64,000 nucleotides of DNA from Synechococcus sp. MIT S9220 (GTDB lineage Bacteria; Cyanobacteriota; Cyanobacteriia; PCC-6307; Cyanobiaceae). A model generated the notes under the pieces. That model was not told the origin of the DNA, made no database searches, and saw only the letters and a list, made by a program, of their open reading frames with translations. The stretch is from positions 1,550,001 through 1,614,000 of the forward strand of contig NZ_CP047958.1 in assembly GCF_014304815.1 (NCBI RefSeq), written 5' to 3'. This document shows, piece after piece, positions 1 through 64,000 of this stretch (positions are counted from its first letter, which is position 1; the number at the start of each line of letters is the position of its first letter). The position numbers and the translations under genes are program-made.

Positions 1-544
1 ACGAACGGGGATGGGCAAGGAGCGTCCCGCTGAGCACGAGATTGCTGGCACAAGCCCCACCAGGAAGAACCCAGCTCTCACCATCTCTGGAGAGCGTCTG
101 AATCCGCTCCCCAAAACAAACACCAACTTGATCAGAGCCATCAGACAGCAACGTCTCCGCAACCGAAGCCATGGTTGGGATGCCTCGCCAGCGCGGACCG
201 CGCAGCAGAGGGTGATCAGGAGGTGCAACGACAGCACCGTGATGGTCCAGGCCAACAACAGGGTCATCATCAACACGAATGACGCCGCGTTGTTCCAGCG
301 ACTGCATCAGCTCCAGCAAATGGCCTTGAGGCTCACTCTGAAAACTCAGGGTCGGAGATCCGTGATCCAGACGCCAGAGAGGGGCATCGCGCCGTCGCCT
401 GGTGGCACAGCGACCTCCGGGTCCTCGACCAGCTTCCAGAATTTGAATGGTCCCGCGCCAGCCTTTGTTGCTCAGAGCTGCCACCAAGGCGCAACCGGAC
501 AGCCCAGCACCGATCACAACAAGATCAACATCCTTGCCAGGCAT
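1..544 (-). CDS. FAD/NAD(P)-dependent oxidoreductase (renalase/amine-oxidase-like), C-terminus off the window
   Basis: The minus-strand frame is open from an ATG at 544 to the window edge, about 181 residues, so only the N-terminal part is present. Residues about 5-20 form a Rossmann dinucleotide-binding motif (VDLVVIGAGLSGCALVAAL). An acidic residue follows at the end of the second strand (ILEAG), and then the glycine- and arginine-rich GPGGRCATRR stretch typical of FAD-binding amine-oxidase and renalase-like proteins. The substrate cannot be inferred. A hairpin terminator of the upstream minus-strand operon lies just before it, so it probably has its own promoter. The overlapping plus-strand frame is a shadow. 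Confidence 0.75.
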   Translation of the reverse strand, partial: MPGKDVDLVVIGAGLSGCALVAALSNKGWRGTIQILEAGRGPGGRCATRRRRDAPLWRLDHGSPTLSFQSEPQGHLLELMQSLEQRGVIRVDDDPVVGLDHHGAVVAPPDHPLLRGPRWRGIPTMASVAETLLSDGSDQVGVCFGERIQTLSRDGESWVLPGGACASNLVLSGTLLAHPRS

Positions 545-587
545 GGAAACCGCTGGAAAAGCCTCGATTCTGAAGGAGCCAACAAAA

Positions 588-609
588 AAGACGGGTGGCG
601 GCCCGTCTT
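588..609 (-). terminator. Rho-independent terminator of the small-protein operon
   Basis: An 8-bp perfect stem (AAGACGGG / CCCGTCTT) with a 6-nt loop is followed on the minus strand by a run of six T. It lies about 160 bp downstream of the two small minus-strand genes at 769-1092 and just upstream of the oxidoreductase start, which supports transcription of those small genes on this strand. Confidence 0.65.
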
Positions 610-768
610 GATTCTCCCCAAGCGCTTTCCGGAGAAAAACTCCGTGCACATCTTTTATCGCGTGGTGAAGACTCACGCGCCCTAGGAATCGATACTCAAA
701 TCATTGAACGTGAAAGGTCCAATTCAACGTCTTGAATCAAGCCTTGTGCAGGCAAAAGAGAGTGACAA

Positions 769-969
769 CTACGAACTCGCTTCAAGAGCGAGAGCCGAGG
801 ACATTCTTTTCTCTTCATTCACCAGAAAATCAGACCACATGCCAACAAGGAAACTGAGTGTGGACAAAGCACGAACCTGCTCCTTCGAACCCGGCTTGGT
901 GTACTTGAAATCCATAAACATCTGATCAGCAACCGACTGCTGTTCCTTGCAACGCGAATCAATCGACAT
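769..969 (-). CDS. Small hypothetical protein (66 aa)
   Basis: I do not recognise this protein. It would be soluble, with no hydrophobic helix long enough for a membrane span, and a charged C-terminal half (VNEEKRM). The ATG at 969 lies 3 nt after the stop of the small membrane protein gene at 973-1092; a TTG at 972 is also in frame. This spacing suggests translational coupling, and a good minus-strand terminator lies downstream at 588-609. An opposite-strand frame of similar length exists at 704-925, but it lacks such context. Confidence 0.45.
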   Translation of the reverse strand: MSIDSRCKEQQSVADQMFMDFKYTKPGSKEQVRALSTLSFLVGMWSDFLVNEEKRMSSALALEASS

Positions 970-972
970 CAA

Positions 973-1092
973 TCAACCCCTTGTTTGAACGGAAGGCAGG
1001 TCGGTCGGCTGAGCCAGCACATAGACCACACCTGCAGTGATCACAGCGGTGAAAGTAAGGAGCCCATAGATGGCGGCGGAGTAATCAGTCAT
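973..1092 (-). CDS. Small single-pass membrane protein (39 aa)
   Basis: The protein starts MTDYSAAIYGLL and has one hydrophobic helix (residues about 8-28) followed by a short polar tail (QPTDLPSVQTRG). Its size and shape match the low-molecular-weight single-helix subunits of cyanobacterial photosynthetic complexes, but it is not clearly PsbX, PsbY, PsbN, PetN or PsaM, so no function is assigned. The start at 1092 is preferred over an in-frame ATG at 1167, because the extension is polar and lies over AT-rich, promoter-like DNA. It is the first gene of a probable two-gene operon. Confidence 0.55.
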   Translation of the reverse strand: MTDYSAAIYGLLTFTAVITAGVVYVLAQPTDLPSVQTRG

Positions 1093-1251
1093 CACTGGCT
1101 TGTGAATTTCTGTTAAGAACCATAGCTCGTTTGTAAAGCTGTGTAACTGAGTGTTTGTGCTGGTCACGCTCCGGCCAGCGCCGCTGCCGTATCAAGAGCG
1201 AAGTCTATGGCTGGGCTTTATGGCTAGGTTTCGTGCCCGCCTCGATCGACT

Positions 1252-1920
1252 ATGACGCGCACGATTGCCGTAAGCGGTGCCTCGGGCAAAACAGGCTTCC
1301 GTGTTGCCGAAGAAATCATGGCTTCAGGCGATCAGGCCAGGCTGCTTCTGCGTCCTGAATCCCAGATTCCATCATCACTGGAGGGCTGTGAACAGCACCG
1401 ACTCAGCCTGATGGATTCCAACGCCCTGGACGACTCTCTGCGCGGCGTGGACGCGCTGGTGATCGCGACAGGAGCACGTCCATCCGTTGACCTGACAGGG
1501 CCCATGAAAGTGGATGCTTGGGGCGTCGAGCGACAGGTCGAGAGTTGCCAGCGCGTCGGCGTGCAGCGCGTGGTGCTGGTCAGTTCGCTATGCGCAGGGC
1601 GTTGGAAACACCCTCTCAACCTGTTTGGCTTGATCCTGGTTTGGAAGCGTGTTGGTGAGCGCAATCTGGAAAACAGTGGGCTCGACTGGACAGTGATCCG
1701 ACCTGGTGGACTCAACGAGCGCGAAGACGACCTTGACGAGGAAGGCGTGCTGTGGACTGGAGCTGACAAGCAGGAAAGTGATTCAATCCCTCGTCGTCTG
1801 GTTGCACGCTGCTGCATCGAAGCCTTGAACACCTCCGATTCGATCGGAAAAATCCTTGAGGTCACCAGTTCTAAGCAGCAGACCGTGGTGCGCTTGCAAG
1901 ACGCAATCGCCAACTGTTGA
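1252..1920 (+). CDS. NAD(P)-binding SDR-family protein (atypical short-chain dehydrogenase)
   Basis: The 222-residue protein opens with a Rossmann motif (IAVSGASGKTG, residues 5-15), where the GASGxTG form is typical of atypical SDRs such as biliverdin-reductase-B/NmrA-like and Ycf39-related proteins. Further features are a VDALVIATGA strand, the VVLVSSL segment at about 105-111 and a WTVIRPGGL motif near residue 145, as in that family. It probably binds NADP; the substrate is unknown. The ATG at 1252 is the start, and the opposite-strand frame is a shadow. It stands alone between the small-protein operon and a Trp-rich protein gene. Confidence 0.8.
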   Translation: MTRTIAVSGASGKTGFRVAEEIMASGDQARLLLRPESQIPSSLEGCEQHRLSLMDSNALDDSLRGVDALVIATGARPSVDLTGPMKVDAWGVERQVESCQRVGVQRVVLVSSLCAGRWKHPLNLFGLILVWKRVGERNLENSGLDWTVIRPGGLNEREDDLDEEGVLWTGADKQESDSIPRRLVARCCIEALNTSDSIGKILEVTSSKQQTVVRLQDAIANC

Positions 1921-1991
1921 GTCGTTAGGAGCAACCGAATCCTGACAACGTCGAGAGGGCAGAACGCGAGGCATGATCATTCTCTCCACCG

Positions 1992-2234
1992 TTGTGCTGC
2001 AGTTCTGTGCCCTGGAAGCCGGCAGAAGCCTGGACCAGCCTCACCCCCCGATCAGGACGACGTCATTTTCGTGTTGTTCTGCAGGGCGGACGAGGCTCTG
2101 AACGCTGGGTTGAACTGGCTTCCCTGCTAGAGCCTCAGGTACGACTCAGAGAAAGCTGGACGCAGCTTCAAGACAAGGCGCAATGGCAGAGCGGCTGGCA
2201 GCCGATCCCTCCAGACGACTCAGAGGGGATCTGA
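1992..2234 (+). CDS. Small Trp-rich conserved protein (TIGR02450-like)
   Basis: The protein is up to 80 residues, with tryptophans at WKPAEAW, RWVEL, SWTQL, QWQSGW and an EAWTSLTPRSGRRHFRVV segment. This matches my memory of the TIGR02450 family of small Trp-rich proteins, whose function is unknown. The frame opens with TTG at 1992; a GTG at 2007 just before the conserved part is an equally good start, and no ATG is available. The gene runs tail to tail into the methyltransferase gene, overlapping by 15 bp. Confidence 0.6.
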   Translation: MCCSSVPWKPAEAWTSLTPRSGRRHFRVVLQGGRGSERWVELASLLEPQVRLRESWTQLQDKAQWQSGWQPIPPDDSEGI

Positions 2235-2885
2235 AGCCAAGGGCTTGGTGGCGATCACTGCAAAAAAGGGGTCTCCCTTCGCACCGACCCAACCAAGAGG
2301 TCCGGTTTGCTGCGTTTGTTCAGCAACCAATTCAGGCTTAGGCCATCCCTGCGCCATCATCACCTCCGCCACGTAGCGAAGGTGGTCGCCGTCACCGCCA
2401 TCGGTCCAGATCTGAGGTGCCTTCGTGAAGAACATGCGATTGCTGAAAGCACAGATCACCTGCCCCTTGGGGCGGGTGATGCGCAGCAGCTCGGCGGCCA
2501 CAGACTCTGGCTGCTGCAGATACTGCCAGCCGGCCACGATCAAGGTGCAGTCGACACTGGCATCGTCGAGGGGAAGTGTCTGGTCGCGATTCAGGTTTTG
2601 CACCCAGTGACGATCGAGACGCGAATTGGCCTGCAACTCCTGAGCATTCAATCCATGGCCAATCACCTGCTCATAGCGTTGATCTTCCGGCAGATGGCTC
2701 ACCCAACTGCTCATCAGATCAAGCACAACCGCACAACTGGGGATGCGCTCGCGATAAAGCTGTGTCAAGCGCAAACGAAATGCTGCATCGAGATGCTGAA
2801 CAAAACGGGGGTCGCTGTAAAACAGCGCATCATCGCTGTCGTCGAGCTTGAAGCGCTCGTTGTCGTTCAAGACCTGCACGACCAC
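2220..2885 (-). CDS. Class I SAM-dependent methyltransferase-like protein
   Basis: The 221-residue protein has the layout of the Methyltransf_11 group. The motif I region is degenerate (VVLDLMSSWVSHLP, residues about 53-66), without the usual GxGxG. It is followed by a LPLDDASVDCTLIVAGWQYL segment near 105-124 (motif II/post-II) and an LLRITRPKGQVICAFSNR segment matching motif III. The substrate is unknown, and loss of the glycines makes catalytic activity uncertain. It begins with GTG at 2885, with a second in-frame GTG at 2879. It converges on the Trp-rich gene with a 15-bp overlap. Confidence 0.7.
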   Translation of the reverse strand: MVVQVLNDNERFKLDDSDDALFYSDPRFVQHLDAAFRLRLTQLYRERIPSCAVVLDLMSSWVSHLPEDQRYEQVIGHGLNAQELQANSRLDRHWVQNLNRDQTLPLDDASVDCTLIVAGWQYLQQPESVAAELLRITRPKGQVICAFSNRMFFTKAPQIWTDGGDGDHLRYVAEVMMAQGWPKPELVAEQTQQTGPLGWVGAKGDPFFAVIATKPLASDPL

Positions 2886-2989
2886 GGGGAATTCCTACCG
2901 TCCAATCAACCCGGAAGCTAAAGAAACCAGCGACGAAGCGCGTCCCTAGGAGCGTTGTAATGAGCAGCTGGCAGAGGTTGTGCGGTTAA

Positions 2990-4525
2990 TCAAAGAGACA
3001 AGCTCTCCAGCAATTGCTTCTGAGCCCGTTGTCCGGTGATCGCATGGGCAGCCATCGCTCCACTGGCAGCCACAGGCGGAATACCGATACCGGGGAAGGT
3101 ACTGGCTCCACATTGAAGAAAACCTTGCACTGGCGTCTGCACACCAGGAAACAACCCCTTGGCCGCCGACAGCGCTGGGCCATAACTGCCCTGATGCACC
3201 GACAGGAAATGACGATGGGTGAGAGGCGTGCCCTCCATCACAATCCGACAGCGGCTGCGCAGATCCGGGATGCGCTGCTCAAGCACCTGCCAGAACACCG
3301 AACAGCGCTGCTCACGCTGCTTGTCGTAGGCAGCCGTTGAACGTTCCAAACCACTCCAGTGCGACCACGGTTCATTGGCCGGTGTGTAGGCATGCAGAAC
3401 GTGCTGAGCGGCAGGCGCCATCGAGGCATCAAGCACCGACGGAATCGAAACCACCACGGCATTGCGTTCGGCTTCGATTCCCCGTTCCCAGTCTCCAACC
3501 CAAACCGTATGAATGGGCAGATCGTCGAGGCCACTGGCATCAAAGCCCAGGTGCAGATGGAGAAAGGAAGCGCAGGCTGGAGTCTCTAGGCGTTGATGGC
3601 GCCAGGAGGGCGATGTCGCTTCAGGCAACAGCTTCGCCGTACTCCAGGCATCAGCGTTACTGACCACATGATCGGCAGCGAACTGTTCACCGTTGACCAG
3701 CTCGACGCCAACAGCACGATCTCCATCCAGCAGGACCCGCTTCACACGAGCGCCAAGGCGCAGGCTGCCGCCATGTTTCTCAAGACCACGGACGAGGGCC
3801 TGCACCACGGAAGCACTCCCGCCCTTGGGAAAATCAAGGCAGGCCTCAGGCTCAAACCATTCGCCAAACAGTGTTGCCATCGCGGCCGCATTGGTATCCG
3901 CCATGGGCATTCCACTGATCAGGAAACAGAGCAGATCAACCCAATGGCGCAGGAAGGGATCCTGAAGGTGGCGATCCACCAGCGGACCGAAGGCACCGCT
4001 GAGATGACGCAGAGCCGGCAGATGGGGAAGCAAGCGACCGCTGCGTCGCAGCAGTGGTCCAAGACCCTCAAGTCCACCCGGCGGTAGTGCCAGTAACGGC
4101 AGTGCGTCCGCCGCTGCTGCTATGGGCTGCAACACCTCAGCGAAACGTCGCCACTCCTCGACCGCCGCCGTTCCTCGCAGATCAGCGACAACCCGTTCGA
4201 AGCCGTCAGCGCCCACCCCGATGCGCAGATGCCCCTCGGGGAACAGCACATCCCAGTCTCGATAGGGGATGACCTCCAGGGGCTCATCCAAGGCCTTGAG
4301 AATCTGAGCCAGCGGGTTGCTGCTTGGCCATCGGCCAAGTCCGCTCCAGAGAGAAGGGCCTGATTCGAACTGATAGCCCTGCCGCTCAAATCCATGAGCA
4401 GCACCACCCGGATGGCCATGGGCTTCGAGAACCATCACCTCGTGGCCGGCTCTGGCACAGAGTGCAGCACAACAGAGACCACCGATACCGCTGCCGATCA
4501 CGATCACCTCACACTTGGTGGTCAT
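2990..4525 (-). CDS. Phytoene desaturase / carotenoid isomerase (CrtI/CrtISO)-type FAD oxidoreductase
   Basis: This 511-residue flavoprotein has an N-terminal FAD-binding motif (VIVIGSGIGGLCCAALCARAG, residues about 6-26) and a GHPGGAAHGFERQGYQFESG segment typical of the CrtI/CrtH/CrtO family. A second conserved region follows (FPKGGSASVVQALV), with a C-terminal FAD-closing motif (GIGIPPVAASG). In cyanobacteria the family acts on membrane carotenes as desaturases, cis-trans isomerases or ketolases; the exact reaction cannot be read here, and it may be a paralogue of CrtH. The start at 4525 (MTTKCEV) is chosen because the 22-residue extension up to 4591 lacks family features and overlaps the divergent rhomboid gene. 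Confidence 0.75.
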   Translation of the reverse strand: MTTKCEVIVIGSGIGGLCCAALCARAGHEVMVLEAHGHPGGAAHGFERQGYQFESGPSLWSGLGRWPSSNPLAQILKALDEPLEVIPYRDWDVLFPEGHLRIGVGADGFERVVADLRGTAAVEEWRRFAEVLQPIAAAADALPLLALPPGGLEGLGPLLRRSGRLLPHLPALRHLSGAFGPLVDRHLQDPFLRHWVDLLCFLISGMPMADTNAAAMATLFGEWFEPEACLDFPKGGSASVVQALVRGLEKHGGSLRLGARVKRVLLDGDRAVGVELVNGEQFAADHVVSNADAWSTAKLLPEATSPSWRHQRLETPACASFLHLHLGFDASGLDDLPIHTVWVGDWERGIEAERNAVVVSIPSVLDASMAPAAQHVLHAYTPANEPWSHWSGLERSTAAYDKQREQRCSVFWQVLEQRIPDLRSRCRIVMEGTPLTHRHFLSVHQGSYGPALSAAKGLFPGVQTPVQGFLQCGASTFPGIGIPPVAASGAMAAHAITGQRAQKQLLESLSL

Positions 4526-4583
4526 GGTGTGATCCGCTCGGTGACTGGTCAGTTCATAGCGGGTCGGAGCTGAATTCCGACAC

Positions 4584-5201
4584 ATGAACATCGGCTGTCA
4601 CCAACACGACGAACCGAGATCGGCCAAAAACTGCTTCAGTGATCAGAGCAAACGTGTGGATGGATTGATCGCTCTGCCTCTGATTCTGCTGGGCCTGGCC
4701 TGGCTTCAGGAACTGGTGGATCAACTGCTGCTCGGCGGTCGATGGAACCTTGCGATGGGTCCTGGAACACCCTGGTGGACGTTGTTCACAGCACCATTCA
4801 GCCACCAAGGCTTCGGCCATCTGCTCACGAACAGCCTGGTCTTCCTACCGCTGAGCTACCTCGTACTGGCCAGAAGCCGAAGGGCTTATCTGAGCATCTG
4901 GATTGTGGTGATCGTTCTTGAGATTCCGGTCTGGCTGTTTTGGCCGGTTGGTTCTCACGGCTTATCCGGAGTGGTCTACGGGTTGCTGGGCTATCTGGTG
5001 CTGATCGGTTTTCTGGAACGACGACCTCTGTCGATCCTGCTGAGCACCATCGCGCTGCTGCTCTACGGAAGCACCCTGCCTGGCCTGCTTCCCTGGGCAT
5101 CTCCAGCTGGCGTGAGCTGGATCGGACATGCATCCGGATTTCTAGCCGGAATGCTGGCTGCGCTGGCGGTCCATCGATCGCCGGATCAGCCGGCTGACTA
5201 A
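4584..5201 (+). CDS. Rhomboid-family intramembrane serine protease
   Basis: The 205-residue polytopic membrane protein has about six hydrophobic helices. Rhomboid signatures are present: HLLTNSLVF (HxxxN oxyanion-helix motif, residues about 76-84), a catalytic-serine GLSG motif in SHGLSGVVYGLLGYL (about 130-144), and a catalytic His in a GHASGF segment (about 181-186) of the last helix. Serine plus histidine predict an active protease of the plasma or thylakoid membrane; substrates are unknown. The first ~25 residues are polar and non-conserved, so the true start could be internal. It ends with a 4-bp tail-to-tail overlap with the next minus-strand gene. Confidence 0.85.
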   Translation: MNIGCHQHDEPRSAKNCFSDQSKRVDGLIALPLILLGLAWLQELVDQLLLGGRWNLAMGPGTPWWTLFTAPFSHQGFGHLLTNSLVFLPLSYLVLARSRRAYLSIWIVVIVLEIPVWLFWPVGSHGLSGVVYGLLGYLVLIGFLERRPLSILLSTIALLLYGSTLPGLLPWASPAGVSWIGHASGFLAGMLAALAVHRSPDQPAD

Positions 5202-5434
5202 TCGCGGTCGGCACTCTCCTCGGCAACCTCGGCTTTGAACAGAAAGCGACTGGAAAGACGTACCGCGAGAACCGAGGCAGCAGCTCCGTAGCCGATGAAG
5301 GTGGCGGCCTGGCCGAAACTGCCTTCTTGGTAAAGATCAGCGTGGAGAAGCAACCAGTCCACGAGTGAGGAGGCCGTGCCCCAAATCACCACCCAGACCG
5401 AAACGTAAATCACTCCTCGCGAGGTGTTGTTCAA
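5198..5434 (-). CDS. Small two-helix membrane protein (78 aa), unknown function
   Basis: Two hydrophobic stretches (residues about 7-30 and 42-62) are separated by a short polar loop (HADLYQEGSFGQ), and an acidic tail ends in EESADRD. I do not recognise a family; this kind of gene is typical of marine picocyanobacterial genomes. Coding on this strand is supported because the plus-strand rhomboid gene ends at 5201 and no competing frame covers the stretch. Confidence 0.65.
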   Translation of the reverse strand: MNNTSRGVIYVSVWVVIWGTASSLVDWLLLHADLYQEGSFGQAATFIGYGAAASVLAVRLSSRFLFKAEVAEESADRD

Positions 5435-5472
5435 GACGAGACAGCAGGTGCTGAATCAACGCTAAGCGAACC

Positions 5473-5775
5473 TCAGTCACGTCTCAGCCAGGAATCGGCC
5501 CCTGCGAACCAATCACCGAGGTCATCAGCCTCGGGACTGTGCTGCTGGTCGGGTTCTGCACTGCACAGGTCAAGACCATCGAGAAGGCTGTCAAGACCTT
5601 CGAGAGGGCGCCCGGAAAGTTGTTGGCGCCGAGCACGACGCAGCCAGGACGAGACCGTGCGATCTCGGTCGGCGAATTTCTGAAGATAAACACGGTCCGA
5701 CAGGCTGACACTGGCCCCCTCAGCCACTCGCTGAAGGATTGACTGCAGCTTCAGACGGGTGCTGGTGGTGAGCAT
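5473..5775 (-). CDS. Hypothetical protein (100 aa)
   Basis: This soluble protein starts MLTTSTRLKLQSIL, with a helical first half rich in R, L and Q (SWLRRARRQQL) and an acidic second half (EADDLGDWFAGADSWLRRD) containing several tryptophans. No domain is recognised. The alternating basic and acidic halves look like a real small cyanobacterial protein rather than a shadow. It is probably a single-gene unit upstream of the 5198-5434 gene on the same strand. Confidence 0.65.
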   Translation of the reverse strand: MLTTSTRLKLQSILQRVAEGASVSLSDRVYLQKFADRDRTVSSWLRRARRQQLSGRPLEGLDSLLDGLDLCSAEPDQQHSPEADDLGDWFAGADSWLRRD

Positions 5776-5915
5776 GGCCCGAACACTCCGAACTGGTGAC
5801 GTTATGGCTCGTCATAGCGACAACGATGCCAGCGATCAAATCCATTGGCGCAGACGGACAAGACAACAATCAATGGCTACAACCATGTCAGTGATGAACA
5901 GTGAGAGGAGCCTCA

Positions 5916-6125
5916 ATGAGTGATCAGGAACAGCAAAGGCCTGTTGTGATTCAACAGGGGGGCAATGGGATTGGCCTTGTTCTTGCCGCATTGATTGTGG
6001 GTGGCGCCATCGTCTACGCCGTCAACATCTGGTCGACGACTCAGCAACAGAAGCTCAGAGTGCCCGCAGAAGCGATCCAGAAAGGCGTTGAATCAGTGAA
6101 AGAAGCGATCAAGCCTGGCTCTTGA
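5916..6125 (+). CDS. Small membrane-anchored protein (69 aa)
   Basis: A short polar N-terminus (MSDQEQQRP) is followed by one hydrophobic helix (GIGLVLAALIVGGAIVYAV, residues about 18-36) and an amphipathic tail (AEAIQKGVESVKEAI). The ATG at 5916 is chosen because a strong Shine-Dalgarno sequence (GAGAGGAG, 5902-5909) sits at the right distance; the upstream GTG at 5901 would place that sequence inside the gene. Function is unknown. It begins a plus-strand pair of envelope-type small genes. Confidence 0.65.
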   Translation: MSDQEQQRPVVIQQGGNGIGLVLAALIVGGAIVYAVNIWSTTQQQKLRVPAEAIQKGVESVKEAIKPGS

Positions 6126-6253
6126 ATGAGCCTCATTGCGCTCCATCTTTGAATACAGCAAGCAGATAATGCAGAAAGCCTTGAGACAAGAATGTCCTGA
6201 AGAAATCAAAACTCCTGCACAAACAATCCAATAATGAAATCATTCATCAACAC

Positions 6254-6877
6254 ATGAAGAGCTTTGTTGCCATCGTTCTTTTGATCTCTACTTTACTTGC
6301 AGGCTGTACAGCATCAGATCGGTTTGAAGAAACAACATTTCTGAGCAATGGCCCCTACCAACAGGGAACCATCGGAATTGACAGGTCGAAACTGCAGACA
6401 GTCGTGACTTGGTGCAGTCCAACGCTCCTACAAATGGCGGTTTACGACGACGTTGGAGACACCTACCCCATGCAGTACGAGCGATTGGAAGGGAAAGACC
6501 ATCCACTGCAGGTCTCCGTCACGGTGTTTCCTCAAGACTTGCCATTCAGCTATGCAGCGGATTACAGCACACCAACAGATGTCACCAGTGTCTGCAGCCC
6601 TGCAAGCATCCAAACAACGCTGAGCACTGAAACGGGAAGATCAGCGGACCTCGACAAGAAACTGGGAGAAACATTTGAGGTCAGAAGTGACCAACTGGTG
6701 GCCGCCACGGTGGATTGCAACGCAGGCAAAGCTGGTTATGCAGAAATCACTCAATATCGCGGAGCTGACTATGGACAGAGGGGAGGAATCGCCCTGATCC
6801 CGGCGGGCGAGGCTTCAGACGTCACCGCGCAATGCAAGCGTCAAAATTTCTCGATAGAAATCAATCCATCCAAGTAA
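6254..6877 (+). CDS. Hypothetical lipoprotein (207 aa)
   Basis: A signal peptide with a lipobox (MKSFVAIVLLISTLLAGC; lipidated Cys at residue 18) predicts an envelope lipoprotein. The mature part is beta-rich and has four further cysteines (VVTWCSP, TSVCSP, TVDCN, TAQCK), which could form two disulfides. I do not recognise the family. It sits in an AT-richer accessory stretch of small genes and is probably transcribed alone. Confidence 0.7.
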   Translation: MKSFVAIVLLISTLLAGCTASDRFEETTFLSNGPYQQGTIGIDRSKLQTVVTWCSPTLLQMAVYDDVGDTYPMQYERLEGKDHPLQVSVTVFPQDLPFSYAADYSTPTDVTSVCSPASIQTTLSTETGRSADLDKKLGETFEVRSDQLVAATVDCNAGKAGYAEITQYRGADYGQRGGIALIPAGEASDVTAQCKRQNFSIEINPSK

Positions 6878-6959
6878 TCAACATGCAGACAGTAGATCCA
6901 TGCTTCAGAGCAATGATTCACTGAGAAGGCATCTCAGGAGAACATCCAACCCCGATCAA

Positions 6960-7295
6960 TCAACGCTCATTAAACGATTTCAGAACCTTGTCTAGCACAA
7001 TGATATTTCTCATGTGCTGAACTTCTGTCAGCCCATTGATGCTCATAAACTCAGCGAGACGATCCGGATAGTCAATAATTTCACGACCGGTGTCAACAAA
7101 CTGGCAAAAAGCCTTCAGCAGCTCATCCTTATTGTCGGCACGCTGAATAGCACAGCAGCACCAATTAATTGCAGCATGTTCTTGAAGCTGATGATCTCGA
7201 AGCTGCGACTTTAGATTTTTAATTATTGCCTTTGTTCTTCTGACATAAAAAGCCCATGCAAGGCCAAGACACACCAAAACAATTGTCTGTAGCAC
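6960..7295 (-). CDS. Hypothetical protein with N-terminal membrane helix (111 aa)
   Basis: An N-terminal hydrophobic helix (IVLVCLGLAWAFYV, residues about 4-17) is followed by basic residues (RRTKAIIKNLKSQLR), giving a signal-anchor with a cytoplasmic helical domain. An unusual run of three cysteines occurs at INWCCCAIQ. No known domain is recognised. The AT-rich base use matches the neighbouring small genes. Confidence 0.6.
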   Translation of the reverse strand: MLQTIVLVCLGLAWAFYVRRTKAIIKNLKSQLRDHQLQEHAAINWCCCAIQRADNKDELLKAFCQFVDTGREIIDYPDRLAEFMSINGLTEVQHMRNIIVLDKVLKSFNER

Positions 7296-7341
7296 GCACG
7301 CATGGCAACTAGTGGAAGACTAATCAAGCCGGAACGTCATG

Positions 7342-7518
7342 TCATTTCGCAACAGCCTTTGACTCAGCAGAAGACTCATCAATCACCAGTGACTTTTGAT
7401 TCGGCTCTTGCTCTTCCGCTGACTCTTGAAAGACAATGTCAATCTCAGCGACCCAGGCAACGATCGCAATCAAGCCGATAACGGTCCCAATCACTAAAGC
7501 GATCCGTCGATTCGACAT
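7342..7518 (-). CDS. Small single-pass membrane protein (58 aa)
   Basis: The ATG at 7518 (MSNRRIALVIGTVIG) gives a 58-residue protein with a basic N-terminus, one hydrophobic helix (residues about 6-23) and a charged, Glu- and Ser-rich tail. This start is preferred over the extension to 7620, which is low in complexity and unlike a membrane-protein N-terminus. Function is unknown. Confidence 0.55.
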   Translation of the reverse strand: MSNRRIALVIGTVIGLIAIVAWVAEIDIVFQESAEEQEPNQKSLVIDESSAESKAVAK

Positions 7519-7603
7519 GCAACTCAATGAATCATGGGCCGAGACTACAACGAGAGGACATGGGGCCGACATGGGCAACCAAGCCAGAGATGCTGTCATC
7601 GGG

Positions 7604-7735
7604 CTAAGGGAGCAAGTCAAACCACATCATCAAAACAAAGCCAACAGGAGCAGAGGAAAGACCAGTCAACAAAAATGAAAGTAGCAACGCGTCACTCAAC
7701 CCATACTGCGCGTCGAAGTGGATAGCCGTTGACAT
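7604..7735 (-). CDS. Very small membrane protein (43 aa), tentative
   Basis: From an ATG at 7735 the frame gives MSTAIHFDAQYGLSDALL, then a hydrophobic C-terminal helix that ends in MMWFDLLP. The longer frame from 7849 has extra residues without a signal. The ribosome-binding site is weak and no homologue is recognised, so the call rests on the clean hydrophobic helix and on its similar neighbours. Confidence 0.35.
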   Translation of the reverse strand: MSTAIHFDAQYGLSDALLLSFLLTGLSSAPVGFVLMMWFDLLP

Positions 7736-7898
7736 AGAGGCATGCTTGAATCTGCTATCTGAATAATCCCGCAGCAAAGCACAAACCTGAGCACAGGCTG
7801 AGAAATCAATGAATGATTTGATCCATACAACCAAGTGATCCAAGATCACAATCGATTCAAAAGGATTGCAACATTCCCTAGCACCTAAGCGCTATGGA

Positions 7899-8249
7899 TT
7901 AATCAGCCATTTTATAGAGATCGGGGAATAGTCTTTTTGCTCGTTGCGGGCAGTGATCAATGGCATAAGAAATCATGCCCTCAATCATAGGCAGTGCGTA
8001 GCGATCATCTTCAAAGTCCATTTCGCTTATCACTGACATCGGTATATTTGCCTGGCCCATGGCAATAGCAGTTCCTTTTTCCATCGCTTCTTGAGCTGCT
8101 TTATTGGCGCAATACTGTTTTCCAGCCTGCGTGCCGATATTGTATGAAAAGCGAACCTTGTCTTGAAGCGTTGCCGCGGAAATAGAGTGGGCAGTGGATA
8201 GCGTCAAAGCAACAGTAGTAACTGCGATCAATCGATTGCGAAGGTTCAT
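7899..8249 (-). CDS. Secreted hypothetical protein (116 aa)
   Basis: The ATG at 8249 (MNLRNRLIAVTTVALTL) opens a classical signal peptide with probable cleavage after SISA (residues about 21-24). The mature part is about 90 residues, helical, with two cysteines (KQYCANKA and IDHCPQR) that could form one disulfide. The extension to 8294 would bury the signal peptide and is rejected. No family is recognised. It is predicted periplasmic or lumenal. Confidence 0.6.
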   Translation of the reverse strand: MNLRNRLIAVTTVALTLSTAHSISAATLQDKVRFSYNIGTQAGKQYCANKAAQEAMEKGTAIAMGQANIPMSVISEMDFEDDRYALPMIEGMISYAIDHCPQRAKRLFPDLYKMAD

Positions 8250-8505
8250 CCTGTTTCTCTTAAGCCTCAACATCACTATAGCCACTACATGCAAGCGGAA
8301 AATGCTAATTGAATTGATGCTTTCTCACGAAACGCTGCCATCAGATGTTTCGTCCATCAATTGATTCAATCTGGAAGCTTGATGTCTTTTTCGAGCTGTT
8401 CAACAGGACGCTGATACGTCTCGATTCGATCAAAGACCAGGTTCAATGTCTTCACTCTTGGGAGCTTGTGCAACTCCTGGAGATGGGATCGAGAACAAGC
8501 CAGAC

Positions 8506-8712
8506 TCAGCCACCTTCCATTGATTGTTGATGGCTGTGCTGGCGAAACAGATCGCTGGCCTCGTCAATCTCAGTGAGTTCAGCAATGTTCTGAGGTTTGT
8601 CGTCCTGACGACGCTGCTGCTGTTCACGCTCCTGTTGCTGCTCTTCCCGACGCACTGCCCGTGCATAGGCGTCGCTTGAATCAGAACTGTTTCGGCGCTG
8701 CTCAGGGCTCAT
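8506..8712 (-). CDS. Small charged hypothetical protein (68 aa)
   Basis: The protein is very hydrophilic, with a Glu/Gln/Arg-rich central helix (RREEQQQEREQQQRRQDD) that would form a single long helix or a coiled coil. It starts at an ATG (8712) divergent from nth, 78 bp away. A second minus-strand frame (8430-8666) overlaps it but lacks this regular pattern. Function is unknown. Confidence 0.5.
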   Translation of the reverse strand: MSPEQRRNSSDSSDAYARAVRREEQQQEREQQQRRQDDKPQNIAELTEIDEASDLFRQHSHQQSMEGG

Positions 8713-8790
8713 GAACCCACAGTTCGAACACTCGCCAATCTCTCATCCCAACAACGGCGCTGCAATCATGGCTGTCGATCTCAAGCCGTG

Positions 8791-9444
8791 ATGAACAAGG
8801 GCGAAAGAGCCAGAGTGATCCTCGATCGGCTGAACGAGCATTACCCCGAGACGCCGATTCCCCTGGATCACAGCGATGCCTTCACGCTGCTGATCGCCGT
8901 TCTGCTCAGTGCTCAGTGCACCGACAAAAAGGTGAATGAAGTCACTCCGGCACTGTTCTCCGCCGGGCCAACGCCCGCTGCCATGGCAGCACTCGACGAA
9001 ACAGAGATCCACCGCCACATCCGTCAGCTGGGACTGGCCAAAACCAAAGCGCGCAATGTGCACAAGCTCGCCCACATCCTCGTGAATGTCCACGACGGAG
9101 TCGTTCCACAGAGTTTTGAAGAGCTTGAAGCGCTACCAGGAGTCGGGCACAAGACCGCCAGCGTGGTGATGGCGCAGGCTTTCGGTGTCCCTGCATTCCC
9201 CGTGGATACTCACATTCATCGTCTGGCTCAGCGCTGGGGGTTGAGCAAAGGCGACAGCGTTGTGAAAACAGAAGCAGATCTCAAGGCTCTCTTCCCAAAG
9301 GAGCAATGGAATCGACTGCATTTGCAGATCATTTTCTACGGCCGCGAGCACTGCAGCGCACGCGGCTGCGATGGCACCGTCTGCAAGCTGTGCCGAGAGC
9401 TCTACCCGAAACGCCGCAAGCCGGTGGTCTGGCGTAAACCCTGA
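8791..9444 (+). CDS. nth: Endonuclease III (DNA glycosylase/AP lyase)
   Basis: This base-excision repair enzyme removes oxidised pyrimidines and cleaves the abasic site. It has the helix-hairpin-helix LPGVGHKTASVV (residues about 114-125) with the catalytic Lys, followed by the catalytic Asp in PVDTHIHRL. The C-terminal iron-sulfur cysteines are present but spaced unusually: HCSARGC...VCKLC gives gaps of 4, 4 and 2 residues instead of the classical 6-2-5 of E. coli Nth. The ATG at 8791 follows an in-frame GTG at 8788. The stop overlaps the thiD start (TGATG), so the two genes are co-transcribed. Confidence 0.93.
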   Translation: MNKGERARVILDRLNEHYPETPIPLDHSDAFTLLIAVLLSAQCTDKKVNEVTPALFSAGPTPAAMAALDETEIHRHIRQLGLAKTKARNVHKLAHILVNVHDGVVPQSFEELEALPGVGHKTASVVMAQAFGVPAFPVDTHIHRLAQRWGLSKGDSVVKTEADLKALFPKEQWNRLHLQIIFYGREHCSARGCDGTVCKLCRELYPKRRKPVVWRKP

Positions 9445-10262
9445 TGCAGGCCCAACACATCACTCCAGCGATCGCCCTCACCATCGCGGGAAGCGATTCA
9501 GGAGGAGGTGCAGGGATCCAGGCTGATTTGCGCGCCTTCATGGCCTTCAGGGTTCATGGCTGCAGTGCCCTGACCTGCGTCACCGCGCAAAACACCTGCG
9601 GAGTGACCCGAGTGGATCCCATACCGCCCGCAGGCCTGGAGGCACAGCTGCAAGCCGTCAAGAACGACCTGCCTGTCGATGCACTGAAAACCGGCATGCT
9701 GCTGAATCGCGAACTGATTCAAACCACCGCTGAACTCTTACGGCACTGGAGCATCCCCAAGGTGATCGACCCGGTGATGGTGAGCCGCACAGGCGCCGTG
9801 CTGCTTGAAGATGACGCGATCGCCGCGCTACGCGACGACCTGCTGCCGCTGGCAACCCTGCTGACCCCGAATCGCCATGAAGCGCGGTTGCTGAGCGGCC
9901 ATGAACTGAGCGACGACAGTGACATCGAAGCAGCCGCAGCCGCGATCCACGCCCAGGGACCTGCGGCAGTTCTGATCAAAAGCGGCAGCGAACGATCGCT
10001 GGGGGGCCGGGATTTGCTGTTCAACGGCCAACCCCACTGGCTTGAGGGGCCTTGGGTGGATACTCCCCATACCCACGGCACAGGATGCACGTTGTCAGCA
10101 GCCATCACCGCAGGATTGGCTCTCGGACAGGATCTCGATGTGGCAATGACGGCGGCGCGTGCGTACGTCAAGCAAGGCCTGAAGCAGGCTCTGGCCATCG
10201 GTCAGGGGCAAGGCCCGATCTGCCACTGGGCGGCGATGAGAAGCATTAGAGATCGTGATTAA
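9444..10262 (+). CDS. thiD: Hydroxymethylpyrimidine / phosphomethylpyrimidine kinase (thiamine synthesis)
   Basis: ThiD phosphorylates HMP and HMP-phosphate to HMP-pyrophosphate in the thiamine pathway. The 272-residue protein has the family's N-terminal LTIAGSDSGGGAGIQADL motif (residues about 12-29) and, near the C-terminus, the ribokinase-fold catalytic signature THGTGCTLSAAI (about 210-221) with the anion-hole glycine. Its ATG overlaps the nth stop by 1 bp, so expression is coupled to nth. No TPP riboswitch is visible, as expected for an internal gene. Confidence 0.93.
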   Translation: MQAQHITPAIALTIAGSDSGGGAGIQADLRAFMAFRVHGCSALTCVTAQNTCGVTRVDPIPPAGLEAQLQAVKNDLPVDALKTGMLLNRELIQTTAELLRHWSIPKVIDPVMVSRTGAVLLEDDAIAALRDDLLPLATLLTPNRHEARLLSGHELSDDSDIEAAAAAIHAQGPAAVLIKSGSERSLGGRDLLFNGQPHWLEGPWVDTPHTHGTGCTLSAAITAGLALGQDLDVAMTAARAYVKQGLKQALAIGQGQGPICHWAAMRSIRDRD

Positions 10263-10311
10263 GAACAAAAGTCAATGTGCTGTTACATTGCTACACATCC
10301 GCAACGGTTCC

Positions 10312-10548
10312 ATGACTCAACAGCAAGCCAGCGACAAGTGGTTCCAGGATTCAGCGGCCCGCGCCATCCATGAACAGCAGCTGGATCGGGTGGAGCGTTT
10401 CAATGGCCGTGCCGCCATGTTGGGCATCGTGATCGGCGTTCTCACTGAAGCCATCACAGGTCAGGGGATCGTCCATCAGATCGGACTCGGCCCACTCGTT
10501 GATGGTTACGTCGCCTGCAGCGCCAAATATCTTCCGTTCTGTTTCTGA
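10312..10548 (+). CDS. hli: High-light-inducible protein (single-helix chlorophyll-binding)
   Basis: The 78-residue protein has one helix carrying the chlorophyll-binding motif ERFNGRAAMLGIVIG (residues about 26-40), with the conserved Glu, Asn and Arg ligand set of Hlips. Hlips associate with photosystems and chlorophyll-synthesis complexes under excess light. The long polar N-terminus and a GLGPLVDGYVA segment after the helix resemble the longer picocyanobacterial Hlips; the last residues (CSAKYLPFCF) contain two cysteines. The ATG at 10312 is chosen over an in-frame GTG at 10255 that overlaps thiD. A strong hairpin follows the stop. Confidence 0.9.
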   Translation: MTQQQASDKWFQDSAARAIHEQQLDRVERFNGRAAMLGIVIGVLTEAITGQGIVHQIGLGPLVDGYVACSAKYLPFCF

Positions 10549-10557
10549 CTCGGCTGA

Positions 10558-10595
10558 AGACCTGCAGGTCTCACTCCGCCTGCAGGTCTCACTCC
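10558..10595 (+). repeat. 17-bp tandem repeat forming an 11-bp hairpin after hli
   Basis: The 17-mer CCTGCAGGTCTCACTCC occurs at 10561-10577 and again at 10579-10595. Because CCTGCAGG is self-complementary, the two copies also make a perfect 11-bp stem (AGACCTGCAGG 10558-10568 with CCTGCAGGTCT 10579-10589) around a 10-nt loop. It lies 9 bp after the hli stop, with no T-run behind it. It could stabilise the hli mRNA 3' end or act as a weak terminator. Confidence 0.6.
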
Positions 10596-10622
10596 TAGGT
10601 TGAAGCCAGTCGAACCAGAGGC

Positions 10623-10892
10623 ATGGCTCGCAAGCGACGCAAACTGAGCAAGGAGATGGAGGCTGAGATCAAAGCAGCCGAGAAAAAAGTGGAATTCGTC
10701 TCAGCGATGATCAGAGACATCCGTGAGGAAGACGTTCAAAACGAGTACGCAGAAGCCTTTGCTCAGGTTCATGCCGCTTGCAGCCATCTGGCCGCGCTCT
10801 ACATCACCGAGGGGGTGACCGAAGAAAGCGAGGGGACCTTGGCTCTCTACAAAGGGTTATTGACGCGATTCGAAGAGGAATACGAGCTCTGA
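10623..10892 (+). CDS. Conserved hypothetical protein (89 aa)
   Basis: A small, highly charged, all-helical protein: a basic start (MARKRRKLSKEMEAEIKAAE) is followed by two amphipathic helices ending in LLTRFEEEYEL. No membrane segment and no known domain are recognised. AGAGG lies 3-7 nt before the ATG. It stands between hli and a membrane-anchored protein gene. Confidence 0.65.
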   Translation: MARKRRKLSKEMEAEIKAAEKKVEFVSAMIRDIREEDVQNEYAEAFAQVHAACSHLAALYITEGVTEESEGTLALYKGLLTRFEEEYEL

Positions 10893-10973
10893 ACTTGAGC
10901 TGTAGGTCCTGGCGCCACCCATGGCCGAGCCGCAGGAAGCCGGTACAACCGGTGCATCAAGTTCATTCAAGCC

Positions 10974-11516
10974 ATGGCAGACCAGGGCCCATCGACCTCA
11001 CCAAGCTCGAATCCTCGTTGGTTCATTCTGATGATGGCCAGCCGCTGGCCGCTGGCTGTGGTGATCGCCGCATGGGCCGTTGCCGTGGCTGCTATTCAGA
11101 TCCTTCGTCAACCCATCCCGATTGCCTTGCCACTTGATCAGCCGCTGCCTGTGCGGCTGGTGGGGGGCATCACCGTTGATCAGCTCTCTGCGCCGGTCAG
11201 CGTGAAGGGCGAGGAGCCTCTATCGATCGAAGCTGTCAAAGCGCTGCCCGTGAGCGGCGACGTGGGAGTGCCCAAAGGTGTGGCCGTGACCGAACCCGTC
11301 AAGGTTGAGGGCGGTGTTTCCGTTGATGGTGCTGTCACGGTGGGAGAAGTCACTGCGCCGGTGACCGTGAACGGCAGCGACGGAGGTCCCGTGCTGGTCG
11401 GCACTCCCGATGGGGAACTGCTGAATGTGACCGGAGGAGTGAGAGTGGATTCTGTTGGAGGCAAGATCAACGTGCAGCTGCGCGATGCCGCCAAATCCGT
11501 CCTGCCCATCCCCTGA
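10974..11516 (+). CDS. Membrane-anchored protein with Val/Gly-rich beta-repeat region
   Basis: The 180-residue protein has an N-terminal signal-anchor helix (WPLAVVIAAWAVAVAAIQIL, residues about 25-44). A periplasmic part follows, made almost entirely of short repeats of the type V-x-G-x-V-x-V/T-x-x-V-x-A-P-V (examples: DQLSAPVSVKG, VEGGVSVDGAVTVGEV, TAPVTVNGSDGG), suggesting a repetitive beta structure. No cysteines occur in the repeat region. No family is recognised. It ends 4 bp before the PfkB kinase gene, so the two are probably co-transcribed. Confidence 0.65.
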   Translation: MADQGPSTSPSSNPRWFILMMASRWPLAVVIAAWAVAVAAIQILRQPIPIALPLDQPLPVRLVGGITVDQLSAPVSVKGEEPLSIEAVKALPVSGDVGVPKGVAVTEPVKVEGGVSVDGAVTVGEVTAPVTVNGSDGGPVLVGTPDGELLNVTGGVRVDSVGGKINVQLRDAAKSVLPIP

Positions 11517-11520
11517 CGCA

Positions 11521-12360
11521 ATGCCCACGCCTTTGGATAGCGAGCTGAAATCTCTGAATCTGGCGGTGGTAGGGCATCAGGAGTGGGTCACCTTTTTGGA
11601 GGTCGATGCACTGCCCAGACCAGGCAGGATCGGACGGGCTTCTCGAGACCTCGAAGAACCTGCCGGTGCCGGAGCTGTCATCGCAGTCCAGCTAGCACGC
11701 CTCACCGGCCAAAAAGTTCTGTTTTTCACAGCACTCGGTCGGGATGCGATTGGCCAACGCAGCGAACAACGCCTCAGAGAGTTGGGAGTTGAACCCGTGG
11801 TGGCCTGGCGCGACCAACCCAGTCGGCGCGGAATTAGCCTGATGGATCCCAGTGGTGACCGTGCAATCACGGTGATTGGCGAGCGCTTGATGCCCACCGC
11901 TGAAGACGACCTCAACTGGGAACGACTTGCAGACTGCGACGGCGTGTTCGTCTCAGCAACCGACTGCGATGGCCTGCGTCGGGCACGCCAGGCCAGGATT
12001 CTGAGTGCAACACCACGACTCGGACTCGCCGTGTTGCAGCAGGCTTCAGTGCCTCTGGACGCCTTGATCGGCAGCGCACTGGACCCCGGCGAACAGGTTC
12101 CCGAGAACTGTCTCAATCCAGCGCCCACCGTTCGAATCGCCACGGAGGGTGAGGCCGGAGGCATGCTGATTCCAGGCGGCCGTTTTGATGCTGTTCAACT
12201 GCCAGGACCGATGGTGGAGTCCTATGGATGTGGCGACAGCTTTGCCGCAGGCGTCACCGCTGGACTAAGCGCAGGTTGGAGCACCCAACAGGCGGTCGCG
12301 CTGGGAGCGCGCTGCGGTGCTGCCTGCGCGACGCGCTTCGGGCCTTACGGCGAACACTGA
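11521..12360 (+). CDS. PfkB-family carbohydrate/nucleoside kinase
   Basis: The 279-residue ribokinase-fold protein has a glycine-rich N-terminal segment (AGAGAVIAVQLARLTGQKV) and the PfkB signature 2 near the C-terminus, in slightly divergent form (ESYGCGDSFAAGVTAGLSAG). The catalytic Asp of GCGDSF is present; the usual A-G-D is C-G-D here. Substrates in this family include ribose, fructose-phosphate and adenosine, and none can be chosen from sequence alone. The ATG at 11521 gives the normal N-terminus; upstream in-frame sequence is the end of the previous gene in another frame. Confidence 0.8.
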   Translation: MPTPLDSELKSLNLAVVGHQEWVTFLEVDALPRPGRIGRASRDLEEPAGAGAVIAVQLARLTGQKVLFFTALGRDAIGQRSEQRLRELGVEPVVAWRDQPSRRGISLMDPSGDRAITVIGERLMPTAEDDLNWERLADCDGVFVSATDCDGLRRARQARILSATPRLGLAVLQQASVPLDALIGSALDPGEQVPENCLNPAPTVRIATEGEAGGMLIPGGRFDAVQLPGPMVESYGCGDSFAAGVTAGLSAGWSTQQAVALGARCGAACATRFGPYGEH

Positions 12361-12377
12361 TCAAGGCCAGGCAAAGG

Positions 12378-12602
12378 ATGAAATTTGACTTCTCAAACGA
12401 AGAGTTCAGCGAATTAATTGCTGCTGCGAAGGAAGCACAGGTTCGCTGGAAAAAAGCCAGAACTTTATGGAAAGTGGGTCATCACGCCTATCTCAAACAC
12501 AATGAGCAGGAACTGACGAACAACATCAACCGGTTCAAGCAAACCGAGCAAATGCTGCTTGATCGCTACAAAAGCGTGACTGGAGACGACTGGCATCGGT
12601 GA
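12378..12602 (+). CDS. Hypothetical protein (74 aa)
   Basis: A small helical, charged protein starting MKFDFSNEEFSELI, with a basic tryptophan-containing centre (VRWKKARTLWKVGHH) and a Gln/Lys-rich end. The ATG at 12378 has an AAAGG Shine-Dalgarno directly upstream, 18 bp after the kinase stop. No domain is recognised. The Asn/Lys-rich residue use is slightly unlike that of the upstream kinase. Confidence 0.6.
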   Translation: MKFDFSNEEFSELIAAAKEAQVRWKKARTLWKVGHHAYLKHNEQELTNNINRFKQTEQMLLDRYKSVTGDDWHR

Positions 12603-12626
12603 GCTGTTCAATCACAATGACCTGTG

Positions 12627-13100
12627 TCAATCCAGAACGGCTGAGGCCAAATCTCTGGCGCGCAACACCCATTCATTCACACAGTCAGCAGACGCTGCAT
12701 TGACCGTTCCCGCTTCGACATCGCGATAGAGATCAGCAATCTTCCAGGCGCTGGTGCGTGGATCATCAGCAGAACGTGGGATCAGATGCAGATGCAGATG
12801 TCGGGCTCCTTCACCGAAGGCGATGGCATAGACCCGTTCGCAGCCTGTGACCGCACGCTCCAACTGGGAGGCACGTTGGACAACAACGCCCCAATCCTGC
12901 GCTTCCTCAGGGACAAAGTTGATTGGACCACCACAGTGTCGTCGCGAATCAAGCAGGCACCAACCGGCCAACGGGGCAGGGCGCGGATGGTGTCGCAGCA
13001 GCCAGAGATCATTGCGCCAGATCTCATGAGCCGTCAGCTCAGCCTGATTGCCATGCAGGGCACAGATGGGGCAAGAGGCTTCGGCTGGCGGAGAAACCAT
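12627..13100 (-). CDS. HIT (histidine triad) family nucleotide hydrolase
   Basis: The 157-residue protein carries the histidine-triad motif HLHLHLIP (residues about 107-114), the active site of nucleotide hydrolases and transferases of the HIT superfamily. An N-terminal CPIC (residues about 10-13) and W-rich strands (EIWRNDLWLLRHHP, WCLLDSRRH) also fit. The family's substrates are AMP-lysine-type phosphoramidates or dinucleoside polyphosphates. The ATG at 13100 gives the conserved N-terminus; the longer frame to 13304 runs over the gap1 start. It is divergent from gap1 with a 106-bp gap that must hold both promoters. Confidence 0.8.
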   Translation of the reverse strand: MVSPPAEASCPICALHGNQAELTAHEIWRNDLWLLRHHPRPAPLAGWCLLDSRRHCGGPINFVPEEAQDWGVVVQRASQLERAVTGCERVYAIAFGEGARHLHLHLIPRSADDPRTSAWKIADLYRDVEAGTVNAASADCVNEWVLRARDLASAVLD

Positions 13101-13179
13101 GGGCGTCGACAACGACCTGAGCTCACTCTGTCTGCGTCCCAGAAAAGGAGGGGGTTTTCGATTGCAATGGGCTCTATAA

Positions 13180-14211
<1,032 letters not shown>

Positions 14212-14245
14212 GCAAGCAAGAGGAAAATCGTTCAGTCAATCGATC

Positions 14246-15475
14246 TCAGAACGTCCTTTCGAGCTGTTGCGTCTCAATCAAGCGTGCCAATGCTTGCTGG
14301 CATGTCCAACGCAATGGAACCCAAGGAGCAGATGAAGAGAGCTCGTACAAAAGATCCATCTGGTCATCAAGTTGCAGTTCAACGCAAGCCCAGGCAGCTG
14401 CAATTCTCGACTTCGTATATTGGGGCGTGGTTTCGGCAAGAGCAGACCTAACGAGATCACTCTTTTCTCTGAACTTTCGCAAACCAACAAGACAACTCAG
14501 ATAATAGTGAGTGACATAATCAGACCAGAGTCTTTCCTGCATACTTTCAATCACTGCAAGGCATTCGCTGCGATCAATCCGCATCAAACTCGCTGCAGCA
14601 CCATACTGTCGAGCTTCATCACGATGGCTGAGATTCCGCTCGATCTCATCAGGATCTGATCCACATTCCCACTCAGGTCGAATGTCTAACAACAAAGGAT
14701 CATCGCGAAGCAGCTGCTCAAACAAAGCTTGGTTTTGAGGCTTCGAGAAAGACTGGTTGCCATCAACGATCTGTAAGAAACTTTTAGCTCGAAGAGACAT
14801 GGATACCGGCGCACGAACCAGAACAGGCAGCAGGCTTTCATCACCGGAATCACCAATATCAATCACCGCAGATCTGCGCTTACCAGCAACCAGATCTGTA
14901 AGAGATGCGACCAATGGTTTCATCAAATCACATTCGCCATAAAGCGAAGCCATGTAAGCCCTTGCAGCGCCGGAGACCAGAAGACTTTCGTGATCACAAC
15001 AATCCATGATGCAAGACTTCGAACGAGGACTCTGAATTCCAAGCCTTGTAAATGTTTGAATGACTGCACGTATTTGTGTCACTTCCCCATTCAACAATCC
15101 AAGCAGACATCCTTCTTCTACCTCGCTGGGACGCCAGCCAATTCTGGTCAAGGCCGACAGCGCATTAATCACGGCCTCAGTGTCACTACAACCCAAAACA
15201 TCAACAAGAGCAGGGATGGCCCTTGGATCTTTTCTGCGACCTAAAGCCTCAACAACTTTTCGCCTGGTGATTCGGTCGAACAATTCATCGACTTTGAGCT
15301 CATGCGTCGCTCGAATTAAAGCCTCAAGGGTCATATCGCAATCACAAAGCCCTAATCGAGTCGCGGCAAAATAGCGATCTGAGGGTCGTTCAACAGAAGC
15401 TGTATCCGCAAAGATCAGCGATAGGGCATCAGCCTCTGATATACCTTGCACTAAAACATCAAAACGTTCTGCCAT
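14246..15475 (-). CDS. mpeZ: MpeZ-type phycobilin lyase(-isomerase) of the CpeY/MpeZ family, CA4-A island
   Basis: The 409-residue protein is built of HEAT-like helical repeats (examples: RRKVVEALGRRKDPRAIPAL, DTEAVINALSALTRIGW), as in E/F-type phycobilin lyases. Known biology: MpeZ attaches phycoerythrobilin to a phycoerythrin-II alpha cysteine and isomerises it to phycourobilin under blue light. The assignment to MpeZ rather than CpeY or MpeW rests on context: an FciC-like gene and tandem AraC genes lie immediately upstream on the same strand, the published composition of CA4-A islands. The coding DNA is visibly AT-richer than flanking core genes. Start: ATG 15475. CpeY, MpeY or MpeW remain alternatives. 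Confidence 0.75.
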   Translation of the reverse strand: MAERFDVLVQGISEADALSLIFADTASVERPSDRYFAATRLGLCDCDMTLEALIRATHELKVDELFDRITRRKVVEALGRRKDPRAIPALVDVLGCSDTEAVINALSALTRIGWRPSEVEEGCLLGLLNGEVTQIRAVIQTFTRLGIQSPRSKSCIMDCCDHESLLVSGAARAYMASLYGECDLMKPLVASLTDLVAGKRRSAVIDIGDSGDESLLPVLVRAPVSMSLRAKSFLQIVDGNQSFSKPQNQALFEQLLRDDPLLLDIRPEWECGSDPDEIERNLSHRDEARQYGAAASLMRIDRSECLAVIESMQERLWSDYVTHYYLSCLVGLRKFREKSDLVRSALAETTPQYTKSRIAAAWACVELQLDDQMDLLYELSSSAPWVPLRWTCQQALARLIETQQLERTF

Positions 15476-15540
15476 GTCTCAACAAACGCTTGAAAAAAGC
15501 TATCAAAAATAAAACTCAAAATCCCGCAAAAAAACAACTG

Positions 15541-15567
15541 ATATAATCACTTTTACTCATCTCACAA
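15541..15567 (-). promoter_or_regulatory. Possible mpeZ promoter
   Basis: On the minus strand TTGTGA (15567-15562) is followed after 15 nt by TTATAT (15546-15541), 66 bp upstream of the mpeZ ATG. The spacing is shorter than ideal, so this is a weak prediction. The whole 270-bp gap is AT-rich and free of other genes. Confidence 0.25.
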
Positions 15568-15745
15568 CCACGAACAGAAGCAAGACAGCGCTTCACAATT
15601 GCAGCAAAGCGACCAACAGGTGAGCAGAATTCATAAACACACAATTGCACAAAAGCATCAAATCAGCTGTCCGCACAGTCTTCCGACAAGAAACTGCAGC
15701 AGCCAGGGCTGAAAGCAGAGCTATTAAATCAGGCGACTTAAACGA

Positions 15746-15913
15746 CTACTTGGAGCGGCGATCAATCAATTCAATAAGATGGGCATCGTGCTTATTGCAG
15801 AAGTCAGTAACACACTCACGTAGGATATGACCAATAGAAACAGACTCGGTATAGCAAAGAAGCTTTAACTTCTTATGGAGTTCATCGCTGAGCTCAAACG
15901 TGACTCTTTTCAT
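15746..15913 (-). CDS. fciC: FciC-like small regulator (55 aa, ribbon-helix-helix-like)
   Basis: This short frame reads MKRVTFELSDELHKKLKLLC then YTESVSIGHILRECVTDF and a short tail. A basic beta-strand (KRVTFEL), a helix (DELHKKLKLLC) and a turn plus second helix (SIGHILRECVTDFC) form the classic ribbon-helix-helix DNA-binding layout. Published CA4-A islands contain a third small possible regulator, fciC, next to mpeZ and fciA/fciB, which matches this position, size and strand. The name rests on that context; I could not compare sequences. Three cysteines in 55 residues are notable. It lies 270 bp upstream of mpeZ and 234 bp downstream of the second AraC gene, so it may have its own promoter. 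Confidence 0.7.
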   Translation of the reverse strand: MKRVTFELSDELHKKLKLLCYTESVSIGHILRECVTDFCNKHDAHLIELIDRRSK

Positions 15914-16147
15914 TTGCAAGCAACTGACACGACAAGAGCGTGAAACACGAGAACGTCCTAATTAGCTGTATTTTAGATCTTTTGATAAGAAATGGATACC
16001 GGCAATCGTTCAGTTTACAAAGCTAAACAGCGATAATGCATGGTTTGAGCCTCCCTTCCTCAAGACGACACGAATGAATCAACAGACAGGGAATGCCTGA
16101 GAGCAGGCCTGACGCAACTAGCAAAACCCAAGCTGGATCCAGGAGCA

Positions 16148-17095
16148 CTACGCGTTTAGCAGAGTCTGACTGGGCAATTCTCCGAAGCTGTTGAAGTATC
16201 TACGGGCATAGCGTCCTGCATGCTTGAAACCATATTGAATAGCCACTTCACGAATCATGCTTTCTTCAGCTGCCGACTGATCCTGATATCTCAATAAAGC
16301 ACGTCTTGATTCTTCAAGACGGACTTGCATCATCATCTCAATAATTCCCATGCCAAAATATTTCTGGCACACTCTATAGAGTGATGCTTGGCCAGTATTC
16401 AGGAAATGGCAGACATCAGCCAATGTCATAGGAGAGGACATTTTCGTCGTGTCGTGAGACAGGCGAACAATCTCTGACAAGAGTGCATGATTCTTAGTTT
16501 CACCTTTTTTATAAGCACGAGGCTTACCATCTTCTAAACAACAAATAATGAGGTCATAATACTTCGAGGGATTAGATATTCCAGCTTGGAGATCTTTTCT
16601 TGCCAGCCTTTTAAGCTGATGACTCAATTGATCCGATACTTCCAGCCCCTTGTTGCTCGTCAAGTTTTCAATACCTACCTGAGCATTACAAGCAATCATT
16701 GCCTCCATTAACGAGGCTTTGTCAAGCATGCAAGCCGTCGAAGAGCAAAGTGGAGAATACTTTCCCCATGAACCACCCTTCGATCCATTGTAAGTATTCA
16801 AACCTCCAAGACTATTGGCTTTCATCTCATAACCTTCGCAAATCCCCATTGGAGCAAGCGAGTTTTTCAGCGGTGTGATCCAATTAAAGTCAACGGACCA
16901 ATCAGTCCCCCATCCCTCATAAAGGAGTGTTTTTGATGCCTTAATTTCTGCGATTGAAATTCCAGACGCCATGGAATGAGTCATGCTGTAGTTTCCAGCT
17001 CCAGAATCAAACTGTGTGATTCTGGTCAACTGACCCATCTCATTCAGTGTTTCCGAAATCTGCAGAGGGTCTGAATAAGGAAGAGATAATTCCAT
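16148..17095 (-). CDS. fciB: AraC-family regulator of chromatic acclimation (second of tandem pair, FciB-type)
   Basis: This 315-residue protein has a C-terminal AraC-type double helix-turn-helix: LADVCHFLNTGQASLYRVCQ (first HTH), then IREVAIQYGFKHAGRYARRY (second). The N-terminal sensor domain is not a known cupin and is collinear with that of the upstream gene (TLLYEGWGTDWSVDFNWI here; TLLYEEDANQNSVAFCWI there), showing tandem duplication. FciA and FciB are known to act in opposite directions on CA4: loss of FciA locks the green-light state and loss of FciB the blue-light state. The ATG at 17095 overlaps the stop of the first gene (TGATG). Which gene is A and which B is inferred from transcription order. 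Confidence 0.75.
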   Translation of the reverse strand: MELSLPYSDPLQISETLNEMGQLTRITQFDSGAGNYSMTHSMASGISIAEIKASKTLLYEGWGTDWSVDFNWITPLKNSLAPMGICEGYEMKANSLGGLNTYNGSKGGSWGKYSPLCSSTACMLDKASLMEAMIACNAQVGIENLTSNKGLEVSDQLSHQLKRLARKDLQAGISNPSKYYDLIICCLEDGKPRAYKKGETKNHALLSEIVRLSHDTTKMSSPMTLADVCHFLNTGQASLYRVCQKYFGMGIIEMMMQVRLEESRRALLRYQDQSAAEESMIREVAIQYGFKHAGRYARRYFNSFGELPSQTLLNA

Positions 17096-18126
17096 CAACT
17101 TCTGGACCTCAACAAATCCGAAACAAAGACTGTCGACTTACTTGCCGTCTCAATCGTTTCCTCGGGACTTTGGGAAAAAGTTCTAAAATACAATCGTTCG
17201 AAGGCATTCCAATTTTTAAATCCATAATATTCAGCATTGTTTTTCATCGTGAAATAACGCAGACCTTTTGGAACATGTGAATTCAAATATGATTTTTTAA
17301 CTTGTTCAAGCCTGATACTCTTAATCAATTCGAGGATGCTCATATCAAAATTTGACCGGCACACCTCGCTCAATGACTTCTCTTCTGAATTCAGGAATTT
17401 TGTAATCTCCCCAATCCTCAAGGGAGGCAAGCCCAATCGATCTTCGTGCAACAACTTAACGAGATCCTCAATCAGATCAGTTTGGTCAGATCGTTCCGTG
17501 ATGAGATTTTCATGATCAGAAGATTCTTCAAGCGTTGCAATCGCCAGATCGTAAAAAGCCTGCCCACATTTCAGTCCAAACTCAAAATGCTGTTCAAACA
17601 GACGCCTTAATTGATGAGTGCACTCACTCTCAGTATCAATTCCGATGCACTCTTCCAAACGAGCATAAGCGTTATAGGCATTCATTTGATCAATCTGATC
17701 CTTTAATTTTTCCCACTTCAAGCTCATACAGCACAACACTGTATTAGCACCAACAATGTCCCAAGTATTGCCACCCGCTTTATTCAAGCGGTTGAATCCT
17801 GCAATACTTGGGCTGCGCATCTTATGGCCGCCGATAATTGTACTGGAAACCGACTTCGTATCTTGCCCTCTAATCCAGCAGAATGCCACTGAATTCTGAT
17901 TAGCATCCTCTTCGTAAAGCAACGTCTGATTCGACTTAAAGACCTCTAAGTGGACATTCTTAATTGGCGCGCAAATTGAACTTGTTAGAAGTTCTCCTTT
18001 ACTCAACTGAGTAACATTACAAGAGAAATTAGACTTTGAAAAATATTCAGCGTAATGGTTCTGGCAATGCATTTCCATGCCAAGCAAATCGCCAAACACA
18101 TATTCTTTTGCCTTTCTTGCCTTCAT
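17095..18126 (-). CDS. fciA: AraC-family regulator of chromatic acclimation (first of tandem pair, FciA-type)
   Basis: The 343-residue protein has an unknown N-terminal sensor domain and a C-terminal AraC-type HTH region (IGEITKFLNSEEKSLSEVCR, then NNAEYYGFKNWNAFERLYFR). The second HTH is preceded by a longer linker than in its partner. It is co-transcribed with the downstream paralogue through a TGATG junction. The ATG at 18126 (MKARKAKEYVFG) is chosen; a TTG at 18147 is an alternative. The coding DNA is clearly AT-richer than core genes in the window, as expected for a transferred island. In the known system these two proteins control the island genes. The A/B letter is inferred from order only. 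Confidence 0.75.
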   Translation of the reverse strand: MKARKAKEYVFGDLLGMEMHCQNHYAEYFSKSNFSCNVTQLSKGELLTSSICAPIKNVHLEVFKSNQTLLYEEDANQNSVAFCWIRGQDTKSVSSTIIGGHKMRSPSIAGFNRLNKAGGNTWDIVGANTVLCCMSLKWEKLKDQIDQMNAYNAYARLEECIGIDTESECTHQLRRLFEQHFEFGLKCGQAFYDLAIATLEESSDHENLITERSDQTDLIEDLVKLLHEDRLGLPPLRIGEITKFLNSEEKSLSEVCRSNFDMSILELIKSIRLEQVKKSYLNSHVPKGLRYFTMKNNAEYYGFKNWNAFERLYFRTFSQSPEETIETASKSTVFVSDLLRSRS

Positions 18127-18438
18127 GTCTAACCGTAAGCTATTCAAACAAATTTCATTGAGATAAATCTATAATGAAGATCTTGAATCGTCAATCATTG
18201 AGTCAACTTTGAAATCAAGCCAGAGCAAATAGAAGACGCGACCTCAGCAAGCAACCCATGCGTTACAGTTGTTAAGAACAGGGCTTTAGGAGAAAGGACG
18301 CTTGCAGACGATCTGAAGCCACAACGCAAGAGCAGAATTCATAAATGCGAACTGACGCCAGTAATAACTGTAATTTTACGATTAGCCATCCATTGGATTC
18401 GCTTTTCCAAGTAAAGATATAGAAGAAGCCATCATTCG

Positions 18439-18762
18439 ATGAGCAAGGCAGCATTACACGCTTTCATCGACAGAGCCAGAGCCGATCAATCGTTCAGAGA
18501 TCAATTGTCGGAGCTCGGGCCTCAAGAGATCATTGATTTTGCAGCTCAAAGCGGCTTTGTCTTTTCCGACGAAATCAAGGGTCGCTTTATCAATCGCTGG
18601 GCTGGTGTTTATTTCTGCCCACAGGCCATCGAAGTGGGCATTCTTTGCCCTGGGTTAGTGCCAGAAGGGTATAAAAACCTTATCCACTATGCACAATCAA
18701 CTTGCAGTTCATCTGAATTAAAAGAAGAAGAGCACGATTTCAGATCCGGCAAAAAATACTAA
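18439..18762 (+). CDS. Nif11-domain-like small protein next to the CA4 regulators
   Basis: The 107-residue protein starts MSKAALHAFIDRARADQSFR and continues through IIDFAAQSGFVFSDEIKGRF. This helix-turn-helix-turn pattern resembles the Nif11/nitrile-hydratase-leader domain (residues about 1-48). The remainder is not a typical peptide-natural-product core: it has three cysteines (YFCPQ, ILCPG, STCSS) and no double-glycine cleavage site. It is divergent from fciA across a 310-bp AT-rich gap. Some CA4 islands carry an uncharacterised accessory gene in such a position; whether this is that gene cannot be verified here. Function is unknown. Confidence 0.65.
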   Translation: MSKAALHAFIDRARADQSFRDQLSELGPQEIIDFAAQSGFVFSDEIKGRFINRWAGVYFCPQAIEVGILCPGLVPEGYKNLIHYAQSTCSSSELKEEEHDFRSGKKY

Positions 18763-18997
18763 ATAGCCGCATTCTTTAATAAGGCCCAGCGATACAATCT
18801 ATTCATTCATCACAAGCAGATCATTGCTAATGGTCTGCTTGTTCTGGTCGCTTGTTATTTAGACGAAAACCACAATTGCCATGTTCAAAGCGTTGAACTT
18901 CGCCGATTGCGAATACTGAAGTGCTCTTAAAGCTGTTGATTATGAGCCAAGCGCTGTCCTTGATGCTGCAGTGTCTTTCCTGAAGAACAAGCAGCAA

Positions 18998-19023
18998 AAA
19001 GCCCCCTCGTGAGAGGGGGCTTT
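18998..19023 (-). terminator. psbA Rho-independent terminator
   Basis: A perfect 11-bp stem (AAAGCCCCCTC / GAGGGGGCTTT) with a 4-nt loop is followed by a short T-run on the minus strand, 40 bp downstream of the psbA stop. A second 9-bp hairpin (GATTCAGCT / AGCTGAATC, 19026-19045) lies between it and the stop, giving a double hairpin suited to a very strongly transcribed gene. Confidence 0.85.
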
Positions 19024-19062
19024 CCGATTCAGCTAAAGCTGAATCTCTTGGAGACTTCAGCC

Positions 19063-20139
19063 TCAGCCGATCGCGGGAGCTTGCAGAGCCACAGGAGTGG
19101 ACTCAACAGCAGCCAGGTCGAGGGGGAAGTTGTGAGCGTTGCGCTCGTGCATGACTTCCATGCCGAGGTTGGCGCGGTTCAGCACATCAGCCCAGGTGTT
19201 CAGGACGCGGCCCTGACCATCAAGGATGGACTGGTTGAAGTTGAAACCGTTCAGGTTGAACGCCATGGTGCTGATGCCCATGGAGGTGAACCAGATGCCG
19301 ACAACGGGCCAGGCAGCCAGGAAGAAGTGCAGGCTACGGCTGTTGTTGAACGACGCGTATTGGAAGATCAGGCGACCGAAGTAACCGTGGGCAGCCACGA
19401 TGTTGTAGGTCTCTTCCTCTTGGCCGAACTTGTAGCCGTAGTTCTGGGACTCGCTCTCGGTTGTTTCACGAACCAAGGAGGAGGTCACCAGTGAACCGTG
19501 CATGGCGGAGAACAGTGAACCACCGAAGACGCCAGCCACACCAAGCATGTGGAAGGGGTGCATCAGGATGTTGTGCTCGGCCTGGAACACCAACATGAAG
19601 TTGAAGGTGCCGGAGATGCCCAGGGGCATGCCGTCAGAGAAGGAACCCTGACCGAAGGGGTACACCAGGAACACAGCGAAGGCTGCAGACAGCGGTGCGC
19701 TGTAAGCAACGCAGATCCAGGGGCGCATGCCGAGGCGGTAGGAGAGTTCCCACTGACGCCCCATGTAGGCGGAGATGCCGATCAGAAAGTGGAAGACAAC
19801 CAGCTGGTAAGGACCGCCGTTGTACAGCCACTCGTCGAGAGAGGCAGCTTCCCAGATGGGATAGAAGTGAAGGCCGATGGCATTCGAGGAGGGAACAACA
19901 GCACCAGAGATGATGTTGTTGCCGTAGATCAGGGAGCCAGCAACGGGCTCACGGATGCCGTCGATGTCGACCGCGGGAGCGGCGATGAAGGCGATGATGA
20001 AGCAGACGGTGGCTGCAAGCAGACAGGGAATCATCAGCACACCGAACCAACCCACATAAATGCGGTTATTGGTGTCGGTGACCCACTGACAGAAATTTTC
20101 CCAACTGCCGCGGCGCCCGCTGCGGATTGCAGTAGCCAT
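19063..20139 (-). CDS. psbA: Photosystem II D1 protein, D1:1-type
   Basis: This is the D1 reaction-centre core subunit in the thylakoid membrane, which binds P680, the Mn cluster and QB. The 358-residue sequence has all family hallmarks, including [18 protein letters not shown] and the C-terminal [20 protein letters not shown] followed by a short extension removed by CtpA processing. The residue corresponding to position 130 is Gln ([10 protein letters not shown]), which marks the D1:1 isoform used under moderate light rather than the Glu130 high-light D1:2 form. Other psbA copies are expected elsewhere. It is monocistronic, with a long leader and a double-hairpin terminator. Confidence 0.98.
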
Positions 20140-20263
20140 GAAAGGAATGAGAACGGATTTGAACCAGGCCTTCCAATTGGTCGGACAAGATTCGAACCAA
20201 GGCTATGGACATGTCGACAGATGACCTGGCAATCACATCATTCGAGTCAACTCGCAGCATTCA

Positions 20264-20292
20264 TTCATGACGGCTTCATGAAGGCTTCATGA
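20264..20292. repeat. Three TTCATGA repeats with 11-bp spacing upstream of psbA
   Basis: TTCATGA begins at 20264, 20275 and 20286, exactly 11 bp apart. The last two copies lie inside the self-complementary 10-mer CTTCATGAAG. The array is about 125-153 bp upstream of the psbA ATG and inside the only gap that can hold its promoter. Helically phased short repeats of this kind are typical protein-binding sites; the factor is unknown. Confidence 0.5.
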
Positions 20293-20337
20293 AGAAGTCT
20301 GAAGCAATTCAGCTCGAGCCGATTGAGGTCGCCCAAA

Positions 20338-21648
20338 TCATGCGGGGGTGCAGCTGTTGCGTTCCTGAATCCATTCACGGGCCTGCTGGGCGAACCCAGC
20401 GAGGTTGAGGCGCTCCTGCTCTGCAGCACGTGCCACCAGCAGCGGAGCCTGTCGCTTCAGCTCCTCCAGATCGGGCTCAGCGACGCCGGCATTCAGAGCC
20501 ATCCAGTCGGCCATGGAAACGCCCACCACGCGGGTGAGGTAAGCAGCACTCAATCCCTGCATGGCACCTGCGGCGATCCAGCTGGCCCCATCAAGCTTGG
20601 CCAGCCCAAGCAGCGCCTGGCCGCTCAACTCCACAACACCCTGCGCCAAAGCGGCGCTGCCCAGCTGCCGGGCGACCACCTGCAGCACCTCGGGACTCCA
20701 TGGACAGCTCCAGATCGTGGCCATCTCCTTCACCATCAAGCCATTGCCCACGGCAACAGCCAACAGATCAACAGAAGGAACCGGTGAAGCGATGACAACG
20801 CCAGCGACAATCCACTGACTGCGCTGCAGCAGCAGGCGGAATCTCTCTCTTCGCAGCGTTTCAAGATCAGCTTGCCAGCGCCGATGCAGGTTGTTGAGCA
20901 AGCGTTGACGCGTGCCCTCTCGAACCCGTTCCGCACGCATCAGCTGTTGACGAACAGGCTGGAGCACACCTCGCAATTCGATGGCTTCACCAGACCAAGG
21001 AAGCAGGCACTGGTGCCATCGCTCCGGCAATTGACAGCGCAAAGCCTCCAGATGGTCTTCAGCAGACCTGTCAACTGAGGAGCGCAGCAGCAGCCAAACA
21101 GGGCGATCCGCAGGCAGCTGGTCCAACCAGAGCAGATCTGCAGCACGCAGAGGCAGGGGTAGCACATGCAACAGCACATCCAGCTCCTGCAGATCATCAG
21201 GCCAGCTCCAAGAAGTGGATGTCACCGGCAGGGGATTCGCCAGGCAGAGATCGAGCGAGGCCGCGCCCGCCAACGCTTGCTGCAACTGAACCGTGGCGGG
21301 CACACCGGATCCCTCAGTGGCCACCACACCCACACTGAGCGGGACATCAAAGCCTTCGATGCGCCGCAACTCCTTTTCCCGGGGAGCACGCAATCCCTGC
21401 AGTTCCAGCACCACCTCAAGCTCCTCGAACTGATTCAGCACCAGCTCGCAGCGCTCAATCCAACCTTTGAGGGATGCCGGCTCACGAAAACGGGGTTGCT
21501 TTGGAGGCCTGGACAACCACCACAGGCCTGCAACAGCAGCAACACCCAGCCCACCCCCAGGTACATGCACCACATCCGACAGCAGCCACTGACCGGTTCC
21601 GATCACGCCGACAGACAGCAGGACTCGCCTGATCACACCGGACGTCAT
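20338..21648 (-). CDS. DUF697-type membrane protein with degenerate GTPase-like domain
   Basis: The 436-residue protein starts with two hydrophobic stretches (residues about 7-45). A domain of about 200 residues follows that looks like an Era-type GTPase core without a P-loop: VGVVATEGSGVPATVQLQQAL stands where GxxxxGKS would be. The C-terminal DUF697-like membrane region contains ASPVPSVDLLAVAVGNGLMV and GVSMADWMALNAGVAEPDLEE. Cyanobacterial paralogues usually keep the P-loop; here it is lost, so GTP hydrolysis is unlikely. The ATG at 21648 is preferred over one 17 codons upstream. It lies upstream of psbA on the same strand but outside its terminated unit. Confidence 0.65.
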   Translation of the reverse strand: MTSGVIRRVLLSVGVIGTGQWLLSDVVHVPGGGLGVAAVAGLWWLSRPPKQPRFREPASLKGWIERCELVLNQFEELEVVLELQGLRAPREKELRRIEGFDVPLSVGVVATEGSGVPATVQLQQALAGAASLDLCLANPLPVTSTSWSWPDDLQELDVLLHVLPLPLRAADLLWLDQLPADRPVWLLLRSSVDRSAEDHLEALRCQLPERWHQCLLPWSGEAIELRGVLQPVRQQLMRAERVREGTRQRLLNNLHRRWQADLETLRRERFRLLLQRSQWIVAGVVIASPVPSVDLLAVAVGNGLMVKEMATIWSCPWSPEVLQVVARQLGSAALAQGVVELSGQALLGLAKLDGASWIAAGAMQGLSAAYLTRVVGVSMADWMALNAGVAEPDLEELKRQAPLLVARAAEQERLNLAGFAQQAREWIQERNSCTPA

Positions 21649-21933
21649 GGTTCCATCACCCAGTGATAGGGAGCGGATCAATTGGACCGGGAACTGCACT
21701 GGGATCCTCCAGATCTGGCCTTCTTAGCTCACCTCCAGTGATACAGCCCAGAGAATCCGCCGCCTGCAATCGATCAACAAGTCGACTTGCCTCGCTCACA
21801 GGAAACCGGCAAAGGGGGGCGAGCCGCTGGTGTCGACCGCAGGCGATCAGGTCAAAGCTGTTGGAAACGAATCAAGTCACTGTCAGAAGAGCGGTGATGC
21901 GTCACACTTGCGCCTGACTCCAGGCCCCAGGCC

Positions 21934-22464
21934 ATGACTGATTCCTACAGCGATTCCCGCCACCAGGGCGGACAGGGTGACAACGGCCGCGATGGCGGTC
22001 GTGGAGGCCGCGGAGGACGCGGCCAGGGCAACCGTGAGGGCGGTGGCTTCAGAATCAGGCTGAGCGACAACGAAATGCGCTCCGCACGTGCGCTGCAGGA
22101 GGCCTTAAATCTCCGCTCAACCGTTGCGGTACTCGGCTTTGCAGTGCGCACACTCGGCCAGATGCTCGAAGAGGGGAAGCTGGAAGAACTGGTGGCAGCG
22201 CAACGCGCCCAGGGCAACCAGGGCAACCGAGGCGGCGGCCGGCGTGATGATGACCGTGGCGGACGCCGTGACAATCGCGGAGACGGTGGTCGCGGATCAA
22301 GACCAGATCCCTTCGCGCGCCCTGCCAAACCCCAGCCCCCCGCTCCAGAGCCCGAGCCTGAAGAACCTGCCGAAACAGCAGAGGCTGCTGCTGAAGCCGA
22401 CTCAACTCCTGAACAAGCAGCAGGAGATGACAGCGCAAACCAGGACAGCACAACAGAGGCCTGA
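21934..22464 (+). CDS. RGG-rich protein with small helical core and acidic tail
   Basis: The 176-residue protein has three parts. Residues 1-38 are Gly/Arg-rich (GGRGGRGGRGQGNREGGG). Residues about 39-86 are folded and helical (FRIRLSDNEMRSARALQEAL, then TVAVLGFAVRTLGQMLEEG), resembling a ribbon-helix-helix fold. A second RGG/DDRGGRRD segment leads into a Pro/Glu/Ala-rich acidic tail. RGG boxes suggest nucleic-acid binding; the molecular role is unknown. It ends 3 bp before the trpS ATG, so translation is coupled to trpS. The opposite strand is also open over most of the gene because of the repetitive codons, but this is a shadow. Confidence 0.7.
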   Translation: MTDSYSDSRHQGGQGDNGRDGGRGGRGGRGQGNREGGGFRIRLSDNEMRSARALQEALNLRSTVAVLGFAVRTLGQMLEEGKLEELVAAQRAQGNQGNRGGGRRDDDRGGRRDNRGDGGRGSRPDPFARPAKPQPPAPEPEPEEPAETAEAAAEADSTPEQAAGDDSANQDSTTEA

Positions 22465-22467
22465 TTG

Positions 22468-23481
22468 ATGGGGCTGCCTCGTGTTCTTTCGGGCGTCCAG
22501 CCGACGGGCGCCCTTCATCTGGGCAACTGGCTGGGAGCGATCCGCAACTGGGTTGATCTTCAGAAGGATCACGACACGTTTTTCTGTGTCGTCGATCTCC
22601 ATGCCATCACGGTTCCTCACGATCCGGATCGCTTGGCCCAGGACACCCTCAGCACTGCAGCGCTGTATTTGGCCTGTGGACTGGATCCCGAGCGCTCCAC
22701 TGTTTTTGTTCAGAGCCAGGTCGCTGCCCACAGCGAGCTCTGCTGGCTACTGAACTGCGTCACGCCTCTGAATTGGCTGGAACGGATGATCCAGTTCAAG
22801 GAAAAGGCGGTCAAGCAAGGCGACAACGTGTCGGTGGGCTTGCTCGATTACCCCGTGCTGATGGCCGCCGACATCCTTTTATATGACGCAGACCTGGTTC
22901 CGGTCGGCGAAGACCAGAAGCAGCACCTGGAACTGGCCCGCGACATCGCACAACAGCGCATCAATGCCCGCTTCGGCAAAGCTGAGACCCCCGTACTCAA
23001 GGTTCCTAAACCACTGATCCTCAAGGAGGGCGCCAGGGTCATGAGCCTGACGGATGGCCGCAGCAAAATGAGCAAGAGCGATCCCAATGAAGGCAGTCGC
23101 ATCTCCCTGCTGGACCCTCCGGAGCTGATTGCCAAAAAAGTCAAACGGGCCAAAACAGACCCTGAGCGTGGCCTGGAATTTGACAATCCCGACCGTCCCG
23201 AAACCGACAACCTGCTTGGGCTCTACGCCATTCTCAGCGGCAAGGGGCGCGATGTCGTCGCTAAGGAGTGCACCGAGATGGGTTGGGGGCAGTTCAAACC
23301 CCTGCTGGCAGAAGCCACGATTGCCGCTCTTGAGCCGATTCAGGAGCGCTACCGCTTACTGATGGACGACCGCGCCCAGCTGGAAACGGTCCTACAAAAA
23401 GGACGCGAACGGGCCAGCGCCGTGGCTGACTCCACGGTCAGACGAACGCGGGATGCCATGGGATTCCTCAGCGCCAGCTGA
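22468..23481 (+). CDS. trpS: Tryptophanyl-tRNA synthetase
   Basis: This class I synthetase charges tRNA-Trp. The 337-residue length is normal. The HIGH-type motif is in PTGALHLGNWLGAIRNW (residues about 11-27), and the KMSKS loop is exact (GRSKMSKSDPNEG, about 192-204). A FCVVDLHAIT segment and PVGEDQKQHLEL complete the Trp/ATP pocket. The ATG at 22468 is chosen; a TTG at 22465 is directly upstream. It follows the RGG-protein gene by 3 bp. Confidence 0.97.
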   Translation: MGLPRVLSGVQPTGALHLGNWLGAIRNWVDLQKDHDTFFCVVDLHAITVPHDPDRLAQDTLSTAALYLACGLDPERSTVFVQSQVAAHSELCWLLNCVTPLNWLERMIQFKEKAVKQGDNVSVGLLDYPVLMAADILLYDADLVPVGEDQKQHLELARDIAQQRINARFGKAETPVLKVPKPLILKEGARVMSLTDGRSKMSKSDPNEGSRISLLDPPELIAKKVKRAKTDPERGLEFDNPDRPETDNLLGLYAILSGKGRDVVAKECTEMGWGQFKPLLAEATIAALEPIQERYRLLMDDRAQLETVLQKGRERASAVADSTVRRTRDAMGFLSAS

Positions 23482-23730
23482 TCAGTCCCAAAGCAATTAA
23501 AAAGCTTCGCTAATACTTAAAGCTCGATGAGAGCACCCAGCGCATCAAAGAGCACTCAGACAAGGGGTTGCACGCCACCAGGCCGGTCTCGCGAGTCCAG
23601 CGCCGAGATCTGGCTGAGTTTTTCTGCCTAGGCATATCAACAGCAACGCGTCAAGAGAGCGCATGGGGTCCTCGCCATCAAGCCATGCCATTGACGAGGG
23701 TGGCGACTCCTTTGTTCGGAGTTATCTCGG

Positions 23731-24444
23731 TTGCTGCATCGATTCACTCACCGGATCCAGCCCATTGCCCAGGCCGCGCCAAAGGTCCTCGGCCTTGGCG
23801 CCATCAGCGTCGGGCTGGCGCTTTCCGTGGGACAGAGCCTGCAGGCCGAGCGCTCTAGCGAACGCAATCAGCACAACCGGATGGTGGCTGAGGCTCTGAA
23901 GCCGCAGCGATCGCTGCACACCACGAGCGACAACATCAGCGCAGCGACCCTCTCCGGCCAACCCGCAGCGCATTACGCCATCACACCTGAACGTCGCGCA
24001 CTGCTCAACACCATCCGCTTTGCAGAAGGCACCTGGAAGGACGGCAAGGATCAGGGCTACCGCATCCTTTATGGGGGAGGTCAGTTTCAAGACCTCTCCC
24101 GCCACCCTGAACGTGTTGTAGTGAAGCGCTATTCCAGTGCCGCAGCAGGGGCCTATCAGTTCTTGCCAACCACCTGGCAGGAGGTGGCCAACAGGCTCGA
24201 CCTGCCCAGCTTCGCCCCAGAGCATCAAGACCAAGCAGCGCTGCATCTCGTCGAAAAGCGTGGCGCCTTGAAGGAGATTGACCGCAATGGTCTCACCAAA
24301 GCGGCAATGAATCGGCTCGCCCCGGAATGGGCTTCCTTTCCGACCCATGCCGGCCAAAGCGCCTATGGACAGCCCGTAAAAAGCCATGCCGAGCTGGTGG
24401 CCTTCTATATGACCAATCTGAGTCAGCTGCGCCAAAGCGCCTGA
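23731..24444 (+). CDS. Lambda-endolysin-like muramidase with N-terminal signal/anchor
   Basis: The 237-residue protein has an N-terminal hydrophobic segment (VLGLGAISVGLALSVGQSLQA, residues about 19-39) and a C-terminal domain of the lambda lysozyme (GH104, transglycosylase) type. Diagnostic segments are LLNTIRFAEGT with the catalytic Glu, GYRILYGGGQF, and SSAAAGAYQFLPTTWQEV. It should cut peptidoglycan in the periplasm. The start is TTG at 23731, with GGAG about 8 nt upstream; no ATG is available in frame before the hydrophobic region. No other phage genes are near, so it is a resident enzyme rather than part of a prophage. Confidence 0.8.
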   Translation: MLHRFTHRIQPIAQAAPKVLGLGAISVGLALSVGQSLQAERSSERNQHNRMVAEALKPQRSLHTTSDNISAATLSGQPAAHYAITPERRALLNTIRFAEGTWKDGKDQGYRILYGGGQFQDLSRHPERVVVKRYSSAAAGAYQFLPTTWQEVANRLDLPSFAPEHQDQAALHLVEKRGALKEIDRNGLTKAAMNRLAPEWASFPTHAGQSAYGQPVKSHAELVAFYMTNLSQLRQSA

Positions 24445-24507
24445 TAGCCAACCATCAATGATTCCGGGCTGCCCCGAAAGCAGCCCAGACAGCTCAAGCC
24501 CTGCGGC

Positions 24508-24819
24508 TCATCCGGAAGACCGCGAGACACGCGCCGAGAGAGCCCAAACCTCCATGACCAGTTGATGCCAGGGAGCCATCGCCTGCATCGAGACAGCGAC
24601 CGGTTCAGAGGAGGCCTGCAAGAGTGAGCGTGTCGCCGCGATCGAACGCTTTCCGTCGGCAAGACGTTCAGCCAACTCAAGACGATCACCTGCCGACAGG
24701 ACACCGTCAGGACATTGCTCAAGTATTACTTGCCCCCTGGTAAACCAGTGGTCGAAATCAGCTAGCAACGAAGCAAGAAGTGACGCGAGCAAGTCACCAC
24801 CTTCACGATCAGAGGGCAA
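24508..24819 (-). CDS. DUF2605 family protein
   Basis: The 103-residue protein matches my memory of the cyanobacterial DUF2605 family. It has LLASLLADFDHWFTRGQVIL near the N-terminus, then LAERLADGKRSIAATRSLL, and the C-terminal signature APWHQLVMEVWALSARV. The role of the family is unknown. It is convergent with the muramidase gene and divergent from thrS. Confidence 0.75.
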   Translation of the reverse strand: MPSDREGGDLLASLLASLLADFDHWFTRGQVILEQCPDGVLSAGDRLELAERLADGKRSIAATRSLLQASSEPVAVSMQAMAPWHQLVMEVWALSARVSRSSG

Positions 24820-24925
24820 GTGAAACGAGCCTCGCTTTTTTGCGAGCGTACATCCACTAATAGGATGTCCGTGGCTTGCCAGCTGTGGCAGTAGCCATCG
24901 ATCAGATCTCAGGACTCACGCCTCC

Positions 24926-26863
24926 ATGCCCGTCGTCACCCTTCCAAACGGAACCACTAAAAGTTTTGACGGGCCAGTCACCATTGCAGATGTCGCTGCA
25001 TCCATCGGACCCGGGCTTGCCAAAGCAGCTCTCGCAGGAGTGGTCGATGGTGAATCCTTGGATATGGCCATGCCAATCGATAAGGATGTTGATCTGCGCT
25101 TGTTAACAGCAAAAGATGCTGAAGGAATTGACATTATAAGACACTCTTTTGCTCACCTTGTAGGGCATGCAGTAAAACAGCTCTACCCGGAAGCAAGGAT
25201 GGCCATCGGCCCTGTCATTAAAGACGGATTTTATTACGATATTGCCTATGAAAAACCCTTCACTCCAGAAGATTTAGAAGCTATAGAGCAACGAATGAAA
25301 GAGCTGATTGCTAAAGATTATGAGGTCAATGTTGAAGTTGTCAATCGCAATCAGGCAAAACAAGCATTCGAATCCAGAGAAGAGCCCTACAAGCTGGAAA
25401 TCGTTGAAGACATTCCCGACGGCGAAACAATCAAGCTCTACCATCATGAGGAATACACAGACATGTGTCGTGGTCCTCACGTCCCCAATACAAGACACCT
25501 AAGACATTTCAAACTGATGAAAGTGTCTGGCGCTTATTGGCGAGGTGACTCCAATAACCAGATGCTTCAAAGAATCTACGGAACGGCATGGGGCACAGAA
25601 AAAGAGCTGAAATCGCACTTAAAGCAACTCGAAGAAGCTGAAAAACGAGATCATCGACGCTTGGGCCGTCAGCTCTCGCTATTTCACATTCAAGACAATG
25701 CGCCTGGCATGGTCTTTTGGCATCCACCGGGGTGGGCGATCTACCAAAAGTTGCAACAATATATCCGCAGGAGACTTCGGGAATCTGGCTACCAAGAAAT
25801 CAGCACTCCACAAATTGTGGATAGAACTTTGTGGGAAAAATCAGGGCACTGGGATAAATTCAAAGAGGACATGTTTACAACATCCTCTGAAAACAGAGAC
25901 TACGCGGTCAAACCGATGAATTGCCCGTGTCATGTTCAAATCTTCAACCAGGGATTACGCAGCTACAAAGATTTACCAGTCAGGCTCTCTGAGTTTGGTT
26001 CATGTCACAGAAATGAACCATCAGGAACACTGCATGGGTTAATGAGAGTCAGGAACTTCGTTCAAGACGATGGACATATCTTCTGCTCAGAAGATCAGAT
26101 TCAGTCTGAAGTATCAAGCTTCATTGACCTTGTCTTTGACGTCTATAAAACACTTGGCTTTGAGAAAATTTCGATTAAACTATCAACCCGCCCTGAGAAG
26201 AGAGTGGGCAGCGATGAAGTCTGGGACAAATCTGAAAAGGCGCTACAAGACGCCTTAGAAAATAAAAACCTGGAGTGGGAGCTATACCCTGGCGAAGGTG
26301 CTTTTTATGGGCCCAAGATTGAATTCTCTCTCCAAGATTGCCTAGGAAGAGTATGGCAATGCGGAACTATTCAGGTTGATTTTTCGATGCCTGACCGACT
26401 CGACGCAAGCTTCATCGGGGAAGATGGATCTCGCCATACCCCAGTCATGCTGCACCGAGCTGTACTCGGCAGCTTTGAACGTTTCATCGGAATTCTGATT
26501 GAAAACTACGCCGGCGAGTTCCCGTTCTGGCTTGCACCGGAGCAAATTAGAATTCTTCCCGTGAGCGACGACGCAAGAGGCTTTTCTGAAACAGTTCAGA
26601 CTAAATTGCTCAGTCAAGGCATCTCTGCCACTGTGGATGAATCCGGAGAGCGCCTGGGTAAACTCATTCGCAATGGAGAAAAAGCCAAGATCCCAGTGCT
26701 TGCAGTGATTGGAGCCAAAGAAGCTGAAAACAATACCGTCAGCCTTAGAAGTCGAAAGAATGGCGACTTAGGAGAAATATCTGTTAACGAATTGATCAAT
26801 TATTGCAATCAAGCCAATAACAATAAATCTGAAGATGCTCTGGTTGCGGCAGTTCATTCATGA
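24926..26863 (+). CDS. thrS: Threonyl-tRNA synthetase
   Basis: This class II synthetase charges tRNA-Thr. The 645 residues contain an N-terminal TGS domain (1-63) and the editing domain with [12 protein letters not shown] (zinc/editing HxxxH near 73-77) and [10 protein letters not shown]. The catalytic core follows with motif 1 ([15 protein letters not shown]), zinc-ligand Cys in [10 protein letters not shown], motif 2 ([19 protein letters not shown]) and motif 3 ([16 protein letters not shown]). The C-terminal part is the anticodon-binding domain. The first ~100 bp have the window's usual GC-rich codon use, after which the gene becomes much AT-richer. It overlaps the next gene by 4 bp (ATGA). 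Confidence 0.98.
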
Positions 26864-27246
26864 GACTGACTGACTTGAGTCGATTGAGAACTGCACCTGT
26901 TCTCAATGCAACGGAAAAGGCATTAATTGTGCCTGAGCTTCAACAGCAGATGATTTTATATCGATGGTTCACCGCAGGAATCATGGCGTTAACGGCTGAT
27001 CAGGCTGTTCGATCGCTTCGCCAACTTGAACAACATCAAGCCTGGCCAGCTCATGAGCTGATTTCCGGTCCCGAACTTGATGGACCGGTTTATCTCAAAG
27101 CCAACCAGCAAACCTTGACTGCCAGATTGCGCATCGAGCACGGGTTAGGGGAAGGAATCCTGATCAGCGGTCACGGCAACGACAACACCGAGCCAAGCAC
27201 CACATGGGGCCCCCTCCCGCTGGATTTCTTTGCATCCACTCCCTAG
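26860..27246 (+). CDS. DUF1824-like protein
   Basis: The 128-residue protein has the layout of the cyanobacterial DUF1824 family: an N-terminal helical part ([20 protein letters not shown]), a centre with [19 protein letters not shown], and a C-terminal beta part ([20 protein letters not shown], then GILISGHG). Function is unknown. Its ATG overlaps the thrS stop by 4 bp, so it is translated with thrS. The thrS tail is AT-rich and this gene gradually returns to the usual composition. Confidence 0.6.
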
Positions 27247-27338
27247 ATCATTCGCCATCCGATGGCTGAGTCGATCCAATTGGTTGCCGAGTTGCAAGGC
27301 GAGCTCCAGCCTGAAGACAGCAGCCCTGATCCGCACCC

Positions 27339-28415
27339 ATGGCAGCCAAGACCTACCTGGCAGGAGATCTTGGAGGCACAAAGACACTCCTGAGCATCTA
27401 TCGGGACATTGATGGGCAGCTGAAGAAAGAGCACAGCCACCGCTACAGATCAGCGGATTGGCACGACCTCGAGTCGATGCTCAAGCATTTTGTGGAACAA
27501 GCGCCCACCGAGCTACCAAAACCGACGACCAGTTGTATTGCGGTTGCCGGGCCTGTGCATCAGGGCATCGCAAAGCTCACCAATCTGCCCTGGCAGATGA
27601 GTGAAACATCCTTATCCGCTGCAACGGGGGTGGAACGGCTTGAGCTGGTCAACGACTTCGCTGTCTTGATCCATGGGCTACCCCATTTCAGTGATCAGCA
27701 ACAGGTGGTGCTGCAGATGGGATGCAACCGATCGACACCTGCACCTGCCGGTGCTGAAAACGGGCCCGTTGCCATCCTTGGTGCGGGAACCGGCCTTGGC
27801 ATGGCACGCGGACTGCCCGCAGCTGGCGGATGGCTGGCCATACCAAGCGAAGGCGGCCATCGGGAATTTGCACCGCGCAGCGAAGAGGAATGGGAACTGG
27901 CTCAGTGGCTGAAGCGGGACCTTGGACTGCAACGGTTATCCATCGAGCGGATTGTCAGTGGCACCGGACTCGGACATGTCATGAATTGGCTGCTTCACCG
28001 CCAGACCGGAATTCAGCATGGTCTGAAGGCTCACGCCCAGGCATGGCGCGCCATGCCTGCCGATCACCCCGATTATCCGGATCTCCCGGCCTTGACTGGC
28101 AAAGCAGCCGCAGAGGGTGACGACCTTGCCGGCAAAGCACTGAAACTCTGGCTTGGAGCCTATGGATCTGCTGCAGGAGACCTGGCCCTGCAGGAGCTCT
28201 GCATCGGAGGCCTCTGGATTGGAGGGGGAACGGCCGAGAAAAACATTGATGGCCTTTGCTCAACGCAGTTTCTGGAGCCCTTACGGTCCAAAGGACGGTT
28301 TCGTTCCCTGATCGAAGGATTGACCATCCGCGCGGTCATCGATCCGGAGGCGGGATTGTTTAGCGCGGCTTGCCGCGCACGTGATCTCGTGGAGTCGGGT
28401 GGGACACTGGCCTGA
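27339..28415 (+). CDS. glk: Glucokinase (Glk/hexokinase family)
   Basis: Glucokinase phosphorylates glucose to glucose-6-phosphate with ATP. The 358-residue protein has the phosphate-1 motif LAGDLGGTKTLLSIY (residues about 7-21), catalytic LVNDFAVL (Asp), and the adenosine/phosphate-2 motif ILGAGTGLGMARGL. It also has a PSEGGHREFAPRSEEEW segment found in the bacterial Glk (PF02685) group, which differs from ROK kinases. The start at 27339 gives the standard N-terminus. A 43-codon frame (27262-27393) overlaps the beginning in another frame. Confidence 0.93.
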   Translation: MAAKTYLAGDLGGTKTLLSIYRDIDGQLKKEHSHRYRSADWHDLESMLKHFVEQAPTELPKPTTSCIAVAGPVHQGIAKLTNLPWQMSETSLSAATGVERLELVNDFAVLIHGLPHFSDQQQVVLQMGCNRSTPAPAGAENGPVAILGAGTGLGMARGLPAAGGWLAIPSEGGHREFAPRSEEEWELAQWLKRDLGLQRLSIERIVSGTGLGHVMNWLLHRQTGIQHGLKAHAQAWRAMPADHPDYPDLPALTGKAAAEGDDLAGKALKLWLGAYGSAAGDLALQELCIGGLWIGGGTAEKNIDGLCSTQFLEPLRSKGRFRSLIEGLTIRAVIDPEAGLFSAACRARDLVESGGTLA

Positions 28416-28429
28416 GTAGAGCAGCAGGG

Positions 28430-29377
28430 ATGGCGCAGCCGCGAATAGGCCAGACCGTCGTGGTGGATGTACCAGCCACCACCGCCAACATCGGGCCAGG
28501 CTTTGACTGCCTTGGCGCCGCCCTCGATCTCAACAACCGCTTCACGATGCGACGCATCGAGGGGCATGGAGAACGTTTTGAGCTGATCATCGAAGGGCAA
28601 GAGGGATCTCACCTGCGAGGCGGTGCTGAAAATCTTGTCTACCGAGCGGCTCAGCGCGTTTGGAAAGCTGCCGGTGAAGAACCGGTCGCTCTTGAGGCAA
28701 GGGTGCGTCTTGCGGTGCCTCCGGCCAGAGGACTAGGCAGCAGTGCCACAGCAATCGTGGCGGGGCTTGTGGGAGCCAACGCGCTGGTGGGCGAACCTCT
28801 GAGTCGGGAGAAACTGCTGGAACTCGCCATCGATATCGAAGGGCATCCAGACAACGTCGTGCCGTCGCTGTTGGGGGGCCTCTGCATGACAGCCAAGGCC
28901 GCCTCTCAACGCTGGCGGGTTGTGCGCTGCGAATGGATGAACAGCGTGAAGGCCGTTGTCGCGATTCCGGCGATACGGCTGAGCACCAGTGAAGCGCGTC
29001 GCGCCATGCCCAAGGCTGTGCCTGTGAGCGATGCGGTGGTCAACCTGGGTGCACTCACACTTCTGCTCCAGGGATTACGCACCGGCAACGGTGACCTGAT
29101 CTCAGATGGGATGCACGACAGGCTGCATGAGCCCTATCGCTGGCGATTGATCAAGGGCGGACAGGAGGTCAAAGAAGCTGCAATCGCTGCAGGGGCATGG
29201 GGATGCGCCATCAGTGGTGCCGGTCCAAGCATCCTGGCCCTCTGTTGCGAAGAGAATGGTGCCGCCGTCAGCCAGGCGATGGTGAGGGCATGGGAGTCTG
29301 TGGGTGTTGCCAGTCGCGCGCCGCTTCTAAGCCTCCAAACAGCTGGCAGTCACTGGCATCCCAAGGATGCAGGCTGA
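28430..29377 (+). CDS. thrB: Homoserine kinase
   Basis: ThrB phosphorylates homoserine in threonine synthesis. This GHMP-kinase fold protein of 315 residues has the N-terminal VDVPATTANIGPGFDCLGAA segment (residues about 12-31), the ATP-binding VPPARGLGSSATAIVAGLVG (about 96-115), and the C-terminal GHMP motif AWGCAISGAGPSILAL. It follows glk by 14 bp on the same strand and is probably in the same transcript. Confidence 0.96.
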   Translation: MAQPRIGQTVVVDVPATTANIGPGFDCLGAALDLNNRFTMRRIEGHGERFELIIEGQEGSHLRGGAENLVYRAAQRVWKAAGEEPVALEARVRLAVPPARGLGSSATAIVAGLVGANALVGEPLSREKLLELAIDIEGHPDNVVPSLLGGLCMTAKAASQRWRVVRCEWMNSVKAVVAIPAIRLSTSEARRAMPKAVPVSDAVVNLGALTLLLQGLRTGNGDLISDGMHDRLHEPYRWRLIKGGQEVKEAAIAAGAWGCAISGAGPSILALCCEENGAAVSQAMVRAWESVGVASRAPLLSLQTAGSHWHPKDAG

Positions 29378-29449
29378 GCTCAGAGCTGGGTAGAAGTACT
29401 CAGGAGAGGCCTCGGAGCTGATAAGTTCAATCACAATCTTGGGAGTTCC

Positions 29450-31021
29450 ATGGACGCCAACCTGCCGCTGATGGCTGCGTCCGACGCAGGGTTCCCCTGG
29501 CTCTCGCTGATCGTGCTGCTTCCAGCGGCTGCAGCGTTGTTGATGCCGCTTCTCCCTGGAGAAGACCAGAACACCTCACCGGTTCCACGCAATCTCACGA
29601 TTGCCGTGCTGCTGGCGGATCTCGGTCTGATGATCGCTGCCTTCAGTCGTCACTACGACCCGCTGGAGAGTCAGCTTCAGCTGGTGGAACGCGTCAGTTG
29701 GGTCCCTGCGATCGGTCTGGAGTGGTCACTCGGAGCCGACGGGCTCTCAGCTCCACTCGTTGTGCTCAGTGGTCTGGTCACGCTGCTGACCGTGTGCGCC
29801 AGCTGGAACATCACCCATAAATCCAGGCTGTATTTCGCACTGCTGCTGGTGCAGGCCTCAGCCCAGGCCCTGGTGTTTCTCTCCCAGGACTTCCTGCTGT
29901 TCTTCCTGGCCTGGGAACTGGAACTCGTGCCGGTGTATTTGCTGATTGCCATCTGGGGCGGTCAGAACCGTCAGTACGCAGCGACCAAATTCATTCTCTA
30001 TACAGCGCTGGCATCCCTTCTGATCCTGATCAGCGGCCTAGCCATTGCCAACTCCGGTGACAGCTTCACCCTGAACATGACGGAGATGGCTCAGCGCTCC
30101 CCAGGTGGCAGTTTCGGCCTGCTCTGCTATCTGGGCTTCCTCGTGGGTTTCGGCGTGAAATTGCCGATTTTCCCTTTGCATACCTGGCTTCCGGATGCCC
30201 ACGGTGAAGCCAATGCTCCGGTCTCCATGTTGTTAGCCGGCGTTCTGCTGAAGATGGGCGGTTACGCGCTGCTGCGCTTCAACGTGCAGATGCTCCCGGA
30301 AGCCCATCTCTTACTGGCCCCGGCTCTGATCATCCTCGGGATCGTCAATATCGTTTACGGCGCTCTGAACGCCTTCGCCCAAGACAACGTGAAGCGCAGG
30401 ATCGCTTGCAGCTCAGTCAGTCATATGGGCTTCGTGCTGGTGGGGATCGGCGCCGTCGATGCTCTCGGCCTGAGCGGAGCCATGCTTCAGATGATTAGCC
30501 ATGGCCTCATCGCAGCAGCAATGTTCTTCGTCACGGGCTGCTTCTACGAGCGCACCAAGACCCTTTCGATCCCCAACATGGGAGGCCTGGCCAAAGCCTT
30601 ACCGATCACATTCGCCTTTTTCCTTGCAAGCTCCCTAGCCTCACTGGCCCTACCTGGCATGAGCGGCTTCATCAGCGAGATCACAGTGTTCCTAGGCATC
30701 ACCAGCCAGGAGAGTTTCACCACATTCTTCAGAGTCACCACCATCGTTTTGGCGGCGATTGGGCTTGTTCTCACTCCCATCTATCTGCTGTCAATGTGCC
30801 GCAGAGTGTTTTTCGGACCACGAATTCCTGCCCTCGCCTTCGTGAAGGACATGCGCCCTCGGGAAGCGGCGATTGGGCTCACCTTGCTGGTTCCAACACT
30901 GGTGATTGGCTTTTGGCCTCGGATCGCCATGGATCTCTATGAGGCATCCACCGATGCCCTTGCTTCTGATCTAGCAAGTCACACCCTTGTTGCTGCCCGT
31001 GCCCTTCTCCCCACCGGCTGA
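29450..31021 (+). CDS. ndhD: NAD(P)H-quinone oxidoreductase subunit 4
   Basis: NdhD is a membrane subunit of the thylakoid NDH-1 complex (cyclic electron flow and respiration), an antiporter-like proton-pumping module. The 523-residue protein is polytopic with about 14 helices and carries conserved charged segments ([18 protein letters not shown] with the membrane Glu, [33 protein letters not shown]). It is most like the canonical respiratory NdhD1 type rather than the CO2-uptake NdhD3/D4 type, although this was not tested. The start is ATG 29450. The next gene follows after 6 bp. Confidence 0.95.
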
Positions 31022-31027
31022 CCATCC

Positions 31028-33145
31028 ATGAGCACCCCAGAACTGCTGCGCGGCGAGGGCCTTCCTCACTTCGAGGCCATTGACGCTGAGCAGGTCAACA
31101 ATGAGATCCCTGCGCTACTGACCAGCCTGAACGATCAGCTGGAGACGCTGGAGACATCCCTGCAGCAGCGCCTCGCCGCGGCCTCACCTCTGGGCTGGGA
31201 TGAGCTGATGCCGAGCCTGCATCAGCTTGGCGAACGTCTTCGCTGGAGCTGGGGCGTGGTGAGTCATCTCACTGGTGTTCGCAACACGCCCGAGCTGCGT
31301 GAAGCCCATGCGAAACAGCAGCCCGAGGTGGTGCGCTTCAGCAACCGCCTCGGTCAGAGCCAGATTCTGCATGAAGCTCTCAGCAGACTGAAGTCATCCC
31401 CTGCTGAACCCCTCGACAGCACCCAGCTCCGCATCCTCGATGCGGAGCTTCTCTCGATGCAGCATCGAGGCGTGGCCCTCAGAGGCGAAGAGCAATCGGA
31501 TTTCAACCGCACGAGTGAACGGATGGCGGCTCTCTCCACCGGATTCAGCAACCACGTGCTCGACGCCACGCAGACCTGGAGCCTGGTGATTCAGGAGCGT
31601 GATCAGCTGAACGGTGTTCCCGAGAGAGCCCTGGAAATCCTTGCTGCCGCCGCCAAGGAAGCCGGTGATCAAGCCGCTGACGGTTCCGAACCGAGCGCAA
31701 CCGAAGGACCATGGCGACTGGGACTGGACATGCCGCGCTATATCCCGGTGATTACTCATGCCAAGGACCGAAGCCTGCGTGAGACCGTTTACAAAGCCCA
31801 TGTGAGTCGCGCCAGCAGTGGCGATCTGGATAACGCGCCACTGATCGAGGAGATCCTTCAGCTGCGGCGTGAACAGGCAACCCGGCTGGGCTACGCCAAC
31901 TGGGCGGAGCTCAGCCTCGCTTCCAAAATGGCTGATGATGTGCCCGCGGTGGAGTCGCTGCTGGAAGAGCTGAGAGCTTCAGCGATGCCAGTGGCTCAAA
32001 AGGAACTCCAGGAATTGGGTGAATGTGCCCGAAGCCACGGTGCTGCCGAAGCCGATGCACTGGCCCCATGGGATGTGAGCCACTGGGCGGAGCAGCTCAG
32101 ACGAGAACGTTTCGATCTCGATCAGGAAGCACTGCGGCCCTGGTTTCCTCTTCCCCAGGTGCTTGAGGGACTGTTCAGCCTCTGCGAACGCCTGTTCAGC
32201 ATCCGCATCAAAGCCGCAGATGGCGAAGCACCGATTTGGAACGAGGATGTTCGCTTCTTCCGGGTCATGGACTGCAGCGGCGAAGACCTGGCGGCTTTTT
32301 ATCTGGACCCTTTCAGCCGTCCCGCCAGCAAGCGCGGCGGTGCATGGATGGATGAGTGCCTGAGCCGTCAACGCAACGCCGATGGCGATCTCACCCTGCC
32401 GGTGGCCTACCTGATCTGCAACCAGACCCCCCCGGCCGGTGACACCCCCAGCCTGATGAGCTTCGAAGAGGTGGAAACCCTCTTCCATGAATTCGGTCAT
32501 GGCCTTCAACACATGCTCACCACGGTTGAGCACCCGGAAGCCGCTGGCATCAACAACGTGGAATGGGACGCCGTTGAGCTTCCCAGCCAGTTCATGGAGA
32601 ACTGGTGTCTGGATCGAAGCACCCTGATGGGCATGGCCCGTCATTGGCAGACCGGGGAACCGCTACCGGAGGAGGACTATCAGAAGCTGTGCAGTAGCCG
32701 TACCTTCATGCAGGGCAACGGCACGCTTCGGCAGGTCCATTTCGCTCTGACCGACCTGCGACTCCACAGCCAATGGACCCCAGAACTCAAGATCAGCCCG
32801 GATGCATTCCGTCGCCGCATCGCTGAAACCACCAGCGTGCTGCAGCCCGTTAAGGAAGACCGTTTCCTCTGCGCATTTGGCCACATCTTTGCCGGGGGTT
32901 ATGCCGCTGGCTATTACTCCTACAAATGGGCCGAGGTGCTCAGCGCCGATGCATTTGCAGCCTTTGAAGAAGTGGGCCTGGAGAAAGACGATGATGTCGC
33001 TGCCACTGGGGAACGTTTCCGCAACACCGTCCTCAGCCTGGGTGGGAGCCTGCGGCCTGCAGAGGTGTATCGGCGCTTCCGCGGCAGGGACGCCACCAGC
33101 GCAGCACTCATCCGACATACTGGTCTGGCGGTCAAGGCTTCCTGA
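31028..33145 (+). CDS. prlC: M3-family oligopeptidase (oligopeptidase A / PrlC-like)
   Basis: This cytoplasmic zinc oligopeptidase degrades peptides including cleaved signal peptides. The 705 residues are normal for the family. The zinc site is ETLFHEFGHGLQHML (HExxH, residues about 483-497), with the third ligand in the following NNVEWDAVELPSQFMENWC. The C-terminal FAGGYAAGYYSYKWAEVLSAD is the substrate-binding loop of M3 enzymes. It follows ndhD by 6 bp, an operon-like arrangement without obvious functional link. Confidence 0.92.
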   Translation: MSTPELLRGEGLPHFEAIDAEQVNNEIPALLTSLNDQLETLETSLQQRLAAASPLGWDELMPSLHQLGERLRWSWGVVSHLTGVRNTPELREAHAKQQPEVVRFSNRLGQSQILHEALSRLKSSPAEPLDSTQLRILDAELLSMQHRGVALRGEEQSDFNRTSERMAALSTGFSNHVLDATQTWSLVIQERDQLNGVPERALEILAAAAKEAGDQAADGSEPSATEGPWRLGLDMPRYIPVITHAKDRSLRETVYKAHVSRASSGDLDNAPLIEEILQLRREQATRLGYANWAELSLASKMADDVPAVESLLEELRASAMPVAQKELQELGECARSHGAAEADALAPWDVSHWAEQLRRERFDLDQEALRPWFPLPQVLEGLFSLCERLFSIRIKAADGEAPIWNEDVRFFRVMDCSGEDLAAFYLDPFSRPASKRGGAWMDECLSRQRNADGDLTLPVAYLICNQTPPAGDTPSLMSFEEVETLFHEFGHGLQHMLTTVEHPEAAGINNVEWDAVELPSQFMENWCLDRSTLMGMARHWQTGEPLPEEDYQKLCSSRTFMQGNGTLRQVHFALTDLRLHSQWTPELKISPDAFRRRIAETTSVLQPVKEDRFLCAFGHIFAGGYAAGYYSYKWAEVLSADAFAAFEEVGLEKDDDVAATGERFRNTVLSLGGSLRPAEVYRRFRGRDATSAALIRHTGLAVKAS

Positions 33146-33164
33146 TCAGCTTGAGGCCTGAGCC

Positions 33165-34634
33165 TTGGCACACGATCTGCTCAGGTTGAGTGCAACCTGG
33201 GGCCAGTCTGCTGAAGATGGCACTGGCCTCGCTCCTCTGATCGAGCTGGAAGCCGCACTGGAACAGAGCAGCTTGCGGCGCGGCATCAGCCGTGATGTGT
33301 TTCTCAAGGAGCTGCTCAGCGACCTACACCATCAACGTTTGATCCCGCTGTTGATGATGCTTCCCAGGCGTTGGCGAGGGCAGAGCGCCAGCCTGCCGGA
33401 ACATCTACGCAGCTTTGCAAGCTTGCTAGAGAACAATCTGATCAGCCCACTGCTGCTGGCAACCCTGGCCGATGACCTGCAGCACATGTTGCCCGCAGTC
33501 TCCAAACCCTCAGCACTCGGTGCCCTTGATCGCTGGTGTGAGCGACAGATCTCCATCAGCGCTGAACAGACCCTCACACTGCCGCAGACGCTCGAAGAGC
33601 TGTGGTCAATGACGGTGGATGCATCCGAGGACTTGCCTGCAGTCCAAGAGAAACCCCCTGGCACGCTGGCGAGAATCAGTGCAATGGGAGGGGTTCTGAC
33701 CTGGAGCAACCGAGGACTCTCCAATCTGCAGGAAGAACCTGAACGGCTGCGCAACCGTCTGCTGGCTCAGATCCTCAATGTGCTCGGGAGCAACCGACTG
33801 AACGGGGCAAGCCGTGCATCAGAACCATTCAGGTTCGAGAACGTCAGCAGCGGCCGTGAGCTGTTGGATCATCTGAACAGCAAGGGCTGGCTGTGTTGCG
33901 CTCGGATTCGCACGAGTGTGGCCAGTTTCGGCCTGGGCGCCAGCACCGGCATGGGTGAGCAATGGCTGCAGATCCCGCTAGCGGTGCCCTATCGGACCAG
34001 CCTTCTTGATGAAACTGGCGAAGAGATCCAGGCACTGATGCCCCATTCCTCCTTGGAAATGGAACTGCAGCCTCCCAGCGGCTCACCACTACTGTTGCAG
34101 TACTACCAGGGCGTTGAAGGATTGAACGGCTGGGCAGCCCTCAATGAGCTGCATCGTCCCTGGCAGAACGATCGGAACAATGGAACCGTCGCTTATCAAG
34201 CGACCGAACTCAGAGGCGCACAGCTGGGTGAGACCCTCAATCTCTGTGAGCTGATGGGAGCTGTGCACAACAGCGAAGCCCAGTTCAGCTCTCTCCATAT
34301 GGGCGGATACGGAGTGCTGGGGTTCTGCATCGACTCGACAGCCCTGCTAGAGCAGGCCATCACGGGAACAACCCATCTTTTCCCACTGACGCTCGGAGAC
34401 CTTTGGCGTCAGCGACTGCACCGCCAGTTGCAACAACAATTGGACGCTGGCCTGCAAGCGACAGACCACAGCGTGAACCGCTACCGCCTCGCCCTGGACC
34501 AACTGCCCCAGGACCTCTTTCATGACAACCAGACACGACCTGAAGCCCATCGAAGGTTGAAAGCCAGCCAGCCACGACACAGCCCTTTCGCACTGGTTCG
34601 CGCTCTCAACGGGGAATTCTCAACGGAGGACTGA
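33165..34634 (+). CDS. Conserved hypothetical protein (489 aa)
   Basis: This large protein has no membrane helix and no recognised domain. The first half is helical (residues about 25-180), and the second half is mixed, with FSSLHMGGYGVLGFCIDSTA near residue 372. The only start near the beginning is TTG at 33165, 19 bp after the peptidase stop, and it fits the tight spacing of this plus-strand run. The last 29 bp overlap the convergent alpha/beta-hydrolase gene. It is probably a picocyanobacterial lineage protein; function is unknown. Confidence 0.7.
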   Translation: MAHDLLRLSATWGQSAEDGTGLAPLIELEAALEQSSLRRGISRDVFLKELLSDLHHQRLIPLLMMLPRRWRGQSASLPEHLRSFASLLENNLISPLLLATLADDLQHMLPAVSKPSALGALDRWCERQISISAEQTLTLPQTLEELWSMTVDASEDLPAVQEKPPGTLARISAMGGVLTWSNRGLSNLQEEPERLRNRLLAQILNVLGSNRLNGASRASEPFRFENVSSGRELLDHLNSKGWLCCARIRTSVASFGLGASTGMGEQWLQIPLAVPYRTSLLDETGEEIQALMPHSSLEMELQPPSGSPLLLQYYQGVEGLNGWAALNELHRPWQNDRNNGTVAYQATELRGAQLGETLNLCELMGAVHNSEAQFSSLHMGGYGVLGFCIDSTALLEQAITGTTHLFPLTLGDLWRQRLHRQLQQQLDAGLQATDHSVNRYRLALDQLPQDLFHDNQTRPEAHRRLKASQPRHSPFALVRALNGEFSTED

Positions 34635-35733
34635 GGGCAGAAAGCTCCAGTTCCTTGCAGATGGCCTCAACCACTGAGCTACGGAACGCCGTGGAAAAGG
34701 GGCCCGAGGAGCCGTTGTGACTCATCCCCTCAATCATGTAGCGCTGCAGAGAATGATGCCGTTGCCAGCAATTCCAATTGGAGAGTGGCAGCAGGGGCAG
34801 ACGACCGGGATAGGCGATCCGCCCCAGAGCCGCCACGGGGTCTCGACTACCCAGCACCATGGCCACATCATTGACGGACTCGAGCGCACCGTTGCCGCTG
34901 AAGACTCCACAGACCGTGATCACCTGAACCCTCACACGACAGAGCTGCTGGAGAATCTCAGCGATGCCGATCGCCATCTCTCCACCTCCGCTGTAACCAA
35001 CGAGGACGATGCGGGACGCCTGATGAGGCATGAAGCCAATCGAATCGAGGCGACGGGCGATCTTCAACGCCAGCTCATAGTTCATCACCGGTCCATAACG
35101 TCGATCCGAGGAGATTCCGACCTTGATGACGTTGTTCGCCTGCACGCAGAAGGCGCAGATGAAACGAACCAGACCATTGGGGTGATGCTCCTGCAGAGCG
35201 AACAGCCGCTGCCAGAACCATCCGGCGAAGGTGGTCGTACGCAGTCCGACGTTGGTGATCGTGTAGGCCTCAATCCCTTTCACGAGCATCGTGTCATCCG
35301 TAATCGACTCCTGCAGACAGTCAAGAAATTCACTCACCCGCGGTGGATGACTCTCTTCGCTCTGATGGATTCCATCGAGGTAAACGACATAGTGACGATG
35401 CTGACCAGAACCCTCACGTTCTGAGGCAAATAGTTGCCGGGGGTCCGGAAGGCCATGCATCCAGCCTTCCCAGAACACGAAATCCACCATCACCGAATAC
35501 ACGCCGACCAGGGCGACCACCACGACCAGCACGCTTCCGAACCAGGTCAGCAGTTCCAGTAACGATTCGGGTTGCAACAGCGAAGCCGCATCCCTGCGGA
35601 CGGCAGTCAGACCCAGCAGCCCGAGCATGGCAACACAGACCAAGGCCACCACCAGCCAACGACGCACATGGCGAAGACGACGGCGCTGATGCTGAACAGC
35701 CGCGACTGTTTCTGTCGAAGCGGACCCTGTCAT
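34606..35733 (-). CDS. Membrane-anchored alpha/beta-hydrolase-like protein
   Basis: The 375-residue protein has two N-terminal membrane helices (residues about 25-45 and 62-86). A soluble domain follows with HYVVYLDGIHQSEESHP and a serine-hydrolase elbow VLVGYSGGGEMAIGIAEIL (GxSxG, about residues 243-261). A downstream EGMSHNG could supply the catalytic His. Substrate is unknown; a lipase or esterase acting at the membrane is plausible. It is third in an operon with two membrane proteins, joined to the gene before it by an ATGA overlap. Confidence 0.75.
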   Translation of the reverse strand: MTGSASTETVAAVQHQRRRLRHVRRWLVVALVCVAMLGLLGLTAVRRDAASLLQPESLLELLTWFGSVLVVVVALVGVYSVMVDFVFWEGWMHGLPDPRQLFASEREGSGQHRHYVVYLDGIHQSEESHPPRVSEFLDCLQESITDDTMLVKGIEAYTITNVGLRTTTFAGWFWQRLFALQEHHPNGLVRFICAFCVQANNVIKVGISSDRRYGPVMNYELALKIARRLDSIGFMPHQASRIVLVGYSGGGEMAIGIAEILQQLCRVRVQVITVCGVFSGNGALESVNDVAMVLGSRDPVAALGRIAYPGRLPLLPLSNWNCWQRHHSLQRYMIEGMSHNGSSGPFSTAFRSSVVEAICKELELSALSPPLRIPR

Positions 35734-36281
35734 GGCGACGTCAGGGCTGAGACCTCTGTGGCGAGCATGGCGTAGCTAGTGCGCCAACGCTGGGCGAAGA
35801 GCAAGCCCACCAGGAGCAGTGCGAGCACGAAACCAGGGAGCGCCACCACCAAACTCGTCTCCAGGGGAATGTTGTAAACCGCCTGAAGCAGCAGCATCAC
35901 ATTGAGATGGATCCAGGCCAGCAAGGTCACTGCAATCAGATCACTGACGTAAGGAGCAGCTGCCAGCACATAAAACAAACCGGGCCACATGGCTGCACCC
36001 ATGTGATTGGCAAAGGTGATCGGCTGTAGAGGGACACCTTCCAGAAGCATCAGCATCAAGCTGTGGCAGAGGATTCCCAGGAGAAAAGCCAGGCTGAGCA
36101 CGAGCGCATCAACGATCATGTGCATCAGGATCTGCATCGGAGTCAGACGGTTGGCGAGCAACGCAAACAGATGCGAAGCGGACATCGACAATCCAACGCC
36201 GATCAGCAGACCAACACCAGAGTCCATGGCCAGCAGCAGCTGCCCCATCGACTCAAGAGATGCCAACAACTGGTCAGCCAT
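35730..36281 (-). CDS. Polytopic membrane protein (183 aa)
   Basis: Five hydrophobic helices are visible (for example ALVLSLAFLLGILCHSLMLM and LVVALPGFVLALLLVGLLFA), with short loops and a small polar end. The pattern is reminiscent of Yip1-type membrane proteins but not convincingly so. It starts at ATG 36281; a TTG at 36290 overlapping the upstream stop (TTGA) is an alternative. It is the middle gene of a three-gene minus-strand operon. Confidence 0.65.
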   Translation of the reverse strand: MADQLLASLESMGQLLLAMDSGVGLLIGVGLSMSASHLFALLANRLTPMQILMHMIVDALVLSLAFLLGILCHSLMLMLLEGVPLQPITFANHMGAAMWPGLFYVLAAAPYVSDLIAVTLLAWIHLNVMLLLQAVYNIPLETSLVVALPGFVLALLLVGLLFAQRWRTSYAMLATEVSALTSP

Positions 36282-36286
36282 TGGCT

Positions 36287-36982
36287 TCAAGCCTGACGCA
36301 GATGGGGACGATTAACGATCCAAATCACCATGATCGAAAGCACGGCGCAATAGAAGCACCAGACCGAATTGAAGGTTGCGCTGTACGTCGCCCACGTCAG
36401 GAAGATCGACACGAAAATCAGCGCGCCGAACAATTTCACCGCCTTGTCTCTGACGGCCAGAAGCGGCAAAACAATAAAGCCCCAATACACCAACTCACCG
36501 ACAGGTTCAGTGTTGACAAAGTTGTGAAAGATGCTGCGCAGACTGGCAATGTCGTAGAGAAGTCGACCATTGCTGTGAACCGCTGGCTGAATCGCCGGCG
36601 GGTTGAAGAGCATGGGCAGATAGAACGCGATCCCGAGAACCGTGGCCACAATCGCAACCCACTTCAAGCGGCGTTGCAATCCCTTGGAGTCGGTACTGCG
36701 GCTAATCGACCACGCGCTCCACGGAATCCAGATCATCCAGAAGCAGTAGGCGAAGAAGAGAAAGCCGAGACCACCAATCGTTGCAAGAGGTTCGATGTTT
36801 CCGCCGTCGATGGCTGTCCACTCGAGGCCCTCGACAAATTGCTGAACACCGAAGAAGAACGGCACCAGGGCGAGAGGCTTGTAGTCAGGCCGCTCATGAC
36901 GCGTGGCCAGATGATGCGAATAAAGACCTAAAGGAACGAGCACGGCGGATGCCGTGAAACTTGCCGAAGCCGAAAAACACAT
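36287..36982 (-). CDS. DUF6629-like membrane protein
   Basis: The 231-residue protein starts MCFSASASFTASAVLVPLG, an N-terminus I associate with the DUF6629 family of multi-pass membrane proteins. About seven hydrophobic helices follow, including FFFGVQQFVEGLEW and FLTWATYSATFNSVWCFYCA. The ATG at 36982 is selected because the conserved MCFSA motif begins there; the 26-residue extension is not conserved-looking. First gene of the three-gene operon with the membrane hydrolase. Function is unknown. Confidence 0.7.
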   Translation of the reverse strand: MCFSASASFTASAVLVPLGLYSHHLATRHERPDYKPLALVPFFFGVQQFVEGLEWTAIDGGNIEPLATIGGLGFLFFAYCFWMIWIPWSAWSISRSTDSKGLQRRLKWVAIVATVLGIAFYLPMLFNPPAIQPAVHSNGRLLYDIASLRSIFHNFVNTEPVGELVYWGFIVLPLLAVRDKAVKLFGALIFVSIFLTWATYSATFNSVWCFYCAVLSIMVIWIVNRPHLRQA

Positions 36983-37052
36983 GCGCGGCAGGACATGGAT
37001 GACACTCAAAGTGTGCCCATCAGTACAGAACATGTCACTGTTCGTACCCCAA

Positions 37053-37667
37053 TCAGTCACTCAGAAGCGTTCTCAGCAAAACATCGAGAGATTGGGGATG
37101 CGACATCAATTGCTGATGGGTGAAGACAGGAAGACTGCTCACGAGTCCACAAGGCAGATGGGCCTGCCATCCAGGGAAAACCATCAAATCCCAACGGCAG
37201 TAGTAACTGACGCAGTCCAATCTCTTGAGAACCTGAACATCATCATTGAGGGAACGCAACAGCGGACTGCCCCGTTTCATGTCGGCCAACCCGGCACAAA
37301 GCCACGAGGGAATCCACTGCGCCGTGACGGTACCCCGCTGCGGACTGCCAACACTCACAAAGCGACGGGTGCGTCGGGCACCGTCCAGCTGCTGCAGCCA
37401 GACTCGCCCGATGATGCCGCCCATCGAAAAACCAAGCAGGTCCACCTCAACGTCGCTACCCCAGCGCTGACGGATGTGATCGTCGAGTTGTTCCGCCAGG
37501 ATGCGCAAGGGAACAGCGCCTAAGCGGTGCGGAAGATGAGGAACCAGAAGCGGAACCTCATGCTCCTCCAAGCGACGGACCAATCGACGAAACAGATGCG
37601 GCGTATCCCAGAGGCCATGCACAAGAACCAGCGGTCTCCGCAATCGAGAAGGCACCGTGGTGGTCAT
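37053..37667 (-). CDS. Alpha/beta-hydrolase (lipase/esterase-like)
   Basis: The 204-residue protein is a compact alpha/beta hydrolase. It has PLVLVHGLWDTPHLFRRLVR (oxyanion HG motif, residues about 13-32), the nucleophile elbow VDLLGFSMGGIIGRVWLQQL (Ser at about 85) and a SVGSPQRGT strand, and a C-terminal His (FTHQQLMSHPQS) probably completes the triad. This arrangement resembles small triacylglycerol lipases. The ATG at 37667 sits 1 nt after the folB stop, so it is translated with folB. Confidence 0.8.
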   Translation of the reverse strand: MTTTVPSRLRRPLVLVHGLWDTPHLFRRLVRRLEEHEVPLLVPHLPHRLGAVPLRILAEQLDDHIRQRWGSDVEVDLLGFSMGGIIGRVWLQQLDGARRTRRFVSVGSPQRGTVTAQWIPSWLCAGLADMKRGSPLLRSLNDDVQVLKRLDCVSYYCRWDLMVFPGWQAHLPCGLVSSLPVFTHQQLMSHPQSLDVLLRTLLSD

Positions 37668-37668
37668 C

Positions 37669-38052
37669 TCATAACGGCTTGCGGCGCCAGCGCTCAAGGC
37701 TCACCGTACCTGCGAAACCTGGGATGGGTGCATGACATTTGCTCAGCCAAAGATGCATCGGCAAAGCTCCATAGATCCCCTCAAGCTCCTCAAACATGCG
37801 CTCACTGAAATGTTCGATGGTGTAGCAGGTGATCTCGGCAGCAAGACGCTGCAAAGCCTGAACTCCCAAGCTGTAATCAGCGGTTGCCGCCAGCGAGTCA
37901 GCAGAGGCCGACTGACTCAGATCAAGATGCAGCTCCAGATCAACGCGAAACCACTGACCGTGTTCACGCTCATGGTCAAGAACCCCCACATGGGCCCAAA
38001 GGCGAAGATTATCGACTCTGATGATGTCCAAAGGATGAGTGACGTTGCTCAT
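37669..38052 (-). CDS. folB: Dihydroneopterin aldolase (folate synthesis)
   Basis: FolB converts dihydroneopterin to hydroxymethyl-dihydropterin in folate synthesis. The 127-residue length is normal. The family pattern is visible: [28 protein letters not shown] (described by its key residues GV, E, GQ and D), then [15 protein letters not shown], and C-terminal residues including [16 protein letters not shown]. The ATG overlaps the proA stop by 4 bp (ATGA), so proA-folB-hydrolase form one unit. Confidence 0.9.
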
Positions 38053-39365
38053 CCCTCCAAGTCCACATGGCTGAAGCGACGTGCGCCCGAGGCATAGTCG
38101 GCAGCGGTATGGCCATCACCACGCAATCGATAGCGATAGGTCACCAACCCTTCCAAACCGACAGGTCCCCTTGGAGGCAGAGTCTGGGTCGAGATGCCCA
38201 CTTCCGCGCCGAATCCGTAGCGAAAGCCGTCTGCGAAGCGAGTGGAACAGTTGTGATAGACACCGGCGCTATCGACTGAGCGCAGGAATCGCTCGGCAGT
38301 GGAGACGTTACGGGTTGCAATCGCCTCGGTATGACGCGAGCCGTAGCGACGGATGTGTTCAAGAGCTGCAGCGAGATCATCCACAACACGAACGGACAGG
38401 GTCAACGCCAAATATTCCGTGCTCCAGTCTGCGTCGGCCGCGGCCTCACTGATCCCGAGAGAGCAAGCGCCTGGATCACCGAGCAGCCGCACACCTTCGG
38501 CCTGGAAAGCAGGGATGGCCTTTTCCAGGAATATCTCGGCAATATCGGCATGAACCAGCAAAGTCTCCATTGCATTGCAGGCAGCCGGGTATTGCACTTT
38601 GCTGTCCAGGGCAATGGCCACAGCCTGATCTGGGTCCGCCTCGGCATCCACATACAGATGACACACCCCATCGGCATGGCCGAGCACGGGAATACGGGTG
38701 TTGTCCTGAATGAAGCGCACCAGTTCGTTGCTGCCCCTGGGAATGATCAGATCCACCAATCCCTCAAGCCGCAGCAAAGCAAGGCTGTCTTCACGGGTGG
38801 TGAGCAGAGCGAGGGCCTCGGAGGATACCGATGTGGCGACGAGGCCTTGCTGCAGCGCTGCCATCACCGCCTTGTTGGTGCACTCAGCTTCACGTCCTCC
38901 CTTGAGGATCGCCCCGTTACCTGAGCGGATGGCCAACGAAGCGATCTGAATCACAGCATCAGGACGGGCTTCGAAGATCACACCCACGACCCCGAGGGGA
39001 ACGCTGACGCGTTCCAGCACAAGGCCGTCATCCAGTTCCCGATGCAACTGGCGTCGACCGAGGGGGTCAGCAAGCTCTGCCAGCTGTCGAACCCCGGCAA
39101 TCGCACCTTCAAGCTTGACGTCATCGAGCTTGAGGCGGGCCATCAATGCCGAAGCCAGACCGTTTTGCTCAGCGTTTTCAAGGTCAACCTGGTTCGCGGC
39201 AACGATGGCGCCGGTGTTGGCACGGAGTGACTCCGCCATGGCCAGCAGCGCCTCCCGGCGCTGGTCATCGCTGGTCAGCCCCAGATCAGTGGCAGCACGG
39301 CGCAGGCCCGCCGCCAAAGACAGAAGCTCCGGGGAGGGGTCTGGAACGGCCTGCACGGGCAACAT
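38049..39365 (-). CDS. proA: Gamma-glutamyl phosphate reductase (proline synthesis)
   Basis: ProA reduces glutamyl-5-phosphate to the semialdehyde. The 438-residue aldehyde-dehydrogenase fold shows [20 protein letters not shown] (residues about 120-139), [15 protein letters not shown] and the catalytic-Cys region [17 protein letters not shown] (about 276-292), and the family C-terminus [16 protein letters not shown]. The start at 39365 (MLPVQAVPD) is preferred over the 35-codon extension, which is basic and cysteine-rich and unlike ProA. It lies 16 bp after the ROK kinase gene on the same strand. Confidence 0.96.
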
Positions 39366-39381
39366 CTCAAAACGGCTTCCA

Positions 39382-40320
39382 TCATCCCGCCTGGGGCGAC
39401 GGAGAAAGCAGCAACCGTTGCATCGCCAGGCGAGCAGCACCGAGACGACCTGCGCCATTACCCAGGGCACACGCCTTAATTTGCAGGCCCTCGCGACTCA
39501 CCGACTGAACACGGGTGGCGACCTCCTGACGCACCGCAGGAAGGAAATGCTCACTGGCACCAGCTAGCCCGCCCCCCACCAGCACCAACTGGGGCGTGAA
39601 CAGATAAACCAGCGAGCTGATCCCCGTACCCAGAAGCTGGCCGTAGCGCTCCCAATGCTCCCTGGCCTGAACATCCCCACGGGATGCAGCCATGGCCAAC
39701 GAAGACGGCTCAGCACCACTGAGTCGCTTCAGCCCGGCGATGCTCGCGAACTGTTCCAGAGAACCCCTGTTGCCGCTGTTGCACTCAGGTCCATCGGGAA
39801 ACAGCGTGATCAGACCTGGTTCCGCGGCGGCTCCGTTGTGCCCTGTGAACAACTGACCCCCAAGCATCACACCTCCACCAACGCCGGTTCCGAGAGTGAG
39901 CAACACCACGTCGCTGCAGCCCTGAGCTGCGCCTTTCCAGGCCTCACCCACGAGAGCGCAATTACCGTCGTTGGCGAGGGTGACCCTTTTCTGGAGGCGT
40001 GATTCAAGCCAAGCGGCCAGTGGGACCTCTTCCCAGCCCGGCAGATTGATGCAAACGCGGGCCACCCGCGCTTCAGCATCCATGGGCCCCGGCAAACCAA
40101 TCCCCACCACCGAAGCCAGACCATCAGGGTCAACGCTCCTAATGGCCTCGACAATCTCCACACAAACCGATCCGGGCGTAGCGGGTTGGGGTGTTGGTCG
40201 CTGGTGCTCTTCCAGCAACTCCCCTTCAAAGCTGAACAGACCAAGCTTGATCGCAGTTCCACCGAGATCAACACCCAGAACGCACCGATCTGCAACTCCT
40301 TCAGCCACTGATTGAGCCAT
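39382..40320 (-). CDS. ROK-family sugar kinase (glucokinase-like)
   Basis: The 312-residue ROK protein has the phosphate motif [16 protein letters not shown] (residues about 14-29), the catalytic [12 protein letters not shown] segment with Asp, and the phosphate-2 motif [15 protein letters not shown]. The usual ROK zinc motif CxCGxxGCxE is altered to [10 protein letters not shown], leaving one cysteine, so zinc is probably not bound. The substrate is probably glucose or a related hexose. With Glk (27339-28415) the genome has two unrelated candidate glucokinases. The ATG at 40320 is chosen over the TTG at 40323. Confidence 0.88.
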
Positions 40321-40323
40321 CAA

Positions 40324-43300
40324 TCAGAACCGCATGAACAGTTGAAGCTGACTTTGCCAAGTGCCCTGGCTATCGACCGATCCAGACAAACTCATGTTTG
40401 GGTTGAGTTGATACGTCACAGTTCCCTGCGGGGCGATGTCATTGCGGTTGGGGGCAGCCAGCACGGAAAAATCGAAGCGATCTGTGATGGACAAGCCCAC
40501 ATCCGTCACGAGAGCGAGCTGGGGTGGAACCTGACCAGAAACACGCTCCTCTTCATTCTGAACAACGGGACTGACGTAAGTCGGATAGAGGGCGAACTGC
40601 AGCCTCTGGTTGAAGGCGTCGGTCAAGGTACCCAGAACAGGGGACAGCAAGGATTGACCAAGCACGGCGGCCAGAGCTGTGCCGGCTCCGGCTCCGGAAA
40701 GACCCGCCAATGAGTTACCACCGATCAGCGCCATCAACTGCGGCTGGGGTAGCGAAGGTGAACTGCGCAGTTGGATGTTCTGCGCCAAACGATCAGCTGG
40801 ACCGCTTGCGGCGAGCATCACTTTGATCAGCCTGAGCTGTCCTCCAGCTCCGAGGTTGCCGAGACCGTTGGAATCAAACACCGATGTAGAGAAAGCGTTG
40901 TTGTCATCGTTGTTGATGGTCACGTTGTCGGAAACCCTGGTAACCATGGCGATATCCACGTAGGGAATCAGCCCGAGGGCTGGAGTGAATACAGCGACGT
41001 TCGCAGCACTGCGATCAAGGCTGAAGGTTGTGGTGAACATGGACACCCGTCCAGACAGCAGCTGCACGACGCCCTGCAGCTCCAGGCTTTGGTCAAGGGC
41101 ACCATTGACGCTGAGAAGACCTTGCGTGGTGAACGTGGCCAGGGGCTGCACCTCGACTTTCAGCTTGGGACCAAGCGTGAGGCGCAGGTCACGGAATCCG
41201 ATGAAAGGAAGCTTGGGCAGAGAGGCCTTGATCGAGCGGCTGGTCGCCGCCTCCACATCAGCCCCCCGCAGCACCAGAGGCTCTTTGAAGTCCCACTGAT
41301 CCTCGATCAGTTCATCAATGGAGACTGCCTTGGTGGAGCCAGAGTTTCGAGACTGTGGATTTCTGACGCGGGAAAGCAGGGAGCGGTTCGGGCGAATCGC
41401 TCCGTGACTGACCTCAAGAATTCCGCCAATCTGTGGGTTCACCACAGCTCCGGTGAGCATCAGGTCAGCGCCAACCTCGACATCGGCATTCGGAATTTTG
41501 ATGCTTGCCTTTTCGAGCTGGATGCGTAGTGGATTGGGCTCGGAATAGGGGCGTAGAAGCGCCAGGGCACCACTGCCTTTGAGCTGACCACCCGAACCGA
41601 AACGACCCTTGAGCGACTGCACTTCCAGCCGATCAAAGTCGAAGACCATGGAGCCGTTGACTTTGGCAAGGCTCTGGCCCTGAGCCTTAAAGGCAGCATC
41701 CTTGATCACGATGTAGCCGTTGGCCTTCGGCGCTCGAAGCGTGCCGCCGAGCAACAGGCGAAGATCCACATCACCCTTGTCCCAAGACACGGTGTCATTG
41801 GTCAGCCCGGTGAGAAAGTTCAGGCCATCGCCAAGACTCACGATGCGGACATCAAGCGGCTGATCAGCAGCAAAGGGAATCCTGCCGGTGACGGTTACGG
41901 GCTCTGTGGAGGTCTCGGAGACGAGAGCCAGATCCAGCTTGAGAGCCTGATCGCTGAGCAGCACCTGGCCGCGTTTCAACGCAATCGGGTTGGGGCCGAG
42001 GCGTGCATCCTCGAGAACCAGCTCGCTACTGATCGCTGCCTTGGAACCATCGAGGCGGTAGGTCCCCCTCATACCCAGTGCTCCCAGCAGTGACCTCGGC
42101 ACGGGAGCGACGAGGGCCAAGAGGCTGAAGGGGAAGTGAGCAAAGGAGAACTGCCCCTCTCCTCCCTGCAGTGGACCTTCAATCCGTGCAGTGAAGGGTT
42201 TCACCTGCAAGGCGTAATCCGCATCCTCACCCTCGATCCAAAGATGACCTCGGGCCTTGAGATCAAGATTGAGACGACTGAGCCGAGGACCGGTCAGATC
42301 GATCACCGCATCCACTTGCCCGCGGAGATCCTCAAGACGGAATGGTTCCCGTTCACGGTTCTGCAGACGCGCTTGCAGCAATGCCGTCCGGGCGTTCCGC
42401 AGGGCCTCCAGTTGCCCATCGAGATTGCCGCCGAATGTCTTGATCAGCAGCGTGCCCAGATCGGATGCTGAGCCCTGCTCTGAGGGAGCATCCTTGTTCA
42501 ACCTGGGCAGGCTGAGAGCACTGTTGCTGAGCCAGCGTGCGCTCAGTCCCCTCGCCACAGCCTGTCCCTTGAAAAAGCCATCAAGCTGTCCTTCGGCATC
42601 CACGGTGATCTGGCCCGTATCCGGCGGCAGAAGTTCGCTCGTGATGGCATAACGACGGTCCGCGTAACGGCCCGTGAGCAGTATCTGCTGCAGCTGCAAG
42701 CCCATGATTCCAGGGCGACTGATGCTCAGATCGCCCGTCATGGCGAGCGGTTGCAGTCCGAGAGTGCCGTCACCACTCAAACGGCCATAAACCCCTTCCC
42801 AGCGTTGCCTAGGGGGAAGCGCCAGTTCCAGTCCATCGACCGTTAAATCAGTGGCTGTCCATCGGTAACCGGCAGGCGTTCCACGGAGCTGCAGATCCCC
42901 CTTGCGGCGACGCAGCATCACATCAGTGGGAAGCCAGTTCGCACCAAGCCGGGCCTCAAGAGATCCAGCAATGACTGATCCCACCGAAGCCATCGACAGC
43001 ACACCACCGCCGCCGGTGCGACCGAGGAAGGTTCCACTCCAGTCCTCCATGAGGCGCACAGCACCCGCCCGCGGATGATTCACGGCAAGGCGCAGATCAG
43101 GTCGCAATGCATCGAGAGGACCAAGAACCCGACCGGATGCAGCAATCGTTCCATCCATCTCAGTGCCCAGAAGAGGACCCAGACGCTTGAGGGGATAGGA
43201 GTCAAGCCGTAGATCGGCCTCCAATGGACCGGGTTTCAGCCCACCTGCACCAAGGCTGAGCGGCATCCTGGCGCTGGCGGTGAAATCAGGACTGCGGAAC

Positions 43301-44712
43301 TTCTCAAGCTCCAGCAGTCCTGATTGCGCAGTCCAACCAGCCTGCAGCGACCATGCTTCAAGCAAGGGATTACTGGCCTGAGCCATGTCCAGAGACAACT
43401 CAGGCTTTAACGATGCACCGCTCAACTGGAGCTTTCCCTTCAAGGGAGCTGCCGTACCGAGCAGAGGCGAGACGAGAGGAAGGCGCTTCCAGGCGGGCCC
43501 CGCCAGCTCAAGCCGCTGGGTGGCGACCTGCAGCTGAGGATGCAGGGCCCCTTTGGCCTTCACATCCACACCAGGCGCTTGAAGAACAAACCGATCCAGC
43601 GTTGCCGACCAGTCCTGGCGGTCCCGCCAATCGGCACTCAGCTGAGCTGCAAGGCGAAGAGGTCCGTCCAACGGAATGGAGTCAGGCAAGGCCCAGAGCC
43701 CATTGACGCGCAGATTCGGTTGAGACCAATCACCCTCGAGCCGAAACGCCAGATTGCGGTTCTCATCCAGTTCCTTGAGGGCTGCCTTCAGAGCAAAGGT
43801 GCGGTTGAGACGCACGTTGCCGCCCAGGGAAGCCACATAGGGCCCGTAAGTCCATCGACTGTTCGCGACTTTGAGCGTGTCCCCGCGACAACTGACTCGC
43901 AACTGCGGAGACTCCAGCCTGTGCTCCATGGCCTGGCCACTGAACTGCGCTCTCTGCAGAGACAGCCCGCCGCTGCAGTTGGCTTGTCCTCCACGCCAAC
44001 CCAGGCGCAGATTGCCACCAAGCTGCCCCTGCATCTGAACGGGGAGCTTCAACGGCAACAGGCCCTGATAGCGAGCCAACTGAATCCGTTCCAGCTGGGT
44101 GGTGAGCTCAAATTCCGGGCGGACCCAACGGCCTCGTGCCTTGACGGTGATACGCCCCCTGTCTGGGAGCACGAGCTTGAGCACGCCATCAGCCCTGTGC
44201 TCATCAAGACGGATGCCGGTCCAACCAGCAGCTGTCAAGCTGAGACCCGCAGAGTCGATCTTGATCCTGGCGGGGTCGCTGAAACGCACCTGCAGATCCA
44301 AGCGGGGTGGGTCGCCTTGCTCTGGGAAGGGTCCTGGAACCCAGTAATGGCCCTGGTCATTACGCCGTAGATCGAGCTGAGCTCCTCTGACCCGCACCGT
44401 GAGAACGGGCTTGAATCGCAGAAGACTGGCGAAGGGATCGAGGCCGATGGTGAGGCGCTGAATCTCTGCAGTCGACTGATCAAGTGGACCTTTGCGGACC
44501 TGAACAGGACCTAGCGCAAGTCCCTGCAGACCCAGGCCGCGATAGCGACCGATGCTGACGGGGTGACCAAGAGGCTTGGAGATCTGAGCCTCGATGTCTG
44601 GACGCAGCCGCTGAAACAGCGAACTGGCCCAGTGATCGGCGGCAAACCACACCACTACCCCACCGATGAGGGATCCACCCAAAACAGACAGGACGAGCCT
44701 GTTACGCCGCAT
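40324..44712 (-). CDS. tamB: TamB/DUF490-like giant envelope protein
   Basis: This 1462-residue protein starts with one membrane helix (LVLSVLGGSLIGGVVVWFAA, residues about 6-25). A long stretch of beta-rich AsmA/TamB-type repeats follows, and the C-terminal DUF490 region includes GGNSLAGLSGAGAGTALAAV and a terminal strand NPNMSLSGSV...LQLFMRF ending in aromatic F, as in proteins that meet the BAM/TamA complex. TamB proteins bridge the inner and outer membranes in outer-membrane biogenesis and lipid transport. The start at 44712 has a strong GAGGAGGT Shine-Dalgarno 9 nt upstream; the earlier ATG at 44733 would place that sequence inside the gene. Confidence 0.9.
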   Translation of the reverse strand: MRRNRLVLSVLGGSLIGGVVVWFAADHWASSLFQRLRPDIEAQISKPLGHPVSIGRYRGLGLQGLALGPVQVRKGPLDQSTAEIQRLTIGLDPFASLLRFKPVLTVRVRGAQLDLRRNDQGHYWVPGPFPEQGDPPRLDLQVRFSDPARIKIDSAGLSLTAAGWTGIRLDEHRADGVLKLVLPDRGRITVKARGRWVRPEFELTTQLERIQLARYQGLLPLKLPVQMQGQLGGNLRLGWRGGQANCSGGLSLQRAQFSGQAMEHRLESPQLRVSCRGDTLKVANSRWTYGPYVASLGGNVRLNRTFALKAALKELDENRNLAFRLEGDWSQPNLRVNGLWALPDSIPLDGPLRLAAQLSADWRDRQDWSATLDRFVLQAPGVDVKAKGALHPQLQVATQRLELAGPAWKRLPLVSPLLGTAAPLKGKLQLSGASLKPELSLDMAQASNPLLEAWSLQAGWTAQSGLLELEKFRSPDFTASARMPLSLGAGGLKPGPLEADLRLDSYPLKRLGPLLGTEMDGTIAASGRVLGPLDALRPDLRLAVNHPRAGAVRLMEDWSGTFLGRTGGGGVLSMASVGSVIAGSLEARLGANWLPTDVMLRRRKGDLQLRGTPAGYRWTATDLTVDGLELALPPRQRWEGVYGRLSGDGTLGLQPLAMTGDLSISRPGIMGLQLQQILLTGRYADRRYAITSELLPPDTGQITVDAEGQLDGFFKGQAVARGLSARWLSNSALSLPRLNKDAPSEQGSASDLGTLLIKTFGGNLDGQLEALRNARTALLQARLQNREREPFRLEDLRGQVDAVIDLTGPRLSRLNLDLKARGHLWIEGEDADYALQVKPFTARIEGPLQGGEGQFSFAHFPFSLLALVAPVPRSLLGALGMRGTYRLDGSKAAISSELVLEDARLGPNPIALKRGQVLLSDQALKLDLALVSETSTEPVTVTGRIPFAADQPLDVRIVSLGDGLNFLTGLTNDTVSWDKGDVDLRLLLGGTLRAPKANGYIVIKDAAFKAQGQSLAKVNGSMVFDFDRLEVQSLKGRFGSGGQLKGSGALALLRPYSEPNPLRIQLEKASIKIPNADVEVGADLMLTGAVVNPQIGGILEVSHGAIRPNRSLLSRVRNPQSRNSGSTKAVSIDELIEDQWDFKEPLVLRGADVEAATSRSIKASLPKLPFIGFRDLRLTLGPKLKVEVQPLATFTTQGLLSVNGALDQSLELQGVVQLLSGRVSMFTTTFSLDRSAANVAVFTPALGLIPYVDIAMVTRVSDNVTINNDDNNAFSTSVFDSNGLGNLGAGGQLRLIKVMLAASGPADRLAQNIQLRSSPSLPQPQLMALIGGNSLAGLSGAGAGTALAAVLGQSLLSPVLGTLTDAFNQRLQFALYPTYVSPVVQNEEERVSGQVPPQLALVTDVGLSITDRFDFSVLAAPNRNDIAPQGTVTYQLNPNMSLSGSVDSQGTWQSQLQLFMRF

Positions 44713-44797
44713 GCTGGTTGGACCTCCTCGCATCGATGCCCGTCAATACGCCGGAGGTCGACGCAATATAAGGACCACATTCCGAGCAGACCAGCCC

Positions 44798-45241
44798 ATG
44801 CCACTTGAGGAATTGCTCTCCACCTCCAGCATCTGGCTCGCCAAAGGCGGGCTGGCGCTGTTTGGCTTGACCCTGATCGCCTTCATCGCCCGCTGGGGGG
44901 TTCGTTTCCGACTGGTGGGAGTGAGCAGCTTCACGCTGCTGTTGTCGGCCAGCTGCTGGGCTTTTGGTCTCAGCTATACACCCAGCGTCAGCGTGGAGGG
45001 AGCATTGCGAGCCCCGGTGGTTTTTGACAATGGTGATGATCTGGTGGTGGCTCAGGCCCAGGCCGATTTTCCAGACGAAGCGATCGCACCGACCCTGCAG
45101 CAATTGGCGGGGAATGTTCGTCCTGGCGGCCGCAACAGCCCTGAGGTGACTGTTCGATTACGTCAACTCCAGCCTGCGGGTGAAGGAGCTTCCAGATCAG
45201 TGGTTCTGGGCGAAACCGTTCGCGACTTCCGAGCCGAATGA
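44798..45241 (+). CDS. ycf51: Ycf51 family (DUF2518) membrane protein
   Basis: The 147-residue protein has two N-terminal membrane helices separated by RWGVRFRLVGVSSF, a segment typical of Ycf51, a protein conserved in cyanobacteria and red-lineage plastids with unknown function. The soluble C-terminal part (LRAPVVFDNGDDLVVAQAQA and EVTVRLRQLQP) also fits. The ATG at 44798 is used; upstream codons of the same frame are not hydrophobic and overlap the divergent tamB start. Its stop overlaps the next gene by 4 bp. Confidence 0.75.
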   Translation: MPLEELLSTSSIWLAKGGLALFGLTLIAFIARWGVRFRLVGVSSFTLLLSASCWAFGLSYTPSVSVEGALRAPVVFDNGDDLVVAQAQADFPDEAIAPTLQQLAGNVRPGGRNSPEVTVRLRQLQPAGEGASRSVVLGETVRDFRAE

Positions 45242-45642
45242 GACCAGAGGATCCATTACAGGAGCTACCCCAGGGCCTGCGCGATGAACTGAAACAGCTG
45301 CTGGCTTCCGGCATCACCACCTGGGGGCAGCTGCAGTCTCTGGACGAGCTGCAAATCAGTCGACTGGCCTCCAGCGGTCGGGCGTCAGCACGCAATCTCA
45401 GACGGCTGCAAGGCATGGCCGATCTGGCCTGCGCGTTGGACCTGGCCCCTCAGGATGCTGCCCTGCTGATGCACGCAGGACTGGCCACCGTGACAGCGAT
45501 CGCTGGGGCCACCCCACAGGACGTGCTCACCCGCACCGGACGACTGGAACGTCAGTTGCGAAGCGGACGGCCCCCGGTTGTGGATCTTGCCGTGGCCCGC
45601 CGCTGGATCCTCCGTGCCAAGGAGAGGCAAAACACGAACTGA
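45238..45642 (+). CDS. DUF4332-like helix-hairpin-helix protein
   Basis: The 134-residue protein is all-helical, with two helix-hairpin-helix-like repeats: LLASGITTWGQLQSLDELQI and LLMHAGLATVTAIAGATPQD. This matches the DUF4332 pattern, which may bind nucleic acid non-specifically. It starts inside the ycf51 stop (ATGA), so the two are co-translated. No function can be stated. Confidence 0.65.
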   Translation: MRPEDPLQELPQGLRDELKQLLASGITTWGQLQSLDELQISRLASSGRASARNLRRLQGMADLACALDLAPQDAALLMHAGLATVTAIAGATPQDVLTRTGRLERQLRSGRPPVVDLAVARRWILRAKERQNTN

Positions 45643-45708
45643 CCGTCCAGACCAGCAAGCTCCGTCTCACCCGTTTCAAATGAGGGACAGATTCGGACAG
45701 AGGTTCCG

Positions 45709-45996
45709 ATGCGTTTCCTCAACAACCTCAGATTCGCAACAGTTGCCGCAGTTTCAACCCTGCTTGCGGTGAGCCCTTTCAGTCAGGCCCAGTCGTCTCT
45801 TTTGGAAAGCGTTAAGCGCAATCCCGGTGAAGCCCAGGCACTCTGCCAACAGTTCAAATCCATCAATGCCCAAGGGGAGTCGGCACTTTCCAGCCAATCC
45901 ATTGCTGTGATTGCTGGCCAACGCAACCTCAACAAGACGGAAGCTGAAATTGTGGCGACCTACGTGATCGGACTCAATTGCCCGGATGTTCGCTGA
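45709..45996 (+). CDS. Small secreted hypothetical protein (95 aa)
   Basis: A signal peptide (ATVAAVSTLLAVSPFSQAQS, residues about 10-29, probable cleavage near AQA/S) is followed by about 67 mature residues with two cysteines (QALCQQF and GLNCPDVR) that could form one disulfide. No family is recognised. The stop overlaps the start of the CocE-type hydrolase gene by 11 bp. Confidence 0.65.
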   Translation: MRFLNNLRFATVAAVSTLLAVSPFSQAQSSLLESVKRNPGEAQALCQQFKSINAQGESALSSQSIAVIAGQRNLNKTEAEIVATYVIGLNCPDVR

Positions 45997-47635
45997 TGCG
46001 TCACTGATCACTCGCGACGGCGTTGAGCTGGTCTCGCGAGTGTGGCGACCCTGCGGAGATGGCCCCTGGCCTGCGCTGTTGATGCGACAGCCCTATGGCA
46101 AGTCCATCGCTTCAACTGTCACGCTCCCTCACCCTGAGTGGTGGTGCAGTCACGGCTTTGTTGTGGTCGTTCAGGATGTGCGCGGCCAGGGAGCGTCGGG
46201 AGGACATTTCCGCGGCTTCTCCCAGGAAGCGCACGACACAGCCGACACCTTGAGTTGGCTGAGGCAAAGGCCAGAGGTCAATGGTCGAGTCGGGATGTAC
46301 GGCTTCTCCTATCAAGGCCTGACCCAACTGCTGGCGCCTTCGGAGTGCCCACCACCCGATTGCCTGGCACCGGCGATGTGCGGCCTGGACGAACGGGACC
46401 ACTGGAGTTGCGACGGCAACGCCCACTGGTGGCATCTGGGGCTGGGTTGGGGCTTGCAGCTGGCCAGTCTCCAAGCCAAAAGGCGGGGAGACCATCAGGC
46501 CTGGAACGAGATGCGACGCAGCCTTGAAGACGGCAGCTATCTGAGTGAAGGCATGTCGATGCTTGAACACCACGATCCCGAGGGCATGGCCCTGCGCTGG
46601 CTCAAGCAAAGCCCCGAACGGGACAGCGACTGGATCCAACACTCCATGCCACATCGATGGCTGCAGCAACCGATGCTGTTACTTGGGGGCTGGTGGGATC
46701 CCCATCTCCGCGGCGTGATTGCTCTTGCGGAACAAGCCAGAGCGGCGGGAGGGCGACCTGAACTCCACATCGGCCCTGCCACCCATCTGCAGTGGTGGGC
46801 AGAGAGCAGCGAACTGCTGCTGAAGTTCTTCCAGCGGCATCTGATCGACTCTCCCAGCGACTGCGCCCCCCCACACAGTGCGGATGACATCGTCGTCTGG
46901 CTGTGGGACCAAGTCAGCGACAGCTGGTGCGGAGCAGACGATCTGAGTCCAGCATCGATCAACCCCCTATCCCCGGTCTCCTCACAACCTTTCGATCAGC
47001 AACGGTGGCATCTCTGCAGTCGAGGCCTCGCCTGCCTTGACCCAGAAGAAGGACAGATCCTTGACGCAGCATCTGACCATGGCGGCAAGGTGGTGATCGT
47101 GCATGACCCATGGCGGCCTGTACCCGCCATCGGTGGGCATCTCAGCCCAAGCGCCGGCCCCTGCGATCGAGCATCCCTTGATCGTCGCAGTGACGTGGCG
47201 GTGTTCACCGGTGAACCCCTTAAGGGCGCCCTGCCCCTGCAGGGCAAGCCGAAGCTCAAACTTCACGTCTGCGCAGACCAGCCTGGATTTGATCTTTGTG
47301 TGGCCTTGTCGCGATTGCCTCGGGGCAAGAACACGGTGCAACAGCTCTCAACCGGGATGCTGCGAATCCGCGGACAGCAAGCCCTCGAGCTCTGTGAACG
47401 GGAGCTAGACCTTCAGCCGCTGCTTGCCACGCTCGAACCCGGCGACAGGCTGCGTTTATCGATTGCAGGAGCCGCCTGGCCAGCCATTGCCATCAACCCT
47501 GGGCATGAGGCCGTGGCCTGCAGCGCACCCAGTGCCGATTGCCGTGTGATCAGCATCGAGTTGCATCTTGAGATGGCTCAGTTGTGGATGCTGCCTCTGC
47601 TGGCGCCCCAACACCTGGGAACTCCGGCAGACTGA
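45986..47635 (+). CDS. CocE/NonD-family hydrolase (S15 X-Pro dipeptidyl-peptidase-like)
   Basis: The 549-residue protein has an N-terminal alpha/beta-hydrolase domain with VVVVQDVRGQGASGGHF and the nucleophile elbow GRVGMYGFSYQGLTQLL (GxSxxG, Ser near residue 109), and a C-terminal beta-jellyroll (KLKLHVCADQPGFDLCVALS). This is the CocE/NonD layout, seen in esterases, acylases and X-Pro peptidases. The real substrate is unknown. The start overlaps the previous small gene by 11 bp, so the two may be co-transcribed. An apparent ORF on the opposite strand is a shadow. Confidence 0.85.
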   Translation: MFADASLITRDGVELVSRVWRPCGDGPWPALLMRQPYGKSIASTVTLPHPEWWCSHGFVVVVQDVRGQGASGGHFRGFSQEAHDTADTLSWLRQRPEVNGRVGMYGFSYQGLTQLLAPSECPPPDCLAPAMCGLDERDHWSCDGNAHWWHLGLGWGLQLASLQAKRRGDHQAWNEMRRSLEDGSYLSEGMSMLEHHDPEGMALRWLKQSPERDSDWIQHSMPHRWLQQPMLLLGGWWDPHLRGVIALAEQARAAGGRPELHIGPATHLQWWAESSELLLKFFQRHLIDSPSDCAPPHSADDIVVWLWDQVSDSWCGADDLSPASINPLSPVSSQPFDQQRWHLCSRGLACLDPEEGQILDAASDHGGKVVIVHDPWRPVPAIGGHLSPSAGPCDRASLDRRSDVAVFTGEPLKGALPLQGKPKLKLHVCADQPGFDLCVALSRLPRGKNTVQQLSTGMLRIRGQQALELCERELDLQPLLATLEPGDRLRLSIAGAAWPAIAINPGHEAVACSAPSADCRVISIELHLEMAQLWMLPLLAPQHLGTPAD

Positions 47636-47657
47636 TTCGACCGTTCTGACGATTGCC

Positions 47658-48404
47658 GTGAAGTTCACCTCCTGTCTTCTGGCCGCTGCCATGGCCACCT
47701 GCACTGTGGAGATGATCCCTGCGGCAGGCGTCCGAGCAGAGATCCAGGTTGCACAGGCCCTCAATGCGCCGCGGACCAATCTCACTCCAAGCCAAGCCCA
47801 AAACGCCGCCAAAGAACTGCTCACATCGATCCAAGCGAAGAACGCGCAGGGGATTTACAAGTTGTTGGCGACGCCCCTGAAATCAGCCACCAGCGTGGAA
47901 GCCATCAGCCAGCGGCTTCAAAGCGCGCCCATGATCGAATCCTTCCGAGTGGTCTCGGTCAATCCAGGTCTTGACGACACGACCGTGGAAACCGTGGCCA
48001 TCACCAACAGCGGCACCCGTGAACTGCCTCTGTTACTGGTGCTCGATGACGACGGACAACTGCTGGCCTGGAAGTGGGTCGAGACGGTGCTCCCGATCGA
48101 ACAGACCGCACTGAAGTTTGTGCAAGATCTGGATGCCGGTCGTTGGATCGCAGCCCGGTATTACCTGGACCTCGACTTTCAAAAGGAGATCTCCCCAGCT
48201 GACCTCAAACGCAAGTGGTCGAAGCTGGAGCGGGTTCTCGGAGGGGTGAAGAGCATCAAGAGCGCGCTTGCAGCCTCGAGCAGCAGTGAGCAGCAACTGG
48301 TGTTGGTCACGATTGAATTCGGCAACATGACCGACAACCTCTTTGTGATCTTCAACCGCCAAGGGCGGATCATCAACGTCGACTTCTCAGCAGATCTGGT
48401 CTGA
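47658..48404 (+). CDS. Secreted DUF3887-like hypothetical protein
   Basis: The 248-residue protein has a signal peptide (FTSCLLAAAMATCTVEMIPA, then AGVRAE) and two tandem alpha+beta units. The first spans about residues 50-140 (KELLTSIQAKNAQGIYKLL). The second (TALKFVQDLDAGRWIAARYY...IFNRQGRIINVDF) looks like the DUF3887 fold (NTF2-like). It is predicted to be periplasmic. The start is GTG at 47658, chosen because the upstream frame overlaps the hydrolase gene and lacks a signal peptide. Function is unknown. Confidence 0.65.
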   Translation: MKFTSCLLAAAMATCTVEMIPAAGVRAEIQVAQALNAPRTNLTPSQAQNAAKELLTSIQAKNAQGIYKLLATPLKSATSVEAISQRLQSAPMIESFRVVSVNPGLDDTTVETVAITNSGTRELPLLLVLDDDGQLLAWKWVETVLPIEQTALKFVQDLDAGRWIAARYYLDLDFQKEISPADLKRKWSKLERVLGGVKSIKSALAASSSSEQQLVLVTIEFGNMTDNLFVIFNRQGRIINVDFSADLV

Positions 48405-48474
48405 AATCCCTGGCAGGAAAGGAGTTTGAGCAGGCTTTCCGCTTAAGCTCCCGGCCTACGAAAGCTCCGTCGTC

Positions 48475-50772
48475 ATGACCATCACTGTGCAGGACTGGAT
48501 GGTTGAGGATGCCCAGCGACTGGCGGAGTGTCGTCACGACCACCCCTTCTCCATTCTCGGCCCTCAATCGCAAGACAACGGTGGCTGGGTCATCCGTGTC
48601 TGGATGCCCGAAGCCGACAACGTGACTCTTCTGACCGGTTCAGAGGAGATCGCTATGGCAACTCCACACCATCCCTGGATCTTCGAAACCGAGGTCAATC
48701 GCAACCCAGGGAGTACTTACAGGGTGCGCGTGAACCGTGGAGGAATCACCCATGAACAGCATGATCCGTGGGCCTTCCGTCAGGAATGGATGGGCGAAAT
48801 GGATCGCCATCTGTTCGCGGAGGGGAATCACCATCACATCTGGCGGCGCATGGGTGCCCATCGCTGCGATCAAGACGGCGTCCAGGGTGTGATGTTCTGC
48901 CTGTGGGCTCCCAACGCCCGCAGCGTCAGCGTGATCGGCGATCTCAATAGCTGGGATGGTCGACAGCACCCCATGCAACAGCGCCTGGGAGGGATCTGGG
49001 AGCTGTTCCTCCCCGGAATAGCTGAAGGAGAGCTCTACAAATACGAAATCCGAACCCAGGACGGCCACTGCTACCAAAAGGCCGATCCCTACGGCTTCCA
49101 GCACGAAGTGCGTCCAGACACAAGCTCCCTGGTGAGCCATCTCGATGGTTTCAACTGGACGGACAGCAGCTGGATGCAGACGCGCGACAGCAGCAATGTG
49201 CTGGACCAGCCGATCTCTGTGTATGAGATGCACCTTGGCAGCTGGATTCACGCCTCCGCGGAAGAGCCTTTCATTGAGGCCGATGGCAGTGCCAGGCCAC
49301 CGGTTCCCGCAGCAGATCTCAAACCAGGTGCTCGCCTGCTCACCTATCCGGAACTGGCTGATCGCCTGATTCCCTACGTCAAGGAGAGGGGCTTCACGCA
49401 CATCGAACTGATGCCGATCACCGAGCATCCATTTGATGGCTCCTGGGGTTACCAGGTCACTGGCTGGTATGCCCCGACCAGCCGCTACGGAACCCCTGAT
49501 GAATTCCGGGGTTTTGTCGATCGATGCCACGCCGAGGGCATCGGCGTGATCATCGACTGGGTGCCAGGTCACTTCCCCCGTGACAGTCACGGTTTGGCCT
49601 TTTTTGATGGCTGCCACTTGTATGAGCACGCCGATCCACGCATCGGCGAGCACAAGGAATGGGGCACGCTGATCTTCAACTACAGCCGCAATGAAGTTCG
49701 CAACTTTCTTGTGGCCAACCTGGTGTTCTGGTTCGACCAGTTCCACATCGACGGCATCCGGGTGGATGCGGTGGCCTCCATGCTCTACCGCGACTACCTG
49801 CGGCCGGACGGCGAATGGCTACCCAATGAGAACGGCGGCCGTGAGAACACTGAAGCGGTGCGTTTCCTTCAGCAGGCCAATCACGTGCTCTTCCAGCATT
49901 TCCCAGGAGCACTGTCGATTGCGGAGGAATCCACCACCTGGCCGATGGTGACCCAGCCCACCGACATCGGGGGCCTTGGCTTCAACCTGAAATGGAACAT
50001 GGGTTGGATGCACGACATGCTCGATTACTTCGAGCTGGATCCCTGGTTCCGACAGTTTCATCAGAACAACATCACTTTCTCGATTTGGTACACCTACACC
50101 GAGAATTTCATGCTTGCCCTAAGCCACGATGAAGTGGTGCATGGCAAGAGTCATCTCCTGCACAAGATGCCTGGAGACGACTGGCAGAAATATGCGAACA
50201 CGCGCGCTCTTCTGGCCTACATGTGGACTCACCCAGGCAAGAAAACCATCTTCATGGGCATGGAATTCGGTCAGCGAGCCGAATGGAATGTGTGGGGCGA
50301 TCTGCAATGGGATCTGCTGAACCACGAACCGCATCAAGGGCTTCAACTCCTGGTGGGCGATCTCAATGCTCTTTACAAGGCCGAACCTGCTTTATGGAGG
50401 GATGACTTCGATCAGTTCGGCTTCCAATGGATCGATTGCAACGACAATCGCCATTCAGTGATCAGCTTCATGCGCAGGGAAAGCAGCAGCGGAACCTGGC
50501 TGGTGGTGGTTGCCAATTTCACTCCTCAGAGTCATTCCCACTACAGAGTGGGCGTGCCACTGGCGGGCTTCTACGAGGAGATTTTCAACACAGATGCAGC
50601 CAAATACGGCGGCAGCAACCTGGGCAACATGGGAGGCAAACCCACCGATGAGTGGGGCATTCATGGATACGAGAACTCTCTCGATCTGTGCCTGCCACCG
50701 CTAAGCCTGATGGTGTTCAGACACGATCCGAAACGCAGCTTGAGCGCTCTTGAGCAAACCGAGAGCGTCTGA
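48475..50772 (+). CDS. glgB: 1,4-alpha-glucan branching enzyme
   Basis: GlgB makes alpha-1,6 branches in glycogen. The 765-residue protein has an N-terminal region with two CBM48-like modules, then the GH13 catalytic domain: [16 protein letters not shown] (nucleophile Asp), [13 protein letters not shown] (acid Glu) and [15 protein letters not shown] (third Asp). The C-terminal beta domain ends in [11 protein letters not shown]. Length is normal for the cyanobacterial enzyme. It is a likely single-gene unit. Confidence 0.97.
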
Positions 50773-50872
50773 AACCAGGCGAACGATGTGACGAACAGCT
50801 CAGCATGCCTGGAATCCAGCGCTTCTGCACAGTTTCTTCAGGTAGGTTTCCGACTGATTTGATTTCGGCTTG

Positions 50873-51931
50873 ATGAGCAACTCTCTGCCTCTGTTACTGC
50901 GTGCAGCCCGTGGTGAAGCGGTGGAGCGTCCTCCGGTCTGGATGATGCGTCAGGCCGGCCGTTACATGAAGATCTACCGCGACCTGAGGGACAAGTACCC
51001 CAGCTTTCGCGAGCGCTCTGAAAATCCAGACCTCTCCTACGAGATCTCGATGCAACCCTTCAGGGCCTTCAAGCCAGACGGGGTGATCTTGTTCTCCGAC
51101 ATCCTCACGCCTCTTCCTGGCATGGGAATCGACTTCGACATCATCGAGAGCAAAGGGCCTCAGATCGGTGATCCGATCCGCAATCTCGACCAGGTCAATG
51201 CTCTGCGACCCTTGATTCCCAGCGAATCCATGCCCTTTGTGGGCGAAGTGCTGGGTCGTTTACGTGAGAGCGTCGGCAATGAGGCGGCTGTGCTGGGTTT
51301 CGTTGGTGCTCCCTGGACGCTGGCTGCCTACGTGGTGGAAGGCAAAAGCAGCAAAAACTATGCGGTGATCAAGGCCATGGCCTTCCGTGAGCCCGAATTG
51401 CTGCACAAACTGCTCGACCATTTCGCCGAGTCCATTGCCAACTACCTGCGCTATCAGATCGATTCCGGGGCACAAGTGGTGCAGATGTTCGACTCTTGGG
51501 CAGGGCAACTCAGCCCAGCCGACTACGACGTCTTCGCGGCTCCTTACCAGAAAAAGGTGGTCGACCTGGTCAAGCAGACCCATCCCGATACCCCGTTCAT
51601 CCTCTATATCTCCGGCAGCGCCGGCGTGATCGAACGGATGGCCCAGACCGGTGTGGACATCATCTCCCTCGACTGGACCGTGGACATGGCAGAGGCCTGT
51701 GCACGCCTGCCTGAACACATCGGTGTACAAGGCAATGTTGATCCCGGCCTGCTGTTCGGAACCCCGCAGGCCATCGAAGCCCGAATCGATGACTGCGTTC
51801 GTAAGGCCAGAGGTCGCCGCCACATCCTGAACCTTGGCCATGGAATTCTTCCCGGCACACCCGAGGAGAATGGAGCTGCCTTCTTCACAGCAGGCAAGAG
51901 CGTGATGGACCGCGTTGGGGCTCTCGCTTGA
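50873..51931 (+). CDS. hemE: Uroporphyrinogen decarboxylase
   Basis: HemE converts uroporphyrinogen III to coproporphyrinogen III on the way to heme and chlorophyll. The 352-residue protein has signature 1 ([20 protein letters not shown], residues about 19-38) with the substrate-binding Arg residues, the catalytic Asp in LFSDILTPL, and [17 protein letters not shown] (signature 2). The ATG at 50873 is chosen, with an in-frame TTG at 50870 directly upstream. The next gene begins inside its stop codon (TTGA). Confidence 0.97.
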
Positions 51932-52935
51932 GTCAGACCACAACTCCGTCGCGCATCCTGATCACGGGTGCCAGCGGCTGCGTCGGGCAATACACCACTT
52001 CATGGCTGCTGGAGAACAGCGACGCAGAGCTGCTGCTCTGGCTGCGTGATCCCAGCAAACTCACTGCGGTTTCCGCGGATCATCCGCGGATCCAACTGCT
52101 GGTGGGCGACCTTCGCGAAGCTGATCGATTCGCATCTGAGCTGGCCCGTGTGCACCGCGTGATCCACACAGCCACTGCCTGGGGGGATCCCGAACGGGCT
52201 CAGCAGGTGAATGTTGTGGCCGTGAAGCGAATGCTGTCACTGCTCAATCCATCCTTGATCGAGCAAATCACCTATTTCTCAACAGCCAGCATCCTGGATC
52301 GGCATCTGCAGCCCCTCACCGAAGCACTGGCCTACGGCACTGAATACATCCAGACCAAAGCCCAGTGCCTGAAAGATTTAGAGGAGCATCCTCTCGCCGA
52401 GAAAATTGTCGCCGTCTTCCCCACCCTGGTGTTCGGAGGCCGAGTCGACGGCAGCAGTCCTTTCCCCACCAGCTACCTCACCGAAGGCCTCGCAGAAGCC
52501 AGCAAATGGCTCTGGCTGGCTCGATTCCTTCGGGCCGATGCCAGCTTCCACTTCATCCACGCAGCAGACATCGCTGCGATTTGCGGCTATCTCGCCACCC
52601 ATCCCCATCAACGCAACCCGGAGCCCGGCCAGGGAGCTGTGCGCAGAATTGTGATGGGACAGAAGGCCATCAGCGTGAATGAAGCAGTGGCCAGCCTCTG
52701 CCGCTGGCGTGGGATTCGACGAACTCCTGGTATCCCGCTCTGGCCCTGGTTGATCGAAACACTGATCAAGGTGCTGCCGATCGAGGTCAATGCCTGGGAT
52801 CGCTTTTCCATTCGTCAGCGCCATTTCATTCACGAACCCGTGACCCAGCCAGAGCGCTTCGGCGTCAAAAGCCATGCCGCAGATCTTGAATCGGTCTTGC
52901 TGGATTCAGGTTTACCGAAACGGGGATCACCCTGA
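51928..52935 (+). CDS. NAD(P)-dependent epimerase/dehydratase-like SDR
   Basis: The 335-residue extended SDR has the Rossmann motif [19 protein letters not shown] (residues about 10-28), a [19 protein letters not shown] segment, and YFSTASIL with a following [12 protein letters not shown], which supplies the Tyr-x-x-x-Lys of the active site (YIQTK). The substrate is unknown. It starts with TTG at 51928, overlapping the hemE stop by 4 bp, so a role linked to tetrapyrrole metabolism is possible but only inferred. Confidence 0.75.
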
Positions 52936-52970
52936 GATACGCCTATAATGAGGCAACTTCAACAGTCGTC

Positions 52971-53330
52971 ATGCTGAAGAGCCTTAAATCGATTTTCTAC
53001 ACCGCCCTCGCTTTTGTGCTGGCCTGCACCGTGGGTGTTGCTTCCGCAAGTGCCGCCACCGTTGAGGTGAAGCTTGGCGCAGATTCAGGAATGCTGGCGT
53101 TCGAGCCCAGCTCGGTCACGATCAAAGCCGGTGACACCGTCAAGTTCGTCAACAACAAGATGGCCCCTCACAACGCCGTCTTTGAAGGTCACGACGAATA
53201 CAGCCACCCAGACCTGGCCTTCTCCCCAGGCGAATCCTGGGAAGAAACCTTCAGTGAAGCCGGTACTTACGACTTCTATTGCGAGCCCCACCGCGGTGCT
53301 GGCATGGTTGGCCAAGTGATCGTCGAGTGA
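52971..53330 (+). CDS. petE: Plastocyanin
   Basis: Plastocyanin is the lumenal copper protein carrying electrons from cytochrome b6f to photosystem I. The 119-residue precursor has a lumen-targeting signal peptide with cleavage after ASASA (residue about 28). Copper ligands are His in [10 protein letters not shown], Cys and His in [11 protein letters not shown], and Met at the end of that motif. A strong terminator follows, so it is transcribed separately from petJ. Confidence 0.98.
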
Positions 53331-53372
53331 TTTGTTCAGACAACACCTGATTTTTCAGGTTTCAACATATTC

Positions 53373-53406
53373 AGACCCCAGATTGTCAACGTTCAACCTG
53401 GGGTCT
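53373..53406 (+). terminator. petE Rho-independent terminator
   Basis: A 9-bp perfect stem (AGACCCCAG / CTGGGGTCT) encloses a 16-nt loop and is followed by TTTCTTG. It lies 43-76 bp after the petE stop. A second small hairpin (ACCTGA-TTTT-TCAGGT, 53345-53360) precedes it. Confidence 0.85.
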
Positions 53407-53457
53407 TTTCTTGTTGTTGATGATGGATAGGTTTGGCATAGAGATGAACGCCAAGGG

Positions 53458-53820
53458 ATGCCAAACCCTGCTTCTGCACTGGCACTGATCCTCAGCCTCT
53501 GCCTCACTCTCGGAGCGGCTCTGCCGGTAAGAGCCATGACTGACGCTGACCTGTCTCATGGAGCCCAGCTGTTCTCGACCAACTGTGCTGCCTGCCATAT
53601 GGGTGGCGGCAATGTGATCAGAGCCACTCGCACCCTGAGCCAGGCTGACTTGCAGGCCTACCTCGATTCCTACAGCCAGCATCCGATTGAAGCCATCGAG
53701 CATCAGATCGAAAACGGCAAAAATGCCATGCCTTCCTACGAAGGCAAGCTGAGTCTCACGGAAATCGATGATGTCGCTGCATTCGTCGAAAAACAGGCCG
53801 AAAAAGGATGGTCACGATGA
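53458..53820 (+). CDS. petJ: Cytochrome c6 (c553)
   Basis: This lumenal heme protein is the alternative to plastocyanin as photosystem I donor. The 120-residue precursor has a signal peptide (SALALILSLCLTLGAALPVRA, cleavage near residue 26), the heme motif CAACH (about residues 42-46) and the axial Met in KNAMPSYEG (near residue 84). It lies just after petE, separated by the petE terminator, so the two carriers can be regulated independently. Its stop overlaps the start of a Nif11-like gene (ATGA). Confidence 0.97.
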   Translation: MPNPASALALILSLCLTLGAALPVRAMTDADLSHGAQLFSTNCAACHMGGGNVIRATRTLSQADLQAYLDSYSQHPIEAIEHQIENGKNAMPSYEGKLSLTEIDDVAAFVEKQAEKGWSR

Positions 53821-54044
53821 GCAGAGAAGCATTGAGTGCCTTTGTGCATGCGCTGGAACACAGTGAATCGCTCAGACGACAACTGCATGGCTGCTCAGAT
53901 GATGCTGAGATTGTGGCTTTGGCAAGAAGTCTTGACTTCGCTTTGAATCGTGCCGACCTGGTCGCAGACGATCAGATGTCAAAGATGGAGAGCTGGTTCA
54001 GCCGCAGTGCTCTGGGAATCAGAACGCACGGCAGCACAGACTGA
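53817..54044 (+). CDS. Nif11-like small protein coupled to petJ
   Basis: The 75-residue protein starts MSREALSAFVHALEHSESLR and continues with EIVALARSLDFALNRADLV, the helical Nif11-domain pattern, ending in a short tail with no double-glycine site and no cysteine cluster. The ATG at 53817 overlaps the petJ TGA, which indicates translational coupling; an earlier ATG at 53808 is possible but less likely. Function is unknown. It is the second Nif11-like gene in the window, the other being at 18439. Confidence 0.65.
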   Translation: MSREALSAFVHALEHSESLRRQLHGCSDDAEIVALARSLDFALNRADLVADDQMSKMESWFSRSALGIRTHGSTD

Positions 54045-54062
54045 CCCTTTATGGCCTAGGCC

Positions 54063-54482
54063 ATGCCAGTCGTCACCCTGCTGAGCGACTTCGTTGATGG
54101 AACATCGATGGCGCTCAGCGAAGACACCGAGGCGCCAAGTCTCAATCACTACATGATCCGCAACCCAGGTCAACTCTGGGCAGGCATGCAACAACGACGG
54201 CTAGCGAGAAGCCTCACTCGCCGCCGAAGGGGACCTGGAACGCTGTATTACGCGCCGACAGAGACTGCCCAGGCTTACGTCAATGCCTACCTACAGAGCG
54301 AGACGGGGTCGAGCGAAGAACAAGAGCAGCAGCACGCCATGCAGACCAGTGGCGTCGAAATCGCACCCCATGTGGGAGAAGCGATGGAGCGCAAAGCACT
54401 GTTCAGCCGCCAGCAACGCAACCTCACCCGCCAGGCGCAAGCCAAAGGCTTTGGCCGAACACAAGCCGCGTCAGGAAAGTAG
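54063..54482 (+). CDS. Hypothetical protein (139 aa)
   Basis: A polar protein with a basic centre (RRLARSLTRRRRGPGTLYYA) and a Gln/Arg-rich C-terminus (RQQRNLTRQAQAKGFGR). Two YVNAYL/YYAP segments give some beta content. No domain is recognised. It follows the Nif11-like gene by 18 bp on the same strand, possibly in the petJ transcript. Confidence 0.6.
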   Translation: MPVVTLLSDFVDGTSMALSEDTEAPSLNHYMIRNPGQLWAGMQQRRLARSLTRRRRGPGTLYYAPTETAQAYVNAYLQSETGSSEEQEQQHAMQTSGVEIAPHVGEAMERKALFSRQQRNLTRQAQAKGFGRTQAASGK

Positions 54483-54570
54483 CAACCGACACACTTTTAA
54501 CTTCCTTTAAGGATTTCAGGTGGGTGCTTTCCGGTGTCCTGCTGATCACCGAAAGTGCATTCGCTCGAGA

Positions 54571-54744
54571 ATGCTCATGAACGACACCGTTCACAACCGT
54601 CGCGGGACCAGCCTGAAGTGGGAAACCAACGGAGAACTGGCTGGAGCCGATCTGCGCAACATCCTGCATCGACTTCAGGAAGCCGACCCCAACGCTCAGG
54701 GGTTGAATCAATGCGACCTGATTGATCGACCACAACAGAAGTAA
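54571..54744 (+). CDS. Small hypothetical protein (57 aa), tentative
   Basis: From the ATG at 54571 the frame gives MLMNDTVHNRRG and a helical segment (ADLRNILHRLQEADPNAQGL). No strong Shine-Dalgarno is seen, and the longer frame from 54520 contributes nothing recognisable. The balanced, charged composition suggests coding, but a chance frame cannot be excluded. Confidence 0.4.
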   Translation: MLMNDTVHNRRGTSLKWETNGELAGADLRNILHRLQEADPNAQGLNQCDLIDRPQQK

Positions 54745-54781
54745 CTGAACTTGCCGGGACGCCGACCGTCAACAACTGAGA

Positions 54782-55093
54782 TCAGAGCAGCTCGGCCATA
54801 CGATCCACACTGGATCCGATGCATTCGACCACATATCCCTCCAACCCCTGATCATCACGGCCTGGCCTGAGCCTGAAGAGATAGGCATTCACCCAGGCCG
54901 TTTCGGCGTTATTGACCTCGTGACCGCGATCGACAAAACCAGGTTTCTGATCAAACAGGTGTAACAGAATCGACAGCACATCCTGCCGGGACAGACATTC
55001 AGGATCGATCAAGGGCAGCTGATCCCTGATCTCAAGAAACGAGATCGCAGCCGAATAATCGAAATCCTCAGGCACCACAACCGACATCAGCAC
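54782..55093 (-). CDS. Hypothetical protein (up to 103 aa)
   Basis: The protein is helical and acidic (SVVVPEDFDYSAAISFLEIR, then VLSILLHLFDQKPGF), with a GHEVNNAETAWVNAYLFRL segment. No domain is recognised. The start may be either Met 1 or Met 3 (55087). It faces a 52-residue frame on the plus strand at 55147. Confidence 0.6.
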   Translation of the reverse strand: MLMSVVVPEDFDYSAAISFLEIRDQLPLIDPECLSRQDVLSILLHLFDQKPGFVDRGHEVNNAETAWVNAYLFRLRPGRDDQGLEGYVVECIGSSVDRMAELL

Positions 55094-55146
55094 CGCCTCG
55101 ATGCTGGGATGGTAGATGCGACAGACACAACGACTCTCCGTCAGCC

Positions 55147-55305
55147 ATGAGCATTGAAGCCAACGACCGCCACCACTGGATCGAAGAGATCGCGTTTCTT
55201 GAAGCCCGCCTGAATGGCAGTCAGGGAGACATCGACAAGGAGGATCGTGCCGCCTGTGAGGAAGCCCTCAAAGCAGCAAAAGTCAATCTTGCGGCCTGTC
55301 GCTGA
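55147..55305 (+). CDS. Very small hypothetical protein (52 aa)
   Basis: The frame reads MSIEANDRHHWIEEIAFLEA, then a second helix (EDRAACEEALKAAKVNLAAC) and ends in R-stop. This helical hairpin of about two heptads each has a regular leucine/alanine spacing, unlike a chance frame. It has no membrane segment and two cysteines. Function is unknown. Confidence 0.5.
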   Translation: MSIEANDRHHWIEEIAFLEARLNGSQGDIDKEDRAACEEALKAAKVNLAACR

Positions 55306-55312
55306 GACGGCC

Positions 55313-55543
55313 TTACGACCGAAGGGTGTGGCACGGAGAGACAAAACTCTGCCGCTTCGCGAAGAGCTGCTTGCGAGGTCTTGAAGCACTCTGCAGACGA
55401 ATCGTTTCAGACAAGAGCTTGGCCTGCAGCGACTTCTGACGGTTCTCTTGATCACGCCAGTACTGCTGAAGCGTGCGCGGCCAGTACTCAGACACACGAT
55501 CCAGCTTGGGGGTCTTTTCGCCGGAGATATTGATCACGGACAT
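55313..55543 (-). CDS. Small basic hypothetical protein (76 aa)
   Basis: Starting at ATG 55543 (MSVINISGEKTPKLDRVSEY), with GGTGAG as a Shine-Dalgarno close upstream, the protein is strongly basic and helical (YWRDQENRQKSLQAKLLSE) and ends in PCHTLRS. It converges with the 52-residue gene, with stops only 7 bp apart. In-frame ATGs up to 55573 are alternatives. No family is recognised. Confidence 0.5.
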   Translation of the reverse strand: MSVINISGEKTPKLDRVSEYWPRTLQQYWRDQENRQKSLQAKLLSETIRLQSASRPRKQLFAKRQSFVSPCHTLRS

Positions 55544-55627
55544 GCAGCTCACCATCAATGAGGTCATCTCCAACCCCTAGCCAGAGACGAACGGAGTGGC
55601 AGCAATAACGTCACTGATACTTGGACG

Positions 55628-55783
55628 TTATCTGCCAGCTGACCTTGTCGCATCCATGTCGCTTTTCAGCTCACAGCAGGGAAGTTGCTGGTGATACTGG
55701 GCGGGTTCACGCATCGCCCAGTACTCATCGACCACACCAAGAAGGTGAGCACCGATCCGAGTCAGCCATGACCGTATCTTCAT
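55628..55783 (-). CDS. Very small hypothetical protein (51 aa), tentative
   Basis: From ATG 55783 the frame gives MKIRSWLTRIGAHLLGVVDE, then YWAMREPAQYHQQLPCCELK and a short tail. The amphipathic first helix looks like a real protein; the extension to 55921 is low in complexity and unconvincing. The codon pattern is too short for certainty. Confidence 0.35.
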   Translation of the reverse strand: MKIRSWLTRIGAHLLGVVDEYWAMREPAQYHQQLPCCELKSDMDATRSAGR

Positions 55784-56167
55784 CCCTTCATCCTGCCGAA
55801 CAGAGGACGATTCAGCCACGGATGCCAGCCTGCCGGTCAGGGTTACTGAGTCTGCGATCGGACTCTGACTGTTCAATCCATTGCCTCCACTCCGAAGCTG
55901 TGGTTGGCGACACAGACTCAACCAGAGCGTTGTCGGTCCAGTAGTCGGGTGAATCGAGAATCCCCAGATGCAGGGGACAGGACGGGGCAGCCTTCACAAC
56001 CCACTCCTTCAGATTTGCTTAACCATGGCTCAGGTCTCGATTGCGATGCAACTGCGCGAAACACAGAAAATTCTGACGACCAGCCTGGCGCGAAGACCAA
56101 AGAAAACCTGGAGTAGGAGCCACTGAATAGGTCCTCTTCACACCCTTTCAGGAGGAGCTGCAGAAAC
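55784..56167. other. 384-bp stretch without a supported gene
   Basis: Short frames exist on both strands (for example 55904-56116 and 56024-56125 on the plus strand), but none has a convincing start, composition or fold. The last part must hold the promoter and ribosome-binding site of the choloylglycine-hydrolase-type gene. The Shine-Dalgarno AGGAGGAG is at 56150-56157. Confidence 0.5.
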
Positions 56168-57289
56168 GTGATGGCCTCAACGATGCAACGAGCCCTGGCC
56201 ATGGGGGTTGGTATCGGAATCGCCAGCGCCAGCATCGGCACAGCCTCCGCCTGCACAAGTTTCACCTTGAGAGGCAATGACGGTGGAATGGTGTATGGCC
56301 GAACCATGGAATTCGCCCAACCACTGAACAGCGAGGCCGTGCTGATCCAACGCGGCACCCTGATCCAAGGAGCCGGGCCATCAGGCCAGGAGGGGAGTGG
56401 TCTGAGTTGGACAAGCCGGTACGCGGTGATAGGCCTGAACGCCGTAGGAGTCAACGACGCGCTCGTCGATGGCATGAATGAGAAGGGAATGGCAGGAGGA
56501 TTGCTGTATTTCGAGGGCTACGCACAGTTTCAAAACGTTCCAGCCAATCAAAGCGATCGCTCGATTGCCAGCTGGCAATTACTCGCTTATGTCCTGAGCA
56601 ATTTTGAATCCATTGCCGAAGTCAAACAGTCGCTCCCGAGTGTTCTGGTGAATGGATCAGTCCTGCAGGCCTTTGGAAGAAGCGTTCCAATTCACATGAT
56701 CCTGCACGATCCCGAAGGCAACAGCCTCTCTGTGGAATACATCAAAGGGGAGCTGAACATGCTCGATAACCCGACCAATGTTTACACCAACTCCCCACCG
56801 CTTCCCTATCAACTGATTGCAGCAGGTAACTACGGCAACCTCAACGCCATGCCTCCGGAAGAGATCACCGTGAATGGGCTGGCATTACCTCCTGTCAGCG
56901 CAGGTGCAGGATTGCTGGGCTTACCAGGCGATTTCCTCTCCACATCAAGGTTTATCAAGGCATTGACCTTCAGCAGAAATGCACCCACCAATCTGAGTTC
57001 AGCCGAGCAGGTGGGGACAGCATTCCATCTGCTCAACCAATTCGATTTACCTCCGGGAAGCCAGGGCATTCCTGCTGGAGGCGGATTTGGAGGAGGTGGC
57101 TCGAAAGCCACCTATGAAATTACGGAGTGGTCAGTCGTCTCCGACCAGAAAAACGGCACCTATTCCATCAAAACGTTTGAGAATCCCGATATCAGACAGA
57201 TGCGCTTTGCAGATATGCCTCTATCGGGTGGAGCCATCAAAGTAATGGCACTTGATCAACCGCAAAAGATCACCATTCTGAGGCCTTAA
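56168..57289 (+). CDS. Secreted choloylglycine-hydrolase/penicillin-V-acylase-type amidase
   Basis: The 373-residue Ntn-hydrolase is a linear-amide C-N hydrolase of the CGH/PVA family. A signal peptide (MGVGIGIASASIGTASA, ending near residue 28) is followed directly by CTSFTLRGNDGG, in which the exposed Cys would be the N-terminal nucleophile. Further family segments are GRTMEF, AVIGLNAVGVNDALVDGMNEKGMA (key residues N, D, G) and PTNVYTNSP (catalytic Asn region). Substrates could be acylated amides such as N-acyl homoserine lactones, but this is inference. It starts at GTG 56168 or ATG 56171, behind a strong Shine-Dalgarno. It is probably periplasmic. Confidence 0.88.
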   Translation: MMASTMQRALAMGVGIGIASASIGTASACTSFTLRGNDGGMVYGRTMEFAQPLNSEAVLIQRGTLIQGAGPSGQEGSGLSWTSRYAVIGLNAVGVNDALVDGMNEKGMAGGLLYFEGYAQFQNVPANQSDRSIASWQLLAYVLSNFESIAEVKQSLPSVLVNGSVLQAFGRSVPIHMILHDPEGNSLSVEYIKGELNMLDNPTNVYTNSPPLPYQLIAAGNYGNLNAMPPEEITVNGLALPPVSAGAGLLGLPGDFLSTSRFIKALTFSRNAPTNLSSAEQVGTAFHLLNQFDLPPGSQGIPAGGGFGGGGSKATYEITEWSVVSDQKNGTYSIKTFENPDIRQMRFADMPLSGGAIKVMALDQPQKITILRP

Positions 57290-57423
57290 AAGAGGCTGAC
57301 GAGTTCTTTTTCAAGATTCAAGCCAAGAACACAGTGGCCCTGAAATTCCAGGGACCAATCAAGTTGCATCTCTACAAAATCAACTTCAAATACTGAAAAA
57401 AGAAAATCCAACTCAAATGCTGC

Positions 57424-57636
57424 TTATTCAGGCTGACGGGCCGCAGTGAGCACAGCCAGATAGAGATCTTCGTCAACCTCACGGATGTCGTACTCGGAGG
57501 GCATGGCGCCGTGATGATGTTCATGAACCACGGTCCAGCACATCCTCTCCAGGTCAGAGGGCGACGGTCCATAGAGCTCTCGAACTCTGGCCACCAGCGT
57601 CGTGACCAGAGTCGGGTTAACAGGGGTTCCATCCAC
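57424..57636 (-). CDS. Small hypothetical protein (70 aa)
   Basis: A well-formed helical protein, MDGTPVNPTLVTTLVARVRE, then DLERMCWTVVHEHHHGAMPS and EVDEDLYLAVLTAARQPE. The HEHHH cluster is notable and could bind metal, but no known metal-site pattern is complete. It is divergent from clpB across 143 bp. The larger overlapping minus-strand frame (to 57884) is a shadow. Confidence 0.65.
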   Translation of the reverse strand: MDGTPVNPTLVTTLVARVRELYGPSPSDLERMCWTVVHEHHHGAMPSEYDIREVDEDLYLAVLTAARQPE

Positions 57637-57779
57637 CTTGATCGCTGCATGATTCGGTGGACCCTACCGATCCGGATCGGTTGACCGCATGCTGGCGTGC
57701 AGACCGAACCAACTGGATCGGTTCCCCCTGGCTCGAGCAGGGATAAGACCCATACGGTGACAGCAGTACCAACGGACTC

Positions 57780-60395
57780 ATGCAACCCACGGCCGAACAA
57801 TTCACTGAGAAGGCCTGGGCCGCGATCCTCTCGGCCCAGAACCTGGCCCAGAAGCGACGCCATCAGCAACTGGAGACCGAACATCTGATGCTGGCACTTC
57901 TCGAACAGGACGGACTAGCCAGTCGCATTCTCGAAAAAGCCGGTGTGACGCCATCCGCTCTGCAGAGCAACCTGGAAGCCCATCTCAGTCAGCAACCGGC
58001 GCTGCAGTCTCCGCCGGAATCCGTTTACCTGGGTAAAGGTCTTAACGCCCTGCTGGATCGTTCCGAATCTCTCAAGCAGGGGTACGGAGACAGCTATATC
58101 TCCATCGAACACCTGCTGCTCGCATTAGCAGAGGATTCCCGCTGCGGACAACGCCTGCTCAGCCAGGTGGGTGCCGACGCCAAAGCCCTGAAAACCGCCA
58201 TTGATGCCGTGCGCGGCAGCCAGACCGTGACCGACCAAAACCCAGAAGCAACCTACGAATCACTAGAGAAATACGGACGTGATCTCACGGCGGCAGCCCG
58301 CGACGGCAAGCTTGATCCTGTGATCGGCCGCGACGAGGAGATCCGCCGCACCATTCAGATCCTCAGCCGCAGAACCAAGAACAACCCTGTGCTGATCGGC
58401 GAGCCGGGGGTTGGCAAGACCGCCATTGTCGAAGGCCTCGCTCAGCGCATCGTCAACGGCGATGTTCCTCAGGCGCTGCAGAACCGACAGCTCATCGCCC
58501 TCGACATGGGGGCCCTGATCGCCGGGGCCAAATATCGCGGCGAATTCGAGGAACGGCTCAAAGCGGTTCTCAAGGAAGTCACCGACTCCGAAGGACAGAT
58601 CGTTCTGTTCATCGATGAGATCCACACGGTGGTTGGGGCCGGCGCCGCAGGTGGCGCCATGGATGCAAGCAACTTGCTCAAACCGATGCTGGCTCGAGGT
58701 GAACTGCGCTGCATCGGCGCCACAACACTCGACGAACATCGTCAGCACATCGAAAAGGATCCAGCTCTGGAACGTCGCTTCCAGCAGGTGCTCGTAGACC
58801 AACCCTCGGTGGAGGACACGATCTCGATCCTGCGCGGACTGAAAGAACGCTACGAAGTGCACCACGGTGTTCGCATTGCCGACAGCGCACTGGTGGCTGC
58901 CGCCGTGCTCAGCAGCCGCTACATCGCCGACCGTTTTCTGCCGGATAAGGCCATCGATCTGGTGGATGAATCCGCCGCACGACTGAAGATGGAGATCACC
59001 TCCAAACCGGAGGAGATCGATGAAATCGATCGCAAGATCCTGCAACTTGAGATGGAGAAACTCTCGCTCGGCCGAGAATCCGATGCCGCCAGCCAGGAGC
59101 GGCTGGAGAAGCTCGAGCGAGAACTCGCGGAACTCTCGGAACAGCAGAGCACTCTCAATGCTCAATGGCAGCAGGAGAAGGGAGCGATTGATGAGCTCTC
59201 CAACCTCAAGGAAGAGATCGAGCGTGTGCAGCTGCAGGTGGACCAGGCCAAGCGCAATTATGACCTCAACAAGGCAGCTGAGCTTGAGTACGGAACACTG
59301 GCCACACTGCAGAAGCAGCTGGCAGAGAAAGAGGCCGCACTGAGCGAAGACGACGACAACGGTCAGGAGAAGTCGCTGCTGCGTGAGGAGGTCACCGAAG
59401 ACGACATCGCCGAGGTGATCGCCAAATGGACCGGTATTCCTGTGGCCAAGCTTGTGCAATCGGAGATGGCCAAGCTGCTCGGTCTCGAGAACCAGCTGCA
59501 CGAGCGAGTGGTGGGTCAGCAGCAGGCCGTCACCGCGGTCGCCGATGCGATTCAACGTTCACGTGCCGGGCTCAGTGATCCCCACAGACCGATCGCCAGT
59601 TTCCTGTTCCTCGGTCCCACCGGTGTTGGCAAAACCGAGCTGTCCAAGGCCCTGGCAGCACAGCTGTTTGACAGTGAAGACGCGATGGTTCGCATCGACA
59701 TGAGTGAATACATGGAGAAGCACACGGTCAGTCGTCTGATCGGTGCTCCTCCTGGATACGTCGGCTATGAGGCGGGAGGACAGCTCACTGAAGCCGTGCG
59801 CCGTCGCCCTTACGCCGTGATCCTGTTCGACGAAGTGGAAAAAGCGCACCCCGATGTGTTCAACGTGATGCTGCAGATCCTGGATGACGGTCGCGTCACC
59901 GATGGTCAGGGCAGAACAGTGGATTTCACCAATGCCGTGCTGATCCTCACCAGCAACATCGGCAGCCAGTCGATCCTGGATCTCGGCGGCGATGACGGGC
60001 AGCACGACGAAATGGAACGGCGGGTGAATGACGCCCTTCGCGGTCATTTCCGTCCTGAATTCCTCAATCGGCTCGATGATCAGATCATCTTCCACAGCCT
60101 GCGCAGAGACGAACTACGCCAGATCGTGAGTCTGCAGGTGAACCGCCTGCGTCAACGTCTCATGGAGCGCAAGCTCGGTCTGAGCATCAGCGACAACGCC
60201 ACCGATTGGCTTGCCAATGCTGGATATGACCCGGTGTACGGCGCCCGTCCGCTCAAGCGTGCCATCCAGCGTGAACTGGAAACACCAATTGCCAAAGCCA
60301 TTCTGGCCGGACGTTACGGCGACGGAGATGACGTCACTGTGGATGTGCAGCCGACCAGCGGCAACGAAGAGCAACTGAAACTGGTGCTGAGCTGA
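57780..60395 (+). CDS. clpB: ClpB disaggregase (Hsp104-type AAA+ chaperone)
   Basis: ClpB rescues aggregated proteins with DnaK. The 871-residue protein has the N-terminal Clp repeat domain (1-150), a first AAA+ module with Walker [18 protein letters not shown] (near 204) and Walker [11 protein letters not shown], and a middle coiled-coil domain (about 400-530, [20 protein letters not shown]). The second AAA+ module has Walker [18 protein letters not shown] and Walker [13 protein letters not shown]. The coiled coil marks it as ClpB rather than ClpC. A convergent hairpin terminator follows the stop. Confidence 0.97.
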
Positions 60396-60884
60396 TCACT
60401 GACCCGATTGGTTCGCAGTGCCGAACCAATCGGGCAGAGCCTCATAACAAGCGCCATTTGCCTGGTTCTCACGCGCCTCCACTTTCCAGCAGCAGCTGCG
60501 GCCGGAATCACGTTCTTGCAACAGGGTGTTGGCCCAACCCCACACCAACCGCGCAGTGGCTTCCATCCCAACGTTGTCCATCACCCGCAGATCCAGAGCA
60601 CCTTGCTCATGCAGGGTCTGCCATTGCTGCATCAACGGATCATCAGCATTCACCAAAAAGGTGTGATCGAACTGGTGACTGAGCTGCTTCTCCAGGGGCC
60701 TGAGACTGGAGAAATCCACGACAAACCCACATGGGTCGAGGTGGGTCGCGGCGAACCACACGGTGAAACTACGGCTGTAGCCGTGGACAAATCGACAATG
60801 TCCTGGATGCTGCCACTGTCGATGGCAACAGGGGTACCCCTCGAAATGCTTGCTGCAGGTGTGACCAGCGGAGGGCAGAGGCAT
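60396..60884 (-). CDS. PTPS/QueD-like protein (6-carboxytetrahydropterin synthase family)
   Basis: The 162-residue protein aligns by eye with the PTPS/QueD family: [20 protein letters not shown], then [32 protein letters not shown] and [15 protein letters not shown]. In the usual zinc site HGH the last His is Tyr (VHGYS), so metal binding is altered. [13 protein letters not shown] matches the family's PT(S)EN..W helix. The product could be 6-carboxytetrahydropterin (queuosine) or another pterin. The ATG at 60884 is chosen; the upstream frame is cysteine-rich and unlike the family. It is convergent with clpB. Confidence 0.75.
60403..60434. terminator. Bidirectional hairpin between clpB and the QueD-like gene
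   Basis: A perfect 13-bp stem (CCCGATTGGTTCG 60403-60415 / CGAACCAATCGGG 60422-60434) with a 6-nt loop lies 8 bp after the clpB stop. It is within the last codons of the convergent QueD-like gene. No long T-run follows on either strand, but the stem is long enough to stop or protect both transcripts. Confidence 0.7.
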
Positions 60885-60952
60885 CGGGCGGAGAAGAGGG
60901 ACGGCACTGCGGCAGGATTCTTCCTGTCTACATCTGCAGCACACGCAGACCG

Positions 60953-61621
60953 ATGCAGCCCCTCACCTCAGCCTTCATTGATCAGCTCCGTTTCAATGAC
61001 GCGGGCCTGATCCCCGCGATCGCCCAGGACTGGCTGGATGGTGCCGTGCTGATGGTGGCCTGGATGAACAGGCACTCCATCGACCTCACCCTGAGCAGCG
61101 GTGAGGTCCATTACTGGAGCCGCTCTCGCCAAGAGCTTTGGCACAAAGGCGCCACCAGCGGCCACACCCAGAAAGTGAGAAGCATCCGTTACGACTGTGA
61201 TGCGGATGTGATTTTGGTCTCGATCGAACAGACCGGTGATGTGGCCTGCCACACCGGCGCTCGCAGCTGCTTCTACGAAGACAGCGACCAGCGTGCCCCG
61301 GGCGGAGCTGACGCGCTTCCGCCTCCGGCGGATGCCTGCACGGAGTTGATGCGCGTGATCGAAGGCCGCCGAGATCACCCGGAGGAAGGCAGCTACACCA
61401 ACAAACTGCTGAAGGAAGGTGACAACAGCATCCTCAAAAAAATCGGGGAGGAGAGTGCGGAATTTGTAATGGCTTGCAAGGACGACAACGCCGACGAGAT
61501 CGCTGGAGAAGCGGCCGACATCCTCTTCCATCTGCAAGTGGCCCTAGCCCATCACGGTGTGAGCTGGCGCCAAGTGCAGGAAGTCTTGGCGGCCAGGCGT
61601 GGAGCCCCGCGCAGACATTGA
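60953..61621 (+). CDS. hisIE: Bifunctional phosphoribosyl-AMP cyclohydrolase / phosphoribosyl-ATP pyrophosphatase
   Basis: HisIE catalyses the second and third steps of histidine synthesis. The 222-residue protein carries the HisI domain (residues 1-110: [56 protein letters not shown], with metal Cys/His ligands in [10 protein letters not shown]). The HisE domain spans 125-215 ([20 protein letters not shown], then [14 protein letters not shown]). This is a standard fusion in cyanobacteria. The start is ATG 60953, divergent from the QueD-like gene with a 68-bp gap. Confidence 0.96.
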
Positions 61622-61637
61622 TCAAGATGGACGGGGA

Positions 61638-62285
61638 TCAAGGTGTGCAGGGAGACTCAGAACTGATCACCACTTCATCTCCAAGCTGCACCGTTTTGAG
61701 CAGGTCAGTCATCACCTTCTGATCCACGTTGATGCAGCCACCGGTGATCGACTGCCCCACCCGGCTGGGATCGTTAGTGCCATGAATCGCGAAGCTATAC
61801 CAACGGAATTTGCCGTCGTAAGTGTTGAAACGGAACGGCTGAGGCGTGGCAGGCACAGGCGCCAGGCTGATGTATCCATCGCCGTACTCCCCCGTTTCAC
61901 CATCACCCTTGAAATCGATTGAACTCATGTTGTGAAAGAGGTTCTCGCGCAGATAGGTCTCAGTCTTTCCGGACTCCTTCACCAAAGCGGGATCCATCAG
62001 GAAGCGATCCTTACTGAGGATGGCGTTCACGCGAAAGGTGCCCAGCGGAGTCCAGCCCTCTTCAAACGTTGTTCCAGCGCAGGCGATACCGTTGCGGCCG
62101 TAGCCAACCTTGAAGCGACGCTCTTCCCGTCCCTGATTGAGCTCTCCCGTGCTGGCGGAGGGATCGGCAGCATCCAACTGAATGCGAATGCTGTCTTTGG
62201 AGGTCCGTCCGTCTCTGGAAAGAGGGCCTGAGGAACCACATCCGGCAACCGAAACGAGCACAAAGCTCATGAGCAGTGAACGCAT
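61638..62285 (-). CDS. L,D-transpeptidase (YkuD) lipoprotein
   Basis: This 215-residue protein begins with a lipobox signal (MRSLLMSFVLVSVAGC; lipidated Cys at about residue 16). The C-terminal YkuD domain has SFAIHGTNDPSRVGQSITGG followed by CINVD, the conserved catalytic Cys of the HGT...S.GC.N pattern. Such enzymes crosslink peptidoglycan or attach proteins to it in the envelope. The start at 62285 is chosen; an ATG at 62270 would also keep the lipobox. It is convergent with hisIE (16 bp apart). Confidence 0.85.
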   Translation of the reverse strand: MRSLLMSFVLVSVAGCGSSGPLSRDGRTSKDSIRIQLDAADPSASTGELNQGREERRFKVGYGRNGIACAGTTFEEGWTPLGTFRVNAILSKDRFLMDPALVKESGKTETYLRENLFHNMSSIDFKGDGETGEYGDGYISLAPVPATPQPFRFNTYDGKFRWYSFAIHGTNDPSRVGQSITGGCINVDQKVMTDLLKTVQLGDEVVISSESPCTP

Positions 62286-62402
62286 CAGGCTGCGTGAGCA
62301 CAGCAAGGTCGCAATCCTCAAGTCCAGCAATCGATGACTGCAGGCAGCATGCCGAGTTTTGAGCGGCCTGTCAGAAGCTTGAAGCGTGCGTCAAAAGCAT
62401 CA

Positions 62403-63056
62403 TCATTGCTCTGCGGCATCGGCAGGATTGAAGGGCTCACCGAAACGGCTGGGCTGGTCACGCAACCAGTTCAGCGTGCTGCGATCCCCGGCGGATGGAG
62501 CGAGCACAGGCGAGGCTCCTTGCACCGGAGCAAGGGCATCAGCCGGATCAACGCTGTGCCCCCAGAGACCAAAGGCATGGCCCAACTCATGCAACGCGGT
62601 GGCCTGCAGGGACTGCGCCCTCAGCTCCGGCGAGACCAGCACGGTCACGCCTGGTTCCAGTCGCCAGATGTCTGCGCGACGCACTTCCAGCAGTTGCAGC
62701 ACAGCACGACCATTACTGGCTCTCCAGCCCCCCGCCAACTTGCGCCGCGGCGGCCGACGGCGTTCCACCCGAATGTGAGCACGGTTGCGATCACTCACCC
62801 GCGTGATCGGCAACAGAGGCATCCATTGACCCAAAGCAGCATCAATGGCATTCAGCCAGCGTCGCTCCCATCGATCCGCCAGCTCACCAGCAGCAGGCTC
62901 GACCCAGACACACCAGCGAGGCAGAGATGGAATCCCGAAAGCCGTGGTCGCCAAACGTGCCCCATATCCAGGTGCTGTTTCGGCAGCCGCAGCAATGAAG
63001 GGCTGACCATCCAGCTTGCGAACTTGCTGAACCGGTGGACAGGGGTCATCAAGCAT
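62403..63056 (-). CDS. Matrixin/zincin-type metallopeptidase-like protein
   Basis: The 217-residue protein has the extended zinc signature ATALHELGHAFGLWGHS (HExxHxxGxxH, residues about 152-168), with catalytic Glu and three His, as in M10 and related metzincins. A preceding TVLVSPELRAQS strand fits the edge strand of the fold. No signal peptide is visible, so an extracytoplasmic location is not supported by this start. Substrates are unknown. The next gene on the same strand (63069-63560) ends 12 bp before its start. Confidence 0.8.
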   Translation of the reverse strand: MLDDPCPPVQQVRKLDGQPFIAAAAETAPGYGARLATTAFGIPSLPRWCVWVEPAAGELADRWERRWLNAIDAALGQWMPLLPITRVSDRNRAHIRVERRRPPRRKLAGGWRASNGRAVLQLLEVRRADIWRLEPGVTVLVSPELRAQSLQATALHELGHAFGLWGHSVDPADALAPVQGASPVLAPSAGDRSTLNWLRDQPSRFGEPFNPADAAEQ

Positions 63057-63068
63057 CGAACTCGTTAC

Positions 63069-63560
63069 TCAAGCAGCGGGAAGACCAACACCCCTGGCCA
63101 TCAGTGTGGCGAGCATCGGAACCAGGGCAAATCCCACCAGCTCCACATTGATGATCCAGCCAAGACGGGTTGCTAGCGCCTCGCCCACCTTGGGCAACTC
63201 GCCCTTGCGGAGCGGAAGTGCCCAGAGGATGTAGGTGACAGTGGGATAGAGCGACAGCCCACCCACACTCAGATAAAGGCCGACTTTCCACCAAAACAGT
63301 GGGTTTTCGGTGTAAAACTCGCTGCCCTGACCGAAATAGAGCACCCGCAGAATTCCAGTCACCAGCAGAGCCAGTGCTGCAATTCCGTAAATGATGTCGG
63401 TGATCACCATGGCCGTGGCAGTCCTGCGATCCGGATCAGGACGAATCAGCCGGCGCTCCACCACCAATGCTGCGAAGCAGAGCATGAAGCTCAGGTAGTG
63501 GACGTAAGCCACTCCAGCACTCTTGGCAATCTCCGGAGTCAGCGCAGAGGCCAGCAACAT
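63069..63560 (-). CDS. DUF2214 family membrane protein
   Basis: The 163-residue protein has four membrane helices: VAYVHYLSFMLCFAALVVER (first helix, with the His usual in DUF2214), then DIIYGIAALALLVTGILRVL, WWKVGLYLSVGGLSLYPTVT and a final one (WIINVELVGFALVPMLATLM). This family resembles cytochrome-b561-like four-helix proteins; function is unknown. It is upstream of the zincin gene on the same strand and may be co-transcribed with it. Confidence 0.8.
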   Translation of the reverse strand: MLLASALTPEIAKSAGVAYVHYLSFMLCFAALVVERRLIRPDPDRRTATAMVITDIIYGIAALALLVTGILRVLYFGQGSEFYTENPLFWWKVGLYLSVGGLSLYPTVTYILWALPLRKGELPKVGEALATRLGWIINVELVGFALVPMLATLMARGVGLPAA

Positions 63561-63802
63561 GAGCTCGAATCATTTGTTGCTGGCGACAGTAGCGGCTGAG
63601 AGGAAGCCTGCGTCGCTTTCACGGGGAAGGTCTGCACAACCAATTCAAGGCAAATATGAAGCGAAACGAATCACACTATGAACAAAACTTGAATTCGGTA
63701 CAAATTCAGAATTACGTCTGAAATGTGAATTCCGCAGTCTTCATTACACGCACCAAATAAAAAGGCTTTCGCCCTAGGTTCAATAAACCTGGCAACCATG
63801 TG

Positions 63803-64000
63803 ATGGTGAGTTCACTGAGTGCATTTCTAGGCGAAATCGGCAGACATCAACTATTGACTCCTGAACAGGAGTTAACGATGGGGCGCAAAGTTCAAGCGAT
63901 GGTCGCTCTGAACGAGCGCTGTCAGCTTGCCGGCGGAAGTGGACCCGCATGTGTTTACAACGATGAAGAGAAGCGGACGATTAAGCGGGGAGAAAGAGCC
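63803..64000 (+). CDS. Group-2 sigma-70-type RNA polymerase sigma factor, C-terminus off the window
   Basis: The frame starts MVSSLSAFLGEIGRHQLLTP and continues with EQELTMGRKVQAMVALNERC, region 1.2 of sigma-70 factors, then runs to the window edge (66 residues). Lack of a long N-terminal region 1.1 suggests a group-2 alternative sigma factor rather than the primary SigA. The ~240-bp AT-rich gap upstream (63561-63802) probably holds its promoter and a long leader. Confidence 0.85.
   Translation, partial: MVSSLSAFLGEIGRHQLLTPEQELTMGRKVQAMVALNERCQLAGGSGPACVYNDEEKRTIKRGERA

Follow-up and report, generated by a model that had tools for sequence, protein, structure and literature searches.

A CA4-A island between gap and psbA in Synechococcus sp. 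MIT S9220 and a candidate operator for FciA and FciB

Between a gap gene and psbA in Synechococcus sp. MIT S9220 lies a group of five genes that an earlier note on this DNA had taken for a CA4-A island, and the locus raises two questions: whether it is a complete pigment switch, and through which DNA site its regulators would act. The CA4-A island as such is a published system (Humily et al., 2013; PMC3877281), defined by mpeZ at the 3′ end, co-directional fciA, fciB and fciC, and a reversed unk10 at the 5′ end; published examples have an fciC of 55–67 aa and an unk10 of 107–118 aa, and psbA or hli often adjoins them (PMC3877281). Statements taken from PMC3877281, PMC10904595, PMC9705338 and PMC7948978 refer to the accessible part of each paper. 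The window is the whole 64,000-nt stretch of DNA analyzed, and all positions are given within it.

Content and setting of the island

Four of the genes are carried on the minus strand: mpeZ (14246–15475; 409 aa), identified as a PEB lyase-isomerase of the E/F type with HEAT repeats (Pfam); fciC (15746–15913), a ribbon-helix-helix gene of 55 aa counted from its ATG, with the listed open reading frame beginning 6 bases earlier at a TTG; and the AraC-type regulator genes fciB (16148–17098; 316 aa as listed, 315 from the ATG) and fciA (17095–18147; 350 aa as listed), which stand in tandem and overlap by 4 bases. The true start of FciA is likely an internal ATG at 18126, giving 343 aa. In this order mpeZ is 3′-terminal after three co-directional genes, and the divergent unk10 (18439–18762, plus strand), which encodes a 107-aa Nif11-domain protein (1.2e-8, Pfam), closes the 5′ end. 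The flanks are gap, encoding a type I GAPDH (13207–14211, plus strand; TIGR01534, 434 bits), and psbA, encoding the D1 protein (19063–20139, minus strand; TIGR01151, 762 bits), which adjoins the island directly.

The earlier note had described a lyase, a ribbon-helix-helix-like protein and tandem AraC-type regulators on one strand with a divergent Nif11 gene, set between a gap gene and psbA, and had matched set and order to the published CA4-A island. All five open reading frames were found where it had put them; the open reading frames, Pfam and PHROGs agree on their arrangement, the profile matches identify both flanks, and genes, order and sizes are those given in PMC3877281. Its observation that the island is AT-richer than its surroundings is also borne out: GC content is 43.9% for 14246–18762 vs. 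56.6% for the window, and among 595 island-sized sliding windows the five lowest in GC all overlap the island, the lowest wholly outside it having 51.7%. The phycobilisome structural and linker genes of the host lie at ~0.465–0.49 Mb, with the phycoerythrin genes near 0.47 Mb, and the island lies near 1.56 Mb; as the note had held, no such structural genes were found in the window, a tblastn search with eight of the host's phycobilisome proteins (structural or linker) giving no match at E 0.01. This location outside the phycobilisome region is not strictly defining, since PMC10904595 also accepts a place at the region's 5′ end. Rfam gave no match on the island genes and two near psbA, far below the gathering scores.

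Five relatives that have no island at this place show a gap–psbA spacing of 96–294 bases, and unk10 has a match in 41 of 300 family genomes, the host included. At L004–L006, L090 and L091, five related loci next to this gap gene, neither fciA nor fciB is present.

In core gene content, the island shows no difference from the CA4-A island of Humily et al. (2013; PMC3877281, accessible part). unk14, present in 4 of 9 published strains (PMC3877281), is not evident, in that no separate open reading frame of 121–123 aa, judged on length only, lies between fciA and psbA. The named strain RCC307 (L009), known from the literature to carry a CA4-A island, shares the gene set and its order, and psbA again lies beyond unk10; unlike the host, it has no gap beside mpeZ. 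CA4-B islands have in common with the host a pair of AraC-type regulators, unk10 and the 16-bp element described below, but they lack fciC, encode MpeW (Tyr-Gly) on the opposite strand and lie inside the phycobilisome region. A CA4-B identity is thus ruled out by gene content and place, the host island having no mpeW, possessing fciC and lying elsewhere.

Identity of the lyase and the regulators

The host lyase falls in an MpeZ clade of 25 rows with support of 100/100 in a tree of 69 rows (62 of them different) built from fetched loci only, from which L007–L009, L011, L013, L014 and L016, judged duplicates, and the CpeY row L023, which yielded no protein on reading, were left out. The clade takes in RCC307 and excludes 11 MpeW-like rows, 6 CpeY rows, and 19 MpeQ-like and 8 MpeY-like rows, the last two classes having been split from the phycobilisome-region rows by the Tyr-Val/Gly residue itself; the MpeQ-like rows form a separate clade and adjoin phycoerythrin-II genes rather than sitting in a CA4 island. 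A lyase nearer CpeY or MpeW than MpeZ, which would have contradicted the earlier note, was looked for in this tree and not found. Against the structure of MpeQ (7mc4) the lyase aligns with 422 bits over residues 1–399, Y320/V321 being aligned to MpeQ Y318/V319, and the LWSDYVTHYYL stretch around this Tyr-Val pair is identical in the two proteins. Tyr-Val occurs in 25/25 MpeZ rows and Tyr-Gly in 11/11 MpeW-like and 6/6 CpeY rows (residue table); the host's mpeY, intact and with the lyase signature, also has Tyr-Gly, vs. Tyr-Val in the island lyase. Isomerization has been attributed to Val319 in MpeQ, and its absence from MpeW to Gly319 (PMC9705338). Tree and residues together rule out an MpeW, MpeY, MpeQ-like or CpeY identity; the lyase carries the isomerase signature and is predicted to attach PUB to MpeA Cys83, a cysteine present in the host's MpeA.

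Both regulators match HTH_18 in Pfam (FciB, 2.1e-12; FciA, 2.4e-7, slightly below the curated cut-off). In the tree of the two regulators, with 18 CA4-A rows for each standing apart from 8 CA4-B rows for each (L108, with two stops in its fciA, was left out), FciA groups with its CA4-A orthologues at an SH-aLRT of 100 and FciB at 86, under the tool's 95 mark; the doubt whether these AraC genes are true FciA/FciB orthologues was checked in this way and did not overturn the assignment. FciC resembles the ribbon-helix-helix family weakly in Pfam (RHH_1, E 0.03) and better in PHROGs (Arc-like repressors, 8.5e-6), and its orthologues in CA4-A islands are 80–95% identical. Because the lyase belongs to the MpeZ clade and has the Tyr-Val pair, and both regulators cluster with their CA4-A counterparts, the island is of an already known kind (Humily et al., 2013); positions 14246–18762 very probably constitute a complete, intact CA4-A switch.

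A conserved element before fciC

Upstream of fciC lies a 16-bp element, TATCCRNTTCTTAYCA (15983–15998, minus strand; TATCCATTTCTTATCA as a candidate FciA/FciB operator), which starts 85 bp before the fciC ATG and stands at a fixed distance from a −10-like hexamer, TAAAAT (15970–15975, minus strand). In 19/19 aligned CA4-A islands the element has at most one mismatch to a 17-mer pattern, the host copy being a full match, and the first T, the A and the last T of the box are invariant (TANNNT). The best 16-mer before fciC averages 1.19 mismatches vs. 5.56–5.81 in shuffled sequences. Searches elsewhere in the island were less productive: the best 16-mer directly before mpeZ (4.06 vs. 4.44–4.81 in shuffles) was little better than chance and was rejected, as was a moderate candidate before fciA (3.94 vs. 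5.25–5.44), far from the fciC element, and a scan of 17 CA4-A islands showed no strong site ahead of mpeZ, unk10 or fciA, so that the element leaves any control of unk10 unexplained. A sigma-70 promoter scan was uninformative, with 6 matches vs. 7.4 expected. NtcA binds GTA-N8-TAC, which the letters of the element, compared by eye, do not fit.

The element follows the regulators across genomes. Of the 26 fciA-carrying genomes 23 contain an exact copy, vs. 2 of the 274 that lack fciA (300 genomes), a reversed control pattern matching 3 times in the 300; the host has a single exact copy, and the three fciA genomes without one have one (G101), two (G225) or, at its island site, three (G070) mismatches. 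Exact copies are present in 7 of 9 CA4-B genomes, the sequences of which did not shape the pattern. In the eight CA4-B islands examined (G174 was not scanned) there are two copies ~21 bp apart, and the best sites exceed the 95% level of shuffles in 8/8 unk10–mpeW spacers and 7/8 regions upstream of fciA; in CA4-B islands it thus occupies the unk10–mpeW spacer and the region upstream of fciA, in contrast to its place before fciC in the host. Among the islands without fciA and fciB, the element is lost in L004–L006, a clear loss that may be one event, and persists in L090 and L091 as weakened copies scoring 19.0 and 13.1 vs. 23.9–31.3 in CA4-A islands, within the CA4-B range.

These patterns, together with direct TATC half-sites 11 bases apart within the element, are those expected of an AraC-type operator, namely conserved direct half-sites tied to regulator genes, with G101, G070, G225 and the weakened L090/L091 copies as exceptions. 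araI1/araI2, tandem operators of the AraC family, are alike in their direct half-sites and recall the paired CA4-B copies; they differ in sequence, and CA4-A islands have one copy only, overlapping the −35 position. We put the probability that both FciA and FciB act through 15983–15998 at roughly 0.6. The wider proposal, about as likely as not, is that the element would be the common FciA/FciB operator of both CA4 types, one −35 copy driving fciC–mpeZ in CA4-A, while CA4-B would use a pair spaced ~21 bp ahead of unk10/mpeW and a further copy ahead of fciA. Sanfilippo et al. (2016) reportedly analyzed FciA and FciB and may describe the element. It was not found in the accessible literature on fciA/mpeZ regulation, including the accessible part of PMC3877281.

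Small ribbon-helix-helix repressors often autoregulate, and the element lies directly before fciC in CA4-A islands and survives, weakened, in L090 and L091, which have fciC without fciAB; it might instead be the operator of FciC. CA4-B islands, however, have the element and lack fciC (PMC3877281, accessible part), and L004–L006 have lost it with fciC intact, so that FciC is disfavored as its owner and this explanation seems improbable. Slightly less doubtful, though still unlikely, is that the element is a mere core promoter, or the site of an outside regulator, conserved as the island travels as a unit: its distance from the TANNNT box is that of a −35 element, and the islands share a common ancestry. 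Yet the bases just outside the element vary between islands, the CA4-B copies are paired and stand before other genes, by eye without the same −10-like box at that distance, and none of the 15 genomes with unk10 but without fciA has an exact copy.

The proposed switch and its consequences

The mechanism proposed for the switch combines gene content, order and orthology, residue signatures, swing cysteines and the relatives with neighboring gap and psbA, all established here, with enzyme activities, the cysteine targeted, the induction of mpeZ in blue light and the activator and repressor roles, all known from the literature. MpeZ would attach PEB to Cys83 of the phycoerythrin-II α subunit and isomerize it to PUB, in competition with MpeY, the lyase encoded in the phycobilisome region; both have been placed at MpeA C83 (PMC7948978). 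In blue light mpeZ would be on and PUB would win; in green light MpeY would win and PEB be kept, the switch being set by FciA and FciB, which act as an activator–repressor pair. Because the element sits where the −35 box of a putative fciC promoter should be, FciA and FciB may control fciC and, by read-through, mpeZ, although mpeZ lies 270 bp beyond fciC. The remaining genome fits this prediction, since mpeY is intact, the three swing cysteines are present (CpeA 139; MpeA 83 and 140) and Leu is found at CpeB-141 and MpeB-141.

It is very unlikely that the island has stopped switching pigment and is a decaying or locked version of CA4-A, comparable to natural mutants in the literature. Two published strains, MVIR-18-1 and RCC307, are CA4-incapable even though their CA4-A islands are complete (PMC3877281), and the five related loci beside the same gap gene have lost both regulators; but all five island genes and mpeY are intact here, the candidate operator is a full match, and MITS9220 is itself a CA4-A strain with a published light-color response (PMC10904595). 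MITS9220 and BIOS-U3-1, two CRD1 strains with CA4-A islands that have been studied as acclimaters, are reported to plateau at an Exc495:545 of about 1.2 when blue light is high (PMC10904595), so switching in the host may be limited in amplitude.

To this published system the host adds an intact example next to gap, at a place where its close relatives have a regulator-less version. If that operator is common to both island types, their opposite light responses would come from the arrangement of sites and not from the regulators. If the element is the FciA/FciB operator, it would be a defined DNA target through which a self-contained island could tell blue from green light, and the response of CA4-A to blue and of CA4-B to green could be probed directly; the element might then also serve as a sequence marker that tells regulated from locked islands in metagenomes.

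Island content and lyase identity

Five intact genes occupy 14246–18762 of the window: fciA, fciB, fciC and mpeZ, transcribed in that order from the minus strand, and the divergent unk10 on the plus strand. With the published gene order, gap on the left flank and psbA on the right, the earlier note's reading of a CA4-A chromatic acclimation island is correct, as is its description of the DNA as AT-rich (its GC is 43.9%, compared with 56.6% in the whole window, and of 595 island-sized windows the five lowest all overlap the island). The island is an already known system; the new part of this analysis is a candidate operator recognized by sequence comparison. FciC is 55 aa long, the length given for RS9916 in excerpts of PMC3877281. 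In quick trees, FciA and FciB group with CA4-A orthologs (18 rows each; SH-aLRT 100 and 86), in agreement with their proposed orthology, and the CA4-A groups are separate from 8 CA4-B rows each, which are themselves less well supported (FciA requires two changes; FciB has a support of 58). The flanking psbA (19063–20139) is distinct from the other two full copies that the genome carries (94% identity over residues 6–358), and directly 3′ of this gene on the minus strand is a strong terminator-like hairpin (18995–19026; 14 pairs, then T-rich).

The host genome has three members of the lyase family: the island gene, mpeY (a 47% relative adjoining the phycoerythrin-II genes), and cpeY (a 26% relative). 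A tree of 69 rows, 62 of them different, puts the island lyase inside a 25-row clade of island lyases (support 100/100) that includes RCC307, a published CA4-A carrier; a single branch sets off each of the groups of 19 MpeQ-like, 11 MpeW-like and 6 CpeY rows, and the 8 MpeY-like rows require two changes, since L128, a long row, is separate. The nearest solved structure is that of MpeQ, a lyase-isomerase (7mc4), whose isomerization is attributed to Val319 beside Tyr318, and the lack of isomerization in MpeW to Gly319 (excerpts of PMC9705338). The island lyase has Tyr320-Val321 at these positions and host mpeY has Tyr-Gly; Tyr-Val occurs in 25/25 MpeZ rows and Tyr-Gly in 11/11 MpeW-like and 6/6 CpeY rows. 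The division of phycobilisome-region rows into 19 MpeQ-like and 8 MpeY-like was made by this residue itself, and the tree holds the 19 together. Clade and Tyr-Val pair thus place the lyase with MpeZ rather than CpeY or MpeW, as had been claimed. The residues therefore predict an isomerase in the island and a plain lyase in the antenna region, a pairing that would match what CA4-A requires; MpeA Cys83 is served by MpeZ in blue and MpeY in green light (excerpts of PMC7948978). CpeB residue 141 is Leu in the host and His in G271, a surveyed family genome; Leu agrees with strain MITS9220 and disagrees with BIOS-U3-1 (excerpts of PMC9705338), to which the His of G271 would correspond.

Not every CA4-A island is far from the phycobilisome region: that of genome G297 (L104:111-16390) has mpeY and the phycoerythrin-II genes ~9 kb away. 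CA4-A genes and an MpeQ-like gene, of Synechococcus type, also occur on Flavobacteriales- and Deltaproteobacteria-labelled contigs (L015, L017), which are probably mis-binned.

A candidate operator before fciC

Among three intergenic regions, strong conservation is confined to one stretch in the fciB–fciC spacer. The best 16-mer there has a mean of 1.19 mismatches across 16 further islands (shuffles, 5.56–5.81), and the best in the other two regions average 3.94 and 4.06. This element, a candidate operator (15998–15983, minus strand), has the consensus TATCC R N TTCTTAYCAAA over 19 CA4-A islands, where the 17-mer pattern matches fully in 17 and with one mismatch in 2, and TANNNT (15975–15970, minus strand) comes after it at a constant distance. 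With a spacer of 17 bases, the −35 box would fall on the element's first half. In CA4-A, mpeZ rises in blue light, and one of the regulators activates and one represses (excerpts of PMC3877281, PMC9705338, PMC10904595 and PMC7948978). A single likely control point lies upstream of fciC, and transcription would read through from fciC into mpeZ, because the region ahead of mpeZ holds no strongly conserved element.

Distribution of the element

The exact 16-mer is present in 25 of 300 family genomes, namely 23/26 with fciA vs. 2/274 without (Fisher p 5e-29, which is not clean, as genomes share descent), and 25 of its 28 sites are inside islands; a reversed control pattern gave 3 hits in the same 300 genomes. 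The pattern was derived from CA4-A islands, and in the nine CA4-B genomes, an outside test, an exact copy was found in 7 (p 5e-11). No exact copy (0/15) was found in genomes with unk10 but without fciA. Among 34 genomes of a second genus, 23 of them shared with the 300, the exact copy is in 12/13 with fciA and 0/21 without.

In 8/8 scanned CA4-B islands a pair of sites precedes unk10 by ~37 and ~17 bases, the two lying 21 apart (20 in locus L121), with match scores of 11.1–25.4 for far and 6.3–12.0 for near copies; an extra site lies 86–119 bases before the aligned fciA start in 7/8. The best site scores above the 95% level set by 200 shuffles in 8/8 unk10-side spacers and 7/8 before fciA, and single shuffles reached up to 19.9, so weak copies alone are little proof. 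Islands without fciA and fciB score 19.0, 13.1, 1.2, 1.2 and −4.8 (vs. 23.9–31.3 in CA4-A islands), the top two inside the CA4-B range. AraC-type regulators bind direct half-sites in such a manner. On balance, FciA and FciB, regulators that CA4-A and CA4-B islands share, are favored as candidate binders of the element.

At L107:4254-8976 (genome G147), psbA, unk10, fciA, fciB and fciC are present with an intact element before fciC, and the search found no mpeZ.

Possible island exchange at the gap–psbA site

Among 26 gap loci compared, five from relatives lacking the island here (L203, L206, L208, L210, L211) have psbA on the island side of gap at a distance of 96–294 bases; the separation in the window is 4.85 kb. 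One of these relatives, G260 (L206), has its island elsewhere, with a full psbA and a partial one flanking it (L092), an arrangement described for RS9916 (excerpts of PMC3877281). The island also lies between gap and psbA in G271, G289 and G277. The latter two and three single-cell loci (L004–L006, in view only on the gap side of the island; the psbA side is in view in L090 and L091) are without fciA and fciB and retain fciC, mpeZ and unk10, and one unk10–fciC junction architecture is common to fciAB-less islands L004, L005, L006, L090 and L091, which adjoin the same gap gene. By dN/dS values of 0.03–0.19 (six pairs among L004, L005, L090 and L091; few sites), fciC is still conserved in these islands. 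The gap tree places the window with L005 and L006 (support 100), and the fciC (97), mpeZ (100) and unk10 (100) trees place it with G271; this disagreement suggests that island versions have been swapped among lineages at the gap–psbA site.
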